Assembly: GCF_001484685.1 (NCBI RefSeq)
Contig: NZ_CP012200.1
Coordinates: 366,321 to 430,320, forward strand
Direction of reading: 5' to 3'
Length of the DNA: 64,000 bases
Origin: Thermococcus sp. 2319x1
GTDB taxonomy: Archaea; Methanobacteriota_B; Thermococci; Thermococcales; Thermococcaceae
Shown: positions 1-64,000 of the stretch, one piece after another
How the letters are laid out: every line of letters starts with the position of its first letter
Position numbering within the stretch: the first letter of the stretch is position 1
Notes under the pieces: generated by a model
The model's database searches: none
What the model saw: the letters and a program-made list of their open reading frames with translations, nothing else
Told to the model about the DNA's origin: nothing
Program-made: the position numbers and the translations under genes

Positions 1-491
1 GAGTACCTCAAGCCTACGCGGTATTGGCTTATGTCCCAGTTCTGGCAAAAAACGCACCTAAAGTTGCATCCGGAGAAGAAGACTGTATAAGACGGTACAA
101 GCTCCGGCTCCTCCCCTATGTGGAGAAAATCACTCGCCACTAAACTTTCTTTTACTCTGCAGTAGCCGATCTCTTCAAATCTATTTGCGTGGCATTTAAA
201 CTCGCACAGCTCACAGCTTTCGAGCATCCTATGGGCTATTAGGGACTTTAAATCGAGCAGGCTTTTTTCAGGATTTTCTTTTAGATCGTTCTCTCTCAGC
301 TTTTCCATCCCTTCTTCGTGTGTTTTCCACAGACTCTCAAGATTCTCATCTTCTCCGAAATTAACCTCTACCTGCTTTGAATAGAAGAAATTTGGCTTTT
401 CTTCTCCGCTTAAGATTGAAAAATAATGCGGTAATGCATCTTTTGCCCTTTTAATTTCATCGAGTTCTACCCGCCTAAACCACATGATCAT
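1..491 (-). CDS. Radical SAM protein, PflA-activase-like, C-terminal part outside window
   Basis: The frame reads open from an ATG at 491 (protein start M-I-M-W-F-R-R; a second ATG lies at 485) to the left edge, so only about 163 N-terminal residues are visible. Near residue 145 is F-F-S-G-C-N-F-R-C-V-F-C, the CX3CX2C motif that binds the 4Fe-4S cluster and SAM in radical SAM enzymes, followed by Q-N-W-D-I-S, typical of the pyruvate formate-lyase activase-like and AmmeMemoRadiSam groups. Upstream of it lie further cysteines (around C-E-L-C-E-F-K-C), another possible metal site. Substrate unknown. It is transcribed divergently from FOR. The radical SAM assignment is seen directly; the subgroup is inferred from family resemblance. 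Confidence 0.82.
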   Translation of the reverse strand, partial: MIMWFRRVELDEIKRAKDALPHYFSILSGEEKPNFFYSKQVEVNFGEDENLESLWKTHEEGMEKLRENDLKENPEKSLLDLKSLIAHRMLESCELCEFKCHANRFEEIGYCRVKESLVASDFLHIGEEPELVPSYTVFFSGCNFRCVFCQNWDISQYRVGLRY

Positions 492-703
492 CGATTGATA
501 ATAGCACATGAACTATTAAAAGTTTAAACCTCTCCGAATGTAGCCCTGAAATACTTCCTTTGTTGAATGATTAACCTTCGATAGCATCTCCCTTTTCTCA
601 AAGATTCTTCGAAAGATTATACTAAACAAAAAAGCTTATTTAAGCAATAGTTGTTAAATAAGAGCGTTTTCTTGGTTTATGTCAATTAAACTATTTTATG
701 AAC

Positions 704-720
704 CCAAAACCTTTATTAAA
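704..720 (+). promoter_or_regulatory. BRE/TATA promoter of the FOR gene
   Basis: A purine-rich BRE-like stretch (CAAAAC) runs into CTTTATTAAA, centred about 38 bases before the ATG. With the usual 25-27 base spacing, transcription would start near 741, giving a leader of about 12 bases containing the GGTGGTC ribosome binding site. Inferred from sequence alone. Confidence 0.5.
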
Positions 721-752
721 ATTCAAGCATTAATGAACTTTGGTGGTCTTCT

Positions 753-2618
753 ATGAAAGGTTGGTGGGGAAGAATCCTAAGGGTTGATCTAACCAACAAC
801 AAAGTCTGGGTGCAGGAATATTCTCCGGAAGTTGCAAAGAATTTTATTGGTGGTAGAGGCTTAGCAGCCTGGATTCTTTGGAATGAAGCAAAGAACGTTG
901 ATCCTCTTGGACCGGAAAACAAGTTGGTTTTTGCGAGTGGTCCGTTTAACGGTCTCCCAACACCAAGCGGTGGAAAGATGGTTATAGCTGCCAAGAGCCC
1001 CCTAACAGGTGGTTACGGCGATGGTAACCTTGGAACAATGGCCACCGTGCATTTAAGAAAAGCCGGTTATGATGCCCTTGTCGTTGAAGGAAAGGCCAAA
1101 AAGCCCGTCTATCTCTACATCGAGGACGACAACGTGAGCATTCTCAGTGCCGAAGGTCTCTGGGGCAAAACTACCTTTGAAACGGAAAAAGAGCTCAAGG
1201 AGATACACGGTAAGAACGTGGGTGTTCTGAGCATAGGGCCCGGTGGAGAGAACCTCGTTAAATATGCCGTTGTTGTCTCTCAAGAAGGAAGGGCAGCCGG
1301 AAGGCCCGGTATGGGTGCGGTAATGGGTAGTAAGAAGCTCAAGGCGGTTGTCATTAAGGGTACCAAAGAAATCCCGGTTGCTGACAAGGAGAAGCTTAGG
1401 GAGCTTTCACAAGAGGCTTACAATGCAATTCTCAACTCCCCCGGTTATCCGTTCTGGCACAGACAGGGAACTATGGCGGCTGTGGAATGGACGAATGAGA
1501 ACTCTGCATTACCAACAAGGAACTTCAGCGACGGAAGCTTTGAGTTCGCCCGCTCGATAGACGGTTACACAATGGAGGGAATGAAGGTCAAGCAGAGAGG
1601 CTGTCCATACTGTAACATGCCTTGTGGAAACGTGGTTCTTGATGCGGAAGGCAGAGAAAGCGAGCTTGACTATGAAAACGTTGCTTTGCTGGGTTCAAAT
1701 CTCGGCATAGGAAAGCTTAACGAAGTTTCGGTTCTCAACAGAATTGCAGATGAGATGGGTCTCGATACAATATCGCTTGGAGTTTCAATATCCTACGTGA
1801 TGGAGGCCAAGGAGAAGGGCATAATAAAAGACGACAATGCCCCAGAATTTGGAGACTTCAAGAAGGCCAAGCAATTAGCTTTGGACATAGCCTATAGAAG
1901 AGGAGAGCTCGGAAACCTTGCAGCCGAGGGCGTCAAAGCGATGAGCGAAAAGCTCGGTGCAAAGGACTTTGCAATGCACGTAAAAGGTCTTGAGGTCAGC
2001 GGTTACAACTGTTACATCTATCCGGCAATGGCTTTGGCGTACGGAACTAGCGCAATCGGTGCCCACCACAAGGAAGCGTGGGTTATTGCGTGGGAAATTG
2101 GAACAGCACCGATTGAAGGTGAAAAGGCCAAGAAGGTTGAGTACAAGATAACCTACGACCCAGAAAAAGCTGCAAAGGTTATTGAGCTCCAGAGACTTAG
2201 AGGTGGTCTCTTCGAGATGCTCACTGCCTGTAGATTGCCATGGGTTGAGGTTGGCCTAAGCTTGGACTACTATCCAAAGCTTCTCGAAGCGATCACCGGT
2301 GTCAAGTACACCTGGGACGACCTCTACAAGGCAGCCGATAGGGTTTACGCCCTCATGAGGGCCTACTGGGTTAGGGAGTTCAACGGCAACTGGGGCAGAG
2401 AAATGGACTATCCACCAGAGAGATGGTTCAAGGAAGGCCTTAAGAGCGGCCCATATAAGGGTCAGCACTTGGAGAAGGACAAGTACGATGCTCTACTTTC
2501 AGAATACTACAAGCTCAGAGGCTGGGACGAGAGAGGTATTCCAAAGAAAGAGACTCTCAAGGAACTTGGCCTTGAGTTCGTTGTCCCGGAGCTTGAAAAG
2601 GTTACGAAGCTCGAGTGA
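753..2618 (+). CDS. for: Tungsten formaldehyde:ferredoxin oxidoreductase (AOR family)
   Basis: This 621-residue protein oxidises short aldehydes (formaldehyde in vitro, probably C4-C6 semialdehydes in the cell) to carboxylic acids and passes electrons to ferredoxin in the cytoplasm. The AOR-family N-terminal domain ([10 protein letters not shown]) binds the tungstopterin. The 4Fe-4S ligands are Cys284, Cys287, Cys291 (C-P-Y-C-N-M-P-C) and Cys493, the pattern of P. furiosus FOR, and the length fits. A GGTGGTC site lies 4 bases before the ATG. It is a single-gene unit with its own TATA box and a T-rich tail. From memory it is closest to T. litoralis FOR. Codon use matches highly expressed genes. 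Confidence in FOR rather than another AOR paralogue is high. Confidence 0.97.
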
Positions 2619-2620
2619 GC

Positions 2621-2634
2621 CTTTTTCTTTTTTA
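2621..2634 (+). terminator. T-rich terminator after FOR
   Basis: Directly behind the TGA stop the coding strand reads C-T5-C-T6, the usual archaeal intrinsic termination signal. No hairpin is needed or seen. Confidence 0.5.
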
Positions 2635-2658
2635 TATCATGATTTCTTTAGTAGGATG

Positions 2659-2787
2659 TCAACACCGGTGAAATAGCAATATGGTTAATAAAGAACCTTT
2701 AATCAACCCCCTATCTCCCTCTGTATACCATGACCAGCTGAATAAGAACGTAAAAAATAAGAAGGAGGTGAATATTCTGTTTCCCAT
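2659..2787 (-). CDS. Small hydrophobic peptide, second cistron of a tiny unit
   Basis: This 42-residue frame starts M-G-N-R-I-F-T-S and contains a strongly hydrophobic, aromatic stretch (residues 5-18, about one membrane helix). A GAGGTGG ribosome binding site lies 6 bases before its ATG, and the ATG is 1 base past the stop of the preceding (repaired) small frame at 2789, the spacing of a translationally coupled pair. I recognise no family. It lies antisense to nothing known and ends about 40 bases from the FOR stop. It could be chance, but promoter, ribosome site and coupling together argue for a real peptide gene. Confidence 0.35.
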   Translation of the reverse strand: MGNRIFTSFLFFTFLFSWSWYTEGDRGLIKGSLLTILLFHRC

Positions 2788-2788
2788 T

Positions 2789-2945
2789 TTAAACCACCTC
2801 TCTTTGAGCCATGATAGTTGCATACAGTGCCCCAAACGGATTAACACAGCCCTTAACTTCTGGGGGGCTTTGGCTGGCTTACTGCGTAAGCTGCGTACGC
2901 TCCAACCAACAACAAAACCACAGGCAAGCTTAACTTCTTCCTCAT
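2789..2945 (-). pseudogene. Small signal-peptide-like gene with frame break in a C6 run
   Basis: On the minus strand a clear promoter (TTTTATATATACC near 2955-2970) and a GGGGGGCGA ribosome site precede ATG at 2945. The protein begins M-R-K-K-L-S-L-P-V-V-L-L-L-V-G, a basic start plus one hydrophobic helix like a signal peptide. As written it stops after 30 residues (stop at 2853-2855). Removing one base from the six-G run at 2862-2867 (C6 on the coding strand) keeps the frame open to a stop at 2789-2791, giving 51 residues and perfect coupling to the next small frame. No family recognised. It may be a sequencing error, phase variation or real decay. Confidence 0.4.
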
Positions 2946-3033
2946 TCGCCCCCCAGGTATATATAAAACTTCCCTCCAAAAAACCATAACTGTTAGAATA
3001 AAGGTGGTTTTATTGGAAGTGGGTCAGAAACCC

Positions 3034-3048
3034 TATCCTGACAGTATC
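3034..3048. repeat. Solitary copy of an IS6-type terminal inverted repeat
   Basis: The 15 bases TATCCTGACAGTATC are identical to the right end of the IS element at 10992-11677 and are the reverse complement of its left end. No partner end or transposase is visible within several hundred bases, so this is a remnant of a deleted or excised element. It lies just upstream of the archaemetzincin TATA box (about 3065-3075). Confidence 0.65.
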
Positions 3049-3120
3049 GGCAGATTCTTAGGTAATTTTATAAGCTTTTCTTTTGGAAAGATAGGATAGT
3101 AAACAACTGAGTGGTGAGAC

Positions 3121-3771
3121 ATGGAGCTTGTTGGATTCGTCCACGTTGGCAACACATTCAACGAAAAAGCAATCACCGGAGCTTACAGGAGAGTTAACAA
3201 CTATTTTAGATCAAAAAATCTTCCAATAAGGCTTGTTTATCTTGGGAAGCTTGAATTGGGCCCCGGATATCTCGTTAACATCCACACGGACGGCGGGAGC
3301 ATTAAAGGGTACCCCCTGGAGGGAATTACCGAACTTTTGCATGCGAAACTTATACATGCCCAAGAAGAGCTTTTTGAGAAGAAGAAGGCAAGGGCAGAAA
3401 AGAACAATGGTTCCGAAGAGGAGGTTACCATGAACAAGATATTCGGAATAGTGAATTTCCCCATAGTCTCGAGAAATCCCTACTTGGATTTTTATGAGAA
3501 ATTTTTGGGGATTCAGCAGGATTTCCACGAACTGAAAGTCATGGTTCTTTCGATAAAACCTTTTGAGTCTGAAAACAAGAAACTTTTTGAGGATAGACTC
3601 TTCAAAGGGATTTTACATGAAATTGGCCATGCCTTTGGGTTGAATCACTGTCAGGAGGACTGCGTCATGAACCCCCCAAAGGTCATTGCCGAATGGGACT
3701 TAAGAAGAGAAGACTTCTGTGAAAAGTGCTTTTTGGAGTTGAAAGGAAATGTTAAAGGAGAAAAGGATTAG
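3121..3771 (+). CDS. amzA: Archaemetzincin metalloprotease
   Basis: This is a zinc-dependent peptidase of the archaemetzincin (M54) family. The signature is complete near residue 166: H-E-I-G-H-A-F-G-L-N-H-C, then CX4C, a Met two residues on (C-V-M-N, the Met-turn) and C-E-K-C near the C-terminus. The three His bind the catalytic zinc and the four Cys a structural zinc. At 216 residues it is slightly longer than usual because of a charged insert near residues 85-105. TATA at about 3065-3075 and GTGGTGAG before the ATG support the start. Its 3' end overlaps the next gene by 23 bases, so the two are cotranscribed. Physiological substrate unknown. Confidence 0.93.
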   Translation: MELVGFVHVGNTFNEKAITGAYRRVNNYFRSKNLPIRLVYLGKLELGPGYLVNIHTDGGSIKGYPLEGITELLHAKLIHAQEELFEKKKARAEKNNGSEEEVTMNKIFGIVNFPIVSRNPYLDFYEKFLGIQQDFHELKVMVLSIKPFESENKKLFEDRLFKGILHEIGHAFGLNHCQEDCVMNPPKVIAEWDLRREDFCEKCFLELKGNVKGEKD

Positions 3772-4399
3772 CGTTGTTATTCCCGCTTACAACGAGGCAA
3801 AGAGAATTGGAAAGGTTCTCTCAAGGATTCCAGAGTTTGTTGACGAGGTTATCGTTGTGGACGATGGGAGCAGAGACAACACTTCTGAAGTTGCAAAAAG
3901 CTATGGGGCAAAGGTAATCCGGCTTGATGAAAACCAGGGCAAAGGAGCTGCAATGAAAGAAGGGGTCGAGCATGTAAGTGGTGATATTGTGGTTTTTATG
4001 GATGCAGATGGCCAGCACAACCCAGAGGAAATTGAGAAGCTCCTCGATCCAATTTTGAAAGGCGAGGCGGACTTTGTTATAGGCTCCCGGCTGATAAAGG
4101 CACAAGGAAAAAGACCGCTTATAAGAAAGATAAGCAACTTTCTGAGCACTGGCTTAATAAAGCTCAAGCTGGGTATTGACGTTAAGGACACCCAGAGCGG
4201 ATTTAGAGCCATAAAGAGGGAATTCCTGCCGGAAATAGAGAGCAAAAGGTATGAAGTCGAAACTGAGATTTTAATAAAAGCCGTGAAAAAGGGAGCGAGA
4301 GTTAAGGAGGTTCCGGTGGAGAGAATCTATGGGGTTGAAACGGGCCATTTCAGGTTTGAAGACGTTTTGAGGTTTATTCGCTCCCTTATCAGGTACTGA
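3749..4399 (+). CDS. Family 2 glycosyltransferase, dolichyl-phosphate sugar synthase-like
   Basis: A 216-residue GT-A fold enzyme predicted to move a sugar from a nucleotide donor to a polyprenyl (dolichyl) phosphate for N-glycans or glycolipids. Visible motifs are V-V-I-P-A-Y-N-E-A near the start, V-V-D-D-G-S-R-D-N-T, and F-M-D-A-D-G-Q-H, whose DxD binds the metal and diphosphate. There is no C-terminal membrane domain, so it should be a soluble or peripheral enzyme working at the inner membrane face. Start codon ATG within the amzA coding region; the fumarase genes follow 9 bases after its stop. The lipid-phosphate acceptor is inferred from family similarity. Confidence 0.85.
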   Translation: MLKEKRISVVIPAYNEAKRIGKVLSRIPEFVDEVIVVDDGSRDNTSEVAKSYGAKVIRLDENQGKGAAMKEGVEHVSGDIVVFMDADGQHNPEEIEKLLDPILKGEADFVIGSRLIKAQGKRPLIRKISNFLSTGLIKLKLGIDVKDTQSGFRAIKREFLPEIESKRYEVETEILIKAVKKGARVKEVPVERIYGVETGHFRFEDVLRFIRSLIRY

Positions 4400-4408
4400 G
4401 GTGAGTGT

Positions 4409-5245
4409 ATGGAAGAAGCAATATTTGAAGCGATAAAGCTTGCCGTCACGAAAATTCCCAGTGATGTCGTTAAATCCTTGCAGGAGGCCTACGAAAAGGA
4501 GAACAATCCAATTGCAAAGTTCAACCTTGAAAACATTTTAAAAGCCGTTGAAATTGGAAAGCGAGAGGGAATTCCAGTGTGCCAAGACACCGGGACGGTG
4601 ACTTTCTTTGTAGAAGCTGGAGTTGAAAGCCCGTACCTAAGGGAAATAGAGGGGGATATAGCTTCAGCTCTGAAAAGAGCAACGGAGGAGATCCCTTTAA
4701 GGCCAAACACCATTGATGTCCTCACGAACAAAAACCTTGGAAACCTTCCGGTTATTCACTGGGAGCTCACAAAAGGGGATAAAATAAAGATAGCTATTCT
4801 GCCAAAAGGAGGGGGAAGCGAGAACTGTTCTGCTTTAGCAATGCTCACCCCCGCGGAGAGCTTTGAAGGTGTAAAGAGAGCTGTTGTTGAGAGAGTCAAA
4901 GAATGTAGAGGAAAGCCCTGTCCTCCAGTAATAATAGGAATCGGCATTGGGGGGAGTGCAGACTTTGCATTAAAGCTTGCCAAAAAAGCCCTGTTAAGAC
5001 CCGTAGGAGAGAGGCACAAAGACAAAAGGATAGCAAAATTCGAGGGGGAGCTGCTTGAAGAGATAAACTCCTTAGGAATAGGCCCCATGGGGATGGGAGG
5101 AAAAACAACTGCCATAGACGTCAAGGTTGAGATGGCTTACAGACATCCGGCTTCGTTCCCTGTTGGAATTGTTTTCCAGTGCTGGGCGCATAGGAAGGCT
5201 TTCTTAGAAATAAGCGCAAACGGAGAAGTGAGGGTATGGCAGTAA
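4409..5245 (+). CDS. Class I fumarate hydratase, alpha (N-terminal) subunit
   Basis: This 278-residue protein is the iron-sulfur catalytic half of a two-subunit class I fumarase, interconverting fumarate and malate. It carries C-Q-D-T-G-T near residue 60, A-L-A-M-L-T-P, and the G-I-G-I-G-G-S and G-M-G-G-K-T-T segments typical of the family; cysteines in these regions ligate the 4Fe-4S cluster. GAGGTGAGTGT precedes the ATG. The beta subunit overlaps its end by 10 bases, matching the usual pairing. Thermococcales lack a full citric acid cycle, so it probably works in amino acid or C4-acid metabolism (inference). The related L(+)-tartrate dehydratase reaction is a less likely alternative. Confidence 0.88.
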
Positions 5246-5754
5246 AGCTAAAAACACCGCTAACCGAGGAGGACGTGCTAAAACTCAAAGCCGGGGACTT
5301 GGTTTACCTCTCGGGGGTGATATACACGGCAAGGGATCTCGCCCATAGAAAACTACTGGAAAAAGCCCCCTTTGATTTAAGAGGAGCCGTTATCTATCAC
5401 TGCGGCCCAATAGTGCGAAAAAAGGAAAGCGGATATGAGATAGTCTCCGCAGGCCCAACAACAAGCGCGAGGATGAGCAGATACCTCGAAAAAATCCTAA
5501 GCATGGGCGTTAAAGGCATCATAGGAAAAGGAGGGATGGAAGTAGGGCCTTTCAGAGAGCACAAAGCGGTTTACTTTGCATTTACAGGAGGCGCTGGATC
5601 TCTGGCTGCAAGGAGCATAAAGAGGGTTTTAGACGTTTACTGGCTTGAAGAGCTTGGAATTCCCGAGGCGGTTTGGGTTCTGGAGGTTAAGGACTTTCCG
5701 CTTATAGTGGGAATAGACGCCTTCGGCAACTCCTTATACTCTAACCCCCGCTGA
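5236..5754 (+). CDS. Class I fumarate hydratase, beta (C-terminal) subunit
   Basis: This 172-residue partner of the preceding alpha subunit corresponds to the C-terminal domain of bacterial single-chain class I fumarases. Family features seen are [11 protein letters not shown] near the start, [22 protein letters not shown] and G-K-G-G-M. It starts inside the alpha subunit gene, consistent with translational coupling and equal dosage. The 3' end overlaps the convergent MoaD-like gene by 14 bases. Confidence 0.88.
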
Positions 5755-5971
5755 GAACGGGCATGACCTTTATTTCGTCCCCTTCCTCAACCACTGCATC
5801 CCCCTTTGCGGGCTTGCCGTTAATGAAGATTATCTTGTCATGGAATTCGTCATACCTCGGGATTAGCTCTCTAAGTATCTCATCTACCGTCTTTGGTGAC
5901 TCAAGCTTTATCTCAAGCTCTCTAGCTTTGGCAAGGTGAGCAAAAGCACCCATAAGCCTGATTTTCACCAT
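5741..5971 (-). CDS. MoaD/ThiS-type ubiquitin-like protein
   Basis: A 76-residue beta-grasp protein ending in V-L-S-G-G. The C-terminal Gly-Gly is adenylated and converted to a thiocarboxylate for sulfur transfer (molybdopterin/tungstopterin or tRNA thiolation) or conjugated to proteins as archaeal SAMPs do. I placed the start at the ATG of M-V-K-I-R-L because GGTGAT lies 4 bases before it; earlier in-frame GTG and ATG codons would overlap that site. A sulfur donor for tungstopterin fits the tungsten enzyme FOR nearby, but which pathway it serves cannot be told from sequence. Confidence 0.85.
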
Positions 5972-6765
5972 GTGCATCACCACAGATACTATTCTTTGTC
6001 AGCTGATAAATTTTGTTGTCCTTTTTACTTTGTTTTGTTGTTTGCTGTTTTTTCTTTTGTCTTTTGATTTTTTCCAAGGTTATGGACTCAGCATCCTCTC
6101 AGCAACAGTCTTTGGTGCACTGTTCTTTACATTCCCCGAGAAGTTTACAAGATACGCTCCCCAGATTATGTACTTTTGGATCGGGGGAATGACGGGCTTC
6201 ATAATTGCAGTGATAGCTTTCAGAAACGTAAATGACACCTACTATGCGGTTAAAATCTATGGGCTTCCGGAGAAAGAAAAAACCGTAGAGTTCCTTTATA
6301 ATTCACTAAAACCCCAACAGGCTGTTGTCGCAATAGCTATGGCAATTGAAGGGCTCGCAATTCTAGGGGCAAAAGACCTCACAAAAGAGGGACTTTCACT
6401 GGTCTTTGAGAAATATAAACCCCTCGAAGGCAAGTTTGCCGTAGGCCTTGGTGGCAGTGAAGAGTTTGGAACTGCAACTCCTCTTGAGGCGACCTACTGG
6501 GTGCTCAGGGCTTTTAAAGCAACAGATTACAAAGTCCCCTCTGAGGAGAGAAGAAGGATAAAGGACTTCATTGAAAGCTTTAGAAAAGGAGATGGGTATG
6601 GAGTAACGCAGGCAGGGGCCACGGTATGTGAGGGACCACATCCAGTTTATAAGAGCACCCCAGAACCCCAATGGTGGCTTCAGAAGGAGTCTTGAAATGG
6701 GGATTTCAAACTTCCAAAATACTTATAGAGCTTTGAGGGCACTTGATGACCTTCTGAGCTTTTGA
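5970..6765 (+). pseudogene. Membrane protein with prenyltransferase/cyclase-like toroid repeats, frameshifted
   Basis: Two or three hydrophobic segments (roughly residues 10-35, 40-55, 65-85) are followed by a soluble part resembling alpha/alpha-toroid repeats of the prenyltransferase/squalene cyclase type. The frame stops at 6695, but dropping one C from the run at 6666-6669 continues it as N-G-G-F-R-R-S-L-E-M-G and further to a stop at 6763-6765, restoring a typical repeat ending. The true start is unclear: the first 100 bases are extremely T-rich (about 6000-6080), give an odd Leu/Phe/Cys-rich N-terminus and have no good ribosome site. Family assignment is tentative. Possibly intact in the organism if the C run was misread. 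Confidence 0.5.
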
Positions 6766-6786
6766 ATACTGTTTGGGGGTATAGAA

Positions 6787-7542
<756 letters not shown>

Positions 7543-7637
7543 GTTTGTATATCGTTTTAATTCTTGTTACTAATTCAGTTCATTAAAATTTTATCAACAA
7601 CAATTTTATAAAGCTCTTTACCGTAACTAAAGCCGCC

Positions 7638-8210
7638 ATGATGAGCATTAATTTTGCAATGTTCTCTCTCGCAAAAGATGTCATTGAAGAAGGGGCCTAC
7701 CTTGCTCTTTTTTATAGTCCTTTTGCTTTTGGGATACTGAAAAACTTTCTTGGGATTTTCACTTCAAGTGGTAAGCAAAAGGGGAGTGAAGGATTGCTTC
7801 CATCTGGTGCGTATATCTACCCTTCACTGGACGTTGATTATCTCATCACCGAAGTTCTTGGAAACAGGGAGATAATTGCAGTCGCCAGAAATCCCCATCT
7901 TTTTGAAAAGTATGAAATCCCCCTTCTGTGGCTGAGCAAAGTGGAAAAGGAGAATGCTGTCAGCCCAACTCACCTTGAAAAGATTCTTCACTGGGCTGTG
8001 ACAACGATTACCAATGAGCATGCTTTGATTTTTGATGGTGTTGAATACCTTATTTTGGAAAACGGGTTTGAGCCTGTTTTTAGATTCCTCGTTAATTTAA
8101 AGGACCAAATTCTCCTTAAAAACTCGGTTCTCGTCCTTGTAGTTGATGAAAGAGCCTTAGAAGAAAAGCATGCCTTTCTCCTGCAGAGGGAGTTCAAAAA
8201 GATTCTCTAA
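7638..8210 (+). CDS. DUF835 domain protein
   Basis: A 190-residue protein whose second half (about residues 55-185: L-L-W-L-S-K-V-E, H-W-A-V-T-T-I, L-I-F-D-G-V-E-Y-L) matches the DUF835 pattern known in Thermococcales, often in signalling or chemotaxis-like contexts. A short hydrophobic stretch lies near residues 20-38. TATA box TTTTATAAAG at about 7604-7613 puts the transcription start near 7636, so the mRNA is probably leaderless and begins at this ATG. Function unknown; DUF835 folds resemble RecA/MEDS-type sensor domains (family knowledge, not seen here). Confidence 0.75.
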   Translation: MMSINFAMFSLAKDVIEEGAYLALFYSPFAFGILKNFLGIFTSSGKQKGSEGLLPSGAYIYPSLDVDYLITEVLGNREIIAVARNPHLFEKYEIPLLWLSKVEKENAVSPTHLEKILHWAVTTITNEHALIFDGVEYLILENGFEPVFRFLVNLKDQILLKNSVLVLVVDERALEEKHAFLLQREFKKIL

Positions 8211-8258
8211 AACGGCAACCTTAAATATTCTCCCTTCCAAACTTTCTCGGTGAGTGGA

Positions 8259-9476
8259 ATGCTCCATCACGTCAAGCTTATATACGCAACGAAAAGCAGG
8301 AAGCTTGTTGGAAAGAAGATAGTACTTGCCATACCGGGGAGCATAGCGGCTGTGGAGTGTGTCAAGCTTGCGAGAGAGCTCATAAGACACGGTGCCGAGG
8401 TTCATGCGGTTATGAGTGAAAATGCCCAGAAGATAATTCACCCCTATGCCATGGAGTTCGCCACCGGTAACAGGGTTATCACGGAGATCACGGGTTTTGT
8501 CGAGCATGTTGAGCTTGCCGGAGAGCATGAAAACAAGGCAGATTTGATTCTTGTTTGTCCGGCAACGGCCAACACCATATCAAAAATAGCCTGCGGGATT
8601 GACGATACTCCAGTCACCACCGTGGTAACAACCGCTTTTGCCCATACACCAATAATGATTGCCCCGGCAATGCATTCAACAATGTACGATCATCCGATAG
8701 TTAGGGAGAACATAGAGAAGCTCAAAAAGCTTGGAGTTGAATTTATCGGGCCGAGGTTTGAAGAAGGGAAAGCTAAAGTGGCGAGCATCGATGAGATTGT
8801 TTACCGTGTGATTAAAAAGCTCCACAAGAAGGATCTTGCCGGAAAGAGAGTTTTAGTGACTGCCGGGGCAACGAGAGAATACATTGATCCAATAAGGTTC
8901 ATCACAAACAGGAGCAGTGGAAAGATGGGGGTAGCTATTGCTGAAGAGGCCGATTTTAGAGGAGCTGAGGTCACTTTGATAAAAACCGAGGGAAGTGCGC
9001 CGAGCTTTGTGGAGAACCAGATTGAAGTTGAAACGGTTGGAGAGATGCTCGAGGCAATAGAGCGGGAGCTTTCGAGCAAGAAGTACGATGTCGTGGTTTT
9101 GGCAGCGGCTGTAAGTGATTTTACCCCCAAAGAGAAAGCGGGAAAAAAGATAAAGAGCGGCCAACCTTTGATCCTTGAGCTCGTCCCAACGCCGAAGATA
9201 ATCCAGAGGGTCAAGGAAATCCAACCTGATGTCTTTCTTGTGGGCTTCAAGGCGGAGTATGGAGTTAGTGAGGAAGAACTAATCGAGCAGGCGAGAAAGC
9301 AAATAGAAAAGGCGAAGAGCGACGTGGTGATAGCTAACAGGGGAGAGGTTGCATTTGGAAGTGAAGTGAACGAAGTCTACTGGGTTACCAAAAAAGGTTA
9401 TGAGAAATTCCCACTAATGAGCAAGAGGGAGCTGGCGGAGAAGATATGGGACAAGATTGTGGAAATTTTAAAGTAA
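8259..9476 (+). CDS. coaBC: Bifunctional phosphopantothenoylcysteine decarboxylase / phosphopantothenate-cysteine ligase
   Basis: This 405-residue enzyme makes 4'-phosphopantetheine for coenzyme A: the C-terminal CoaB domain ligates cysteine to phosphopantothenate and the N-terminal CoaC flavoprotein decarboxylates the product. The CoaC domain shows I-P-G-S-I-A-A (FMN binding), the H-V-E-L region with the catalytic His, and A-P-A-M-H (the P-A-M-N-like motif, with His here). CoaB begins near residue 190 (V-L-V-T-A-G-A-T-R-E, then N-R-S-S-G-K-M-G and A-A-A-V-S-D-F). I chose ATG 8259 because GGTGAG ends 4 bases before it; an in-frame GTG lies at 8250. Single-gene unit with TTAAATATTC as TATA. 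Confidence 0.95.
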   Translation: MLHHVKLIYATKSRKLVGKKIVLAIPGSIAAVECVKLARELIRHGAEVHAVMSENAQKIIHPYAMEFATGNRVITEITGFVEHVELAGEHENKADLILVCPATANTISKIACGIDDTPVTTVVTTAFAHTPIMIAPAMHSTMYDHPIVRENIEKLKKLGVEFIGPRFEEGKAKVASIDEIVYRVIKKLHKKDLAGKRVLVTAGATREYIDPIRFITNRSSGKMGVAIAEEADFRGAEVTLIKTEGSAPSFVENQIEVETVGEMLEAIERELSSKKYDVVVLAAAVSDFTPKEKAGKKIKSGQPLILELVPTPKIIQRVKEIQPDVFLVGFKAEYGVSEEELIEQARKQIEKAKSDVVIANRGEVAFGSEVNEVYWVTKKGYEKFPLMSKRELAEKIWDKIVEILK

Positions 9477-9478
9477 AA

Positions 9479-10159
9479 TCAAACCTCCGTGGTGGCAGGC
9501 AAGAGAACAATCCTGTTGGGAGTGATTGTGTAATACCATGACCTTAGGGTGTACTCGACGAAGGCACTTTTAATTACTGTGAGCTTTCTTTTAATTTCGT
9601 TTTCTTTAACCTCTATTCCAAACTTGAAGAGGTTGAGGGAGAAACTGTTTACTATTTCCACAACGTTTTCAGGGAATATCTTGACGTTGAAGGTTACGAG
9701 AACGTTGTTACTTTCACCTTTCGAGAGAACCCTAATGAGCGCTGGAATGACTATGATAAGCTCCTCTGGATATTTGACTCCGTAGAGATCGAGGCCCAAA
9801 ACAAGGAATAAGGTATTACTTTTTGTGCCCAAAGCTGCCTTGATCCTGCCTATAATAATCTCAGCATCTTTTGTTTTGATAAGAAGATTTGGATTTAGTT
9901 CCTCTTCAAGAAATGGATTCACGGATATCAGGTATGCATCTCCAAAGACCTCACTGGCATCTTTGTACACCGACTTCAGATACTTTAAGACAGAAGCATA
10001 TGCGTCTTGAAAGGAGATTATTACAAGCTCCTTGTAATCTCTTCTCAGCCTCTTTATTAAGTGGTAAAGCACGCTCTCGATGTCGCTACCTATCTCATGG
10101 TTCAGGAGCGTTGGGGCTACCCTTTTTGATGCTTCGGTTATTAGTTCCAGAGGATCCAT
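9479..10159 (-). CDS. Conserved hypothetical, third gene of the KaiC-like operon
   Basis: A 226-residue protein starting M-D-P-L-E-L-I; ATG 10159 is 1 base past the stop of the gene before it, with GGTGAATAGA as ribosome site, so longer versions reaching to 10231 would overlap that gene and are unlikely. The sequence alternates helices and hydrophobic strands (L-V-I-I-S-F-Q-D-A-Y, T-L-F-L-V-L-G-L-D-L) in the style of a RecA/KaiC-like core but lacks a Walker A, so it may be a degenerate ATPase-fold partner. Function unknown; its context ties it to the KaiC-like ATPase. Confidence 0.7.
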   Translation of the reverse strand: MDPLELITEASKRVAPTLLNHEIGSDIESVLYHLIKRLRRDYKELVIISFQDAYASVLKYLKSVYKDASEVFGDAYLISVNPFLEEELNPNLLIKTKDAEIIIGRIKAALGTKSNTLFLVLGLDLYGVKYPEELIIVIPALIRVLSKGESNNVLVTFNVKIFPENVVEIVNSFSLNLFKFGIEVKENEIKRKLTVIKSAFVEYTLRSWYYTITPNRIVLLPATTEV

Positions 10160-10160
10160 T

Positions 10161-10460
10161 CTATTCACCGTAAATCTTGCGTATCTGCTCCACCAATTCT
10201 TCCAAGGAGTTGATTTCTCCTTCCTTTCCAAGACGACCTTTGAGCTTATTTATGATTACCATCTCCAGTAACCTAGCGCTGTACTCACCAAAAAGCTTTG
10301 AAACGGCATTTTTGAATTCCTTTGGATTTTCGTATGCCACCTCGAGGCCTTTATTCAAAGTCGCTCTAAGGTGGGCCTCCAGAACCGACTCCAGCCCCGG
10401 AGCTACCTCTCTAAGGGCTGCAGAAATTGCTTTGGCCAAAATTTCTTCACCTTTATTCAT
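10161..10460 (-). CDS. Conserved hypothetical, second gene of the KaiC-like operon
   Basis: A 99-residue, largely helical, charged protein (M-N-K-G-E-E-I-L-A-K-A-I-S-A-A-L). The start at 10460 overlaps the stop of the KaiC-like gene in ATGAATAA, typical of coupled archaeal genes; a longer version from 10490 would run further into it. No motif recognised. It probably acts with the ATPase before it and the 226-residue protein after it. Because the first gene is broken by an IS, its expression may now depend on readthrough or an internal promoter. Confidence 0.65.
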   Translation of the reverse strand: MNKGEEILAKAISAALREVAPGLESVLEAHLRATLNKGLEVAYENPKEFKNAVSKLFGEYSARLLEMVIINKLKGRLGKEGEINSLEELVEQIRKIYGE

Positions 10461-10991
10461 AAATCTCAACCCCTTTATCGGTGATCTCATACCTGTATAT
10501 TTTTCTTGAATGATTCGATCCCCTCGCTTTTACAATTGCCATCTTCCTCTCTATGTTCCCGTTTTTTACTTGGTATTTAAGCCCTATTATAACATCAACC
10601 ATGGTGCTCGCTCCCGTAAACGGCACAACCTCAAAGTTGGTTTCCTCATTTAACGTGAAGTAAGTGGTCACCCTGTTTGCTTTTGTCAGTAAATTAAGAT
10701 ACCTAATCATTTTTGCAAGGTCTCTCTCTTCCATATGCTGTCTCAATGCGGTTAAGCTGTCTATCACCAATACTTCCGGTTTGAGCTTTTCTATTATCTC
10801 CTTAATTTTTAGGAAGGTGTAAACTGGGGTTTTGCTTTCTGGGATCCAAGTGATTATCTTAAGGTTCTCTCTTAGGGCTTCCTCTATTGGCATACCGTAG
10901 TTTTTGGCGCTTCTTATTATCTGGTCTATCGGTTCCTCAAAGGCGAGATAGATTGCCCTTCTTCCCTTTAATGCGTTGGCTATGGCAAAGT

Positions 10992-11677
10992 GATACTGTC
11001 AGGATAAGCATTGGAGTGTCGGGTTTAAAAAGAAGGGGGACATGAAGGCTGAAACCATTATTCACCATTTACTCCCTTAAAACCCTTCACCTCAACAAAA
11101 TCCCACCAGAAAAGAAAGTCAGAGCAGTAGAATTATTGCAAGGCCTCAGCTACCGACAAGTCTCCAGAATCCTCGAAATAAGTCACACAAGAGCCGAAGC
11201 AGTTCAAAAAATAGCGGAAGCAATCTACCAGCCAAAAATTCTCGCAGTCAAAAAACAGAGAAACTTCATTGCAGTTGAGGAAACAATAACAAAAATCAAC
11301 GGGGGAAAAGATTCCTTTGGGCTGCAATTGACGTTGAGAGCAAGGAGGTTTTGGCAATCTGGATTACAACCCTTAGAAACTGATAGGTCGCCAGGGATTT
11401 CATTCTGGTTGTTTTAAAGTCATGTGAGGGACAGCCTGTCTTTCTTGTTAATGCTGTGGTATAAGTCTGCTTTCTGGGGTTGGGCTATCCGCATGTGACT
11501 TTCGGGCCAAAGAATTGTGTTGAGCGCTGGTTTGGGACGGACTGGAAAGCTCAGAGGTTTGTTTTTCTGTTTGCCTTCTGGTATAATTTTGTTGGGTTTC
11601 ATTCTGGTTTTAAAGGTTACCCGGTGATTTTACTGAGTGGCTTCGGGAGGTGATGCCACAGCTATCCTGACAGTATC
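10992..11677 (+). mobile_element. Degenerate IS6-family element (ISPfu1/2/5-like), 686 bp
   Basis: The element runs from GATACTGTCAGGATA (10992-11006) to its exact reverse complement (11663-11677), 15-bp perfect terminal inverted repeats. It is flanked by the 8-bp direct repeat GGCAAAGT at 10984-10991 and 11678-11685, as expected for IS6 elements, and removing IS plus one repeat restores the KaiC-like frame. At 686 bp it is shorter than intact Pyrococcus relatives (roughly 780 bp from memory), so it carries an internal deletion. The encoded transposase is broken in several places. A solitary copy of the same end lies at 3034-3048. Confidence 0.92.
11042..11670 (+). pseudogene. IS6-type transposase, multiply broken
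   Basis: Reading begins M-K-A-E-T-I-I at 11042 and hits a stop within 13 codons; a shifted frame then reads L-S-Y-R-Q-V-S-R-I-L and A-I-Y-Q-P-K-I-L-A-V-K-K-Q-R-N-F (helix-turn-helix part), followed by F-I-A-V-E-E-T where the first catalytic Asp of the DDE triad should be (D replaced by E). Another shift gives F-L-W-A-A-I-D-V-E-S-K-E-V-L-A. Near the end it reads F-T-E-W-L-R-E-V-M-P-Q-L-S with the stop inside the right inverted repeat. No functional enzyme can result; movement would need a transposase supplied in trans. Confidence 0.85.
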
Positions 11678-12583
11678 GGCAAAGTGCAGGGAGAATGTGG
11701 TTTTTCCGGTTCCCGTCATGCCAACTATTAAGACGTTTGCCCCCTTGTATACTCCCCCATCGAGCATTTCATCGAGTTTTTCTATCCCGGTTGTGATCTT
11801 TTCCAATGTATACTCCATCTCTTCTCTCTTGAGCTCGGGAACTGCTAAGAATTCAATTCCATTCTGGGTTATCACGTACTCATACTGTGGCTTTTCGACG
11901 CTTCTTCTTCTCATTTTTGGGATTTCCATTATCCTTCTTGTAACCTCCCCGAGGGACTCATAGCGGAGTATAACAACTCCATCAACGACGAATTCCTCAA
12001 CGCCATATCCTATTTTTTCGGTTCCTATTGGTTTTTCAGCAATTAAAAGGCAAGTTGAGTTGTAAGCCTTTATGAATCTCCCGAGCATCGTGTGAAGGAA
12101 TACCCTTGTCCTCTCAACACCTAATATCTGAGCAAAGACGCTTATAGGGTCAATAACAATCCTTTTTGGCTGAAACTTCACTATCTCATTCATTAAAAGC
12201 TCTATTTCGTTCTCTATGGTTTCCTCGCTTACAGTAACAAGGTCTACGAATTTGAACAGCCCCTTATTTTCGAATTCTTCGAAATCCATCCCAAATTGTC
12301 TCATTGATTCATAGAACTCGCTCTTGGTTTCTGCAAGTGAGATATAGATTCCTTTCTCTCCAAATTTCTTGGCACCGTTGTATATGAAAGTTGCTGAGAA
12401 TATAGTCTTCCCAGCCCCCGGCTCTCCGGCAACCAAGACTAAAGAGCCATCCGGAAAGCCATCTTTGAGGATATGCTCATCAAAATAATCAATTCCCGTT
12501 CTGCTCATTATTACCCCCTCAATAAACTTTTAAGCGTTTCTTTAGAGGTGCATATTGTGCGAAAATTTTTTAAAGATTAAGTA

Positions 12584-12604
12584 ATAGTAACATAATGTTA
12601 CTAT
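12584..12604. promoter_or_regulatory. 21-bp perfect palindrome between divergent genes, candidate operator
   Basis: The centre AGTAACAT-A-ATGTTACT is an 8+1+8 perfect palindrome, extended by AT on both sides to 21 bp. It lies between the divergent KaiC-like operon (start 12508) and the DUF257-like gene (start 12622), 18 bases before the latter's ATG and overlapping its likely transcription start. Such symmetry is typical of a dimeric repressor site. The regulator is unknown. Confidence 0.55.
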
Positions 12605-12621
12605 AAGTATGGGTGAGAGAT

Positions 12622-13377
12622 ATGGCTCCAAAGAGCGAACGTGGGGTTTTGGAGAGCATTTTTCGCGAGTTATATGGAGGATCCATCTTAACCATAGTGT
12701 ACGATGCTTACTCATCTGCATGGATGCTGGGCTTTGCAATACTTAAAAAAGAACTCTGGAGGAGCTTTGGAATAATATCCAACTACAATTTCCCATTTCA
12801 GGGTCTGTGCAGGGCTGCAAAGCAAGTTGGCTTGGATATTGAGAAGGAGCTCTTAAACGACAACCTTGCCGTTATCGATGTTTTTGGCTCGAAGTACAGC
12901 GTTAGGTATGAAAAGAAAAACGTGTTCTATCTCGATTCCGTCTCGCCTGAGCTCATAAATCCAAAGATAGATTTGATATACGCAGAGAACATCAAGCCCA
13001 TGATAGGAGGCAGGAGGGTTATAAGGCTTATCAACACCCTTGATGGCGCTGCTTTAATGCTTGGGGAAATGGAAACACTTAAGCTGTTAAACCAAACGAT
13101 TGCCCAAAGATCTAAGGACATGCCGGATTCAATCCTCATATTGCCGATAAATAAGGATGTCGTCTCACAAAAGTTCATAGGATGGGTTGCGGGAGTTAGC
13201 GACTACGTTATAGTGGCCTCCACAAAGCTCGATGAAGGCTTTGAGGAGAAGATGTACCTTGTGAAATCTCCGGAAGAGGGCTTCACTCCCACGGTTTATC
13301 GCATGTGGATTACCGAGGAGAAAAGCCCCGAAAGGTTGAAAGTGAAAAAGATAGGAGATGGAAAACCTCAGGAGTAG
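12622..13377 (+). CDS. DUF257-like Thermococcales protein
   Basis: A 251-residue protein resembling the DUF257 family described from Pyrococcus (assignment from memory). It has alternating hydrophobic strands and helices (S-I-L-T-I-V-Y-D-A-Y, L-A-V-I-D-V-F-G, S-I-L-I-L-P-I-N) like a RecA/KaiC-type core without a Walker A. I chose ATG 12622 because GGTGAG lies 5 bases before it; an upstream GTG at 12613 overlaps that site. It is divergent from the KaiC-like operon across a palindrome, suggesting shared control. Function unknown; a nucleotide-free partner or regulator is possible. Confidence 0.65.
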   Translation: MAPKSERGVLESIFRELYGGSILTIVYDAYSSAWMLGFAILKKELWRSFGIISNYNFPFQGLCRAAKQVGLDIEKELLNDNLAVIDVFGSKYSVRYEKKNVFYLDSVSPELINPKIDLIYAENIKPMIGGRRVIRLINTLDGAALMLGEMETLKLLNQTIAQRSKDMPDSILILPINKDVVSQKFIGWVAGVSDYVIVASTKLDEGFEEKMYLVKSPEEGFTPTVYRMWITEEKSPERLKVKKIGDGKPQE

Positions 13378-13442
13378 ATAGTAGAATTCTTTTTCACAAA
13401 AACTTTCATAAGCTCTCCTTTTATTTTTTGCTTGGTGGTGCT

Positions 13443-14120
13443 ATGAAGAAGATTGGAATAATAGGTGGCACAAGTCCGGAATCTACCCTCTACTACTACA
13501 GAAAATACATCGAGATTTCAAGGGAGAAGTTCGAGCCCTATTTCTTTCCGGAGCTGATAATCTACTCCATAAACTTCAAGGACTTCAAAGACAACCCCGA
13601 TGGATGGGAGGGTAGAAAGAGAATTCTGATAAATGCTGCAAAAGCCCTCGAAAAAGCCGGTGCAGAGGTTATTGGAATCTCTGCAAACACTCCACACATT
13701 GTTTTTCCAGAAGTTAAGAAAGAGATAAACGCTGAAATGGTAAGCATAATCGATGCAGTCGCTGAAGAAGCAAAAAGGAGAAACCTCAAGCGACTCCTTC
13801 TCTTGGGAACAAAAACCACGATGACAATGCCCTTTTACAAAAACGCTTTGGAGGAGAAGGGATTTGAGGTAATCGTCCCTAATGAAGAGGAGATCGAGGA
13901 AATCAACAGGATAATCTTTGAGGAACTTATGTTTGAAAACCTCAGAAGCAAAAAATGGCTCCTTGAGCTCATTGAGAAATATGCAAAAAGCGAAAATGTT
14001 GAGGGCGTTATACTCGGCTGTACAGAGCTTCCCCTTGCAATAAAGCCGGGGGATGTGAGCGTTGAAGTCTTAGACAGTGCTGAAGTTCATATGAGGGCTT
14101 TAATAGACGCTGCCCTTTAA
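13443..14120 (+). CDS. Aspartate/glutamate racemase family protein
   Basis: A 225-residue PLP-independent racemase interconverting L- and D-aspartate (or a related acid) by a two-cysteine mechanism. Family motifs: G-I-I-G-G-T-S-P-E-S-T near the start, S-A-N-T-P-H at about residue 82, where the usual first catalytic Cys or Thr lies (the motif reads A-N-T here), and L-G-C-T-E-L-P near residue 190 carrying the second catalytic Cys. The Thr in place of the first Cys may mean altered activity. Start at ATG 13443 behind GGTGGTG. D-aspartate is known in Thermococcales, where it may support peptides or redox balance (inference). Confidence 0.85.
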   Translation: MKKIGIIGGTSPESTLYYYRKYIEISREKFEPYFFPELIIYSINFKDFKDNPDGWEGRKRILINAAKALEKAGAEVIGISANTPHIVFPEVKKEINAEMVSIIDAVAEEAKRRNLKRLLLLGTKTTMTMPFYKNALEEKGFEVIVPNEEEIEEINRIIFEELMFENLRSKKWLLELIEKYAKSENVEGVILGCTELPLAIKPGDVSVEVLDSAEVHMRALIDAAL

Positions 14121-14121
14121 T

Positions 14122-14949
14122 TTAAATTTCTTTTGGAGGCACTAAGATTCCCAGCTCTGTGATTATTCCCCTTATGTATTTCCAGGGTGTTGCATCAAAG
14201 AGGTAGTTCCTTATTATCGTGTGGTCTCTCTTGAATCTCCTCTCTGTGACCTTAATCTCTTCAGCTTTTGCCTCTGGATGTATTTTAAAGCTCTCCGCTG
14301 CAACGTAAAAGGGAACGCTGTTGTCATGGCAGGCAAGTGCAAGCAGGTAAGTTCCGGCTTTATTGAAAACGTAGCCGTCTTTGGTTATGTTGTCAGCTCC
14401 AACCAAGGCCAGAGTTGCCCTCTTTGCAAAAAACCCAAGCTGAGCGTCTGTTATGACCTCAAATGGTATTTCAAGTTCTTCAAGCTTTTTGGCAAGGAAT
14501 AATCCTTCATAATCTGGTTCACTCTCGGTTAGGATTACTTTGAAGTTCTTCCCCTTCTCCTTGGCTTTTTTTAATATCTCAAAGACTGTGGAAGAATAAG
14601 AGTGAGTGATTATTATTTCATTCTGGTCTATCAGCTCACTCCCAATGTTTCCGATTTCCCGCTTTGCCTCTTCACTCAGCTTTATGAACTCCTCTGCCTT
14701 CGCCTTGACGAACTCTGGATCTGCGGTTATCGGCATGAACCTCACCAGATTGTACAGGGATGCCATGGTGGGGTTCACGTTGAGGATTTCAACTCCGAGT
14801 TCCTTGAGTTTTTCAACCAGCTCTTCCCCTTCAAACCTCTCCGCGAGCAGTATGTAAGCTTTTGCTCCCATTTTCGCCAGATATGATGCTCCATGGATTT
14901 TTTCTTCACTCATTTCTTTTAGGAGCTCTTCTATTTCTTCGGGAAGCAT
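14122..14949 (-). CDS. eIF2B alpha-like family protein (sugar-phosphate isomerase fold)
   Basis: A 275-residue member of the IF-2B alpha/beta/delta superfamily, which includes ribose-1,5-bisphosphate and methylthioribose-1-phosphate isomerases. Visible family segments: I-I-T-H-S-Y-S-S-T-V, V-I-L-T-E-S-E-P-D-Y-E-G, L-V-G-A-D-N-I-T-K-D-G-Y-V-F-N-K-A-G-T. It is shorter than the Thermococcus ribose-1,5-bisphosphate isomerase (about 322 residues), so it is the second, less characterised paralogue. Substrate unknown. Its end lies 1 base from the racemase stop on the other strand. Confidence 0.8.
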   Translation of the reverse strand: MLPEEIEELLKEMSEEKIHGASYLAKMGAKAYILLAERFEGEELVEKLKELGVEILNVNPTMASLYNLVRFMPITADPEFVKAKAEEFIKLSEEAKREIGNIGSELIDQNEIIITHSYSSTVFEILKKAKEKGKNFKVILTESEPDYEGLFLAKKLEELEIPFEVITDAQLGFFAKRATLALVGADNITKDGYVFNKAGTYLLALACHDNSVPFYVAAESFKIHPEAKAEEIKVTERRFKRDHTIIRNYLFDATPWKYIRGIITELGILVPPKEI

Positions 14950-15071
14950 CGTATCACTCCACTTTCCTTTTTTCTTTAAGCCTTAAAAGATTTTTTCGCC
15001 TCTGCAACCCTTTTTAAATTTTTCCGGGAAGACTTATTAATCCTAAGGTTGAGGTTCTAGCGGTGGTGTGA

Positions 15072-15755
15072 ATGAGATATAGCGAGCTAAGTGACAGGGT
15101 AAAGGGAGTCTATTCAAGAATAAGGACGCTTGATGATTACCACTGGGACATCTATGAAGACAAAATAGTGGGCTACCACAGAAAGAGCAGACTTCCGGTT
15201 AGGATAAAACTTGCAGAGAGCAAGGAAGAGGCCGAGAAGTTAAGCGAAGAAAAAAACGAATATGGAATAGACATTGTGGTTCTTCCCGATAACGGAACCT
15301 TTTACATAAAGAACGGCGCTTTCATACTTTCGGATAGATTTTTAAAAGCTACTTTAATGGATATCCACGACCATGTCGTCTGGAGAGGATTCAAAGTCGT
15401 CGAGAGGGATGGAAAGCTCGTTCAAGAAGATTTTTACGAATATCTGGGCGGACTTTTAGTTAGGCATTTGAAGAACAACATGATCAACGGCCAGGATTAC
15501 GTTTTCTGGCAGTTCTACAAGTGTGAGAAATGTGGAAAGTATGTGGACATAGAGAGCGTCCCCGAACATCTGGCCAAACACGGGATTAATGTTGCGGAAA
15601 AAGACAGCGAAGAGTACGAGATATTCGAGCTGAACTTCCTTGAAGGGAAGGTATTCGACAAATTTGGAGAGGAAGTTCCCCAAAAGCAGTTTGCTCCAGA
15701 ATCGCAGGCTTTCCTGAAGGAAATGCTTGGTGAACCAAAAGCTCAAGAGGAGTGA
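15072..15755 (+). CDS. Conserved hypothetical protein with C-terminal Zn-binding region
   Basis: A 227-residue cytosolic protein of unknown function. After a mixed alpha/beta N-terminal part it has [10 protein letters not shown] near residue 152 and then E-H-L-A-K-H-G, a CX2C plus HX3H arrangement that looks like a C2H2-type zinc knuckle. GGTGGTG precedes the ATG. It is a lone gene between a TTATTAA-type promoter and a T-rich tail. I recognise it only as a protein conserved in Thermococcales. Confidence 0.7.
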
Positions 15756-15806
15756 ACCTTTTCTTTTCTCTCCTTAACTTGAAAAATAAAGTTAATAGAA
15801 GAGGAA

Positions 15807-17681
15807 TCATCCTCTGAACCTCGGCCTCATGCTTACAAGCAAAGGCAATGGCCTTGGTTTGTAGGGGAACCCTTCCGTCTTCTGTTTTATCTCTTTTATT
15901 AAGTCTTCAATGTGCATCTCTTGTTGTTCGCCTTCTCTTCTTCTAACTGTTATTACCCCCATTCTCTTTTCGTTTTCACCGACGACGACTATGTAGGGTA
16001 TCCATTCTTTCTCTGCTTCCCTTATCTTCTTGTTAAGTCTTTCGTTTCTATCGTCGACATCGGCTCTTATCTTTGCCCCTTCGAGCTTTCCAGCAACGTA
16101 GAGGGCATAATCGAGGTACTTGTCGCTAACGGGGATAACCCTAACCTGAATTGGACTTAGCCAGAGCGGATACATGGGCTTTTTGCCCTCCTTCATGAGC
16201 CTTGCTTGCTTTTCGAGTATAGCGTACATCACCCTCTCTATTGCACCGCTCGGTGAGCAGTGGAGTATTAGTGGGTACTTTTCTTCCCCGTTCTCGTCGT
16301 AGTAGGTTATACCAAATCTCTGGGCGTTTTCCACATCTATCTGCACTGTACTTAGCGCTGCAGCCTTGTCGAGGTTATCGACGAAGTTGAACTCGAACTT
16401 GAGGATGAAGTAAAAGAACCTCTGCTTCCACATCTCGATTAAGACAGGCTTTCCGATTATCCTTGCGAGCTCTACTATGAAGTCCTTATTCTCATTCCAG
16501 AAGTCTTCTGTGAATCTTATTGCTACCTCATAGTCTTCCGGAGTTAATCCAACTCCCTTGAGGACTTCCATACTGAGCTTATACTGCTTCTTGAACTCTT
16601 CCATTGCTTGCTGTAGGTCTTTGGCTACCGTGTGCATATCGGGCATTGTAAATGCCCTAAGCCTTCTCAAGCCGGATAGCTCACCGCGTTTTTCCCTTCT
16701 AAATGAATATCTCGTAAGTTCATACATTCTAAGCGGTAAATGACGGTAGCTGATTGTGGCGTCCTTCTTTATGAGGAACTGCCCAAAGCAGGCTGCAAAC
16801 CTAAGGAAGAACTTCTTATCGCCGCTTTTTACTATGTACTGCCTTGCTGGAAATCTGTTGAGGTACTTCTCAAGTGCCGGGTGCTCAAAGTCATACATAA
16901 TTGGTGTTTCAACTTCCATTGCTCCATATTCAATAACTTTCTCCGTTACATAGTTCTCAAGAAGGGACTTTATGAGCCTTCCTTTTGGATAGTAGCGGAG
17001 GTTTCCGGGGTCGCTGCCCTCTTCATAGTCCACAAGCTCCTGTTCGAGCATTATTTTCACATGGGGAGGCTCTTCCGTTGCAACCCTGCTCTTGCTTATC
17101 TCATAGTTTGCAAACTTTTTGAGGTTCTCATAGCCAGAGAAGTCAAACTTGTCCACCTCAACGAGCTCTCCCTCGGGTGTGAGGATGTACCAGTAGCTGA
17201 CGAGCTCCTCTTCCTTCTTGAGGGCCTCTGGCACCTCTTCCTCCTTCTTTGCTTCACCCGGTATAATTGTCCTTGAAAGCTCTGCCAGGGGATGGCCTTT
17301 ACAACTGAGCTTAAATGCCTTATAATAGCCAAATGGTGCCCTCTTAACGTTGTAATCCTTCTCTTTAAGCTTTTCTTCGATCTCCTTGAGTATTTTTAAT
17401 GCGATGTCTGGAGAAGCGAGCTCACTGCTTAGATGGGCGAAGGGATAAACGAAAATATTCTTTGTTTTCACCTGAGAAGCAACGTCCTCTATCTCTTTAA
17501 CAGCCTTTTCAACAACTTCCTCCGGATTTTGCTCATCTACCTTCTCCACGCTTATAAAGACAGCAAGAACTTCATCAAGCCTGCCTTTCTTCTGTTCTTC
17601 ACTTATCTCCTCGGGTTTTTTCAAGGCTTTATCCTTTACCTCATACTCAAGGTAGTCACTGTGTATCAGGAGCATTCTCAT
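15807..17681 (-). CDS. thrS: Threonyl-tRNA synthetase
   Basis: This 624-residue class II synthetase charges tRNA-Thr. The first about 140 residues ([11 protein letters not shown]) form the archaeal editing domain related to D-aminoacyl-tRNA deacylase, which removes mischarged serine. The catalytic core follows (motif 2 [15 protein letters not shown], motif 3 S-G-A-I-E-R-V), then the anticodon-binding domain (Y-A-L-Y-V-A-G-K-L). ATG 17681 is preceded by GGTGGT at 4 bases. Length and domains are those of standard archaeal ThrRS. Confidence 0.97.
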
Positions 17682-17803
17682 TTATACCACCACCTCATTC
17701 TACTCGGCAAAACTACATAAAAGTTGCCATCAACCTTTTTATAGCCTTTCCCAATCCATAAACTTAAAAGTTCAGAATAGCTAAGTTCAGTGGTGGTGGG
17801 TGG

Positions 17804-18403
17804 ATGGATAAAAAAGAAAAGAAAAGGGTAAAAGATGGAGATATAGTTCTTCCGGGGGATTATCTTGGTGTTATTGAGGAGTTTCTTCCCGGTGAGGGTA
17901 TAATAGAGGAGAATGGGGAGCTCTATGCCGCAAGGGCTGGAAGAGTAAGGATAAACCCCGAGAAGATTGAAATATCCGTGGAGCCATTAACCGATACCCC
18001 ACCCCTCCCACAGGTGGGGGATGTTGTAATAGCGAGGGTTATAGAGGTAAAGCCCCAGGCAGCTATAGTCCAGTTGCTTAAAATTGAGGGTAGAAAGGGG
18101 TACAGGGAGATAGCAACGTCAAAACTTGCTGGAATACATATCTCTCAAGTTAGGGATGGATACGTGGAGTCAATGAGCAACGAGTTCAAAATTGGGGACA
18201 TTGTTAGGGCGAGGGTATTAACGAATGGGAAGAGCCCTATACAGCTCACCACAAAAGCCGCTGATCTGGGAGTCGTTTATGCTCTCTGTTCTTCATGCAG
18301 GACTCCTTTAGTGAGGAGGGGAAACGTGCTCATATGTCCAAAATGCGGGAGAACAGAGACAAGAAAGCTTTCAACCTACTATAGGAAGCTGAAGCTGGAG
18401 TAA
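17804..18403 (+). CDS. csl4: Exosome RNA-binding subunit Csl4
   Basis: A 199-residue cap subunit of the archaeal RNA exosome, which degrades and tails RNA 3' to 5'. It has an N-terminal beta domain (V-L-P-G-D-Y-L-G-V-I-E), a central S1 RNA-binding domain (about residues 65-150: V-G-D-V-V-I-A-R-V to I-Q-L-T-T-K) and a C-terminal zinc ribbon C-S-S-C ... C-P-K-C-G. Start ATG 17804 behind GGTGGTGGGTGG. It leads an operon-like run with a DUF2067 protein and rpoL. Confidence 0.95.
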   Translation: MDKKEKKRVKDGDIVLPGDYLGVIEEFLPGEGIIEENGELYAARAGRVRINPEKIEISVEPLTDTPPLPQVGDVVIARVIEVKPQAAIVQLLKIEGRKGYREIATSKLAGIHISQVRDGYVESMSNEFKIGDIVRARVLTNGKSPIQLTTKAADLGVVYALCSSCRTPLVRRGNVLICPKCGRTETRKLSTYYRKLKLE

Positions 18404-18413
18404 GGTGTAGAAA

Positions 18414-19043
18414 ATGAAAGCCAAGAAGGTTATGGTTATTCATGTTAGAGATGAGGTTGAAAAGGAGGAACTCATGAAAGAGCTGCAGAAACTCGAACTT
18501 CCCGCCTTTGTTTACGTCCATGGTAGGTTGAATTCCCTCAAAATAAACATCCAGGGAACCAAGGACGAGATAAGGGAAGCCATGCAGAAGATTAGAGAGA
18601 TTCACCAGAGGGTGCGCTCCCGTCTGTACCCCGATAGAAGAGGGTTTTATCAGTACAACATCGATGATATTTTCAGGGAAGCCGGGACAAGCGTTTCGGT
18701 TCCCGTTCTCCTAAAGACCCTTGAGCTTCTTGGGGAAAAAGCTGAGCTTAGGGACAATAGAGTTATAAGCTCCCTTCCGTGGAATGAGATTGTAGAACTA
18801 ACTAAAAAACTCGGGGAAGCATTAAGCGAGATAGCTTTACAGACTACGAGGCAGATAAGGGAAGTTGTGTTGCCTATAGCTGTAGCTTTTGAACTTGAGC
18901 CGGAGGAGGTTTTGGATATAGCCCTTGAACTGGGGGTTGCGGAGTACAGGGAGGATAAATTTAAATATGAACTCATCAAGAATAAGGAGCAGGCTCTTGA
19001 GATAATGTTGAAAAAACTGACAGGTGGGGAAAATGAAGATTGA
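18414..19043 (+). CDS. DUF2067 family protein
   Basis: A 209-residue archaeal protein of unknown function, found in this position between csl4 and rpoL. The N-terminal part has a small alpha/beta ACT-like or KH-like look ([21 protein letters not shown]), and the rest is helical. Start ATG with AAGGTG 7 bases before. Its end overlaps the rpoL start by 11 bases. Context suggests a role in RNA metabolism or transcription; this is inference only. Confidence 0.75.
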
Positions 19044-19320
19044 AGTCATAAAGCGTGAAGAGAACCTGCTTGAATTTTACCTTGTGGGGGAAGATCACAC
19101 GTTTGCAAACTTACTCACTGAAGTGCTTCATGAAAACAAACACGTCATATTTGCCGCATACACCATAGAGCATCCAGTTCTCATGGCAAAAAAGCCGAGG
19201 TTCAGAGTTACCACCGATGGAAAAATAACCCCCGAAAAGGCTTTAGAAGAAGCTGCCCAGAAAATCTTTGATAGGGCAAAGGAAGTTCTTGAGGCTTGGG
19301 AAAAGGCAATAAAGAAGTAA
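19033..19320 (+). CDS. rpoL: DNA-directed RNA polymerase subunit L
   Basis: A 95-residue small assembly subunit (eukaryotic Rpb11 equivalent) that pairs with subunit D in the polymerase platform. Clear family motifs: [16 protein letters not shown] and [10 protein letters not shown] chose ATG 19033 since GGTGGGG sits just before it; the in-frame GTG at 19024 is part of that ribosome site. Overlaps the preceding gene, so coupled to it. Confidence 0.95.
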
Positions 19321-19349
19321 CCTCCTTTTTAATTTTGTGAGGGTAAGGA

Positions 19350-19736
19350 ATGGAGAATTCAATGAACTTTAACGACAAGAACCTTTCAAAGTTTGGGGAT
19401 TCGCTTGTCAATTTTATATTCTCCCTCGCGTTAAGCGAGTACCTCGGCTATCCCAGTGCTGGGAGAGTGCCAAACGCATCGTTGAGCATCGCTCTTGAGA
19501 AGGCCAAGCTCTTAAGCTATGTGCCGCCAAGAACAGACAAACATGGAAGGGGCGATATCGCCGAGGCAATTTTAGCCTACGCTTGGCTTAAGGGGAAAAT
19601 AACCATAGAAGAAGCTGTATCAATTCTCAAGAAGAATTTTACTCCAGATGTTCTCCACCCTTCCAGAAAGAAAGAAATAATCGGCAATGCTTTTGGAGAG
19701 CTTTTAAAGATAATAAAAGAAAGACTGGAGCTTTAA
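19350..19736 (+). CDS. RNase III-like protein of the Pyrococcus type
   Basis: A 128-residue helical protein related to the compact RNase III-fold family first known from P. furiosus (family knowledge). F-G-D-S-L-V-N-F-I-F near residue 12 corresponds to the RNase III signature L-G-D-A-V-L with its acidic residue, and G-D-I-A-E-A-I-L-A-Y-A-W-L near residue 70 to the second acidic motif. It has no double-stranded RNA-binding domain. GGTAAGG precedes the ATG. Position behind csl4 and rpoL fits RNA processing. Its end overlaps the next, opposite-strand gene by 4 bases. Confidence 0.75.
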   Translation: MENSMNFNDKNLSKFGDSLVNFIFSLALSEYLGYPSAGRVPNASLSIALEKAKLLSYVPPRTDKHGRGDIAEAILAYAWLKGKITIEEAVSILKKNFTPDVLHPSRKKEIIGNAFGELLKIIKERLEL

Positions 19737-20539
19737 ATTCTGGTAAGGAGTTCTATCAATCCTCTCTTTGAGGGAAGCTTTGCGAAGGTGTCGGGATCTT
19801 TGACTTTGAGCAATAACGGCACATCACCGAAAAGCTTTAGCACCTTTCCGAAGGGGATTTTTCCTTCTCCAGGCATCAGGTGAAGATCCCCAACGCCATA
19901 CGCCAGGGCATCCTCTGACTCTACCTGTGGGAAGAGCTTTCCGAAGTTATCGTGAATCATTAGAATTACCGTCTTCTCAGTTCCAAGCTTTACGTCTTCT
20001 AAAAATCTGTTCTCATCCCCCTGGGCACTTAGAAAAGCATGCCCTAAATCGAGGGCGAAGCCCACGTTTTCCCTGTTAACGCTTTCAACAACGTAAAGTG
20101 TGTCTTTAACGCTGTAGGTGTTTTCGAGGGCAATCTTAATTCCAAAGTTTTTCGCCATCTCAGCCAGCTGTTGAAGGGCCTCTATCTCTAAGTCGAGCCT
20201 CCCTGTGCGGCCGCTTTGCATGACCACTATCTTTGAGCCGAGCTTTATTGCCACATCGATTATGGCTTTGGCTACTTTAAAGTGTCTGCCGTAGTATACG
20301 CTGTCCCTCAAATTCACTGAGGTGGGCATTCTAATTGTGTAGTTTATTCCAACCCCCCTTAGAGCATTTTCTATTGAGCGCAGGTTTTTCTCTATTACCT
20401 GTCCGTTTTTTATTAGGCCAAGTGTATGGGGGAATATCTGGACGAAATCATACTCCTTAATCTTCAGCTCTGCCAAAACGGAAGGTAAGCCCTTCCCTTT
20501 GTTCACAAAGTGGGGATAAATACTTACACCTATCTCCAT
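19733..20539 (-). CDS. TIM-barrel sugar isomerase / endonuclease IV-like protein
   Basis: A 268-residue protein of the xylose isomerase-like TIM barrel group, which contains sugar isomerases/epimerases and AP endonuclease IV. Metal-binding candidates are E in I-A-L-E-N-T-Y, D and H in F-A-L-D-L-G-H-A and H in M-I-H-D-N-F-G. I set the start at ATG 20539 (M-E-I-G-V-S-I-Y) because AAGGTG lies 7 bases before and a TATA-like TTTTAAATTT around 20580-20592 puts the transcription start inside the longer 290-residue version. Substrate cannot be told. Confidence 0.75.
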   Translation of the reverse strand: MEIGVSIYPHFVNKGKGLPSVLAELKIKEYDFVQIFPHTLGLIKNGQVIEKNLRSIENALRGVGINYTIRMPTSVNLRDSVYYGRHFKVAKAIIDVAIKLGSKIVVMQSGRTGRLDLEIEALQQLAEMAKNFGIKIALENTYSVKDTLYVVESVNRENVGFALDLGHAFLSAQGDENRFLEDVKLGTEKTVILMIHDNFGKLFPQVESEDALAYGVGDLHLMPGEGKIPFGKVLKLFGDVPLLLKVKDPDTFAKLPSKRGLIELLTRI

Positions 20540-20624
20540 GTCGTACACCTTTTTGCTTTTGCTAGAGATTATGGGAACACCAAATTTAAAAGTTTCCAAA
20601 GCCATTTCACTTTAGGTGATTCTG

Positions 20625-21629
20625 ATGGAGAGAGAAATATGGAAGTATCTCAGCTTCATCCTCACGCTCCTTCTAGCTTTAGCAACGGTTGCGGGGGTTT
20701 TACTCTACACCCAAAACACTGAATTACAGAAAGTCCTTCAAGAGAAGAATTTTACAGTGGTTTACAACGAGACTGTAAAGGAGGTAGAGAGCAACGCCAC
20801 TTTAGCACTTCAAGCAAAAATAGAAGAGCTTCGGAGGGAGATTGAATACCTAAAGAGTCAGATGAGAGGAAATGTGAGCGAAGAAACTAACGTAACCGTG
20901 GCGATACTGCCCATTGTGGGTCCAATTGATGAAACCACTGCTCTGGATGTGATTTCTAAAATCAGGGAGATAAGGAAGGATGAGAACATTAGGGGAGTTG
21001 TCCTGTGGATTGAAAGTCCCGGAGGCTATGTAGGGCCGGTCATAACCATTTACAAAGAGCTGAAAAAATTATCGTATGAAAAGCCGATAGTTGCTTATAC
21101 CGGGGGCATGGCTGCTTCAGGAGGTTATTTCCTTGCGTGTGCCGCTGATAAGATAATAGCCGACCCCCTTGCGGAGGTTGGGAGCATCGGCGTTCTTTAC
21201 GTCCACTATAACCTGGAGCAAAACTACGTTCAAAACGGCATCAAGGTGAACGTGTTCAAGACGGGTAAATACAAAGACACGGGTGCGGAGTGGAGAGACC
21301 TCACGGATGAGGAAAGAGAAATGATAAAGAGGACAATATATACATACTTTGAGTACTTCCTTCAGGTTGTTAGCGAGGGGAGAAAGCTTGACATGAACAT
21401 GACGAGGGAATACGGCGACGGAAGGGTTTGGTTTGCAAGCGATGTTAAGGGAATCCTAATCGACGACACCGGTGACCTGGACTATGCGATAAAAATCCTT
21501 GAAGGCATTATCGGCGTGAAGAGTGCAAACGTTGTGCTTTATGATGCCCAAAAGACAGACTTTGGTATTTATGAGAGCTCTTCACTTTACATGCCCCCCA
21601 ATTACATCGCCTCCTATATAAGGAGGTGA
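20625..21629 (+). CDS. sppA: Signal peptide peptidase SppA
   Basis: A 334-residue membrane-anchored serine protease that degrades leftover signal peptides. Residues 8-28 form one membrane helix, followed by a coiled region and the ClpP-like protease domain. The catalytic dyad is Ser165 in G-M-A-A-S-G-G-Y and Lys217 in G-K-Y-K-D, matching the Ser/Lys pair of T. kodakarensis SppA. ATG 20625 follows AGGTGAT at 4 bases. It overlaps the ribosome site of the next small gene, so the two are cotranscribed. Confidence 0.95.
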   Translation: MEREIWKYLSFILTLLLALATVAGVLLYTQNTELQKVLQEKNFTVVYNETVKEVESNATLALQAKIEELRREIEYLKSQMRGNVSEETNVTVAILPIVGPIDETTALDVISKIREIRKDENIRGVVLWIESPGGYVGPVITIYKELKKLSYEKPIVAYTGGMAASGGYFLACAADKIIADPLAEVGSIGVLYVHYNLEQNYVQNGIKVNVFKTGKYKDTGAEWRDLTDEEREMIKRTIYTYFEYFLQVVSEGRKLDMNMTREYGDGRVWFASDVKGILIDDTGDLDYAIKILEGIIGVKSANVVLYDAQKTDFGIYESSSLYMPPNYIASYIRR

Positions 21630-21634
21630 TGCGG

Positions 21635-22105
21635 ATGCAGTGTGAAGAGCACCTCGAGGTATTTGAGAACGGCTTTGAAGACGGAAAATTTAACCTGAGA
21701 ATTGAATACTATGGGGGAGATGCGAGAAAAGTTCTGCTGTCCATTATCTATGAGCTCTATCAGCCCATATACGGCAGCGAATACGTGTATCCCTTTGAAT
21801 GTGCCAAGGAGTTCTGGGGAATCTTTATGGATTACAGCGAGGTTGTTCCAGAAGAGCTTAGATTGAGCAGGCCCAAGTTCGTTAACCAGGCTTTGATTGA
21901 TAGGGCAGAGAGTCTACTAAAGGAGATAGAGGCTCCAGAGGATGTGAAGGGCCTTGTTGACATCAAGAGTGCGGAGATATACAAGCTAAAGGATGGGCTT
22001 TTGATCGTTGGGAAAAATTTCTTGCTTGATGAAGCTAGAAAAACCCTGTTTGTATTTAACAAGCCCCAGGCTAAGGATTTGATTCTCAAATACCTTAGGG
22101 GATGA
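21635..22105 (+). CDS. Conserved hypothetical protein
   Basis: A 156-residue acidic protein with no motif I recognise (M-Q-C-E-E-H-L-E-V-F, then F-V-N-Q-A-L-I-D-R). GGAGGTGA, which contains the sppA stop, lies 5 bases before ATG 21635; in-frame GTG 21626 and ATG 21629 fall inside that site. Sits between sppA and a membrane transporter gene starting 4 bases after its stop, so probably one operon. Confidence 0.65.
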   Translation: MQCEEHLEVFENGFEDGKFNLRIEYYGGDARKVLLSIIYELYQPIYGSEYVYPFECAKEFWGIFMDYSEVVPEELRLSRPKFVNQALIDRAESLLKEIEAPEDVKGLVDIKSAEIYKLKDGLLIVGKNFLLDEARKTLFVFNKPQAKDLILKYLRG

Positions 22106-22109
22106 TTGC

Positions 22110-23099
22110 ATGAAGACTGAGCACATAGTCTGGATTGCCGTCTCTCTTTTGATTCTTTTCATTGTATGGAGAACCGTGGAACCTCTTATCACCCCGATAA
22201 TCTATGCCTTAACGGTAGCATACATTCTTCATCCCCTCCATGAAAGGCTTGCAAAGAAGCTTGATACCAGAAAGTCTGCCATATTGCTATCGGCTCTGAT
22301 GACCTTGCTGGTGATTGGATTTATATTTGGTATAGTGCTGTGGTTTAGGGATGTGACCAGATCGTTGGTGATATACATAAACGAGGCACTCAGCTGGTTT
22401 TTGTCCTTAAACCTTCCTCCGGATATAGAACAATCGGCTGCGATTTTGATTGAAAGGGTTTCGGAGAAGATGAGCGAATACCTTCTCAACTACACCTTAT
22501 CCATACCCAAGTTACTTCTTCAAGCTGTTGTGTTCATAGCGGTCTTTTATGGAATACTCGTCCACTCCAGGGCTTTGTCTGAAGAGCTTTACGCATTACT
22601 GCCCGAGGAGAGGAGAGATTTGGGTGTGGAGCTAATAGAAAAGGGAAAAGAGACGTTAAATGCTATTTTGAGGACTTGGCTTATGCTGAGCATCTTTAAA
22701 GGCTTTCTGCTAACCTTGGGCTTTTATGTCTTTGGAGTAACGAACCTTAGTGGGGCAATTGCGGCTGGAATATTCTGTGTTATCCTTGAGCTCCTACCCG
22801 TTATCGGAGGATGGATAGTGTGGATAGCCGGGGCCATATATCTATTTACTCAGGGAAATATCTTTGCGGGGGTTATGCTCTCAGTATATGGTGTAATTTT
22901 GATTTCCCCCGGCCCGGATATTACGATTAGGCCAAAACTTGTTGCAGAAGGGGCAAAAATCAATCCTGCTCTTGCTCTGGTGGGGATATTTGGTGGAATA
23001 ATGGGCTTTGGGATAAAAGGCTTAATAATTGGCCCCGTAGCTCTGGGCTTGCTTTCAACACTGCTGGAAGAGTGGAAAGAACAAAAGAGAAAGGGCTAA
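22110..23099 (+). CDS. AI-2E family (PF01594) membrane transporter
   Basis: A 329-residue integral membrane protein with about eight hydrophobic helices in the AI-2E/YdiK/PerM arrangement: two N-terminal helices (P-L-I-T-P-I-I-Y-A-L), a central amphipathic part, and the conserved C-terminal block E-L-L-P-V-I-G-G-W and F-G-G-I-M-G-F-G. Members export autoinducer-2 or act as Na+/H+ antiporters; the substrate here is unknown. GGGGATGATT serves as ribosome site; short gap to the gene before suggests cotranscription with sppA. Confidence 0.85.
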   Translation: MKTEHIVWIAVSLLILFIVWRTVEPLITPIIYALTVAYILHPLHERLAKKLDTRKSAILLSALMTLLVIGFIFGIVLWFRDVTRSLVIYINEALSWFLSLNLPPDIEQSAAILIERVSEKMSEYLLNYTLSIPKLLLQAVVFIAVFYGILVHSRALSEELYALLPEERRDLGVELIEKGKETLNAILRTWLMLSIFKGFLLTLGFYVFGVTNLSGAIAAGIFCVILELLPVIGGWIVWIAGAIYLFTQGNIFAGVMLSVYGVILISPGPDITIRPKLVAEGAKINPALALVGIFGGIMGFGIKGLIIGPVALGLLSTLLEEWKEQKRKG

Positions 23100-23275
23100 A
23101 TGTTAAAGCTCTTTACCTGCTTTTCCGCTATTTCTCCCACTATTGGGAATTTGTAGTATTCACCTTGGTAAGCCTTTACCATGCCGAGTATCCATAGGAT
23201 GAGTCCCACCAGTGTTACCAATGACCCGAGTATCCAGCCAAAAAACGGAATGGCTCCAAATATTATGTCAATCAC
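23096..23275 (-). pseudogene. Remnant of a DUF4870 membrane protein
   Basis: The minus strand reads I-I-F-G-A-I-P-F-F-G-W-I-L-G through L-W-I-L-G-M-V-K-A-Y-Q-G-E-Y-Y-K to a stop at 23096-23098. This is the C-terminal third of the DUF4870 family (usually about 100-120 residues); the N-terminal helices are absent and the sequence upstream does not resemble them. A GTG at 23275 could start a 59-residue peptide, but there is no good ribosome site. Its stop overlaps the AI-2E stop region. Confidence 0.6.
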
Positions 23276-23408
23276 CGTTCTTTTTTATATGTAATAATAG
23301 CACCCTTAAGAGGGCATACTAGAACCATTTCTCTTTGATGTTCAAACTTTTTTGGAGTTTTAGACTCACCAAATCTTTTTAAGGCAGTCTATACATCTCA
23401 TAAACGAA

Positions 23409-23424
23409 ATTAGGTTTGCCTAAT
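23409..23424. promoter_or_regulatory. DtxR/IdeR-type operator of the feo operon
   Basis: ATTAGG-TTTG-CCTAAT is a perfect 6+4+6 inverted repeat resembling the core of DtxR-family metal-regulator sites. It lies 11 bases before the feoA ATG and about 26-30 bases behind the TATA box (CTTTTTAAGG near 23374-23383), i.e. at the transcription start, so bound repressor would block the polymerase when iron is plentiful. The regulator gene is not in this window. Confidence 0.65.
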
Positions 23425-23434
23425 GGTGATGCTC

Positions 23435-23665
23435 ATGTATGTGCAGTTAACTCAGATGCGCGATAGGGAGAGAGGCGTTGTGGTTGACATCCAAGGGGGG
23501 CATAGGGTTAGGCAGAGGCTCTTGGGGATGGGAATAGCCCCCGGAACGAAGATTTTTGTGGTCAAATCAGGCAATCCGGGGCCTTATATAATCGCAATTG
23601 GAAATACCCGCATAGCTCTGGGAAAAGGGGTGGCGGAGAAGATCATAGTTAGGAGGGAGCTTTGA
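23435..23665 (+). CDS. feoA: FeoA, ferrous iron transport accessory protein
   Basis: A 76-residue SH3-like protein that supports FeoB. Family features: R-Q-R-L-L-G-M-G-I-A-P-G and I-A-I-G-N-T-R-I-A-L-G-K-G-V-A. I chose ATG 23435 because GGTGAT ends 4 bases before it; ATG 23423 lies in the operator and before that site. Its stop overlaps the feoB start (TGATG). Confidence 0.93.
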   Translation: MYVQLTQMRDRERGVVVDIQGGHRVRQRLLGMGIAPGTKIFVVKSGNPGPYIIAIGNTRIALGKGVAEKIIVRREL

Positions 23666-25710
23666 TGAGCTCTTGCTGCAATATTGAGAAAGTCCCCGTG
23701 GAAAAGAAAAAGGGCTTGAAGGTCATTGCACTGGCCGGTAACCCAAACGTTGGGAAAACTACGATCTTCAATGCCCTAACTGGTCTTAGACAGCACGTGG
23801 GGAACTGGCCTGGAGTGACGGTTGAAAAGAAAGAGGGAATAATGAAGTACCGGGAGAAGGAATTTTTAGTAGTAGACCTTCCGGGAACGTATTCTCTTAC
23901 CGCAAATTCTATAGACGAGCTCATTGCGAGAAATTTTATTCTCAATGGGAATGCGGATGTTATTGTGGATATAGTCGATGCCTCCTGTCTTATAAGGAAC
24001 CTCTTTTTGACGATGGAGATTTTTGAAATGGGAGTCAAAAACGTTGTTATTGCTCTGAATAAGATTGACATTGCAAGAAAAAGGGGAGTTCACTTTGATG
24101 TTAAGAAAATGGAAAAAGTTCTTGGGGTTCCTGTGGTTCCAACAAATGCTAAAGAAGGGGAAGGACTGGAAGAATTGAAAAGAACCATAGCCAATATGGC
24201 AGAGGGAAAAATAACGGCCAACCCCGTAATACCCGTATATGAAGAACCAATAGAAAGGGAGATAGAGCACATCTCCAGCCTTTTGAGAGAAACTCCGTTG
24301 GAGGAAATGTACAACATCAGATGGCTGGCAATAAAGCTCCTCACTAGAGACCAAGAAGTAATAAAGCTTGTCTTGAATTATCTCGGCCCGGGAAAAATGG
24401 ATGAAATACTTAAGCATATAAGCGAGCTGGAGGTTTATTATAAGCGCTCCCTTGACGTAGTGATAGCGAATCAGAAGTACGAGTTTATAGATGATCTTAT
24501 GCACCAATTCGTCACTCACTTTGGAGAAGTCAAAGAAACTCTGAGTGATCAGATAGATGGAATTCTCACTCACCCAGTTTATGGACTTTTGGGACTTTTG
24601 GGGGTATTCTACGTTCTGTTCAAGTTTGTGTTCACAATAGGCACACCCATGCAGGAGTTTCTGGACAATGCCTTTGCATCACTCGGTGAATTTGTTGCTG
24701 GATTCATTGGGAATGAAACATTAAGAGGATTAATTGTCGATGGAGTCATAGGTGGTGTTGGTTCGGTTTTGAGTTTTTTCCCATTGGTTTTCTTGCTGTT
24801 TATTGCAATGTCAGTTCTCGAGGACAGCGGGTATATGGCTAGAGCGGCTGTCGTCATGGAAAGGATAATGAGGAAGTTTGGTCTTCCGGGAAAGAGCTTT
24901 ATCCCGATGGTTTTGGCATTTGGATGCAACGTTCCAGCTATAATGGCAACAAGAACGTTAGAAGACGAAAGGGATAGAATATTAACCATGCTGGTAAATC
25001 CACTTGTCCCCTGCAGTGCAAGGATGGTCGTCATAACTTTCCTAGCCGGGGCATTCTTTGGCGACCATAAAGTCCTCGTAGCGGTGGGCATATATGCAAT
25101 TTCCCTCTTTCTCGCTCTACTTTCGGCTTTAATCCTTGGAAAATTTGTTGTTAAAGGGGAGGAGAGCCCGTTCGTAATGGAACTTCCCGAGTATTCTCTT
25201 CCATCATGGAAAGTTGCGGTAGTGCATTCATGGGAGAGAAGCAAGGAATTTCTAAGGAAAGCTGGTACAGTAATTTTACTTGGCTCTGTGGCGATATGGT
25301 ATCTAAGCACTTATCCCGAACCCGTAGGTAGCGGCTTGAGTTATGCAGAAAAGCTTGGAAAGGTTTTTGAGCCTTTTACACTGCTCATGGGTCTCGACTG
25401 GAAAGCAGCCGTGAGCTTGATCTTTGGGATAATAGCCAAGGAGAACGTTATTGCAACATATGGCATAATATATGGCATAGGAGAAAGCGAAGAGGCTCTC
25501 ATATCGCTGATGCAGAGTGCCATGACTCCCCTACAAGCGTTTGTCTTAGCCTTGGTGACCACTTTGTATATTCCGTGTATAGCCACAATAGGGGCAATAA
25601 GAGCCGAAGGAGGGAGTAAGTGGGCTTTGGTGGCCTCTCTCTACAACCTTTTGCTTGCGAGCTTGGTCGGCATACTCGTTTACAACATTGGTCTCTTGCT
25701 TGGGTTTTGA
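23665..25710 (+). CDS. feoB: FeoB, ferrous iron transporter GTPase
   Basis: A 681-residue inner-membrane protein that takes up Fe(II). The N-terminal GTPase has G1 G-N-P-N-V-G-K-T-T near residue 23, G3 D-L-P-G-T-Y and G4 N-K-I-D; a helical linker follows, then the membrane part with the two Gate motifs including M-V-L-A-F-G-C-N-V-P-A near residue 420 and N-P-L-V-P-C-S-A-R-M. The S-S-C-C start is a possible extra metal site. Overlaps feoA and precedes a small Cys-rich winged-helix gene; the operon is likely iron-repressed by the palindrome at 23409. Confidence 0.96.
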   Translation: MSSCCNIEKVPVEKKKGLKVIALAGNPNVGKTTIFNALTGLRQHVGNWPGVTVEKKEGIMKYREKEFLVVDLPGTYSLTANSIDELIARNFILNGNADVIVDIVDASCLIRNLFLTMEIFEMGVKNVVIALNKIDIARKRGVHFDVKKMEKVLGVPVVPTNAKEGEGLEELKRTIANMAEGKITANPVIPVYEEPIEREIEHISSLLRETPLEEMYNIRWLAIKLLTRDQEVIKLVLNYLGPGKMDEILKHISELEVYYKRSLDVVIANQKYEFIDDLMHQFVTHFGEVKETLSDQIDGILTHPVYGLLGLLGVFYVLFKFVFTIGTPMQEFLDNAFASLGEFVAGFIGNETLRGLIVDGVIGGVGSVLSFFPLVFLLFIAMSVLEDSGYMARAAVVMERIMRKFGLPGKSFIPMVLAFGCNVPAIMATRTLEDERDRILTMLVNPLVPCSARMVVITFLAGAFFGDHKVLVAVGIYAISLFLALLSALILGKFVVKGEESPFVMELPEYSLPSWKVAVVHSWERSKEFLRKAGTVILLGSVAIWYLSTYPEPVGSGLSYAEKLGKVFEPFTLLMGLDWKAAVSLIFGIIAKENVIATYGIIYGIGESEEALISLMQSAMTPLQAFVLALVTTLYIPCIATIGAIRAEGGSKWALVASLYNLLLASLVGILVYNIGLLLGF

Positions 25711-25722
25711 TGGGTGAAGCGG

Positions 25723-25980
25723 ATGGGAAAACTCGATGATGTGCTGGAATTGATAAAGAATGGGGTAAGAACATCCAAGGAAATAGCTGAAAGGCTCAAC
25801 CTTACAGTTGATGAGGTTGAAGGAATAATAAAAATCCTGAAAAGCCTGGGCTACGTGGAAAAAGTCGAGATGGGTTCTTCGTGCCAGAGTTGTCCCCTAA
25901 AGAAAATTTGTCCGGGCAGTTGTGTAGTGTTTAAAGGCAGCCTCTATGAGCTCAAGAAGGATGACGAAAAGAATACATAG
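25723..25980 (+). CDS. FeoC-like winged-helix protein with Cys cluster
   Basis: An 85-residue protein: residues 1-50 form a winged helix (V-R-T-S-K-E-I-A-E-R-L-N) and residues 55-70 hold C-Q-S-C-P-L-K-K-I-C-P-G-S-C, a CX2CX5CX3C cluster suited to an iron-sulfur centre. This is the FeoC plan, where the protein senses iron or oxygen and regulates FeoB. ATG 25723 follows GGGTGA at 5 bases. It ends the feo operon. Confidence 0.8.
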   Translation: MGKLDDVLELIKNGVRTSKEIAERLNLTVDEVEGIIKILKSLGYVEKVEMGSSCQSCPLKKICPGSCVVFKGSLYELKKDDEKNT

Positions 25981-26061
25981 GCTGAAAAGCCGTTCATTGA
26001 GGGAATATTTAATCCACGTAAAATATTTAAGGCGATGGCCTAATGTATTATTGGTGATACT

Positions 26062-27303
26062 ATGAAAGCGGTTATTCTTGCCGGTGGTTTTGGAACAAGA
26101 TTAAGGCCACTCTCTTCAACCAGACCAAAGCCCATGATCCCGGTTCTTGGCAAGCCAAATCTCCAGTACATACTCGAAAGCTTGGAGAAGATAAAGGAGA
26201 TCGACGAGGTTGTCCTTTCGGTCCACTATATGAGGGGAGAGATCAGGGAATTTATAGAGGACAAGATGAGCGATTACCCGAAGGATATTAGGTTTGTCAA
26301 TGATCCAATGCCCTTAGAGACAGGAGGGGCCCTTAAGAACATTGAGGAGTTTGTAGGCGAGGAGTTTTTGGTTATTTATGGAGACGTGTTTACTAACTTC
26401 AACTTTGAAGAGCTCATAAAAGCACACAGAGAGAACGAAGGGCTTGTAACGGTGGCACTTACAAAGGTCTATGATCCAGAAAAATACGGTGTGGTCGTTA
26501 CAGACGAAGAAGGAAAGATAATTGATTTTGAAGAAAAGCCCCTGAAGCCCAAGAGCAACATTGTGGATGCTGGAATTTACATGGTCAACAAAGATGTTTT
26601 GAAGGAGATACCCAAAGGAAAAGAAATATACTTTGAGAGAGAAGTACTTCCAAGGCTTGTAAGTCAGGGTCAGGTTTATGGATACATGATGCCGAGAGAA
26701 AACTACTGGGTCGACTTAGGAACTCCGGAAGATTTCTTCTATGCCCACCAAGTTGCGCTGGATGAGATAGCTAAAAATAACGGTTATTACACAGTAAAAG
26801 AGGGAGCCGAAGTGCCAGAGGACGTCGAGATACAAGGGCCGGTGTACATTGACAGAGGCGTCAAAGTAGGACATGGAGTCAAAATCAAGGCCTACACTTA
26901 CATAGGGCCGAACACAATTATAGAGGACAAGGCATACCTCAAGAGGTCAGTACTCCTAGGACACGATATAATAAGGGAGAGAAGCGAGCTGAAGGACTCA
27001 ATTCTTGGAGAAGGTGTCGTAGTTGGCAGAAATGTTATCCTAAAAGAGAACGCAGTAATTGGGGACTACGCAAGAATTTATGATAATCTCGTAATATATG
27101 GGGCGAAGGTACTCCCATGGAAGAAAGTTGAGGAGTACGAAGCATACCTAAAGATAAGACTCGATCCGACCAAAGTAAGGCCAGAGCTTACTCCAGAAAG
27201 GTGTCCTCTCGGGTTACCAGAGTGTATATACTCAAAGTTCAAGGCAATAGCAGCGGAAAAGCCACCATGTGATGAGTGTATAGAAAACCAGTGGCTCTTC
27301 TGA
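26062..27303 (+). CDS. Sugar-phosphate nucleotidyltransferase with left-handed beta-helix
   Basis: A 413-residue enzyme making an NDP-sugar (probably GDP-mannose or a UDP/dTDP-glucose) for glycan synthesis. Residues 1-230 are the nucleotidyltransferase domain (L-A-G-G-F-G-T-R-L-R-P-L, the signature Gly loop; K-P-M-I-P-V; G-D-V-F). Residues 245-350 are hexapeptide repeats of a left-handed helix. The C-terminal tail has C-P-L-G-L-P-E-C and C-D-E-C, possibly a zinc site. Single-gene unit with AAATATTTAAGG as TATA. Base and sugar preference cannot be read from sequence. Confidence 0.88.
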   Translation: MKAVILAGGFGTRLRPLSSTRPKPMIPVLGKPNLQYILESLEKIKEIDEVVLSVHYMRGEIREFIEDKMSDYPKDIRFVNDPMPLETGGALKNIEEFVGEEFLVIYGDVFTNFNFEELIKAHRENEGLVTVALTKVYDPEKYGVVVTDEEGKIIDFEEKPLKPKSNIVDAGIYMVNKDVLKEIPKGKEIYFEREVLPRLVSQGQVYGYMMPRENYWVDLGTPEDFFYAHQVALDEIAKNNGYYTVKEGAEVPEDVEIQGPVYIDRGVKVGHGVKIKAYTYIGPNTIIEDKAYLKRSVLLGHDIIRERSELKDSILGEGVVVGRNVILKENAVIGDYARIYDNLVIYGAKVLPWKKVEEYEAYLKIRLDPTKVRPELTPERCPLGLPECIYSKFKAIAAEKPPCDECIENQWLF

Positions 27304-27318
27304 CCCTTTATTCTTTAT

Positions 27319-28116
27319 TTAATGCAGTCTTGGGTTATACTCGAAGATTATCTTTCCATCTTTGAAGACCCTCACTATCCCACTCTCCGAGACCGTTATT
27401 GCTATTGCTTTGGTAACTTTTGAAATTCCCGCCGCTGCTAAGTGTCTACTTCCCAATCCGGAAGGAATGTTCACGCTTACTTTCTTAAAATCAATATCCA
27501 AATACCTTCCTGCGCATAATACCCTACCCGACTTGCTTATGACAAAAGCTCCATCTAAGAAGGCGAATTCCTTTATGATCTCTTTACTCCCCTTATCAAA
27601 GATGTTTATCTTGTATCCCTTAAAGGGATTTGGCACCATCTGGTGAGAATGCTTGATAACGTTTTGCGTATCCCCTATTACGAATATAGTCCCTATTGGC
27701 TTTCCTTCCCTGCCCTCAAGGCTAAGCTCTATGGCAAGCTCAAGAACCTCTTGGAAAACATGTTCAATTTGGGAAAAAAACTCGTCTTTAACCTCTACGG
27801 CCTTTTTGGCCTTTCTAATGCCCAGTGTGGATGGGGTCACGTATATGAACGTTTCTCCCTCTTTGATTATTCCCTCGGCTATCATAAAGCTCGAAGCTAA
27901 ATTCACGAGATTCTTGGTTCCCATTGAGAGGGGAAGAGAGAGGGTTTTAAGGCTGTGTTGTTTGCTCGTTTCTCTTCCTACTAAAAGGGTTGGTATATTT
28001 ATTTTTGGGGGCTTTTTTAGTTCTATGCCTATGACAACTAAGGCTTTGATATCCAGAACCTCCGTGAGCTCCAGGGCTTTTTTGAGAAGAACCTCTGCGT
28101 AGTCATTTCCCTTCAT
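27319..28116 (-). CDS. dacZ: Diadenylate cyclase DacZ (c-di-AMP synthase)
   Basis: A 265-residue protein whose C-terminal half is a DisA_N/DAC domain joining two ATP into cyclic di-AMP. Catalytic motifs are D-G-A at residue 188 (F-L-D-G-A-F-V-I) and S-R-H at 223-225 (G-S-R-H-L-A-A-A). The N-terminal domain is the archaeal one; there are no transmembrane helices. I chose ATG 28116 behind AGGTGT; the frame stays open to 28197 but a TATA box (GTTTATAAGG near 28150-28160) falls in that extension. c-di-AMP controls osmotic and potassium balance in archaea (family knowledge). Divergent from ubiX. Confidence 0.9.
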   Translation of the reverse strand: MKGNDYAEVLLKKALELTEVLDIKALVVIGIELKKPPKINIPTLLVGRETSKQHSLKTLSLPLSMGTKNLVNLASSFMIAEGIIKEGETFIYVTPSTLGIRKAKKAVEVKDEFFSQIEHVFQEVLELAIELSLEGREGKPIGTIFVIGDTQNVIKHSHQMVPNPFKGYKINIFDKGSKEIIKEFAFLDGAFVISKSGRVLCAGRYLDIDFKKVSVNIPSGLGSRHLAAAGISKVTKAIAITVSESGIVRVFKDGKIIFEYNPRLH

Positions 28117-28251
28117 CTTTACACCTGAGTGTAAATATGGACAACTCAACCTTATAAACATTGTTTCGAAAAGCAATGCATCCGTTATGAAATTCACAAC
28201 AAAGTATTTTTAAGTACCTGAACGTAAAAGCACTCAAAACGGTGAAGGGTT

Positions 28252-28785
28252 ATGAGAATCGTGGTTGCCATTACTGGGGCAAGTGGGGTTATTTACGGGG
28301 TTCGGTTAATTGAGGTTCTAAAAGAGTTGGGACATGAGGTCATTAGCGTTGCCTCAGAGACGGCTTTGAAGGTTATAAAATATGAAGTGGGAGTTGACTT
28401 TAAGCCTGACTTCAGAGAGAATGACCTCTTTGCACCAATAGCCTCCGGTTCTTATGGGTTTGATGCCCTTGTTGTGGCTCCGTGTTCAATGAAAACGCTG
28501 AGTGCCATAGCTAATGGGTATGCCGATAACCTTATTACGAGGGCTGCAGACGTTGCTCTAAAAGAACGAAGGAAGGTAGTATTGCTGATAAGAGAGACTC
28601 CTTTAAACTTGGTGCATATCCAAAACATGTTGAGGGTTACCCAAGCAGGAGCTATTGTTATGCCAGCATCTCCAGGTTATTACCATAAGCCTAAAAATTT
28701 AGACGACATCGTTAATTTTATAATTGGAAAAATTTTAGATGCTCTCAGCATACCCCATAATTTGTACAAACGATGGGGTGAGTAG
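28252..28785 (+). CDS. ubiX: UbiX-type flavin prenyltransferase
   Basis: A 177-residue flavoprotein that joins a dimethylallyl group to FMN to make the prenyl-FMN cofactor of UbiD decarboxylases. Motifs: [10 protein letters not shown] (FMN phosphate), [14 protein letters not shown], and [10 protein letters not shown]. No UbiD gene is in the window, so its partner lies elsewhere. GGTGAAGGGTT precedes the ATG. An Lrp-type regulator starts 1 base after its stop. Confidence 0.93.
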
Positions 28786-28786
28786 G

Positions 28787-29269
28787 ATGATGTATTTAGA
28801 CGATTTAGATAGGGCGATTTTAAAGGTGCTCAAGGAAGATGCTCGGTTAACAATCTCCGAGGTTAGTGAGAGGCTGGGCAAGCCTGAATCTACTATACAC
28901 TTCAGAATAAAGAAGCTCATTGAGAGAGGGATTATAGAAAAATACACGATAGTCCTAGGTGAAGTCGCAAGGCCCAAGGAGGTTGCCTTTGTAGTCTTGG
29001 AGATAGAAAAGCCGATAATAGAGGATTTCTTAGGCAGATACCTTGAGTATGTATCAAAAAACCTGGCAAATCTTCCCAATGTCCTCTTGGTGGCAAAAAC
29101 CGAGGATGAGCGGATAGTGGCTCTCATTGGAGCAGAAACAAAAAAGGAGTTGAATGAGTTCATTGAGGAAAACATAAAAAGCATACCGAGCGTACGGGAG
29201 ATTGTAGTTTACCCAATAGAGGAGTTCAAAAAGGGAGAGGAAATTAAGGGGTTGCTCTTAGGGGTTTAA
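28787..29269 (+). CDS. Lrp/AsnC family transcription regulator
   Basis: A 160-residue regulator: an N-terminal winged helix (L-D-D-L-D-R-A-I-L-K-V-L, then S-E-V-S-E-R-L-G-K-P-E-S-T-I-H) and a C-terminal RAM-like ligand domain (V-A-F-V-V-L-E-I, A-L-I-G-A). It likely senses an amino acid. The start is ATG 28787 with GGGGTGAG before it; the longer frame from 28739 overlaps ubiX. The next gene starts 1 base after its stop, so ubiX, this gene and the CYTH gene seem cotranscribed. Confidence 0.88.
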   Translation: MMYLDDLDRAILKVLKEDARLTISEVSERLGKPESTIHFRIKKLIERGIIEKYTIVLGEVARPKEVAFVVLEIEKPIIEDFLGRYLEYVSKNLANLPNVLLVAKTEDERIVALIGAETKKELNEFIEENIKSIPSVREIVVYPIEEFKKGEEIKGLLLGV

Positions 29270-29270
29270 A

Positions 29271-29780
29271 ATGGAAGTTGAAGTGAAGTTCAGGGTTCTC
29301 TTCGATGAAACAAAGAAGAAGATAGAGAAACTGGGGGCTGAACTGGTTAGAGAAGAAGTTCAGGAGGATCTCTACTTTGATATTCCTCTCCCCAACCTTC
29401 TTCGCATTAGGCGTATTGTAAATACAGGTGAAATAATCCTGGGATACAAGGAGATCAAAGACCAGAAAAATGAGGAATTTGACGAGATAGAGGTAGAAGT
29501 GAAGGATTTTGACAAAATCAGGGAGATTTTGAGGCGCTTGGGGTTCAAAGAGGATGTATGGGTTAAGAAACACCGGCATGTGTACAGACTTGGCAACGTT
29601 ACCTTTGAGCTAAATCGGGTTGAGGGGCTCGGGGATTTTCTGGATATAGAGGTCATAAGCGATGACGTGGAAGAAGCGAAAAGGAAAATATGGGAGGTTG
29701 CGAGGGAACTTGAATTAAAAGAGGAAGATGTCGAGCCAAGGCTCTACCAGGAGCTTATAAAAGAAAAGGGATCTACCTAG
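29271..29780 (+). CDS. CYTH domain protein, class IV adenylate cyclase-like
   Basis: A 169-residue triphosphate-tunnel protein. It begins with the E-V-E-V-K-F signature (ExExK) and shows R-I-R-R, K-x-R-like basic and paired acidic residues (D-I-E-V, F-E-L-N-R-V) along the tunnel. Members act as class IV adenylate cyclases, thiamine triphosphatases or inorganic triphosphatases; archaeal ones resemble CyaB. Which reaction it performs cannot be told. Its end overlaps the opposite-strand GTPase gene by 8 bases. Confidence 0.85.
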   Translation: MEVEVKFRVLFDETKKKIEKLGAELVREEVQEDLYFDIPLPNLLRIRRIVNTGEIILGYKEIKDQKNEEFDEIEVEVKDFDKIREILRRLGFKEDVWVKKHRHVYRLGNVTFELNRVEGLGDFLDIEVISDDVEEAKRKIWEVARELELKEEDVEPRLYQELIKEKGST

Positions 29781-30966
29781 CGGTGGCAACTATCTTTATG
29801 ATGTCGTTGAACTCAAGCTGGTAATCTTCCCCAATCCTTCTGTGGGTTTTGGCATTGATGGCATAAAGGAAGGTCTTCCCCAAATCGGTGTGCACTTTAA
29901 ACGCAAGGTCTCTCGGTGTTGAGCCCTTCTTCATTAAGAACACATGCGGCAGAACGTTTCCAAATTGATCTGTTAGCTTGTGCTCATCCTCCACGGGATA
30001 AACTGGAATTAGTTGAAGGAGTCCAAAAACTGCTCTGTTTATCACCTCCTGAACTCCGGTAGATCCGAATCTGTTGAGCACCTTCTCCCTGATTAGCTCC
30101 AACCCGTGCTTTTGCTTTTCGTTCAAAGGCTTTAAGATTTTAAAATCCCCCGACCCCGGGATGTAGTCAATGTACCCTGCTTTAGCGGCTTTTCTGAGTG
30201 TTAGCTCGGCAGCTGCCGAAGTAGGCACTACTATGTATCCCCTTTTCTCACCTTCTCTTATTAATCGTTTTATCTGCTCATCGTCGGCAGCGTCGGCTTT
30301 GTTTGCGGCTATGATTATGGGCTTGTTTATCTTTCTAAGTTCTCTAACAAAGTTAAAGAGCTCTTCCTCGCTCCATTTTGTTGGGTCATCGCTCAAATTT
30401 ACCCTGTGCATGGCACCGAGTACGTCATCTTCACTAACCCCAATTCCAGTAAGCTGCTCAGCTATTGCCTTGGAAAGCTTTAAACCCTGCATTTTTATCC
30501 TCTTGGCAAACTTCTCCCAGTTTTTTCTTAGAATTCCGTATATCCAGTAGTCTATTTCTTTCTCCAAAAATTCTATATCCTCGACGGGATCGTGGTAATC
30601 AGTTGGTTGTCCTTCGGCATCGGTTTTTCCGGTTGCATCAACCACATGTATTAAAGCGGATGCCATCCTTAAGTCGTCTAAGAACTTGTTCCCCAAACCC
30701 CTCCCCTCATGAGCTCCGGGTACTAATCCAGCAACGTCTATCATCTTTATTGGAATTAGGGCAATTCCGTCTTGGTACTGATAGTTCTGTGGATTTGGAG
30801 TGCAGTTGAGCTCTTTGCATGGATGCTCCGCGGTTGCGTAGCTAACTCCTATGTTGGCCTCTATTGTTGTGAAAGGATAATTCGCTATTTGCACATCCAC
30901 AAGCGTGGCAGCGGCGAAAAATGTGGACTTCCCCACGTTTGGCTTTCCTACAACCCCAATTTCCAT
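29773..30966 (-). CDS. YchF/OLA1-type GTP-binding protein
   Basis: A 397-residue Obg-superfamily P-loop protein: G1 G-K-P-N-V-G-K-S-T near residue 7, G3 D-V-A-G-L-V-P-G-A, and N-K-A-D as G4; a coiled helical insert follows and a C-terminal TGS domain closes it (T-D-L-G-K-T-F-L-Y-A-I). It binds nucleotide and ribosomes and affects translation or stress (family knowledge). The archaeal subgroup keeps the GTP-type G4. Start ATG 30966 behind GGTGATAGC. Confidence 0.93.
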   Translation of the reverse strand: MEIGVVGKPNVGKSTFFAAATLVDVQIANYPFTTIEANIGVSYATAEHPCKELNCTPNPQNYQYQDGIALIPIKMIDVAGLVPGAHEGRGLGNKFLDDLRMASALIHVVDATGKTDAEGQPTDYHDPVEDIEFLEKEIDYWIYGILRKNWEKFAKRIKMQGLKLSKAIAEQLTGIGVSEDDVLGAMHRVNLSDDPTKWSEEELFNFVRELRKINKPIIIAANKADAADDEQIKRLIREGEKRGYIVVPTSAAAELTLRKAAKAGYIDYIPGSGDFKILKPLNEKQKHGLELIREKVLNRFGSTGVQEVINRAVFGLLQLIPVYPVEDEHKLTDQFGNVLPHVFLMKKGSTPRDLAFKVHTDLGKTFLYAINAKTHRRIGEDYQLEFNDIIKIVATAR

Positions 30967-31418
30967 GCTATCACCTCAGAGTATTGTGAATTCCCCATTT
31001 TTCATAACAGACAGTCGTAATGGTTCAAAGCTGGAGCATCGTTGTCGTAATTTGCTCCTATAGTGGTTCTTTTACTGTCTCTTCCTAATTAATGCCGTAA
31101 GCTTCTATAACGGCTCTCCCTGCGTACTTTAGAGTTCCTTTTGGGCTCTGCCTCGTACTCTTTAGCAGCTTCAAGGAGGCTCAGAGATATTTCAAGAGAC
31201 TCTCCACGGTTGTTATTATTAAAATCTTTTTTCCTTTTCAACTCCTGAGACCCGTTCCATGACCGTTCTTGATACATAGATTAGCTTCATTTTTTCAACC
31301 TAACCTTCTTTTGCTTTCCCCCTTAATTAGACTTATGCTCAAGAAGGGAAAGAGTTATAAAGCAAACTTCCCGTTATCACTGTGAGCTCTATCTTTGATT
31401 ATTTAGGAGGGAAGAAAA
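30967..31418. other. 452-bp intergenic region; LSm promoter and possible decayed frame
   Basis: The right end holds the LSm promoter (GAGTTATAAAG at 31352-31362) and an AGGAGGG ribosome site. The rest has no convincing gene. On the minus strand 31089-31300 there are short frames (M-K-L-I-Y-V-S-R-T near 31290, L-S-L-L-E-A-A-K-E-Y, and L-K-Y-A-G-R-A-V-I-E-A-Y-G in a third frame) that look like pieces of a decayed gene, but I cannot name it. Confidence 0.4.
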
Positions 31419-31649
31419 ATGGCGGAAAGACCACTCGATGTTATACACAAGTCACTTGATAAGGAAGTTTTGGTGATCCTCAAGAGAGGAGCTGAGTTTA
31501 GGGGAAGACTCATCGGTTATGATATCCACCTGAACGTTGTTTTGGCTGATGCCCAGTTTATTGAAGAGGGTGAGCCAAAGAAGAACTATGGCAAGATCGT
31601 TATTAGAGGGGACAATGTTTTGGCCATCTCCCCGGTTGAGATAGAATGA
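31419..31649 (+). CDS. Sm-like RNA-binding protein (LSm)
   Basis: A 76-residue archaeal LSm protein forming a heptameric RNA-binding ring, binding U-rich RNA and sRNAs. Sm1 motif I-L-K-R-G-A-E-F-R-G-R-L-I-G-Y-D-I-H-L-N and Sm2 I-R-G-D-N-V are clear. AGGAGGG precedes the ATG. It is cotranscribed with L37e 17 bases downstream, the usual archaeal pairing. Confidence 0.96.
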   Translation: MAERPLDVIHKSLDKEVLVILKRGAEFRGRLIGYDIHLNVVLADAQFIEEGEPKKNYGKIVIRGDNVLAISPVEIE

Positions 31650-31666
31650 GCGAGAGGTGAGGCTTC

Positions 31667-31855
31667 GTGGGAAGTGGAACAGCCCCTCATGGAAAAAGAA
31701 ACAGAACTCCCACTCACATAAAGTGCAGGAGATGCGGGAGAAAGTCCTTTAACGTTAGAAAAGGCTACTGTGCGGCCTGCGGTTTTGGAAGAAGCAGTAG
31801 AATGAGGAAATACAGCTGGAGTCACAAGTGGAAGAAGGCAAAGAACGTCCTCTGA
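31667..31855 (+). CDS. rpl37e: 50S ribosomal protein L37e
   Basis: A 62-residue, highly basic zinc-ribbon ribosomal protein: C-R-R-C-G ... C-A-A-C-G. It starts at GTG 31667 ([11 protein letters not shown]) with GAGGTGA 8 bases before; the length fits the family. A T-rich tract follows the stop. Confidence 0.96.
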
Positions 31856-31870
31856 TTTTCTTTCTTTTTT
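31856..31870 (+). terminator. T-rich terminator after LSm-L37e
   Basis: The coding strand reads TTTTC-TTTC-TTTTTT right after the TGA stop, an archaeal-type terminator placed before the next gene's own TATA box. Confidence 0.5.
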
Positions 31871-31910
31871 GGAGATAAATTATAAAAGCACTACGTTCTT
31901 ATCCTTTCTC

Positions 31911-32915
31911 ATGAGTGCCAGAGATGACATTTTGAAGTATCTTTGGGAAAAATCCCATGAAGGGGCACTTCAAAGTGAGCTTTACGAACTCGGGTACTCC
32001 AGATCCACGATAGCTGAGGCCATTGAAAGCCTCGAATCTGAAAAAAGAATTGTGAGAAGAGAAGTTGGGAGAAAGGCATATAGGATATGGATTGTTGAAG
32101 AGGCGCCGTTTCCTATTAAGGGACTTCTCAGGCTTGGGGTGTTAAAGGCCGCTGAGTATCCCCATGCCCTTTTGACAGCCAGAGATCTTGAAAAAAAGCA
32201 TGATGTTAGGGTAATCGTTTACAGCAGCGCTTTGGAGCTTACCAATGCCTTAGCATTGGGCAAAGTCGATCTGGCATGTTCACCATTAGTGACCCAAGTA
32301 CTTTTTGGACTTTTGACCAAGAGTTTGAGAATCGCTGCGGGCTGTGGTTTTGGGGGAAGTGGCCTTGTTGTTAGGAAAGAACTCAAAGAGGGAATAATCA
32401 TAGGCTCGTCTGAGCTCTCCACGATGGAAACGATGCTGAAGCTCTTTTTAGAAAAGCACGATCTCATTGGCAAGGTTAACGTGGTCTACTTCAGGAAGCC
32501 GGAGGAGATAATAAAGTCATTTTTAGAAGGGGAAATTGACGGTCTGAGCATATGGGAGCCCTATCTGAGCAAGCTGGGAAAGAAAGGGTTTAAGGTGTAT
32601 AGGTACACGGAAAAGTTTGGTCTTTATCCTTGCTGTACTTTGGGAGTAAATAGGGAGTTCCTAAAAACTAACGGGGAGATTTTCAAAGAATTTATGGAGT
32701 TGTACAAGGAGAACACCGAAAGGTTAAAGGAAAGGAAGGAAGAAGCTTTGGAGATAATGGTTCGCCTCTTTGGATTTAGCAAAGAAGAAGCAAAAGCGGG
32801 GCTAAAAGGATTTGTTTTTGATTACAGATTGAGCGAAGAGCAGATAGAAGAAGCCTTAGAGCGCTTTGGTCTTAAGGTCTTCAACCTCGATTCCCTTTTA
32901 GCAAAAGATTTTTAA
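31911..32915 (+). CDS. Winged-helix protein fused to a solute-binding (NMT1/SsuA-like) domain
   Basis: A 334-residue cytosolic protein. Residues 1-65 are a winged helix (Y-S-R-S-T-I-A-E-A-I-E-S-L as recognition helix); residues 75-320 resemble periplasmic binding proteins of the NMT1/SsuA type (G-V-L-K-A-A-E-Y-P-H-A, G-K-V-D-L-A-C-S-P-L-V-T, E-I-D-G-L-S-I-W-E-P-Y). It has no signal peptide and no transporter genes beside it, so the binding domain probably senses a small molecule inside the cell and controls DNA binding. TATA AAATTATAAAAG at about 31877-31888 places the transcription start at the ATG: a leaderless mRNA. Possible target: the MATE exporter behind it. Confidence 0.8.
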   Translation: MSARDDILKYLWEKSHEGALQSELYELGYSRSTIAEAIESLESEKRIVRREVGRKAYRIWIVEEAPFPIKGLLRLGVLKAAEYPHALLTARDLEKKHDVRVIVYSSALELTNALALGKVDLACSPLVTQVLFGLLTKSLRIAAGCGFGGSGLVVRKELKEGIIIGSSELSTMETMLKLFLEKHDLIGKVNVVYFRKPEEIIKSFLEGEIDGLSIWEPYLSKLGKKGFKVYRYTEKFGLYPCCTLGVNREFLKTNGEIFKEFMELYKENTERLKERKEEALEIMVRLFGFSKEEAKAGLKGFVFDYRLSEEQIEEALERFGLKVFNLDSLLAKDF

Positions 32916-32975
32916 CCCCCTATGCTTCTTTTTATTCTGTCTCTAACCGTTAAGACAATAATCTAAGTGAGCACC

Positions 32976-34340
32976 ATGGACGGCGAACTAAGAAAAGGGC
33001 TATGGGCGTTAGCATGGCCTGCCATCCTCGCTAATATAGGCCAGACGCTGGTAAACCTAGTGGACATGATAATGGTGGGACAGCTCGGCTCTTTGGCCAT
33101 AGCAAGCGTTGGCCTTGGGGGGCAGTTTTCTTGGTTTATGATGCCGCTCATGTTTGCAATCTCTACTGGAACCCTTGCACTGGTTGCCAGATTTGTAGGT
33201 GCCAAGGACATTGAGACCGCTGAGAAGGTGCTTGAGCAGAGCATATATCTGGCATTTATAATGAGCATTCCGGTGATGCTGTTCGGTCTTTTCTTTGGAG
33301 ATGATGCGTTGAGAATAATGGGTGCGAGTGAAGAGGTTGTGAGACTTGGGTACTCGTATATCCGTGTCTTCTTCCTGTTTTATCCTGTGAATTTTATGGC
33401 ATTTGCAGCTTTTAGTGCCCTTAGAGGTGCCGGAGATACAAAAACCCCAATGAAGCTTAGTTTGCTTACCAATGGGGCAAACGTTTTCTTAAACTACGGT
33501 TTAATATTCGGGCACTTCGGTCTTCCGAGGCTTGGGGTCGTTGGAGCGGCGTTAGCTTCAGGCTTATCAATTCTCCTTGCCTTTATAGTGGGGTTGGTTC
33601 TCTTTCTAAGGGGTTCTCTCGTTTTAAAGTTTAGACCATCCTTTAAACCTGAACTCGAAACCATAAAGAGAATCTTAAGAATAGGGATCCCTGCAACCAT
33701 TGAAAGGGCTATCTTCAGCTTTTACAACTTCCTCTACATCAGTATAGTCACGCGTTTTGGTACCATAGCCTTGGCGGCCCATCAAGTGGGCCTCAGGGTG
33801 GAGAGCATTGCCTATATGCCCGCATTTGGGTTTAACGTTGCTGCATCAGCTTTAGTCGGTCAGAGCCTTGGAGAAGGGAATCCAGAGAAGGCTGAGAAAG
33901 TAGTCTATGAGGCATTAAAAATGGTCTCCGTGTTCATGGGGGTTATGGCAATAATACTGGTGGTTTTCCCCAAATACCTTGTCATGCCGTTTGTCACAAA
34001 GAGCGACCCGAACTATGCCGAAGTTCTTAGGCTCGCAAGCATCTACCTCATAATCGTGGGAATAAGTGAGATTCCGCTTGGGTGGACTTTTGTTCTCAGC
34101 GGTGCCCTCAGGGGTGCTGGAGACACGAAGAGCCCTATGTATGTAACGGCCATAAGCAAGCTCTTGTTTAGAATAATACCTTCCTACATTCTCGGCTTTG
34201 GGATTTCACTCTGGATAATTCATATCGAGGGAATGGGAGTTATTGCGGCATGGCTTGCGATGACACTGGAGACCTTCACAACGGCGCTCTTCTTCTGGTG
34301 GATATTCAAGAGGGGAAAGTGGAAGTACATAAAGGTGTAG
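32976..34340 (+). CDS. MATE family multidrug exporter
   Basis: A 454-residue membrane protein with twelve predicted helices in two related halves, each with the MATE repeat (A-F-S-A-L-R-G-A-G-D-T-K-T-P near residue 150 and L-S-G-A-L-R-G-A-G-D-T-K-S-P near 380). It exports organic cations or drugs using a Na+ or H+ gradient. ATG 32976 follows AAGTGAGC; an in-frame GTG at 32967 is less likely. Its stop touches the trm1 stop on the other strand. Confidence 0.94.
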   Translation: MDGELRKGLWALAWPAILANIGQTLVNLVDMIMVGQLGSLAIASVGLGGQFSWFMMPLMFAISTGTLALVARFVGAKDIETAEKVLEQSIYLAFIMSIPVMLFGLFFGDDALRIMGASEEVVRLGYSYIRVFFLFYPVNFMAFAAFSALRGAGDTKTPMKLSLLTNGANVFLNYGLIFGHFGLPRLGVVGAALASGLSILLAFIVGLVLFLRGSLVLKFRPSFKPELETIKRILRIGIPATIERAIFSFYNFLYISIVTRFGTIALAAHQVGLRVESIAYMPAFGFNVAASALVGQSLGEGNPEKAEKVVYEALKMVSVFMGVMAIILVVFPKYLVMPFVTKSDPNYAEVLRLASIYLIIVGISEIPLGWTFVLSGALRGAGDTKSPMYVTAISKLLFRIIPSYILGFGISLWIIHIEGMGVIAAWLAMTLETFTTALFFWWIFKRGKWKYIKV

Positions 34341-35477
34341 CTACTGGAGAGATTTTAGAGCTTCCAGCACCTCTTCAAAGGGAGCGTCGGTTTTTATTGC
34401 AGTCGGAGAGAAGTGCGTTCTGCTAACTCTATATCCCTTTTCTTGGAGCATAGCCGCTATATCTGAAAGCTTTCTTACCTCAAGGGAGTTTCTTCTTGCC
34501 AGAGCGTGGATATCGTAGAAAAATGGAACGTCAAGCTCTTCAACAACAACGTTCAAAAATTTGGAGACTTTCTTTTTCTCGGCCAGTTCGCCTTTATCCT
34601 CGGCGTTCATCTTCTCCACGATCTCTTGGCTCTTAAGGGGACCAAGCCACAGCGGTCCAAAGGCGTCCGGTTTACTTGGCAGAAAGGCCCTCTCAACTTT
34701 AAACTTCCCCGTCTTTTTGTCGAAGTAAAGATACCCGAGGTTTTTGAGGGCTTTATCTCCTTCCTTTGCACCATCTTTTAGCCTTAAGAACGCTCTGAAG
34801 TAGTGGTCTTTGTAGTAGGCAAAGAGAACTTCAACACCGAGATCATATTTTGCCGCATACCTCACAGCAGTTCCGATTAAAATCCTCAAACCGCTTTCGT
34901 GGCATAATTCTCCCCTTACTGGTTTTGCATTATACTTTCGCAGGCATGCCTCTGGATGAGCTCCGCAAAGGGGAGCTGTATCTGTTGCCGTCAGTGCAAT
35001 GACCCCTTTTCTCTTTACACTCCTAAGGGAAGAATCGAGGAACTCCACTGGAGAGCCAAAAGGATCGAGGTCAAGGAAGTCAAAGTACCTGAACTTTTCA
35101 GCCATTAAAAGGTTTGCATCTTTGTTTTTGGCTATTAACGTTTTTTTGTCCTTTAAAGTTGCGGATTTCTCATTAATCTCTACTTCTCCTTCAAAATTAA
35201 GCTTCAAATTTTCAATTATCAGCTTAAACGCCTCGGGATTTATATCGTTGAGCCAGATTTCATCCACATCGGTTTCCAAGGCGTATCTTATTCCCCTAAC
35301 ACCTGTGGCGGATAAAGCGTCTAAAACTCTCTCCGCCTTTACAACCCTTAGGAGAAGAACGCTCAGGTCTCTGTTAAGTGCCATTACTGGATTGTAAAAT
35401 ACTGGAGCATCGTAAATACGCTCTGCTTTAGGCACAAGAATTTCGGCTTTCCCTTCTTTGAGTTTGATTAACTCCAT
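34341..35477 (-). CDS. trm1: tRNA (guanine26-N2)-dimethyltransferase Trm1
   Basis: A 378-residue SAM-dependent enzyme that dimethylates G26 of tRNAs. The methyltransferase core shows [11 protein letters not shown] (SAM loop) and the catalytic D-L-D-P-F-G-S-P; a Cys-containing segment (C-G-A-H-P-E-A-C, then E-L-C-H) and the C-terminal Trm1-specific domain follow. Length matches P. horikoshii Trm1. Start ATG at 35477, GAGGCAACTTA upstream is a weak ribosome site. Confidence 0.95.
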
Positions 35478-35508
35478 TAAGTTGCCTCCAAAAAAGAGGA
35501 GAGAGAGT

Positions 35509-35766
35509 TCACTTTATTTCAACATAGTCTCCTAGAGCTTGGCCGGGCAAGGGCCTCTCGAACCTTACCTTTACTTCCCCCCTTGTGCCGTGGGCCCTTG
35601 TGATTTTGCCAACAAGGAGCTTTCCGGTTGGGCTCTTCCAAATTACTTTCCTTCCTATTAGCCCCGAGGCCTGTTCTCTGCTGTCGATTCCAAGAGGCTT
35701 AATAATCATGTGGTTGTTGTGCTGGTTCTCTTTACTTCTCATATAGCTCAACACTATGCCCTTCAT
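35509..35766 (-). CDS. rpl35ae: 50S ribosomal protein L35Ae
   Basis: An 85-residue ribosomal protein, with [12 protein letters not shown] and the conserved [11 protein letters not shown] near the C-terminus. I chose ATG 35766 (M-K-G-I-V-L-S) because GGTGAT lies 4 bases before it; earlier ATG 35772 and GTG 35775 overlap that site. Confidence 0.93.
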
Positions 35767-35833
35767 TATCATCACCGGAAATCACTATGGAATGGGACTT
35801 TTAAATTTTTATGTTGCCTTAGAAGCGCAGAAG

Positions 35834-35910
35834 TGGTGGGGCGAGGGGGATTTGAACCCCCGACACCCGGATCTTCAGTCCGGCGCTCTCCCAGGCTGAG
35901 CTACCGCCCC
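35834..35910 (-). tRNA. tRNA-Phe (GAA)
   Basis: A 77-base tRNA with encoded CCA. Acceptor stem GGGGCGG pairs with TCGCCCC (last pair G-U), discriminator A. The D-arm contains TAGCTCAG; anticodon stem CCGGA/TCCGG encloses loop CTGAAGA with anticodon GAA; the T-arm is GGGGG-TTCAAAT-CCCCC. A TATA box (CTTTTATAC, near 35920-35930) lies just upstream on the minus strand. No intron. Confidence 0.97.
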
Positions 35911-36011
35911 GCACTCAAAGTATAAAAGGTTAAATCCGCTTTATAAATCTTGCGGTGAGGTTAATCTTACCCTTTTATACTAAAATCGAAAAGTTTATAA
36001 AGGGTTACCAT

Positions 36012-36035
36012 TTTAATAACTATTGGTAACCAAAA
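36012..36035 (+). promoter_or_regulatory. Phr heat-shock regulator binding site before hsp20
   Basis: The site reads TTT-AA-T-A-AC-TATTG-GT-A-A-CC-AAAA and fits every fixed position of the Pyrococcus Phr consensus as I recall it (TTT, T, AC, GT, A, AAAA at these spacings). It starts about 12 bases behind the TATA box (GTTTATAAAG, 35992-36001), over the transcription start, as in P. furiosus, where Phr represses this gene without heat. GGTTACC at 36004 and GGTAACC at 36025 also form an inverted repeat. Confidence 0.75.
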
Positions 36036-36054
36036 GTGGGGGGAGGTGATGGGG

Positions 36055-36564
36055 ATGGCAAGGAGATGGTGGAGGAGAGACATATGGGATCCGTTTGACA
36101 TAATGAGAGAGATTCAGGAAGAAATAGACGAGATATTCAACGAATTCTTCAGGGGTCCCAGACTCTGGAGCTACAGAACATTCGGCGAGCCAAGAGAGGA
36201 GTTTGAAATGAGAAGCGAGGGCGTATGGAGGGAACCATTCGTTGACATCTTTGACACCGGTGAAGAGTTCGTTATCACCTCTGAGCTTCCAGGAGTCAGA
36301 AAAGAAGACATCAAGGTAAGGGTGACAAGTGATACAGTTTACATAGAAGCCCAGGTCAGGAGAGAACAAGAACTTGAGAGAGAAGGTGCAGTAAGGATAG
36401 AGAGATACTACAGCGGCTACAGAAGGGTTATCAGATTGCCAGAGGAAGTCATCCCAGAGAAGGCAAAGGCCAAGTACAACAATGGTGTCCTTGAGATAAG
36501 GGTTCCCAAGAAGCACCCGACAAAGAAGGAAGAAAAAGAAGGATTTGAGGTTAAGATTGAGTGA
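36055..36564 (+). CDS. Small heat shock protein Hsp20
   Basis: A 169-residue alpha-crystallin-type chaperone that forms large oligomers and holds unfolded proteins at high temperature. The aromatic/Arg-rich N-terminus (M-A-R-R-W-W-R-R-D-I-W-D-P-F) is typical; the alpha-crystallin domain spans about residues 60-155 (S-E-L-P-G-V-R-K-E-D-I-K, G-V-L-E-I-R-V-P-K). ATG 36055 follows GGGAGGTGAT at 4 bases. Controlled by the Phr site upstream; the AAA ATPase downstream is the same neighbour as in P. furiosus. Confidence 0.95.
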   Translation: MARRWWRRDIWDPFDIMREIQEEIDEIFNEFFRGPRLWSYRTFGEPREEFEMRSEGVWREPFVDIFDTGEEFVITSELPGVRKEDIKVRVTSDTVYIEAQVRREQELEREGAVRIERYYSGYRRVIRLPEEVIPEKAKAKYNNGVLEIRVPKKHPTKKEEKEGFEVKIE

Positions 36565-36639
36565 TTCCTTTCGTTATTTTTGAATTTTTGCTTAAATAAG
36601 CGGTATCACGATCATCACACTAAAATGGAGGTGAGATGG

Positions 36640-39072
36640 ATGGCAGAAAAGAGAGAAACCAGGCTTAAAGTTGCTTCCGCTTACCAGAGGGATGTTGGTA
36701 GGGGGATTGTTAGGATTGATAGGAGTGCAATGAGAAAGATTGACGTCCAGCCCGGGGACATAGTGGAGATTATCGGTGCCAAAAACACAGCGGCAGTTGT
36801 TTGGCCCGCATATCCTGAGGATGAGGGGCTCGGCATAATTAGAATGGACGGTACAATAAGAAAGAACGCCGGCGTTGGTCTTGGAGACGAGGTGACCATA
36901 AGAAAGGCAGAGGTCAAGGAAGCACAGAGAGTTGTTTTGGCTCCTACAGAGCCCATTAGGTTTGGGCAGGACTTTGTTGACTGGCTTCATTCAAGGTTAG
37001 TTGGGAGACCTGTAGTCAGAGGGGACTACATTAGAATAGGTGTCCTTGGACAGGAGCTTACGTTTGTCGTCACGGCGACAACACCTTCCGGTGTAGTCCA
37101 GATAACGGAGTTCACCGAGTTCACGATCTCAGAGAAGCCCGTAAAGGAGGTCGCAAAGACACCGGCTCTGGGGGTTACCTATGAGGACATTGGTGGTCTC
37201 AAGGACGTTATACAGAAGATTAGAGAGATGATTGAGCTCCCCCTCAAGCACCCGGAGGTTTTTGAAAAGCTTGGCATTGAGCCGCCTAAGGGTGTTTTGC
37301 TTTATGGTCCTCCGGGTACTGGTAAGACTTTGTTGGCTAAGGCTGTGGCCAACGAGGCTAATGCTCACTTCATAGCGATTAATGGGCCGGAGATCATGAG
37401 CAAATACTACGGAGAAAGCGAAGAAAGACTAAGAGAAGTTTTCAAAGAAGCTGAAGAAAACGCTCCCAGCATAATCTTCATTGATGAGATTGATGCAATA
37501 GCGCCGAAGAGGGAGGAGGTTACGGGTGAGGTTGAGAAGAGGGTTGTTGCTCAGTTGCTTACCCTAATGGATGGTTTGAAGAGTAGGGGGAAGGTTATAG
37601 TTATTGGTGCTACTAATAGGCCTGATGCAGTGGATCCGGCTCTTAGGAGGCCGGGCAGGTTTGATAGGGAGATTGAGGTTGGAGTTCCAGACAAACAGGG
37701 AAGAAAGGAAATACTCCAAATCCACACAAGAGGAATGCCAATTGAGCCAGACTTCAGAAAGGTAGATGTTAAGAGAATCCTTGAGGAGCTTAAGCAGGAC
37801 GATAGGTTCAAAGAATCCGCCGAGAGAGCCCTTGAGAAGATAGACACAGTACCGGACAAGGACGAGGACATTAAGAGATTACTCAGCGAGATTGACGAAA
37901 GACTCTATGAAGAGGTTAGGCATCGTTTGATTGACCTTCTCCTTGAGGAGCTTGCTGAGAAGACTCATGGATTCGTTGGTGCCGACTTGGCGGCATTGGC
38001 AAGAGAAGCCGCAATGGCTGCGTTGAGAAGACTCATCGAGGAGGGCAAGATAGACTTCGAGGCAGAGAGCATTCCGAAGGAAGTACTTGAAGAGCTCAAG
38101 GTAACCAGGAGGGACTTCTACGAGGCACTGAAGATGGTTGAGCCTTCAGCTCTAAGGGAAGTTCTTTTGGAGGTCCCCAACGTTAGGTGGGAGGACATTG
38201 GAGGTCTTGAGGAGGTTAAGCAACAGCTCAGAGAAGCCGTGGAGTGGCCGCTCAAATATCCGGAGGCATTTATGGCCATGGGAATCACTCCACCGAGGGG
38301 AATTCTCCTCTACGGTCCCCCAGGTACTGGTAAGACTTTGCTGGCTAAGGCAGTGGCAACGGAAAGCGAGGCCAACTTTATAGGCATTAGAGGGCCAGAA
38401 GTGCTTAGCAAGTGGGTTGGTGAGAGCGAGAAGAACATAAGGGAGATCTTTAGGAAGGCAAGACAGGCAGCTCCAACCGTAATATTCATTGACGAGATTG
38501 ACGCTATAGCTCCGAGAAGGGGTACAGATGTTAATAGGGTTACTGATAGGCTTATTAATCAGCTTTTGACTGAGATGGACGGGATTGAGGAGAACAGCGG
38601 TGTCGTGGTTATTGCTGCCACAAACAGGCCTGATATCCTTGACCCGGCTTTGCTTAGGCCTGGCAGGTTCGATAGGCTTATCTTAGTTCCAGCCCCGGAT
38701 GAAAAGGCAAGGCTTGAGATCTTCAAAGTCCACACAAGAAATGTTCCGCTTGCAGAGGACGTCAGCTTGGAGGAACTCGCAAAGAGAACTGAAGGCTACA
38801 CGGGTGCTGACATTGAGGCAGTTGTGAGAGAGGCGGCATTAAATGCCATGAGAAGGGCAATAGCGGAGGGCATTATCAAGCCCGGCACAAGGGCAAGCGA
38901 GATTAGGCAGAAAGTCAAGGTTACAATGAAAGACTTTGAGGAAGCGCTCAAGAAGGTCGGCCCAAGTGTTGGCAAGGAGACGATAGAGTACTACAAGAAA
39001 ATAGAGGAAATGTTCAGCAAAGGTAGGGCTGAATTAACTAGAGGGGAGAACAGAGACAGGGGAGTCCTCTGA
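36640..39072 (+). CDS. CDC48/VAT AAA+ ATPase
   Basis: An 810-residue archaeal p97/CDC48 unfoldase. An N-terminal double-psi barrel domain (residues 1-180, substrate binding) precedes two AAA modules: D1 with G-P-P-G-T-G-K-T near residue 225 and I-F-I-D-E-I-D, and D2 with the same motifs near residue 560. Both keep Walker B D-E and arginine-finger regions (R-R-P-G-R-F-D-R and L-R-P-G-R-F-D-R), so both should hydrolyse ATP. ATG 36640 behind GGAGGTGA is the start. Heat-induced partner of Hsp20; it feeds substrates to the proteasome. The region coding the D1 and D2 cores uses noticeably different codons from the flanks. Confidence 0.96.
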
Positions 39073-39249
39073 CCCCTTTCGATATTTTAATTTCCTATTT
39101 TTGATTCACGTTCTCAGTTCATCCTTTGGGCACTCAATTTGATTTCTTGCCCGTACTCATCGAAATCAATGTTTCTTTCTGTCTTTTCAAAACATGCCAA
39201 ACGGAATTGCTATTTGTAAGTTTAAACCTAAAAAGAAAAGGAGGGGCAT

Positions 39250-39750
39250 TCACTTCAAGAGCTTTACGAATTCCCTCATCCACGCGTATAAATCCCCGGG
39301 ATGTCTTGAACTTATCCAGTTGCCATCAACGACGACTTCCTTGTCAATGTACTCCGCACCCGCGTTTATGAGATCGTCCTTTATTGTGACAACACATGTT
39401 CCTTTTCTCCCCTTTAAAACTCCAGCAGAGATGAGTATCTGCGGGCCGTGGCATATTGTTGCTACTGGCTTTCCAGCCTCGAACATCTTTTTAGCTATTT
39501 CAACGGCCTTTGGGTTTATCCTAACTATCTCTGGAGCTCTTCCACCAGGCAATACGAGTGCATCGAATTCCTCTGGATCTACTTCCTCAAACAGCAGATC
39601 AACCTTTACAGAGTAGCCGTGCTTTCCAGTTATGGTCTCCTTCTTGTTACTCGCTATGTAGACCTCATGCCCCTCCTCTTTTATGCGGTGGAGGGGGTAT
39701 ATTAACTCCAAGTCCTCGAATCCATCGGCACTTAAAAACAGCACTTTCAT
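39250..39750 (-). CDS. pfpI: PfpI/DJ-1 family intracellular protease
   Basis: A 166-residue protein that assembles into hexameric rings with proteolytic or deglycase activity. The nucleophile elbow A-T-I-C-H-G-P-Q near residue 100 holds the catalytic Cys and His; the N-terminus M-K-V-L-F-L-S-A-D-G-F-E-D matches PfpI. ATG 39750 follows GGTGATAGCA; the open frame upstream to 39825 is not expected to be translated. It ends close to the end of the CDC48 transcript. Confidence 0.95.
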   Translation of the reverse strand: MKVLFLSADGFEDLELIYPLHRIKEEGHEVYIASNKKETITGKHGYSVKVDLLFEEVDPEEFDALVLPGGRAPEIVRINPKAVEIAKKMFEAGKPVATICHGPQILISAGVLKGRKGTCVVTIKDDLINAGAEYIDKEVVVDGNWISSRHPGDLYAWMREFVKLLK

Positions 39751-39896
39751 TGCTATCACCAATATAACGTTAAGACCAAAACTTAATAAGGGTTTTTGGT
39801 CAAAAGTGTGCAACACTTTAAGCAAGGTTTAAAAAGGGCTTCTCCTAAAAAACTTCGCGTCCGTGAGTAAGGGCGAGATTGCTTGAGGTGAGAGAG

Positions 39897-40313
39897 ATGG
39901 AAAAGCGCTTACCTGGAACGGTGAGAAGAGCTATAAGGGCTAAATATTACGATATTGAACCTAAAGCGTGGATTGGTAAGAGAGGGTTAGACGATAGCGT
40001 TATTGACGAGATCAATACTCAGCTTAAGAAAGATGGGATATTAAAGGTTGAAATAAAAAAAGGTGCTTTAATATCAACCCAGATGGACAGAAAAGCGATA
40101 GCAGAGAAAGTTGCAGAGCTTACGGATAGTGAACTTATTGATGTGAGGGGCAAAAGGTTTATATTGTTCCGTCCCAGAGAAGGATGGGAAAAGTATTTAA
40201 AGAAGCTCAGGCTTAAGGAACTCTCGAAAGAGAGACGGGAGGAAAAACCCGTTAAGAAAGTCAAGCTCGACATTGCTCAATTTAGGAAAAAGTTCAAGAA
40301 AGGGAGGGAGTGA
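39897..40313 (+). CDS. Conserved archaeal RNA-binding-like protein (YhbY-type, before S19e)
   Basis: A 138-residue basic protein. The first 90 residues (P-G-T-V-R-R-A-I-R-A-K-Y-Y-D-I-E-P-K-A-W-I-G-K-R-G) resemble the CRM/YhbY domain, an RNA-binding fold, including a G-K-R-G turn; a Lys/Arg-rich tail follows. ATG 39897 follows GAGGTGAGAG. Its stop is 3 bases from the S19e start, suggesting a role with ribosomes or ribosomal RNA. Assignment to CRM is moderate. Confidence 0.72.
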   Translation: MEKRLPGTVRRAIRAKYYDIEPKAWIGKRGLDDSVIDEINTQLKKDGILKVEIKKGALISTQMDRKAIAEKVAELTDSELIDVRGKRFILFRPREGWEKYLKKLRLKELSKERREEKPVKKVKLDIAQFRKKFKKGRE

Positions 40314-40316
40314 AGA

Positions 40317-40769
40317 ATGGCAACAGTTTATGACGTTCCCGGTGATTTGCTCGTTGAGAGGGTAGCTCAAAAATTGAAAGAGATTCCCGAAATAAAGCCA
40401 CCTGAGTGGGCACCCTTCGTTAAAACAGGCAGGCATAAGGAGAGACTTCCAGAGCAAGAGGATTGGTGGTATTATAGAGTGGCTTCAGTCTTGAGAAAGA
40501 TATACATTGACGGACCAGTTGGGATTGAAAGGTTAAGGACTTGGTACGGTGGAAGGAAGAACAGAGGGCACGCTCCAGAGCACTTCTACAAGGGAAGCGG
40601 AAGCATAGTTAGGAAAGCCCTTCAGCAGCTTGAAGCGGCAGGGTTTGTCACAAAGGTGCCTGGAGAGGGAAGGGTAGTTACACCAAAGGGAAGAAGCTTC
40701 CTTGACAAGGTAGCTACGGAGCTCAAGAAGGAGCTCGAAGAGGTAATTCCAGAGCTTAAGAAGTACTGA
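40317..40769 (+). CDS. rps19e: 30S ribosomal protein S19e
   Basis: A 150-residue small-subunit protein: [31 protein letters not shown] and [14 protein letters not shown] are all family marks. Starts directly behind the preceding gene with GGGAGGGA in its end. Part of the S19e-PDCD5 gene cluster typical of archaea. Confidence 0.97.
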
Positions 40770-40839
40770 TGTTCTCTTGCTTTTTGGCTTTAATCAGTTT
40801 TTGGATACTTTTAAATATCATTTTATCCGGGGTGGTGTG

Positions 40840-41178
40840 ATGGCCGAGGATATAGAGGAAATCAGAAAGAGAAAACTTTTGGAGCTTCAGAAGAGACTTG
40901 CAGAGCAACAAAAGGCAGAAGAAGAAAGGGTAAGGCAGGAGATGGAGTTAGAGGCTCAGCTAAATGCTATAATGAAGCAAATTCTCACGCCTGAAGCGAG
41001 GGAACGGCTTACGAGGGTTAAACTCGTAAGACCTGAGCTTGCGAGACAAGTGGAGTTGATTCTCGCTCAGTTATACCAAGCCGGTCAGATAACCGAGAGA
41101 ATCACGGATGAAAAACTTAAAAAGATTTTAGCTCAAATAGATGCCAGAACGAGAAGAGAATTTAGGATTAAATGGTGA
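40840..41178 (+). CDS. PDCD5-like DNA-binding protein
   Basis: A 112-residue helical-bundle protein of the PDCD5/TFAR19 family (M-A-E-D-I-E-E-I-R-K-R-K, L-T-P-E-A-R-E-R-L-T-R-V). The archaeal form binds DNA non-specifically and is found next to S19e. ATG 40840 follows GGTGGTG, with TTTTAAATATC as its own TATA (about 40808-40818); upstream in-frame codons to 40777 would precede that promoter. Its stop overlaps the ribosome site of the next gene. Confidence 0.93.
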   Translation: MAEDIEEIRKRKLLELQKRLAEQQKAEEERVRQEMELEAQLNAIMKQILTPEARERLTRVKLVRPELARQVELILAQLYQAGQITERITDEKLKKILAQIDARTRREFRIKW

Positions 41179-41185
41179 CAAAAAC

Positions 41186-41455
41186 GTGAGAATTAGAGAC
41201 GTCATCAGGATACTAAATGAAAAGGGCGAGGTTAGTTTGGATATCTGGAAGCCATTATCGGCAAGAAAGAGCAGCGATGGAACCCTTGATATTCTTTACC
41301 GCAACCTTGTTGTTGGAAGTGAGAGAGATCCGGTTTTCCTTTGGGTGTATGTCAACGTCCTTGAAGACGATGTCAGAGTGCTTGAGAAGATCACCTTTAA
41401 AAAAGAGCATGTAAACTGGATAACAAATTCAATATTAAAGTTTGGAAAAACTTAA
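41186..41455 (+). CDS. Conserved Thermococcales protein next to PDCD5
   Basis: An 89-residue protein starting at GTG 41186 (R-I-R-D-V-I-R-I-L-N-E-K-G-E-V-S), with GGTGA 7 bases before; the frame is open from ATG 41141 inside PDCD5, but that start has no ribosome site. It has R-K-S-S-D-G-T-L-D-I-L-Y and F-L-W-V-Y-V-N-V-L-E-D-D. I recognise it only by its conserved position. Function unknown; the context (ribosomal and DNA-binding protein, then TFB) points to gene expression. Confidence 0.7.
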   Translation: MRIRDVIRILNEKGEVSLDIWKPLSARKSSDGTLDILYRNLVVGSERDPVFLWVYVNVLEDDVRVLEKITFKKEHVNWITNSILKFGKT

Positions 41456-41503
41456 GGTTTATATAAGGGAATTGACAAGTTTACTGACCGTGGGGGTGTA
41501 ATT

Positions 41504-42403
41504 GTGACTAAGCATAGGGTTTGCCCAGTTTGCGGTTCCGAGAAGTTTGTTTATGACCCCGAAAGGGGAGAGGTAATCTGTGCAAATTGTGGTTTTGTAA
41601 TTCAGGAGAACATTATTGATATGGGTCCCGAATGGAGGGCATTTGACGCTTCTCAAAGGGAGAAGCGTTCTAGGACTGGTGCGCCTGAGAGCATTCTGCT
41701 GCACGATAAGGGCCTTTCGACGGATATTGGTTACGACAGAAATGTTAAGGGCTTGATGAGGGAGAAGATTTACCGTCTCAGGAAGTGGCAGAGCAGGTTG
41801 AGGGTTAGCGATGCCGCCGAGAGAAATCTTGCTTTTGCCTTGAGTGAGCTCGACAGACTTGGTGCGAGGTTAAACCTTCCAAAGCACGTTGAAGAAGAGG
41901 CTGCGAGGCTTTACAGGGAGGCCGTTAGAAAAGGCCTTATTAGGGGCAGGTCGATTGAGAGTGTTATTGCTGCCTGCGTTTACGCTGCATGCAGACTCTT
42001 GAAGATTCCGAGAACTCTCGATGAAATTGCAGATATTGCCAAGGTCGACAAGAAAGAAATTGGCAGGAGCTTCAGGTTCATTGCGAGGAATTTGAATTTG
42101 ACTCCCAAGAAGCTCTTCGTGAAGCCGACTGATTACGTTAACAAGTTTGCCGATGAGCTCGGCTTAAGTGAGAAAACCAAGAGAAGGGCAATAGAGCTCC
42201 TTGAAAAGGCTTACGAGATGGGCTTGACGAGTGGTAAAAGCCCTGCTGGCCTTGTTGCTGCTGCACTTTACATAGCCGGTCTTCTCGAAGGAGAGAAGAG
42301 AACTCAGAGGGAAGTGGCGGAAGTGGCAAGAGTAACAGAGGTCACAGTAAGAAACAGGTACAAAGAAATAGTAGAGAAACTAGGGCTAAAGCTCCCACTT
42401 TGA
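41504..42403 (+). CDS. tfb: Transcription initiation factor TFB
   Basis: A 299-residue archaeal TFIIB homologue that bridges TBP-bound promoters and RNA polymerase. N-terminal zinc ribbon C-P-V-C-G ... C-A-N-C-G (residues 7-28), B-reader with P-E-W-R-A-F, then two cyclin-like repeats (about residues 115-200 and 210-299), the second with the H-T-H-like T-Q-R-E-V-A-E-V-A-R-V-T-E-V-T-V. It starts at GTG 41504 behind GGGGGTG. Thermococcales usually have two TFBs; this could be either. Confidence 0.96.
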   Translation: MTKHRVCPVCGSEKFVYDPERGEVICANCGFVIQENIIDMGPEWRAFDASQREKRSRTGAPESILLHDKGLSTDIGYDRNVKGLMREKIYRLRKWQSRLRVSDAAERNLAFALSELDRLGARLNLPKHVEEEAARLYREAVRKGLIRGRSIESVIAACVYAACRLLKIPRTLDEIADIAKVDKKEIGRSFRFIARNLNLTPKKLFVKPTDYVNKFADELGLSEKTKRRAIELLEKAYEMGLTSGKSPAGLVAAALYIAGLLEGEKRTQREVAEVARVTEVTVRNRYKEIVEKLGLKLPL

Positions 42404-42425
42404 GCTTATCTGGGAATTTGCTTTA

Positions 42426-43448
42426 TCATTTTTTAAACCAGCTGTCCAGCGTAAACTGTTTTCCGGCCTTAACTGTTTTTTTAAGCCTTTCTAAGCCGTT
42501 TTTAACTCTTTCTTCACTGAACTCGTGTTCATCACAGAGGAACTTTAATATTCCTTCTTCATCGGGCATTTTCCATTCGAGCTTGTATTCGTCTGTTGTC
42601 GGCGGGTTTAGGAAGAAGTCTTTTATTGCATAGAGATCAACGTCGCTCATTTTTTGGTACTTTGCCAGGGGATCCTTGGAGTATCTGACTATTTCAAGGG
42701 CTGTTTTTGGCCCAATCCCTTTTATGCCTCCGGGATTGTAGTCCGTTCCCACAAGAATTGCAAGTTCTATCAGCTTTTCCCTCGTTATCTTAAGCTCTTT
42801 TAATACCTCTTCAAGAACTATGAGCTCCGGTTTAACTTCCACGTAGATGTCCTTCCCGGGGAGCTTTCTTTTTCCAGTTATGGTGAGGTTCCTCACTAGC
42901 CTTGGTGTTCCGAAGAGGAGCGAGTCGTAATCCTGGCTCGCCGAAGCCCAAACGTGCCCTTTGGATGCCATATAAGCTGCCTGCGCTTCACCTTCGCTGG
43001 GAGCCTGCACCCACGGAATTCCCATAAGCTCTAAAAGCTTTTTAGCCTCCTCGATAAGCATCTCATTTACTTTGCTCGCCCGCTGTGCGTATTTCTTTGC
43101 CTCTTCGATATCACCTCTTGCCAGGGCCTCTTCCCATTTTTCCTGCGCTTCCTCCCTGGCTTCGGCTCTCTTTTCAAGCTCCTTTTTCTTGAACTCCGGA
43201 GGCTTCCCATCGAATACATACGCAGGCTTTATACCCACTTCCATTAGGTTTATAGTCCTGTAAAAAAGCCCCGAAAGGTGGGAAGTTATCCTTCCCTTGG
43301 AATCCATTAAAGGAGTCCCGTCTCGCTGCCTTATCGTTGAGAGGAACTGGTAGATAGCGTTAAATGCATCTATAGCAACTTTTCTTCCGTTTAAATTTTC
43401 AAGCTCAAGTTCTTTCCTCGGTAAAAGCTCACCAATCTGTACTCCCAT
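42426..43448 (-). CDS. fen: Flap endonuclease FEN-1
   Basis: A 340-residue structure-specific nuclease that removes 5' flaps in Okazaki fragment maturation and repair. It begins [10 protein letters not shown], has the conserved acidic residues ([30 protein letters not shown]) and the helix-hairpin-helix [10 protein letters not shown]. The C-terminus Q-F-T-L-D-S-W-F is a PCNA-binding PIP box. Its ATG overlaps the stop of the upstream PsiE-like gene (TAATG), so they are coupled. Confidence 0.97.
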
Positions 43449-43867
43449 TACTCACCACCTATCCTAATGTATAGATGCCCAAGTATAAAAAGCAATCCAC
43501 CGACGGCAAAGAGCTTTAATGCATCGAGCTCCCTAAAATCCGAGGCAACGATGAGCTTTTGGACAAGTGCCACGATTCCAACCTCAAGAATGTGGGATAT
43601 GCTCACACGGTGTTGCCTCAAATAGATTATCAAGATTCTGTAGGTTTCTATCAGGATAATTGTCACGAGTATGTTCGCAATCAGAAGTTTTGGGTCGTTG
43701 ACCTTGTAAGTTAGCTTAAAGTTAAGGTAGATGGAGTACAGGGTGAGGTAGAGTATGAAGAACAGGAACACCATAACAACTGCATCAAAGGAAATCTCTA
43801 AGGTTTTTCTGAAAAGCTTATGAATTTGGGTATATTGGGCTGTTTTTTCATCTTCAATCTTCGTCAT
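43448..43867 (-). CDS. PsiE-like small membrane protein
   Basis: A 139-residue protein with four hydrophobic helices (about residues 28-50, 60-82, 92-110, 118-136), matching the phosphate-starvation-inducible PsiE pattern ([11 protein letters not shown] and [10 protein letters not shown]). Function unknown. It lies in front of fen and is coupled to it by a 1-base overlap; the pairing with FEN-1 is likely positional only. Confidence 0.8.
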
Positions 43868-44323
43868 CTCTATCAGCCTACCGGTGTGTTCATCACCCTC
43901 TCAGGGAGGGGAAGGGTCATCACCATTTTCTATTTTCTCTTCATGGCTTTAAAGCATTGCTCCTTTTTGTTAGATTATGGGATTTATGCCATTCAAAGCG
44001 ATCCCGGAAACCAATGATAGCTTGTAAACGTACATAAAAACCCTAGTTCTCACCACCCGTGAGGCAATCCCTCATCTTCACGGCCAGAATCGCCCCAAAA
44101 CCCTTATCCAAAAACAAGAAAAACCAGTGAACTTCTCAACAATCACCCGGAGTTTCTCCTTGACAACGCTCATATCATGAAGTTAGGGATCAACAGAGGT
44201 GATTACTCATCAAGATTTTTGATTTTTAATCTCTTCAAAGCTTAGCTTATTTTACTATTATAAATCAAAAAAGTTAAATAGTTTGGTAGATATAACGATT
44301 ATGAAAACTTTGTGGTGGTGTCA
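43868..44323. other. 456-bp AT-rich intergenic region before the protease gene
   Basis: No convincing gene. Short frames on the minus strand (M-S-V-V-K-E-K-L-R-V-I near 44170) run out quickly and match nothing I know. The right end carries TATA-like TTATAAATC (about 44257-44265) and TTAAATAG (about 44274-44281) and a GGTGGTG ribosome site for the protease. The base composition is more AT-rich than the genes to the left. Confidence 0.4.
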
Positions 44324-45679
44324 ATGCGGTGGAAACTGCTTGGTGTTTTGTTACTTGGTTTGTTGATTTTGAGTTCTTTTGGTAGTGCGGGAATTGGTAA
44401 CAGTGATAAGGACAAGGCTTGTCGGCTTGTGAGGTACTGGGTTTTTGAAAATGGGAGGTGGGTTGAGAAAAGTGAGCCCAGAGTTTGGTGGTACTGTCAA
44501 GAGCCTGAAAAAGTTAAGGGTTTTAGGGGTTTTGCATTTAGAGAAATGCCCTACGGATTGTTCAAGAGGCCTGATGTTGGTGTTTTACATCAAGCTGTAA
44601 GGGATTTGGCTGGTTTGATGGGAATTGATGAGCTTCATGGGGAATTCTCCGCCAATTTGCCTTCTTACGGAGGAATGTTTATTAACGAAGAGAAAGGATT
44701 AATTTTCGTGTACGTGAAGGATGAGAAGGACAGGGAGAAAATCAAACAAGCATTAGAAAAATACAGAGGAAAAGTAAACATAGTATTCCTAAAGAGTAAA
44801 TACAACTTTGAAGAACTGTTAAAGTGGAAAGAAAAGACAAGAGAACTTTTTAGAATCAAAGAACTTGAAGTTACAATGCTCGACGCCGATGAAGCCCACA
44901 ACACCTTAACCATCGGTTTAGCAGATGTAACACCAGAGAAATTGCAACTCCTTGAAAATGAATTAGAAAAAATAGGAATACCAAAAGAAGCAGTAAAGAT
45001 AGAGAAAAGAAAGCCAGGCATGCCTACGTTATCACCAACGGACAAATTTGATACTCTTATTGGTGGAATTAAAATAACTGCTCTCAGAGGATCATGCACG
45101 CTGGGATTTACATCCAAAATTAACGGAGAAGATTATTTTGTAACAGCTGCACATTGTGCAGAATTTGGGGTAACTGGAGAACCCGTATATCAACCCTGGG
45201 GTATTGGTTCATGGCGTAAAGTCGGAACCATTATAAAGAATCCACCCTTAAGTTCAAACTTTCCTTCGAGGCTTACAGATAGCATGTTAGTCAAAGTTTC
45301 GGGAAGAGATATTGATCACAGGGTTTACTCAAATTGGAATGTTATCGGAACGGCAGAAAGTTACGTAGGAGCCTATGTTTGTAAAATGGGAATAACTACA
45401 TACACAACATGTGGGTACATAACAGAAACACACAGTTCAATTGGTATTGACAGAGATAAGGACGGGTACACTGACTATTGGCTCTTTGATGTTGGTATAA
45501 CTTGTTGTATGGATAGTGATGAAGGCGATAGCGGTGCTCCGGTCTTTTATAAATCATACTACACAAACGACATCAGTATCGTTGGCATCCTAAACGGTAA
45601 GTACTACGATGGAATATATTACAGTGAAATCGATGGTATATTTTCAGAACTTGGTAATATGGAGGTGTCATGGAGTTGA
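44324..45679 (+). CDS. Secreted trypsin-like (S1, streptogrisin-type) serine protease
   Basis: A 451-residue preproprotein. Residues 1-24 (M-R-W-K-L-L-G-V-L-L-L-G-L-L-I) form a signal peptide, and about 25-240 a long charged pro-region, part of which (A-H-N-T-L-T-I-G-L-A-D-V) resembles pro-domains of bacterial alpha-lytic/streptogrisin proteases. The protease follows from about residue 245: His277 in V-T-A-A-H-C, Asp319 in L-T-D-S-M-L-V, Ser403 in G-D-S-G-A-P-V, a complete triad. Several cysteines suggest disulfides. GGTGGTG precedes ATG 44324. Such proteases are common in actinobacteria and rare in hyperthermophilic archaea, and base use is AT-rich, so acquisition by transfer is possible. 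The next gene starts before its stop. Confidence 0.88.
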   Translation: MRWKLLGVLLLGLLILSSFGSAGIGNSDKDKACRLVRYWVFENGRWVEKSEPRVWWYCQEPEKVKGFRGFAFREMPYGLFKRPDVGVLHQAVRDLAGLMGIDELHGEFSANLPSYGGMFINEEKGLIFVYVKDEKDREKIKQALEKYRGKVNIVFLKSKYNFEELLKWKEKTRELFRIKELEVTMLDADEAHNTLTIGLADVTPEKLQLLENELEKIGIPKEAVKIEKRKPGMPTLSPTDKFDTLIGGIKITALRGSCTLGFTSKINGEDYFVTAAHCAEFGVTGEPVYQPWGIGSWRKVGTIIKNPPLSSNFPSRLTDSMLVKVSGRDIDHRVYSNWNVIGTAESYVGAYVCKMGITTYTTCGYITETHSSIGIDRDKDGYTDYWLFDVGITCCMDSDEGDSGAPVFYKSYYTNDISIVGILNGKYYDGIYYSEIDGIFSELGNMEVSWS

Positions 45680-46296
45680 AAAGACTTTTCCTCCTTCTCC
45701 TCCTTTTGATTTTATTGATATCCATATTCTATATCCCTTCCTATGTGAAAAAGAGAACTGCAAACTTTGCAGTGAACGTTTACTATCCAGGAGAACTTGA
45801 GTACAAGGGCTATGAAATTGAGGGAGACAAAATAATCTTTGAGTTTGAGGTTAAAGAGAAGAGTGACGAGATTATTAGGAACCGTGCCTTTCAAAGAATA
45901 ATCAAGCTATTTGGAAAGAGTCCTTGGGATGTACCTGATGTTTACGTATCTATCAATGGAGAGATGCTTGAAGCGTATTTTGGAGTAAGTGATTTCGTGA
46001 CAATGAGCTATTGTGCTTCACCCTATGATATGGAAGAACTCGTTGAAATCTACACTCCAAATGGATATCAGTTTAAAGATATCCATCTCAAAAATAAAAG
46101 TTTAGTTATAGCTCTGGAAAAAGGCAATCAAACAAAACCAAAAATTGTGAAATATGAATCTTTAGCTGGGATAATCAATGATCTAAGGCATAATCGGATA
46201 AAAGTGGTTTATGTGAGTGAGAATAAAATGTGGAATGGCGTAATTGGAGATAAAGGCCCCAAATGTCCCGTTTTCATTTTACCAGAAATTCCATAA
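45670..46296 (+). CDS. Membrane-anchored or secreted protein coupled to the protease
   Basis: A 208-residue protein: one strongly hydrophobic N-terminal helix (L-F-L-L-L-L-L-L-I-L-L-I-S-I-F) followed by an extracellular mixed alpha/beta domain with two cysteines (one in S-Y-C-A-S-P, one in K-C-P-V-F). No family recognised. Its ATG lies 10 bases inside the end of the protease gene behind GGAGGTG, so the two are translated together; it may anchor, fold or inhibit the protease (inference). AT-rich like its neighbour. Confidence 0.72.
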   Translation: MELKRLFLLLLLLILLISIFYIPSYVKKRTANFAVNVYYPGELEYKGYEIEGDKIIFEFEVKEKSDEIIRNRAFQRIIKLFGKSPWDVPDVYVSINGEMLEAYFGVSDFVTMSYCASPYDMEELVEIYTPNGYQFKDIHLKNKSLVIALEKGNQTKPKIVKYESLAGIINDLRHNRIKVVYVSENKMWNGVIGDKGPKCPVFILPEIP

Positions 46297-46415
46297 AGGC
46301 AAATTGGATATCTCATCCCTCTAAATAGAGAAAAATCAATAAAAATAACTGCTACTGATAACATGTTCAACAATCTTGAGGCAAGTTAATGATAGGCTAA
46401 CCAGAGGTGAGAAAA

Positions 46416-47856
46416 ATGCGAGCTATTTTCCGAATTATCTCCATTTTGTTTCTTGGCATCATCCTCTTGTCATCGGGGATTGCTATGACAAATGCTCCAG
46501 TAAACCCTCTGTGGAGTTTGAGCATACAAGCAAAACATATTGATGTTTCCAGTGATTTTATATTGATAATTTCTAATGATACCCTTCATGTATTTGACAA
46601 AGTTGGAAACTTAATATTAGAGGAACCAGCTCCATTATGGGCCGGAGTTGTTGAAGGGGGTCTTATAACAATTGAAGATACAAATTCTACTGAAATGATT
46701 AATGGTATTGGACTGAAGATTCTCCGCATTGTTTGGATAAGTTTACAGAATTATTCCTCAGAGAGCTATACAGTTAAAGTAAAAAACTCTTCCATGGTGG
46801 TTAATTGCTAAAGGAGATAAGCAGATAGCTCTTGTTGACCTTGAACCCATGGGATATTCAAAACTCTATGTCCTCGGGAGAGATGGAATATTGCTGTCAA
46901 CTAACCTCTCGGTATATCCCTCTGATATACTAATAAAAGACAGCTCCATCTATGTTAAGGGTATTAGCGTTATTCAAAAGTTTCTGGATGAACAAGAACT
47001 CAATTTAAAATTTCCAATATGCAACTATCCAAAGAGTTTTGATGCCCATGGGAACTTCCTCGCAGTCCTGCTGATGAATGGCTCCCTATCTTTGATGGAA
47101 AATACAAAAGTACTATGGATGAAAGATCTTGAGTTTAGGGAAGGAAAGATACACGAGTGCCTATATGATACACACATTTCCCCAATATATGGAAACGTCA
47201 GGTTCTTTGGAAACTATGTGCTTGTTGGCATAGATGATAGAGTTGAGCTTTACTCCCTTAACGGCACTCTCTTCTGGAGATTCAAGCTTGATGGGAATAT
47301 TACGTCTCTTGAGGCGTCAGACCTATTAGCTCTCGCCGTAACTCCTAACAAAGTATATTTCATCTCAAAAAACGGGATTTTAGGAAGCTATACAACTAAT
47401 GTCAAACACGTTGCAGTTTTCGGACTAGACGCTGTGATAGCGGATTCCCAGGGAATATCTTTTCTCACATTTAAGCCATTTGTAACTGTTACAGAGATTG
47501 ATGAGAGTATCGCAAGGGAAGTGTTTTCTAATGAAACACCTGATCTCCAGATTGTTCTCGGAAAAGCTGCAGCTAAGTTTGTTAATGCGATCTTTACAAG
47601 AGATACCATGGAATTTAATGGGATTATTTATAAAAGCGCTTGGAAGAGAGAAGATTACTGTCTAATTCAGCCCGGGAATGGGAGGGGGTTCATAGTAGGA
47701 ACGCATAGATACGGAACCAAAGCTTGTTTGCTTTATTACAAAGAAAGAAAACCCAAAAAGCCTGTGCTAATCAGATGGAAGGATTTAAACAGAAATAGCA
47801 AAGTTGAGGTGGAAGAGATTGAAGTTGTATTTATGGAAAATTCCCGAGAACCATAA
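46416..47856 (+). pseudogene. Secreted beta-propeller-like protein, frame broken in an A6 run
   Basis: ATG 46416 behind GAGGTGA starts a signal peptide (M-R-A-I-F-R-I-I-S-I-L-F-L-G) and strand-rich repeats (D-T-L-H-V-F-D-K-V-G-N-L) reminiscent of PQQ/WD-type propellers. The frame ends at 46811, while a +1 frame, open through 46789, continues with W-W-L-I-A-K-G-D-K-Q and repeats such as K-L-Y-V-L-G-R-D-G-I and V-E-L-Y-S-L-N-G-T-L-F-W. One base too many in the A6 run at 46781-46786 explains it. The stop at 47854-47856 is followed by 30 further in-frame codons to 47949, so the end may also be a nonsense mutation. Function unknown; cluster mate of the protease. Confidence 0.68.
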
Positions 47857-48090
47857 AACCCACAGCACTTTAAACCTGAACAACAATATGAGATTGGTCC
47901 ATCTAAGGGAAGAATTTTCATTGCTGTTTCAGAGATTACAATGAGATAAGAATGGCTCCTCTCACCCAACGATCGTTCAAAACCATTGGTTTCTTTAACA
48001 AACGCCGATATCCAAGTCGTCAAATGAATAAGAGAAAAGTTATAACTCCTCTTTCGCATTAACCTTTGTAAAGTTCATGGGGTGGGGGAG

Positions 48091-49479
48091 ATGAGCGTAG
48101 AAGCACTTTTCAAACCAAAGAGCGTTGCCGTTATAGGCGCTTCTGATAAGCCCGGGAAGATAGGCTACGCGGTTATGAAGAACCTCATCGAGTACGGCTA
48201 CGAGGGCAAAATCTATGCCGTCAACGTCAAGGGCGGGGAGATGGAGATAAGCGGGAGAAAGTTCCCAGTATACAAAAGCATCCTCGATGTTCCTGATGAA
48301 GTTGACATGGCCGTTATAGTTGTCCCGGCCAAGTTCGTTCCCCCTGTGGTTGAAGAGTGCGGAAAAAAAGGCGTTAAAGTTCTCCCCATCATAAGCTCGG
48401 GCTTCGGTGAATTGGGTGAAGAGGGCAAGAAAGTTGAAGAAGAGCTTGTTAAGACAGCCCACAAGTACGGCATGAGGATTTTGGGTCCAAACATCTTCGG
48501 TGTCGTTTACACTCCAGCAAAGCTCAACGCCACCTTCGGCCCGACAGATGTAATGCCCGGCAAGCTCGCCCTCATCAGCCAGAGCGGTGCCCTCGGAATA
48601 GCCCTTATGGGATGGACAATACTTGAGAAGGTCGGTCTTTCGGCTGTCGTCAGCATTGGAAACAAGAGCGATCTTGACGATGCCGATCTGCTTGAGTACT
48701 TCGAGGAGGACGAGAACACCGGTGCTATTCTCATCTACATGGAGGGCGTCAAGGACGGAAGGAAGTTTATGGAAGTCGCGAAGAGAGTTTCAATGAAGAA
48801 GCCGATCATCATCATAAAGGCCGGAAGGAGCGAGCGCGGTGCTAAAGCCGCTGCCTCACACACGGGTTCACTTGCTGGTGCAGACAGCATCTACACTGCT
48901 GCATTCAAGCAGAGCGGCGTTCTTAGGGCTTTAACAATTGGCGAGGCTTTCGACTGGGCGAGAACCCTCTCGAACCTTCCCGAGCCCGAGGGAGAGAACG
49001 TCGTTATTCTCACCAACGGCGGTGGAATAGGCGTTATGGCAACCGATGCAGCTGAAGAGGAAGGATTGAAGCTCTATGACAACCTTGAGGAGCTTAAGAT
49101 CTTTGCAAATCACATGCCGCCATTTGGAAGCTATAAGAATCCAGTGGATTTGACGGGTATGGCCGGGGCTGAGGCCTATGAAGGTGCAGTTAGAGATGCC
49201 CTAGCTCATCCGGAGATGCATGCAATAGCCGTTCTCTACTGTCAAACAGCCGTTCTCGATCCAAGAGACCTCGCAAAGATAGTCATCAATGAATATGAGG
49301 CAAGCGGAAGGAAGAAGCCAATAGTGGTTGCCATAGTTGGTGGCGTTGAGGCCAAGGAAGCAATTGATATGCTCAACGAGAACGGAATTCCGGCATATCC
49401 AGAGCCCGAAAGGGCCATTAAGTCACTTGCGGCTTTATACAGGTGGCACAACTGGAAAATGAAGCATAAGAAAGAGTGA
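48091..49479 (+). CDS. acdA: ADP-forming acetyl-CoA synthetase, alpha subunit
   Basis: A 462-residue subunit that, with a separate beta subunit not in this window, turns acetyl-CoA, ADP and phosphate into acetate, CoA and ATP, the main energy step of peptide and sugar fermentation in Thermococcales. It has the CoA-binding domain (S-V-A-V-I-G-A-S-D-K-P-G-K-I-G) and the ligase domains; the phosphorylated His is in A-A-A-S-H-T-G-S-L-A-G near residue 257. ATG 48091 follows GGTGGGGGAG. GC-rich codons mark a highly expressed gene. Which of the acyl-CoA isoforms it is cannot be settled from sequence. Confidence 0.94.
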   Translation: MSVEALFKPKSVAVIGASDKPGKIGYAVMKNLIEYGYEGKIYAVNVKGGEMEISGRKFPVYKSILDVPDEVDMAVIVVPAKFVPPVVEECGKKGVKVLPIISSGFGELGEEGKKVEEELVKTAHKYGMRILGPNIFGVVYTPAKLNATFGPTDVMPGKLALISQSGALGIALMGWTILEKVGLSAVVSIGNKSDLDDADLLEYFEEDENTGAILIYMEGVKDGRKFMEVAKRVSMKKPIIIIKAGRSERGAKAAASHTGSLAGADSIYTAAFKQSGVLRALTIGEAFDWARTLSNLPEPEGENVVILTNGGGIGVMATDAAEEEGLKLYDNLEELKIFANHMPPFGSYKNPVDLTGMAGAEAYEGAVRDALAHPEMHAIAVLYCQTAVLDPRDLAKIVINEYEASGRKKPIVVAIVGGVEAKEAIDMLNENGIPAYPEPERAIKSLAALYRWHNWKMKHKKE

Positions 49480-49513
49480 TTTCCTTTTTCTTCTTTTTCA
49501 TTGATAAAAAGGA
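49480..49513. terminator. Convergent terminators between acdA and reverse gyrase
   Basis: On the plus strand TTTCC-TTTTTC-TTC-TTTTTC follows the acdA stop; on the minus strand TTTCC-TTTTTATC follows the reverse gyrase stop. Both are T-rich archaeal terminators sharing a 36-base gap. Confidence 0.5.
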
Positions 49514-49515
49514 AA

Positions 49516-52500
49516 TCAGGCAATGTACTTTCTTATCTCCTCGTACATATCGTTCAGCACTTCTTGGTAATCTACCTTGTTTTCCTCCACAAGATCCATG
49601 AGTTCTTCCAGCTGTCTGGTTCTTTCCTCACTCACAAGCTCCTTGTATTTTGTGATCAGGTAGTGGTAAACCTTTGTGCCCAGTTCTGTTGGCACTAACT
49701 TTTTCCTTCCCTTCGTTTCGATAACGTAGTGCCTGTCTAAGAGAGTTTTGACTATCTTTGCATACGTAGAAGGCCTACCGATTTTGCGCTCCTTCATAAG
49801 GGCAATTATGTCTCCCTGAGTAAACAGAGGCACCTTTGAGGCCCTCCATTTCTTGATGTCCTTAACCTTAATCCTCTGTCCTTTTTCAAGTTTGGGAAGC
49901 TGTTTTAGAGGTGGGGTTCTAATCCTTGTCCATCCATCGAAGAGTATCTCCACGTAACCTTCTACTTCCGCTTTTGCTACCTTTGCATCAATAACTGCCT
50001 TTTCATAAAGTATTTTTGCCGCTTTCATCTGGGAGGTCATGAAGCGTTTGAATATCATGTCATAGAGTCTGAAGTGGTCTCTTGTTAGACCCCTTGCCAG
50101 GGTTATTATTCCATCCCTCAGCAACTGCATGAGTCTTCCAGTGTCTATGGGTCTTGTGGGCCTTATACACTCGTGTGCTCCCTCTTCACCCCACTTCCTC
50201 GGAGCGAAGTAATCTTCGCCAATTTCTTCGGTGATGTACTCCTTGGCCACCTCAACACCAACGTTGCTCACGTGGGTGGAATCCGTTCTTATATAAGTTA
50301 CCAGACCGAGTTCAAAGAGGTCTTGGGCGAGTCTCATAGTGTAGTCGGTCGAAAATCCTAGGAATCTTGAGGCGTCTTGAAGCATTGTATCGGTGGTGTA
50401 CGGTGGGAGGGGATTTAAATCTCTCTCTTCCAGCTGGACTTCTTCCACGATAACTTCTTGAACTTCTTCCTTAACTCCCTCCAGTGTAACTTCCAAGTCG
50501 TTTTCAAGCGTTAGCCTCGTGAAGTCGGTTTCACTTTCCACGAACTCCTTATATCTCTCTATGACCCAGCCCAGAACGGGGGTTTGGACTCTTCCAGCTG
50601 AGAGATAGGTGTTCTCAAAGACCTCCCAAAGCTTCTGGCTGAGCTCAAACCCTATCCATCTGTCCTCTATTCTCCTCACAAGCTGGGCGTTTACCCTTGC
50701 CTCGTTCACATCTCTTGCCTCTTTAAGGGCCTTTAGAATAGCGGGCCTCGTAACCTCATGGAACTCTATCCTCTTTATGGTTGGGGCATAGGGGGAGAGG
50801 ACGTTTCTTATGTCCCATGCTATCTTTTCACCCTCAACATCGGGATCCGTTCCAATCAATATTTCGTCAACCTCTTGGGCAATTTCCCTCATTGCAATCA
50901 CGTTTTCGAGGGCATCCCTCACGTCTCTTGAACCACATCTGGGACATACTCCTTTCTCTTCCCAGTCCACAAACTGGTGTCCACACTCCCTACAGCGCTT
51001 TAGGGTATCGTAAACTGGAACAAAGTAGAGCTTTCCGTCGTTTTCCTTTATCAGAACTCCATGGTAACCTTCGTTTGTAACGAGATCAAACATATGCCCT
51101 CCGCTTGCCAGTATGGTGAGCATTAGTTCTCCCATGCTTACTTCATACGCTACCAAATCACCGATACGCCTCTTGCTTGGCTGTCCAAAGAAACTTGCAA
51201 TGGTTCTGGCCTTGTTTGGTGATTCCACTATCATAAGGGCAGATTTTACAAGATCTTTTGTCTTCTCTGCTATCTTGCCCTCCATGATGAGCTTGACTTT
51301 CTCCCTATCGGCGTCAATCTCTTTCAGTATCTCCTCCAAACTGAGCTCGGTGAAGGGCTTCATCTCAAACTCTGCAAAGCGCCAGCGCATTTGTCTCTTC
51401 AGACCATTGAAAACCTTCTCGTTGTCCACTATCACAACGCTAAGCCCCTTTGTAATACCCCCAGCAAAAAGCCTCGAAGTCCTTCCCGTGGCCTGTATGT
51501 ACGTCCTCACGTCGGGAATCTCTATGTACCACTTTCCTTCCTCTTTCTTAAGGCTGACAAAAGGATCTTCTTTTATTCTTTTTAGGACTTCGGGCTTCCT
51601 CAACACGCTCCTAAGAAACTCGACGGCCTCTCTAAAGACCTCAAGAACGTGATTTGAGAACCCCTCTAAGGGCAATCCCTCAGCTAATGCCTCCTCTATC
51701 TTTAGGATTTCAAACTGTGGGATATTCCTTATGAGCCTCCTTAGCCTGGCATACAGCTTTTCGGCGTTTCTTCTGTTTTCATTTTCGAGGAATTCCATGA
51801 GCTCACTCATCAGCCCTAAAACTCTATATATGGTGGGCTGTTCAAGGTCTATGCTGAACCGGAACTTTGGAACCCCGGTAAATATGGCGTATCTTATTAG
51901 GTGGGGCAAATCAAGCCCCCTAACAATGGAGCCATAATACGTGGCAACTCCTATTAGATAATCAACCTCCCCCTTCTCGAATCTTTCAAGCCCCTTTTTG
52001 TTCCTTGCCGAGACTAACTCCACCTTAAATCCTAAATCCTGCAGGTAATTCGTTAGTTTCTCCGCATACGCTATTCCCTGATCAATTGGGACGAATATGA
52101 GTCCTCCCGGGCCTAAAGTTTTTAACAGCTCTTTGACGTGCTCCTCTATTGGTTTTTCGGGGAAGATATAGCTGTCCACGACGTTTCTCAGCGCAGATCT
52201 TCCACTTCCCACCTCAAAATCGAGAAGCTCACGGTAAAGCTTTATTCTGTCTCCCCTTGCACTTCCGGTAGCGGAGGCTACAATTAGAACTCCAATTTTG
52301 TTTTCTCGCTTAAACTTTATAATCTCCCTCTCAACTGCGTTTATTTGCTTGTTCAGCTCTTTTAACTGCTCATTTTTGCCATTACTGTTGCCGTTTAGGT
52401 ATTTTGCCATCTGTTTTTTGAGCTTTATAATCTCCCATGCTTTCTGGATTATCTCTTCGGTAAAACCGAGGAGAATAAGGGAGCGGTCTATGTTCTTTGA

Positions 52501-53160
52501 AGCCTTTAGGAAAGCATCAACATCATCTACAAATATGAAGTCAAACCTTTTATCCTTGAGAAGCTCAAAATTCCTCGCCAAATACTGTGTGGAGGTTATA
52601 AGGATGTCAAAATCCCCGCTCTGGATCTTCTGTAGCATTTCATCCTTTTCCTTTTTCTTCATGTTTCCGTGGTAGTAAGCTAAGTTAACGCTTACCCCGG
52701 CTTTTTCTGCAAATGTCTGGACTCTTTTGATTGTCTGAATTACCAGAGGTGTTGTTGGCAAAATTATATATGACTTTTTACCTTGTTTTGCGTAGTAAAT
52801 CGACATGAAAGCCCCAAAAACGCTTTTTCCCATTCCAGTAGGTGCTATTATGGAGAAGCTTTTTCCCCTCACCAAACGCTTGACCCAAGTTTTTTGGGCA
52901 CTCCAAAAAGTGAAGCCGGTAGCTTTCTTGAAAAGCTCTTCAGCCTCGTTCAACTTTTTCTCAAGAGAATACAACTCCTCCCAGTACTTTAAAGTCCCCC
53001 TGAGCTTTAGGGCATCCCTAATTCCTTTTATCAGATCAAAATATACTTCGGCTTTTATTTCTTCATCCAGGCAGACCTCACAAGGATGCTTCCTGTATAA
53101 ACGCAAATCACTTATACTGCCCTCACAGTTAGGACACATGCCCCTGTATATGGCCTTCAT
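49516..53160 (-). CDS. rgy: Reverse gyrase
   Basis: A 1214-residue enzyme adding positive supercoils to DNA, the hallmark of hyperthermophiles. Order: N-terminal zinc finger C-P-N-C ... C-E-V-C (about residues 9-38), SF2 helicase-like module with Walker A P-T-G-M-G-K-S near residue 105 and V-D-D-V-D as DExx box, then the topoisomerase IA module from about residue 690 (Toprim I-V-E-S-P-N-K-A-R), a second zinc finger C-R-E-C-G ... C-P-R-C-G, and the catalytic Tyr956 in V-T-Y-I-R-T-D-S. No intein, unlike some relatives. ATG 53160 follows GGTGGTAAT; the frame upstream to 53289 overlaps the next gene's start and is not used. Confidence 0.97.
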
Positions 53161-53236
53161 ATTACCACCTTCCGATGCGCTTTTAGGGGATGCAAACTTT
53201 ATAAGACTTTTTTTGAAGACCTTTTCGGTGAAACAT

Positions 53237-53608
53237 ATGATAGTGGAAAAACTCAAACTCACTGCAGAGCTCAGTGAACAAGAGTACAAAAGGGTAGAGG
53301 AGATAGTGGAAAAGTTGAGGAGAAAGTTCCCAAACGTTATGGTGAAGGAATATAAAACACAGAAAAAATTAACCTTTCTTGACGTAGAACTTGCTGGAAG
53401 ACTTAATTTTGATGTAATTCTCGGGAAAAGAAAGGACTATTTTGTCTCAGTTGAGATGGAGGGCACCAAGGCAAAATATGCCTTTCAAATAATGAAGGTC
53501 CTTTTAGATGAAGCCGGTGTAAGTTATAGCTTCACCCTCGATGGGAAGGAGGTTTATGACTCTTTAAGGAAAAAACTCAAAGAGAGCACCCTTCTAGAGT
53601 TTCTTTGA
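53237..53608 (+). CDS. Conserved hypothetical protein divergent from reverse gyrase
   Basis: A 123-residue alpha/beta protein ([38 protein letters not shown]). No motif recognised. ATG 53237 lies 6 bases after GGTGA; the open frame to the left lies antisense in reverse gyrase and is not part of the gene. It shares the divergent promoter region with reverse gyrase and overlaps the convergent SWIM gene by 32 bases. Function unknown. Confidence 0.7.
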
Positions 53609-54116
53609 CCTTCCTTTTCAGCTCTCCGGTTAAATTGTAATCTGGAAAAAGTCTCTCGAATTCCTTGAAAATTTCCAATATTTGAAAACCTTTTTCTTTA
53701 GATGGATTAAGGCTGAACAACCTCAAGGCTTCCCCCAAGAGTCTGGCTACTTCACTCCCGCTCTCATCGTTGTTTATCTGGTATTGAAGCTCCTTTAAAA
53801 TAATCTCCAGTCCCAATTCCGGATTCTTATAGAACATATATCTCTTTAAAGCTGCCTCGGGGAAAAATTCCGAGAGTGGCTCATGACTTTCTATGTAGAA
53901 TCCCTCTTCAAAGGCCATTATTGTGGCGGCAACGTGTTTGCAGTCTTTTCCTTGAGGACAGGTGCACCTGCTGGAGTTTTTTGCCAAGTCGACTTCTACA
54001 TAATAGGGATAAGTGCCCAAAACCTTGGAAAACAGCTTTTCTTCGTATTTTAGAACCCATAAAACCTTTCCTTTTTTGTAGTAGTTCTTCCCTTTTTGCA
54101 TACTCTTCCTCTCCAT
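53577..54116 (-). CDS. SWIM zinc-finger protein
   Basis: A 180-residue protein with a SWIM finger near residues 50-65: C-T-C-P-Q-G-K-D-C-K-H-V-A-A (CxCX5CxH type). SWIM domains bind DNA or proteins. N-terminal residues (Y-Y-K-K-G-K-V-L) match the usual lead-in to this domain; the helical C-terminal half is unassigned. ATG 54116 follows GTGGTC. Possibly involved in recombination or repair, inferred only from the domain. Confidence 0.82.
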   Translation of the reverse strand: MERKSMQKGKNYYKKGKVLWVLKYEEKLFSKVLGTYPYYVEVDLAKNSSRCTCPQGKDCKHVAATIMAFEEGFYIESHEPLSEFFPEAALKRYMFYKNPELGLEIILKELQYQINNDESGSEVARLLGEALRLFSLNPSKEKGFQILEIFKEFERLFPDYNLTGELKRKVKETLEGCSL

Positions 54117-54233
54117 GATGACCACTAAATGTGGTAAGCATGGGGATTTTTAAGGTTAACCCCTAACCTTTAAAAAGCGGGCGTTTTAGTTAATCCCACA
54201 GCGCTCATCAAAAGTTTTGTGGAGTGTGAGAGT

Positions 54234-56027
54234 ATGAAAAAAATTAGACAACCAATTATAGCGGTTCTTGGACACGTAGATCACGGTAAGACCACAATGC
54301 TTGATAGAATACGTAACACCCGCGTAGCTGAGAAAGAAGCGGGTGGAATTACCCAGCACATCGGTGCGACTGAAGTTCCTATTGAAGTAGTTAAACAACT
54401 TGCTGGACCCCTTTTAAGTTTGTGGAAAGGCGAAATTAAACTTCCGGGATTGCTCTTTATAGACACTCCCGGCCACGAGGCTTTTACGAGCTTGAGAGCA
54501 AGGGGAGGCAGTTTAGCCGATTTGGCAGTTCTTGTGGTTGATATAAACGAGGGCTTTCAGCCTCAGACCATCGAGAGCATAGAAATTTTGAGAAAATACA
54601 GAACGCCCTTTGTTGTCGCTGCAAATAAAATTGACCGTATTAAGGGATGGAAAATCGTTGAAAACGAGCCTTTCTTGGTAAACATCAAAAAGCAGGATCA
54701 AAGGGCAGTTCAGGAGCTTGAGACAAAGCTTTGGGAGCTAATAGGAAAGTTCTATGAACTTGGTTTCCAGGCCAATAGGTTTGATCGCGTTCAGGACTTC
54801 AGAAGGGAACTCGCCATAGTTCCCGTTTCAGCCAAATATGGAATAGGCCTTCCAGAATTGCTTGTTCTTATAGCGGGTTTGGCCCAAAAGTACCTTGAAG
54901 AGAGGCTGAAGATAGAGGTTGAAGGTCCCGCGAGAGGAACTATTTTGGAAGTTAGGGAGGAAGTAGGCTTTGGAACAACAATAGACGTGATAATCTATGA
55001 TGGAACCCTCAGAAAAGACGACGTAATAGTTGTGGGTGGCAAGGATAAGGCAATAGTCACAAAAATAAGGGCTCTCCTTAAGCCCAAACCTTTGGATGAG
55101 ATAAGGGATCCAAGGTATCGCTTTGATCAGGTGGAAGAGGTTTCTGCTGCAGCTGGAATTAAGATAGCCGCCCCAAACTTGGAGGAAGCTCTCGCAGGTT
55201 CCCCTGTTATAGCGGCGAGAACTGAAGAAGAAATAGAGAAAGCAAGGAGAGAAATCCTTAAGCAGATAAAGAGTGTAATTATAAGCACTGACAAGGTTGG
55301 CGTTATTGTAAAAGCCGACACAATAGGAAGTCTCGAAGCGCTAAGCAAAGAACTGCAAGCGAAGAACGTCCCAATAAGAAAGGCAGATGTTGGAAACATA
55401 AGCAAAACGGATGTTATGGAGGCACTGAGCGTAAAGGAGGAGGAACCTCTCTACGGTGTTGTCATAGGTTTTAACGTGAGGGTCAATGAAGACGCAGAGG
55501 AAGTTGCAAAGGCCAAGAAGATCCCGATATTTGTCGGCAACGTTATCTATAAAATCATAGAGGATTACGAGGCATGGGTGAAGGCTGAGGAAGAAAAGAA
55601 GAAAAAAGAACTTTTAGCCCAAACAAAGTTCCCGGGAGTAATTAAGATATTCCCAGATGAACGCTACATCTTCAGGAGAAGCCATCCAGCAATAGTTGGA
55701 ATAGAGGTTATTGAAGGCAGGATAAAACCGGGATATCCGCTTATGAAGCAGAATGGAGAGATGGTTGGAGTTATAAAATCAATAAAATCCAAAGAAGACT
55801 TCTTGCAGGAAGCAAAGAAGGGAGATCAGGTTGCTATAGCCATTGAGGGTGCAATAGTCGGGAGGCACATCCATCCCGGGGAGATACTTTACGTCGATAT
55901 AAGCAGGGATGATGCAATAAGACTCGCGAAGGAGCTCAGAGATATGCTGGATGAGACCGACATAAAGGCATTAAAGGAAACTGCGAAAGTGAAGGCCCAA
56001 AAGGATCCATTTTGGAGTGCCCTATGA
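54234..56027 (+). CDS. infB: Translation initiation factor aIF5B
   Basis: A 597-residue GTPase that promotes ribosomal subunit joining and initiator tRNA placement. G1 G-H-V-D-H-G-K-T-T near residue 14, G2 G-G-I-T-Q-H-I-G, G3 D-T-P-G-H-E and G4 N-K-I-D are all present, followed by the domain II beta barrel, domain III and the C-terminal initiator-tRNA domain. No intein interrupts the G1 region, as happens in some Thermococcales. ATG 54234 sits behind GGAGTGTGAG; the longer start at 54219 lacks support. Confidence 0.96.
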   Translation: MKKIRQPIIAVLGHVDHGKTTMLDRIRNTRVAEKEAGGITQHIGATEVPIEVVKQLAGPLLSLWKGEIKLPGLLFIDTPGHEAFTSLRARGGSLADLAVLVVDINEGFQPQTIESIEILRKYRTPFVVAANKIDRIKGWKIVENEPFLVNIKKQDQRAVQELETKLWELIGKFYELGFQANRFDRVQDFRRELAIVPVSAKYGIGLPELLVLIAGLAQKYLEERLKIEVEGPARGTILEVREEVGFGTTIDVIIYDGTLRKDDVIVVGGKDKAIVTKIRALLKPKPLDEIRDPRYRFDQVEEVSAAAGIKIAAPNLEEALAGSPVIAARTEEEIEKARREILKQIKSVIISTDKVGVIVKADTIGSLEALSKELQAKNVPIRKADVGNISKTDVMEALSVKEEEPLYGVVIGFNVRVNEDAEEVAKAKKIPIFVGNVIYKIIEDYEAWVKAEEEKKKKELLAQTKFPGVIKIFPDERYIFRRSHPAIVGIEVIEGRIKPGYPLMKQNGEMVGVIKSIKSKEDFLQEAKKGDQVAIAIEGAIVGRHIHPGEILYVDISRDDAIRLAKELRDMLDETDIKALKETAKVKAQKDPFWSAL

Positions 56028-56057
56028 TTTTAACTTTTTTAACTGCCGGTGAGCCCC

Positions 56058-56669
56058 ATGGAGGTTTATCACCTCTACAGCGGAGGGAAAGATTCTTCGC
56101 TTGCGGCTTATATTTTGAGAAAGATTGGATACGAGGTAAAACTCATTACCGTTAACTTTGGAATCCTCGACAGCTGGAAATATGCAAAAGAGACTGCCAA
56201 AGCCCTTGGATTTCCCCATGAGGTAATCTTCCTTGACAGGGGAATTCTTGAGGAAGCGGCTGAGATGTGTATAAGGGACTCTCATCCCAGCAATGCAATT
56301 CAGTTTATCCACGAAAAAGCTCTGGAGGAGGTTGCAAAGCTTAGGCATGTGGAGAGAATAAGCGACGGAACAAGAAGAGATGACAGAGTGCCCTTCCTTG
56401 ATCAGAGAAAAACGAGAAGTCTTGAGGATAGGTTTAACGTTCAGTACATAAGACCCCTTCTCGGTTTGGGCTATAAGACGATAAGGGAACTTACGGAGAA
56501 GCTTTTCGTGGTGGAGCTTAAAGAGAGCGAAAAGCTTGAGAAATCCGACTATGAAGTAGAGCTGAGATATCTTTTAAGGGAAAGAGGTGTGGATCCTCTC
56601 ACGATTTTTCCGAAAAGGCATCTGCAGTCGAGGGTATTGGGGTGGAAAAAAGAAGGGGGTCACTTGTGA
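56058..56669 (+). CDS. PP-loop (N-type) ATP pyrophosphatase family protein
   Basis: A 203-residue protein with the PP-loop S-G-G-K-D-S-S at residues 8-14, used to adenylate a substrate before amidation or sulfuration. Archaeal members of this group are assigned to the asparagine synthase-like PP-loop proteins (C-terminal domain only); substrate unknown. The central I-S-D-G-T-R-R-D-D-R-V-P is a conserved-looking acidic/basic motif. ATG 56058 follows GGTGAGCCCC. The end overlaps the opposite-strand gltX by 10 bases. Confidence 0.78.
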   Translation: MEVYHLYSGGKDSSLAAYILRKIGYEVKLITVNFGILDSWKYAKETAKALGFPHEVIFLDRGILEEAAEMCIRDSHPSNAIQFIHEKALEEVAKLRHVERISDGTRRDDRVPFLDQRKTRSLEDRFNVQYIRPLLGLGYKTIRELTEKLFVVELKESEKLEKSDYEVELRYLLRERGVDPLTIFPKRHLQSRVLGWKKEGGHL

Positions 56670-58381
56670 GCAAATATCGCTATCACTTTATCTCCCTCAA
56701 CTTTGTCCACCCTTACGAAACCAAAGCGTTCAAACTGCACGATATCGTCAACCTTTAAGTTAGCATCCCTCTCAAGTAGCCCCTTCCTAACAATAAGTTC
56801 ATCTCCCTCCGGGACGAGAACTTCACACGGCTTGCCCTCGGGAACCCAGTGGATCATCCTCCATCTGTGCTCTCTGGCTTTCTCATATTCAGCGCTGTCA
56901 AACTCCGCTATGATTTTTTCTTCGCTTGCCTTAACTATTCTGACGTTGAATAAGTCCTTGAGCCTAACGTATTCGTTGCTCTTCAAGAGCTCAAGGTCGT
57001 CCTTTGAGACGTAGATGGGCTTTCCGGGGGTGAACTTGAGTCTCCTAACCCCTCTCTCGGGATAATCTGGATGGAGTGGTATCTCTGCGGTAAACTCTTC
57101 TTCATAACCTCTAATCTCCATTGGGATCGGGTCGGCAACGAAGAAGTATCTGTTCGCTATTGGCTCTATTATTTTTCTGTTTATTGCAGCTAGGTTGTCC
57201 CAGCTTATTGTGGTGTCGCTCTTCTTGAGCCCGACCTCGATTATAAGCTCCCTTATGGCTTCCGGCTGAATACCCCTTCTTCTAAGTGCTCTGATTGTTC
57301 CAAGCCTTGGGTCGTCCCATCCGAGATATTTGCCCTCTTCAATACCTTTTCTTGTCTTGGACTTGCTTAGAATTACCCCTTCGATGGAGAGCCTTCCGTG
57401 ATGAACTGTTTCCGGGTATTCCCATCCAAAGTATTGGTAGATGTATCTCTGCCTTGTCTCGTTTTCGGCATGCTCCTGCCCTCTGAAAATGTGTGTAACA
57501 CCGAGCTCGTGGTCATCTATAGCGGAGGCGAAGTTGTAGAGAGGCCATACGCGGTATTTGTTTCCGGTTCTTGGGTGATTGGGATTATCGATTATCCTAA
57601 GGGCAGGCCAGTCTCTAACTGCGGGGTTTGGGTGATTTAGATCGGTTTTAATTCTAACAACAGCCTCTCCCTCTTTGTACTCTCCGCTGAGCATCTTTTT
57701 CCACTCCCTTAGCTGAACTTCTGGGGGAAGTTCCCTGTGGGGACAGGCTTTTCCCTCGTCTCTGAGTTTTCTGAAGTGTTCTGGATCGCAGGTGCAGACG
57801 TAAGCCTTTCCCATCTCAAGGAGCTTCTCTGCATAGGAATAATAAACCTCCAACCTGTCGCTTGCGTGGTGGATTTCATCTATCTGGAAGCCGAGCCATT
57901 TTAGATCTTCAATAATCCATTCGTAGAATATGGGCTCGGGTCTTTTAACCTTCGGATCGGTGTCATCAAACCTTAGAATAAACTTTCCATCATAAAGCCT
58001 CGCATATTCATGGCTTAAGATAGCTGCCCTCGCGTTTCCAAGGTGAAAGGCTCCGTCGGGATTCGGTGCAAACCTCGTAACTACTTTTCCCTTTTCTGCC
58101 TTTGGAAGTGGTGGGAGACCTTTCTTTTCTTCTTTTTTCTCCTCCTTCCCCTCAAAGAACTCCGGGTAAATCTCTCTGAGTTTTCCCTCCTGCTCCTCCT
58201 TGCTCATGGAGTTAACTTCTTGAACAACCTCATTTACAAGGGGAATTATTTCCCTCGCCCTTGGCCTCAGCTCCGGGTTCTCGCCGAGTATTTTCCCTAT
58301 GACAGCCTTTGGATTTGCCTTTCCATCGTGTTGAATCGCATTGATGAGTGCGTATTTGAGTATCGTCTCCCTTAGCTCCAT
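56660..58381 (-). CDS. gltX: Glutamyl-tRNA synthetase (archaeal, non-discriminating type)
   Basis: A 573-residue class I synthetase charging tRNA-Glu, and in archaea usually also tRNA-Gln for the GatDE amidation route. The HIGH motif is H-L-G-N-A-R-A-A near residue 115 and the KMSKS counterpart L-S-K-S-K-T-R-K near residue 345; C-T-C-D-P-E-H-F is the zinc-like knuckle; the C-terminal part is the archaeal/eukaryal beta-barrel anticodon domain. ATG 58381 (M-E-L-R-E-T) follows GGTGAAGAAA. Length normal. Confidence 0.96.
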   Translation of the reverse strand: MELRETILKYALINAIQHDGKANPKAVIGKILGENPELRPRAREIIPLVNEVVQEVNSMSKEEQEGKLREIYPEFFEGKEEKKEEKKGLPPLPKAEKGKVVTRFAPNPDGAFHLGNARAAILSHEYARLYDGKFILRFDDTDPKVKRPEPIFYEWIIEDLKWLGFQIDEIHHASDRLEVYYSYAEKLLEMGKAYVCTCDPEHFRKLRDEGKACPHRELPPEVQLREWKKMLSGEYKEGEAVVRIKTDLNHPNPAVRDWPALRIIDNPNHPRTGNKYRVWPLYNFASAIDDHELGVTHIFRGQEHAENETRQRYIYQYFGWEYPETVHHGRLSIEGVILSKSKTRKGIEEGKYLGWDDPRLGTIRALRRRGIQPEAIRELIIEVGLKKSDTTISWDNLAAINRKIIEPIANRYFFVADPIPMEIRGYEEEFTAEIPLHPDYPERGVRRLKFTPGKPIYVSKDDLELLKSNEYVRLKDLFNVRIVKASEEKIIAEFDSAEYEKAREHRWRMIHWVPEGKPCEVLVPEGDELIVRKGLLERDANLKVDDIVQFERFGFVRVDKVEGDKVIAIFAHK

Positions 58382-58577
58382 TTTCTTCACCAGAGAAAAA
58401 AGGTGGAGATGAGTTATAAACCTTGTGCGGGATATTATAGTTTGTTTGGTATGATTTGTCTTGGAACAATTCTTATTCGTTCCAGTACTTTTTGATAGGT
58501 GTTAAGTCAAATTTATTTCATCAAGTGTAAAATATTCTTTGTTAAATCATATTTACATATATCGACTACTTAGAACA

Positions 58578-59448
58578 GGGGCGTGTTTATAGTAACTTTT
58601 ATTTAGGGTTTTTGCTGAATTTTTTCTGGTGATCACATGATCCCCAGATGGGATCACAGACTCAAAGACCCCGAAAGCGTAGCATTTACAATTCTTGACG
58701 TCCTGGCAGACCTAGAATCAGAAGGAAAACTGAAAAACCTACCAAAATCCAAAAAATTCCCAGTAAAAACAATAATAGCAGTACTCCTCTTCAAACAATA
58801 CTACAACCTACCCCTCAGAGACGCCCAACACTACGGCAGAAAACTCTTCGCAGCAAACATCCACTACTCAACCCTCCACAACTGGGAGAAAAAACTGGAC
58901 TTAGAAGAACTAACAAACCACCTCCTGAAAAAACTCCAACAACTACCCTACACCAGCACCCAAGCAGACTCAACAATCATCACAAATAAAAAAAGACAAA
59001 AATCAAAGTCCAGGCAATAACAAGAATCCTGCCAGGCTTACTGTACCCAGTCGCCGTGAAAATCACAACTTCTGAAAACGAGCTGATTGAACTCCTGCCA
59101 GAAGGTTCCGGGAAGTTCTACGCTGACGGGGCTTATGATTCGAAAAAAGTACTGAACACTGTGGTGGAGAAGGGTTATCTGCCGATTGTCAAAAAGACTA
59201 AGAATCCTCCGGATGGCTTTGGCAGTAAGAAGAGGGATGAAGTGTTTTCTGAGAAGGAGTACAGGCACAGGAATCCGCATGAAGGGTTCTGGGGTGCTTT
59301 TACAACCTGGTTTGGCGGTAGGATTCGTTGTTTTCTGAGAGAAACTACTGTAACGAGGATTCTGCTTGGTGTGATGTGTTATGCGCTGAAAATCCTCCTC
59401 AGAGTCAAGTACTATTTAAGTAACGGGAGGTGAAACTAAACACGCCCC
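58578..59448 (+). mobile_element. IS4/IS5-superfamily insertion sequence, 871 bp, apparently recent
   Basis: The element is bounded by GGGGCGTGTTTA at 58578 and its reverse complement ending at 59448 (12-bp perfect inverted repeats) and flanked by the 8-bp direct repeat TTAGAACA at 58570-58577 and 59449-59456. Both ends and the duplication are perfect, so it moved in recently. The single transposase is split over two frames around an A7 run. It landed about 10 bases upstream of the TATA box (AAAATTTATATAG) of the secreted-protein gene at 59517. The exact IS group is uncertain; the 8-bp duplication and motifs suggest an ISH1-like IS5 subgroup. Confidence 0.93.
58637..59433 (+). CDS. IS transposase (DDE type), likely made by -1 frameshifting
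   Basis: The first frame (58637-59020, 127 residues) carries the N-terminal part (L-L-F-K-Q-Y-Y-N-L-P-L-R-D-A-Q) and the first catalytic Asp in T-Q-A-D-S-T-I. The second frame (-1 relative) continues T-K-I-K-V-Q-A-I-T-R-I-L-P-G, with the second Asp in Y-A-D-G-A-Y-D-S and the Y-(2)-R-(3)-E signature in Y-R-H-R-N-P-H-E. A slip by one base on AAAAAAAG at 58988-58995 joins them into about 265 residues, filling the element well. GGTGATC precedes the ATG. An ordinary frameshift mutation is the alternative. Confidence 0.78.
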
Positions 59449-59516
59449 TTAGAACAGTAAAATTTATATAGTTCCATGGCATTAAAGAATAATGAAACCC
59501 ACATTGGGGGGGGCAA

Positions 59517-59915
59517 ATGCAAAAAAGCAAAGTATTGGTTGTCTTTATTTTGGTGGGTGTAATAGCAGAGGCACTGTTAGTCTCTGCTCAAAGCTGGGAT
59601 GTAGTTCTGTGGGATAGCCCGGGTCCCTACTTTAGAGATGTGAAAGATGTAGGAACATGCAGCTTTGTTCTCAGTGGGACTATAACCTCATATGAGAACG
59701 CATATATTAGTGGACAAGGATGTTACAATATCTATATCTGGCCGTTGGGAATACTAACTTTTACCCAAGGTTCCGCTGCAATAGAAAATGTGGCAGGATA
59801 TTATAGAGGTTTTTACTTCTATTCTCCAGGCTTCAGTAGATCTTATTCATATCCCTATCCGGCAGATGTAGAAGCAGAAATGTGGGCGGGATGGCACTAT
59901 GAAAAAACTTATTAG
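59517..59915 (+). CDS. Small secreted protein of unknown function
   Basis: A 132-residue protein with a signal peptide (M-Q-K-S-K-V-L-V-V-F-I-L-V-G-V-I-A-E-A, cleavage likely after V-S-A) and a mature part rich in Tyr, Trp, Gly and Ser with two Cys (G-T-C-S-F, Q-G-C-Y-N) that could form a disulfide. An unbroken run of eight G (59506-59513) serves as ribosome site, 3 bases before the ATG. TATA AAAATTTATATAG at about 59461-59470 lies just behind the new IS. The next gene follows 12 bases after its stop. No family recognised. Confidence 0.7.
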   Translation: MQKSKVLVVFILVGVIAEALLVSAQSWDVVLWDSPGPYFRDVKDVGTCSFVLSGTITSYENAYISGQGCYNIYIWPLGILTFTQGSAAIENVAGYYRGFYFYSPGFSRSYSYPYPADVEAEMWAGWHYEKTY

Positions 59916-59927
59916 GGGGTGAGAATT

Positions 59928-60614
59928 GTGAAAAAGCTTGTTGTAGTTTTAGCTAGTGTTCTTTTAGTGTTTTCAACCTTTGCTCTCGCATATGGGAATG
60001 GAAGAGCTCCAACTGAAAACATGGTGGCACAAGGAATAAAAGCACTTCAACGATACTCCTACGTACAAACTGTTGAATTCGACAACTATCAACTTGTTCC
60101 TGATGAGAATGGGGAGATTAGGGAAGTCTTTCTGTATCATGGGAAACTTATCGAGAAGGGACATGTTGACTTAACTACTATGAGCATTGAATATACTCAA
60201 GAATTCTATGTAAATGGCACACTTTTGAGCAAGGGATACATCAAGATAGAGAATGGAAAAGTTATCGCTGGATACAAAGAAGAAAATGGAAACAAAGTCG
60301 TTTTAACAAAAGAAAATGCAGTTCAACTAACGGGATATGATCTTAAGGTACTTCCTAATGAACTGCTAAAGTTCGAACCTCTCAAAGTTGTAAGAAATCC
60401 TCAGAGAGTGGTTCCTAAACAAACAACAATCTCTGCAGTGGATAGAGTGCTAATAGGGCTTGGTGTTAAAGATGGGGAATTTGAATACGAGATAACTACT
60501 GCAAACGGACAAATATGGCTTGTTCAAGTTAATGGAAAAGGGATTCCAGTAAGATTGGAAAACATTCCAAAAGATGAGAGACATCCAAAAGTTGTCATCA
60601 CAATTGGAGCATGA
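59928..60614 (+). CDS. Secreted protein of unknown function
   Basis: A 228-residue protein with an N-terminal signal sequence ([14 protein letters not shown], cleavage after A-L-A) and a strand-rich mature part ([32 protein letters not shown]) resembling lipoprotein-carrier or outer-surface beta domains, without an anchor. I chose GTG 59928, 5 bases after GGGGGTGAG; the in-frame GTG at 59919 is part of that site. Cotranscribed with the small secreted protein before it, perhaps as partners. Function unknown. Confidence 0.7.
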
Positions 60615-60699
60615 AATTGTTTATTTTGGTATTTTATTTTTTTCTTTTGGTTCGCAAACCTTTTTAATTCTTTCACTGTTATTCTTTTCGGTGTTGTCA

Positions 60700-61221
60700 A
60701 TGAACAAGACGGAAAGGACTCTTGTGATTATAAAGCCTGATGCCGTTGTTAGGGGTCTTATAGGCGAAATTATAAGCAGATTCGAGAAGAGGGGTCTTAA
60801 AATCATTGGAATGAAGATGATCCACATTGATAGAGAATTAGCGGAGAAGCACTATGAGGAGCACAGAGGAAAGCCCTTCTTCGAGCCTTTGATAGACTAT
60901 ATCACCAAAGCGCCAAGTGTAGTAATGGTTCTCGAAGGCAGACATGCCATAAGCGTCGTTAGGAAAATGTGCGGTGCAACTGACCCCAAAGATGCAGAGC
61001 CGGGAACCATAAGGGGCGACTATGGTCTTGATGTTGGAGACGCTATTTATAACGTGGTTCATGCCTCAGACAGCGAGGAAACCGCAAAAAGGGAAATAGC
61101 ACTCTACTTTAAAGAGGACGAGCTCTTTGAGTACTGCAAGGCTGCTGAGTGGTTTTATCACTCCCACTGGGACAAGGAGAAAGGGGGATACTTGGACTCA
61201 ACTAACTGCTTGAAGCTTTGA
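60700..61221 (+). CDS. ndk: Nucleoside diphosphate kinase
   Basis: A 173-residue enzyme balancing nucleoside triphosphates by phosphate transfer through a His. Family motifs: L-V-I-I-K-P-D-A-V near the start, K-M-I-H-I-D, and the catalytic His in N-V-V-H-A-S-D-S. It has the extended region around [14 protein letters not shown] and a C-terminal tail typical of the longer archaeal form. ATG 60700 follows GGTGTTGTCA; a TATA box (CCTTTTTAATTC near 60659-60670) excludes the longer upstream frame from 60574. Confidence 0.96.
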
Positions 61222-61275
61222 TGCTTTTCCAAATTGTTAAAAAACCTCCACCTCTAATTTTTTTAGGTGCCCAAC

Positions 61276-62535
61276 ATGTGTGACATTCTCGTTGCAACTC
61301 CCAAAGCCACTGAAGAAAAAGTTATGCTTTTTGCGAAAAACAGCGACAGGGATCCAAATGAAGCTCAGATTCTGGAGGTTATTCCAAGGCAAAAACATGA
61401 GGAAGAGACCGTTAAACTGACCTACGTTGAATTTTCCCAGGTTAAAGAGACCTATGCGGTAATTCTCTCCCGCCCTTGGTGGGTTTGGGGAGCTGAGATG
61501 GGAGTTAACGAATTTGGTCTAGCTATAGGCAATACTGCCGTTTTCACCAGGGAGAAGATTCCAGATAAAGGCATCTTGGGAATGGACATAGTAAGATTGG
61601 CCCTTGAAAGAACGAAAACCTCCAAAGAGGCTCTTCACTTTATGGTTGAGGTAATCGAGAGCTATGGGCAGGGAGGAAATGGTAGCTACGAGCACAAACT
61701 GCTCTACAGCAACTCATTCATAATTGCAGACCCAAAAGAGGCATGGGTCTTAGAAACTGCCGGTAAACACTGGGCTGCAAAGAAAATTGAGGGCGTATAC
61801 TCAATCTCAAATGCACTCACAATAGACGATGATTGGGATTTAGCCTCAGAAAGCGTTGAGAACCTTGCCAGAAAATCAAACTTCAGCTTTGCCAAGCATT
61901 TCTCCGATAGATTCTACACCCATTTTGCCCATGGAAGGGAGAGAAGGGCTTTCACATATCGGAAACTCAAAGAAAGAGAAGGCGAAATAACTCTCGAGTA
62001 CATGATGGAAATCCTGAGGTCTCACAGATTTGAGCCGTATTCTCCAGAAAAAGGCTCCATGAGGGATATCTGCATGCACTACGGTGGTTTAACGAGGCCC
62101 TCTCAAACAGCCTCATCCCAAATATCAGAGCTTGGGAAGGATGTACACTGGTTTACGGGGACTTCGCTTCCATGTTTGAGCATCTTCAAGCCGATATCTT
62201 TTGAAGGCGGGATTCCAGAGTCAGAGACACCTACGAACCGCTATAACCCCAAAAACTACTGGTGGAGAATTGAAAAGTTCCACAGGCTGTTCCAGACCAA
62301 CCATCAAAAGTACATTGGAAGATTCTCAGAGGAGAGAGATGAGCTGCAGATGGAGATAATAAGAAGGGCGAGGGAAGTTAAAGAGAACGAAAGCCCTGCA
62401 GAACTCACAAAGTGGGCTTTTGAAAGAGAAAAAGAGCTTGTAGAAAAATGGGAGAAGAAGATTGTTGAAGGCAAGTATTCTCTGGTGTATGGTATGAGGT
62501 GGAAGAAGGAGAACCAAAAGGCTGGCTTGAGATAA
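61276..62535 (+). CDS. Peptidase family C69 (secernin-like) Ntn hydrolase
   Basis: A 419-residue dipeptidase-like Ntn hydrolase. The first residues M-C-D-I-L-V-A-T put the nucleophile Cys at position 2, exposed after removal of Met, which supports ATG 61276 over the upstream GTG at 61267. N-S-D-R-D-P-N-E, W-G-A-E-M-G-V-N-E-F-G and the R-P-S-Q-T-A-S region are family marks. It likely cleaves dipeptides in the cytoplasm, in line with peptide metabolism. AGGTGC is the ribosome site. Confidence 0.88.
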   Translation: MCDILVATPKATEEKVMLFAKNSDRDPNEAQILEVIPRQKHEEETVKLTYVEFSQVKETYAVILSRPWWVWGAEMGVNEFGLAIGNTAVFTREKIPDKGILGMDIVRLALERTKTSKEALHFMVEVIESYGQGGNGSYEHKLLYSNSFIIADPKEAWVLETAGKHWAAKKIEGVYSISNALTIDDDWDLASESVENLARKSNFSFAKHFSDRFYTHFAHGRERRAFTYRKLKEREGEITLEYMMEILRSHRFEPYSPEKGSMRDICMHYGGLTRPSQTASSQISELGKDVHWFTGTSLPCLSIFKPISFEGGIPESETPTNRYNPKNYWWRIEKFHRLFQTNHQKYIGRFSEERDELQMEIIRRAREVKENESPAELTKWAFEREKELVEKWEKKIVEGKYSLVYGMRWKKENQKAGLR

Positions 62536-62575
62536 GTTTTTTAACTTCTCTCCATTTACGTTTTTGGTGTCAAAA

Positions 62576-63043
62576 GTGAACGGTCTGCTTGAGGTGTTTT
62601 TACTCTCACTCCTTCCAACATTTGAGGGAAGATATGCCATAGTTTATGGTATCGGTAGGGGTTACTCTCTCCCCGGCACTTTGATAATGGCATCGCTTGG
62701 GGTGCTGCTCCTCTCCTTAACTTTGCCCCTTATCTTACCTCTGATAGACTGGGTTATGCTTAAACTTGGAGATACCCCTTTAGGGAAGTTTGCGGAGCTC
62801 TATTTGAAATATGTGGAGAGAGTTCGAAGAAAAGCACACCCATATGTGGAAAAGTGGGGGTTTTTAGGCCTTATAGTCTTTGTTGCCATACCTCTTCCGG
62901 GAACTGGCGTATGGACCGGAAGCTTAGCGGCTTACATATTTGGGATGGAAAAAAGAAAAACAATACCCGCGCTGATAGTTGGAGGGCTTTTAAGCATTTT
63001 GATGACCCTCATACCAAGCTTGGGTCTGGTAAAAATAATTTAA
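62576..63043 (+). CDS. Small multidrug export protein family (COG2426)
   Basis: A 155-residue membrane protein with about four helices and the family marks L-P-T-F-E-G-R-Y-A-I near the start and A-I-P-L-P-G-T-G-V-W-T-G-S. Start at GTG 62576 (GGTG 6 bases before); GTG 62567 and TTG 62564 are alternatives. Function is only assumed as small-molecule export; not shown for archaeal members. Confidence 0.82.
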   Translation: MNGLLEVFLLSLLPTFEGRYAIVYGIGRGYSLPGTLIMASLGVLLLSLTLPLILPLIDWVMLKLGDTPLGKFAELYLKYVERVRRKAHPYVEKWGFLGLIVFVAIPLPGTGVWTGSLAAYIFGMEKRKTIPALIVGGLLSILMTLIPSLGLVKII

Positions 63044-63065
63044 AAAGAAATTCGCCAGAGAAGGA

Positions 63066-64000
63066 TCACTTAGTAGCCTTCGTTATTCCCACATTCTTTA
63101 CGAGAACGTAGGGAGTGAACACTGGAGTGTTAACTTCCCACCAATGGATGTGGTAGAGGTCTTTTCCTAATGCTGCAATGCTCTCCAGTATGTGCTGGAA
63201 GTTATCGCTTACCCTTATGTTTCTTATGGGCTTTACTATTTCGCCGTTTTCAATTAAAAACGCTCCATCCCTTGGAATTGTTGAGAAATCCCCGGTAACA
63301 TAGTTTTGGAACCTTGTGTACCACACGTTGGTTATGTAGATTCCCCTCTTCACCTCGCTGAAGAGCTCCTCCTTTGAATAATCCCCCGGCTCTACATAGA
63401 CGTTCCAAGCTTCGGGCATCAATAGACCAGCATTTGCGGTGGTTTCCCTCTTGTATTTCCTTGCAAAGCTTGTGTTGAGGAGGTAAGTGTTCAGAGTTCC
63501 GTTCTCGATGATTGTGGTTTCCCTTGTAGGAACACCCTCATCGTCAAATTTCCTTGTGCCATAGGCGTTTGGCATGTTTCCAACGTCCTTAATTGTTACG
63601 TTCTCATTTGCCACCTTCTGTCCGAGTTTGCCCACCAAAAAGCTGAACCCGGCCTCTACGGCAAAAGCTGAAGCCATGAAGCTCATGTAGCTCATCAGGT
63701 TGGCAAATGCCAGCGGATCGAATATTACATCAAAAGTCCCGGCTTCGCCTTGAACCGGATTAACGGCCATCTTTGCTATCTCTCCGGCTTTTCTCCCCGC
63801 ACTCTCTGGATCAAACTTTTTAAGAACCCTCACCGAATTGGTCCCATGCCCGCTCTCTTCATCGCCTATAAATGCCCTTATGCTTATCTCTATTCCCGTT
63901 CCCTCGTCAAAGGCTTCAACACCGTTGCTTGTAGTTAGGTAGAGCTTGTTGTGATCTGTGTAAAGGACACCTGCAGTTCTTTTTGCCCCTTCTTCAAGTG
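63066..64000 (-). CDS. TldE/PmbA-type modulator of protease TldD family, N-terminal part outside window
   Basis: The frame is open from the right edge to the stop at 63066; about 310 residues of a roughly 430-residue protein are visible. Features are V-L-K-K-F-D-P-E-S-A-G-R-K-A-G-E-I, V-N-P-V-Q-G-E-A-G-T-F-D-V-I and E-A-G-F-S-F-L-V-G-K-L-G; there is no H-E-x-x-x-H zinc motif in the visible part, as expected for the TldE/PmbA partner rather than TldD. Together with TldD it forms a metalloprotease for small proteins. The TldD partner probably lies to the right, outside the window. Confidence 0.88.
   Translation of the reverse strand, partial: LEEGAKRTAGVLYTDHNKLYLTTSNGVEAFDEGTGIEISIRAFIGDEESGHGTNSVRVLKKFDPESAGRKAGEIAKMAVNPVQGEAGTFDVIFDPLAFANLMSYMSFMASAFAVEAGFSFLVGKLGQKVANENVTIKDVGNMPNAYGTRKFDDEGVPTRETTIIENGTLNTYLLNTSFARKYKRETTANAGLLMPEAWNVYVEPGDYSKEELFSEVKRGIYITNVWYTRFQNYVTGDFSTIPRDGAFLIENGEIVKPIRNIRVSDNFQHILESIAALGKDLYHIHWWEVNTPVFTPYVLVKNVGITKATK

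Follow-up and report, generated by a model that had tools for sequence, protein, structure and literature searches.

A secreted S1 protease and its membrane-anchored partner in Thermococcus sp. 2319x1: a candidate effector-immunity cassette of the Thermococcaceae

Within the 64,000-nucleotide stretch of DNA from Thermococcus sp. 2319x1 that was analysed here (the window), a gene for a secreted S1 serine protease is coupled to a gene for a membrane-anchored protein. We somewhat favour the view that the pair is one allele of a polymorphic, peptidase-based effector-immunity system in which the immunity proteins are anchored at the cell surface. The modular construction of such cassettes is evident from direct comparison, whilst antagonism between strains, and inhibition of the protease by its partner, are what this construction would imply. 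The reading draws on a leader shared by unrelated genes, swapping of modules, polymorphism at the chromosomal sites, partners that match the effector class, the retention of orphan partners, a BsuPI domain in the partner of a related protease (genome G113) and the AT-rich, patchy character of the cassettes.

The protease, its partner and their surroundings

The protease gene (44324-45679, + strand) begins with an ATG codon and encodes 451 amino acids; an alternative GTG start is possible upstream, at 44312. The predicted protein is laid out as a Sec signal peptide (MRWKLLGVLLLGLLILSSFGSA, at the N-terminus), a pro-region that ends near residue 244 and a complete S1 domain of catalytic class A (the alpha-lytic/streptogrisin type), and the signal peptide strongly implies that it is secreted. 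The original prediction of an S1 protease with a signal peptide, a long pro-region and an intact triad was borne out. Indeed, the score for Pfam Trypsin (24.0 bits) exceeds the cut-off of 20.6, and His277, Asp319 and Ser403 (codons at 45152-45154, 45278-45280 and 45530-45532) are invariant across eight homologues; the motifs TAAH, TDSMLV and DSGAP, in His-Asp-Ser order, are likewise invariant in relatives. When a profile of eight relatives was compared with solved structures, it matched alpha-lytic protease (9.7e-10) and streptogrisin B (8.1e-8). The pro-region (44399-45055, + strand), as delimited by alignment and class identities, is conserved over all catalytic classes and is a mosaic in the window copy, where the alignment shows it to resemble class C as far as ‘RIKELEVT’ and class B beyond. 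The class A catalytic domain that follows (45056-45676, + strand) is defined by the same kinds of evidence as an exchangeable module. Taken together, the pro-region and catalytic domain are colinear, at 23% identity, with a streptogrisin-type proprotein of another Thermococcus assembly. In alpha-lytic and streptogrisin enzymes, the pro-region is a foldase. For a natural fusion of protease and partner (L043), the AlphaFold model reached a pLDDT of 69 and a pTM of 0.48; its catalytic part was poorly modelled, and it gave no guide to how the two proteins dock.

By homology, the protease is a new member of the known S1 family. It resembles MEROPS S1E (alpha-lytic protease/streptogrisin) in being a secreted proprotein, in its His-Asp-Ser order, in its colinear pro-region and in its nearest solved structures, but it differs in being archaeal, in that its leader and pro-region are common to exchangeable catalytic classes, and in being coupled to a membrane-anchored partner. 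Such an enzyme had been expected to be unusual for the group, in agreement with a 2008 survey in which an S1 protease is listed for none of P. abyssi, P. furiosus and T. kodakarensis (PMC2605481). A short contig from a Thermococcus MAG also carries a streptogrisin-type protease with a bacterial-looking pro-region (L159:3312-4496), which could represent either lateral transfer or contamination.

The partner gene (45670-46296, + strand) starts within the protease gene, the two overlapping by 10 nt, and encodes a protein of 208 amino acids with an N-terminal membrane helix and a beta-rich ectodomain, which we predict to be an immunity or inhibitor protein. Its AlphaFold model (pLDDT 88.6) has the membrane helix at residues 2-21 and a beta-rich ectodomain. 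The earlier description of translational coupling to an anchored protein of unknown family agrees with this overlap and with the outcome of the database searches: the partner matched no Pfam family at E <= 1 and no NCBIfam family, and searches of the PDB returned neither a sequence relative nor a fold match. In particular, no PF12690 (BsuPI) or other recognisable inhibitor domain was found with Pfam.

Further downstream lies a propeller gene that is a single ORF in relatives and is frameshifted in the window genome, leaving an N-terminal part (46407-46811, + strand) and a C-terminal part (46849-47856, + strand) that shares 63-65% identity with the intact propellers of L025 and L051. Comparison of the frames places a run of six A residues (46781-46786, + strand) near the frame change, which may be a mutation or a sequencing error. 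As an intact propeller ORF stands directly 3' of a class C protease in L025 and L092 (12 nt and 2 nt after it, respectively), the window propeller is read as a probable leftover partner of S1 class C, which agrees with the partly class C-like mosaic pro-region of the window protease. An unvarying set of three genes, for a protease, an anchor or chaperone and a propeller, had been envisaged but is not supported: the propeller adjoins a different class (S1C) and is broken here, and the partner also occurs without the protease. The whole region forms an AT-rich patch, as had been noted, with a GC content of 0.379 (44250-47860) against 0.444 in the rest of the window, which places it in the bottom two of 1208 slices of equal size.

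A shared leader and exchangeable modules

The protease gene is headed by a leader (44246-44388, + strand) that was recognised through its DNA match to the leader of an unrelated gene and that comprises a promoter, with a TATA-like element (TTAAATAG) at about 44274-44281, a 5' UTR and the signal-peptide codons. It shares 81% DNA identity (E 1.3e-33) with the leader of an unrelated cysteine-peptidase gene in another genus. At the DNA level, a leader of this kind (promoter and signal peptide, ~150-230 bp) is common to at least six unrelated secreted proteins in the Thermococcaceae, and BLASTN with one such leader as query detected it in 24 of 94 genomes of the family. The proteins encoded behind it include S1 proteases of classes A, B and C, C39-like peptidases with an I69-like pro-domain, a DUF6345 protein, a 298-aa protein with a weak LssY_C match and no peptidase signature, a 356-aa protein, and a truncated coiled-coil-like ORF of no known family. 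Pairwise, the leaders of unrelated effectors are 84-86% identical in DNA over 220-270 bp, as for S1C and C39 (84% over 228 bp, E 6e-67) or for the 356-aa and 298-aa proteins (85% over 267 bp, E 6e-81). Within ~100 nt of each effector lies a partner gene, the product of which is small and usually membrane-anchored. A chance likeness of hydrophobic signal peptides was considered as the source of the leader match and rejected, since the match is at the DNA level, takes in the promoter and UTR, and is as strong as E 1e-65 for pairs of unrelated genes.

The 356-aa secreted effector belongs to no known family and is exemplified by L095:5895-6965, where the shared leader precedes it and genes for fn3-like and membrane proteins follow. 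Its assignment as a glutamic peptidase was rejected, there being no PDB sequence match and no Pfam support.

Behind the leader, the pro-region and catalytic domain show different degrees of conservation. Pro-regions are 53-65% identical across S1 classes and 62-82% identical within a class, and the catalytic domains of different S1 classes share 32-40% identity. In G019 (S1A) and G034 (S1B), assemblies that are placed in different genera, ~400 bp of leader and N-terminal pro-region are 97-100% identical in DNA, and identity drops to ~45-50%, the random level, in the catalytic domain. Alignments of this kind show that the cassettes have diversified by recombination within leader and pro-region DNA.

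The chromosomal sites that receive the cassettes are polymorphic. One of them is the intergenic space upstream of a gene for a PsiE-family membrane protein (43448-43867, - strand; Pfam PsiE, 42 bits), which adjoins FEN1 and forms the left flank in the window; the right flank is an ADP-forming acetyl-CoA synthetase-like gene (48082-49479, + strand) with ~91% identity in L042, L047, L054, L055 and L090. This PsiE-ACS site holds an S1A cassette in the window and a promoter and partner remnant in L090; it holds a C39 cassette in L042 and L047 and no cassette in L054 and L055, all four of which have the same PsiE flank. A second site, between genes for an MFS transporter and a GNAT protein, holds an S1A, S1B, S1C, C39, DUF6345, 298-aa or 356-aa cassette depending on the genome. 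The distribution of cassettes is patchy, and they are AT-rich whatever the host (GC 0.37-0.44, with flanks up to 0.56), which points to a shared pool of cassettes that moves laterally. No relative was found among IMG/VR viral contigs or PLSDB plasmids, no known defence family was matched with PADLOC, and outside the Thermococcaceae relatives were limited to one weak, catalytic-only match in 17 genomes.

Partner fidelity and orphan partners

The type of partner follows the catalytic class of the effector. The window partner family stands directly after class A catalytic sequence, be it intact, fused or a remnant, in nine of nine loci; class B loci carry partner B, a small anchored protein with an NCSKFVEY-like motif, and class C loci carry the propeller. 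Shuffling the labels of partner and class gave a probability of 7e-9 for such perfect sorting, a value that is overstated since the loci are related. In 13 of 15 cassettes, effector and partner are spaced by -50 to +20 nt. The partners evolve far more quickly than the proteases, as illustrated by G034 and G003, the catalytic domains of which are 96% identical and the partners 45%; this would suit an arms race but also a loose specificity, so that effector and partner may not be matched strictly one to one.

Partners are also retained where the effector has been lost. An intact partner accompanies a broken effector in 16 cases (L040, L041, L042, L043, L044, L046, L048, L049, L051, L058, L022, L093 (twice), L097, L125 and L100), and both are broken in two (L050 and L090), whilst none of the 13-14 intact effectors has a broken cognate partner. 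These counts were taken by eye from lists of ORFs, with no automatic rule, in genomes that are related, and the effector is a ~2:1 larger mutational target than the partner; after allowing for effector length and shared descent, the asymmetry is notable but not overwhelming. It is not an effect of partner-based searching, as a search with effectors only gave the same pattern at ~10 to 1. In L046, everything from within the signal peptide up to the final few residues of the effector has been deleted, so that the promoter now precedes the partner. Orphan C-terminal ends or orphan immunity genes were recorded in L040, L041, L042, L044, L046, L093, L100 and L125, and the dN/dS of orphan partners (0.16-0.30) shows them to be kept under purifying selection. 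As to the expectation that protease and partner would be linked throughout, linkage proved invariant wherever S1A catalytic sequence exists; orphan partners are nonetheless common, as a toxin-immunity arrangement would predict.

A second, decayed cassette is present in the genome of the window itself. There, an intact orphan C39-type partner of 245 amino acids (L100:6848-7585, approximately C1:1466848-1467585, - strand) is preceded by what remains of a promoter and by a C39 effector with an internal deletion.

The nearest functional clue to the anchored partners may come from G113 (L158:4464-6035). The S1 protease there has a different pro-region, and the gene directly behind it, at a spacing of 0 nt, encodes an anchored protein that carries a BsuPI domain. 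The ectodomain of this partner was assigned to the BsuPI proteinase-inhibitor family (PF12690) just over the threshold (24.9 bits against a cut-off of 22.9), and BsuPI has an Ig-like fold, both of which weigh against the effector-immunity reading; the case is a direct hint at inhibition. The BsuPI inhibitors are linked to the present system by this ectodomain in the anchored partner of a related S1 protease, but the window partner differs from them in having neither a BsuPI or other Pfam match nor a fold match in the PDB.

Proposed function and comparison with known systems

In the scheme that we propose, the shared leader (promoter, 5' UTR, Sec signal peptide and often the pro-region) would drive the secretion of an exchangeable catalytic effector, in most cases a peptidase (S1 classes A, B and C, C39-like and others). 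The effector would be a proprotein that is exported, folded by its own pro-region and released outside the cell, with the S1E relatives suggesting both folding as a zymogen and self-release by means of the pro-region. Once released, it would attack closely related competitors by cleaving their surface or extracellular proteins. The product of the downstream, translationally coupled gene, a membrane-anchored extracytoplasmic protein, would bind and neutralise the matching effector at the surface of the producer, a role to which the coupling, the class fidelity, the retention of orphans and the BsuPI case all point. Recombination in the conserved leader and pro-region DNA at a few chromosomal sites would then leave truncated effectors behind whilst the immunity genes are kept. 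Several results speak against this scheme. With Pfam, no match was found to delivery domains (RHS, T5SS, T6SS, T7SS, PVC and similar), the effectors having a signal peptide and pro-region only, and the window partner shows neither an inhibitor domain nor a fold match.

A rather unlikely alternative is that these are ordinary digestive exopeptidases that scavenge peptides, the anchored protein being an inhibitor or shield that guards the cell's own S-layer and the common leaders reflecting co-regulation and lateral transfer. Thermococcales grow on peptides (PMC8416519), peptidases make up the majority of the effectors and the G113 partner is inhibitor-like, all of which fit a nutritional role; however, such a role poorly explains why unrelated effectors are exchanged at specific sites, why orphan partners are under purifying selection without their protease, or why a non-peptidase cargo such as the 298-aa protein lies behind the same leader. 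It is improbable that the partner is instead a foldase, a maturation factor or a tether that holds protease activity at the membrane. Close translational coupling, the single fixed catalytic class of each partner and its build of membrane anchor and ectodomain would all agree with that function, but the protease already has a pro-region of the alpha-lytic/streptogrisin folding kind, and at no fewer than 16 loci the partner has persisted beyond the loss of its effector, which would be pointless for a dedicated foldase. An immunity protein or inhibitor is thus likelier than a chaperone, as the protease brings its own pro-region and partners outlive lost effectors.

Returning to the effector-immunity reading, the closest parallels are found in the polymorphic toxins of bacteria (PMC3482391), which have a constant N-terminal part, exchangeable C-terminal catalytic domains that include C39-like peptidases, an adjacent cognate gene (here seen as fidelity of position and type) and orphan cassettes. 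The Thermococcaceae cassettes differ from them in lacking a known delivery module and in that the immunity candidates lie outside the cell membrane; neither ‘trypsin’ nor ‘chymotrypsin’ occurs in the available part of the text of that 2012 catalogue. Among archaea, the VARTIG modules (PMC8416519) belong to the same taxonomic order, Thermococcales, and likewise pair a variable secreted protein with group-specific membrane proteins behind it and are shaped by recombination, but they are centred on a large Ig-domain protein with no identified toxin, whereas the variable part here is a peptidase or another enzyme. There is little probability that the cassettes are, like VARTIG, a hypervariable surface or kin-recognition system that marks self without killing, for although the similar layout of VARTIG in the same taxonomic order (PMC8416519) and rapid partner evolution would suit it, the catalytic triad is intact in full-length S1 effectors and the Ig-type head protein of VARTIG (arCOG07710) was not seen among the effectors, which in Pfam gave a peptidase, DUF6345 or no match. 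In haloarchaea, HlyR4 and HFX_0892 provide another case of a secreted archaeal serine protease in antagonism (PMC12893001); there, the halolysin cuts a precursor to yield an antimicrobial peptide, and the available part of that report describes no cassette exchange or cognate immunity gene.

To our knowledge, there is almost no experimental information on hyperthermophilic archaea fighting one another. Predicted archaeal polymorphic toxins were termed uncharacterised in 2021 (PMC8416519), and the suggestion that the system is undescribed is upheld by a search of the open literature, which found no description, the 2019 mBio survey of archaeal polymorphic toxins lying outside its coverage. It is possible, and offered here tentatively, that the cassettes are an undescribed form of archaeal weaponry in which Sec-released exoproteases attack neighbouring archaea, cassettes are exchanged through their leaders, and membrane-anchored inhibitors of new folds act on the outer face of the membrane. 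The cassettes are concrete, genetically tractable effector-partner pairs with natural orphan immunity alleles; they would provide secreted S1 proteases that are thermostable, together with protein inhibitors of new folds. They would also account for a set of hypothetical Thermococcales genes with membrane-anchored products, and supply marker loci for strain competition at vents.

Some relatives of the partners occur in other settings. In four genomes (L126, L127, L128 and L129), relatives of the window partner stand alone between pheS and tdh, with no protease nearby, which also speaks against the effector-immunity reading. A core homology between partner A and partner B is not claimed here, as the 98% hhalign match rests mainly on an extra fn3-like domain in some members of each. 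The same fn3-like domain is found on two otherwise different anchored partners (L089:4964-5896 and L054:6457-7506), which suggests that the partners may exchange domains too.
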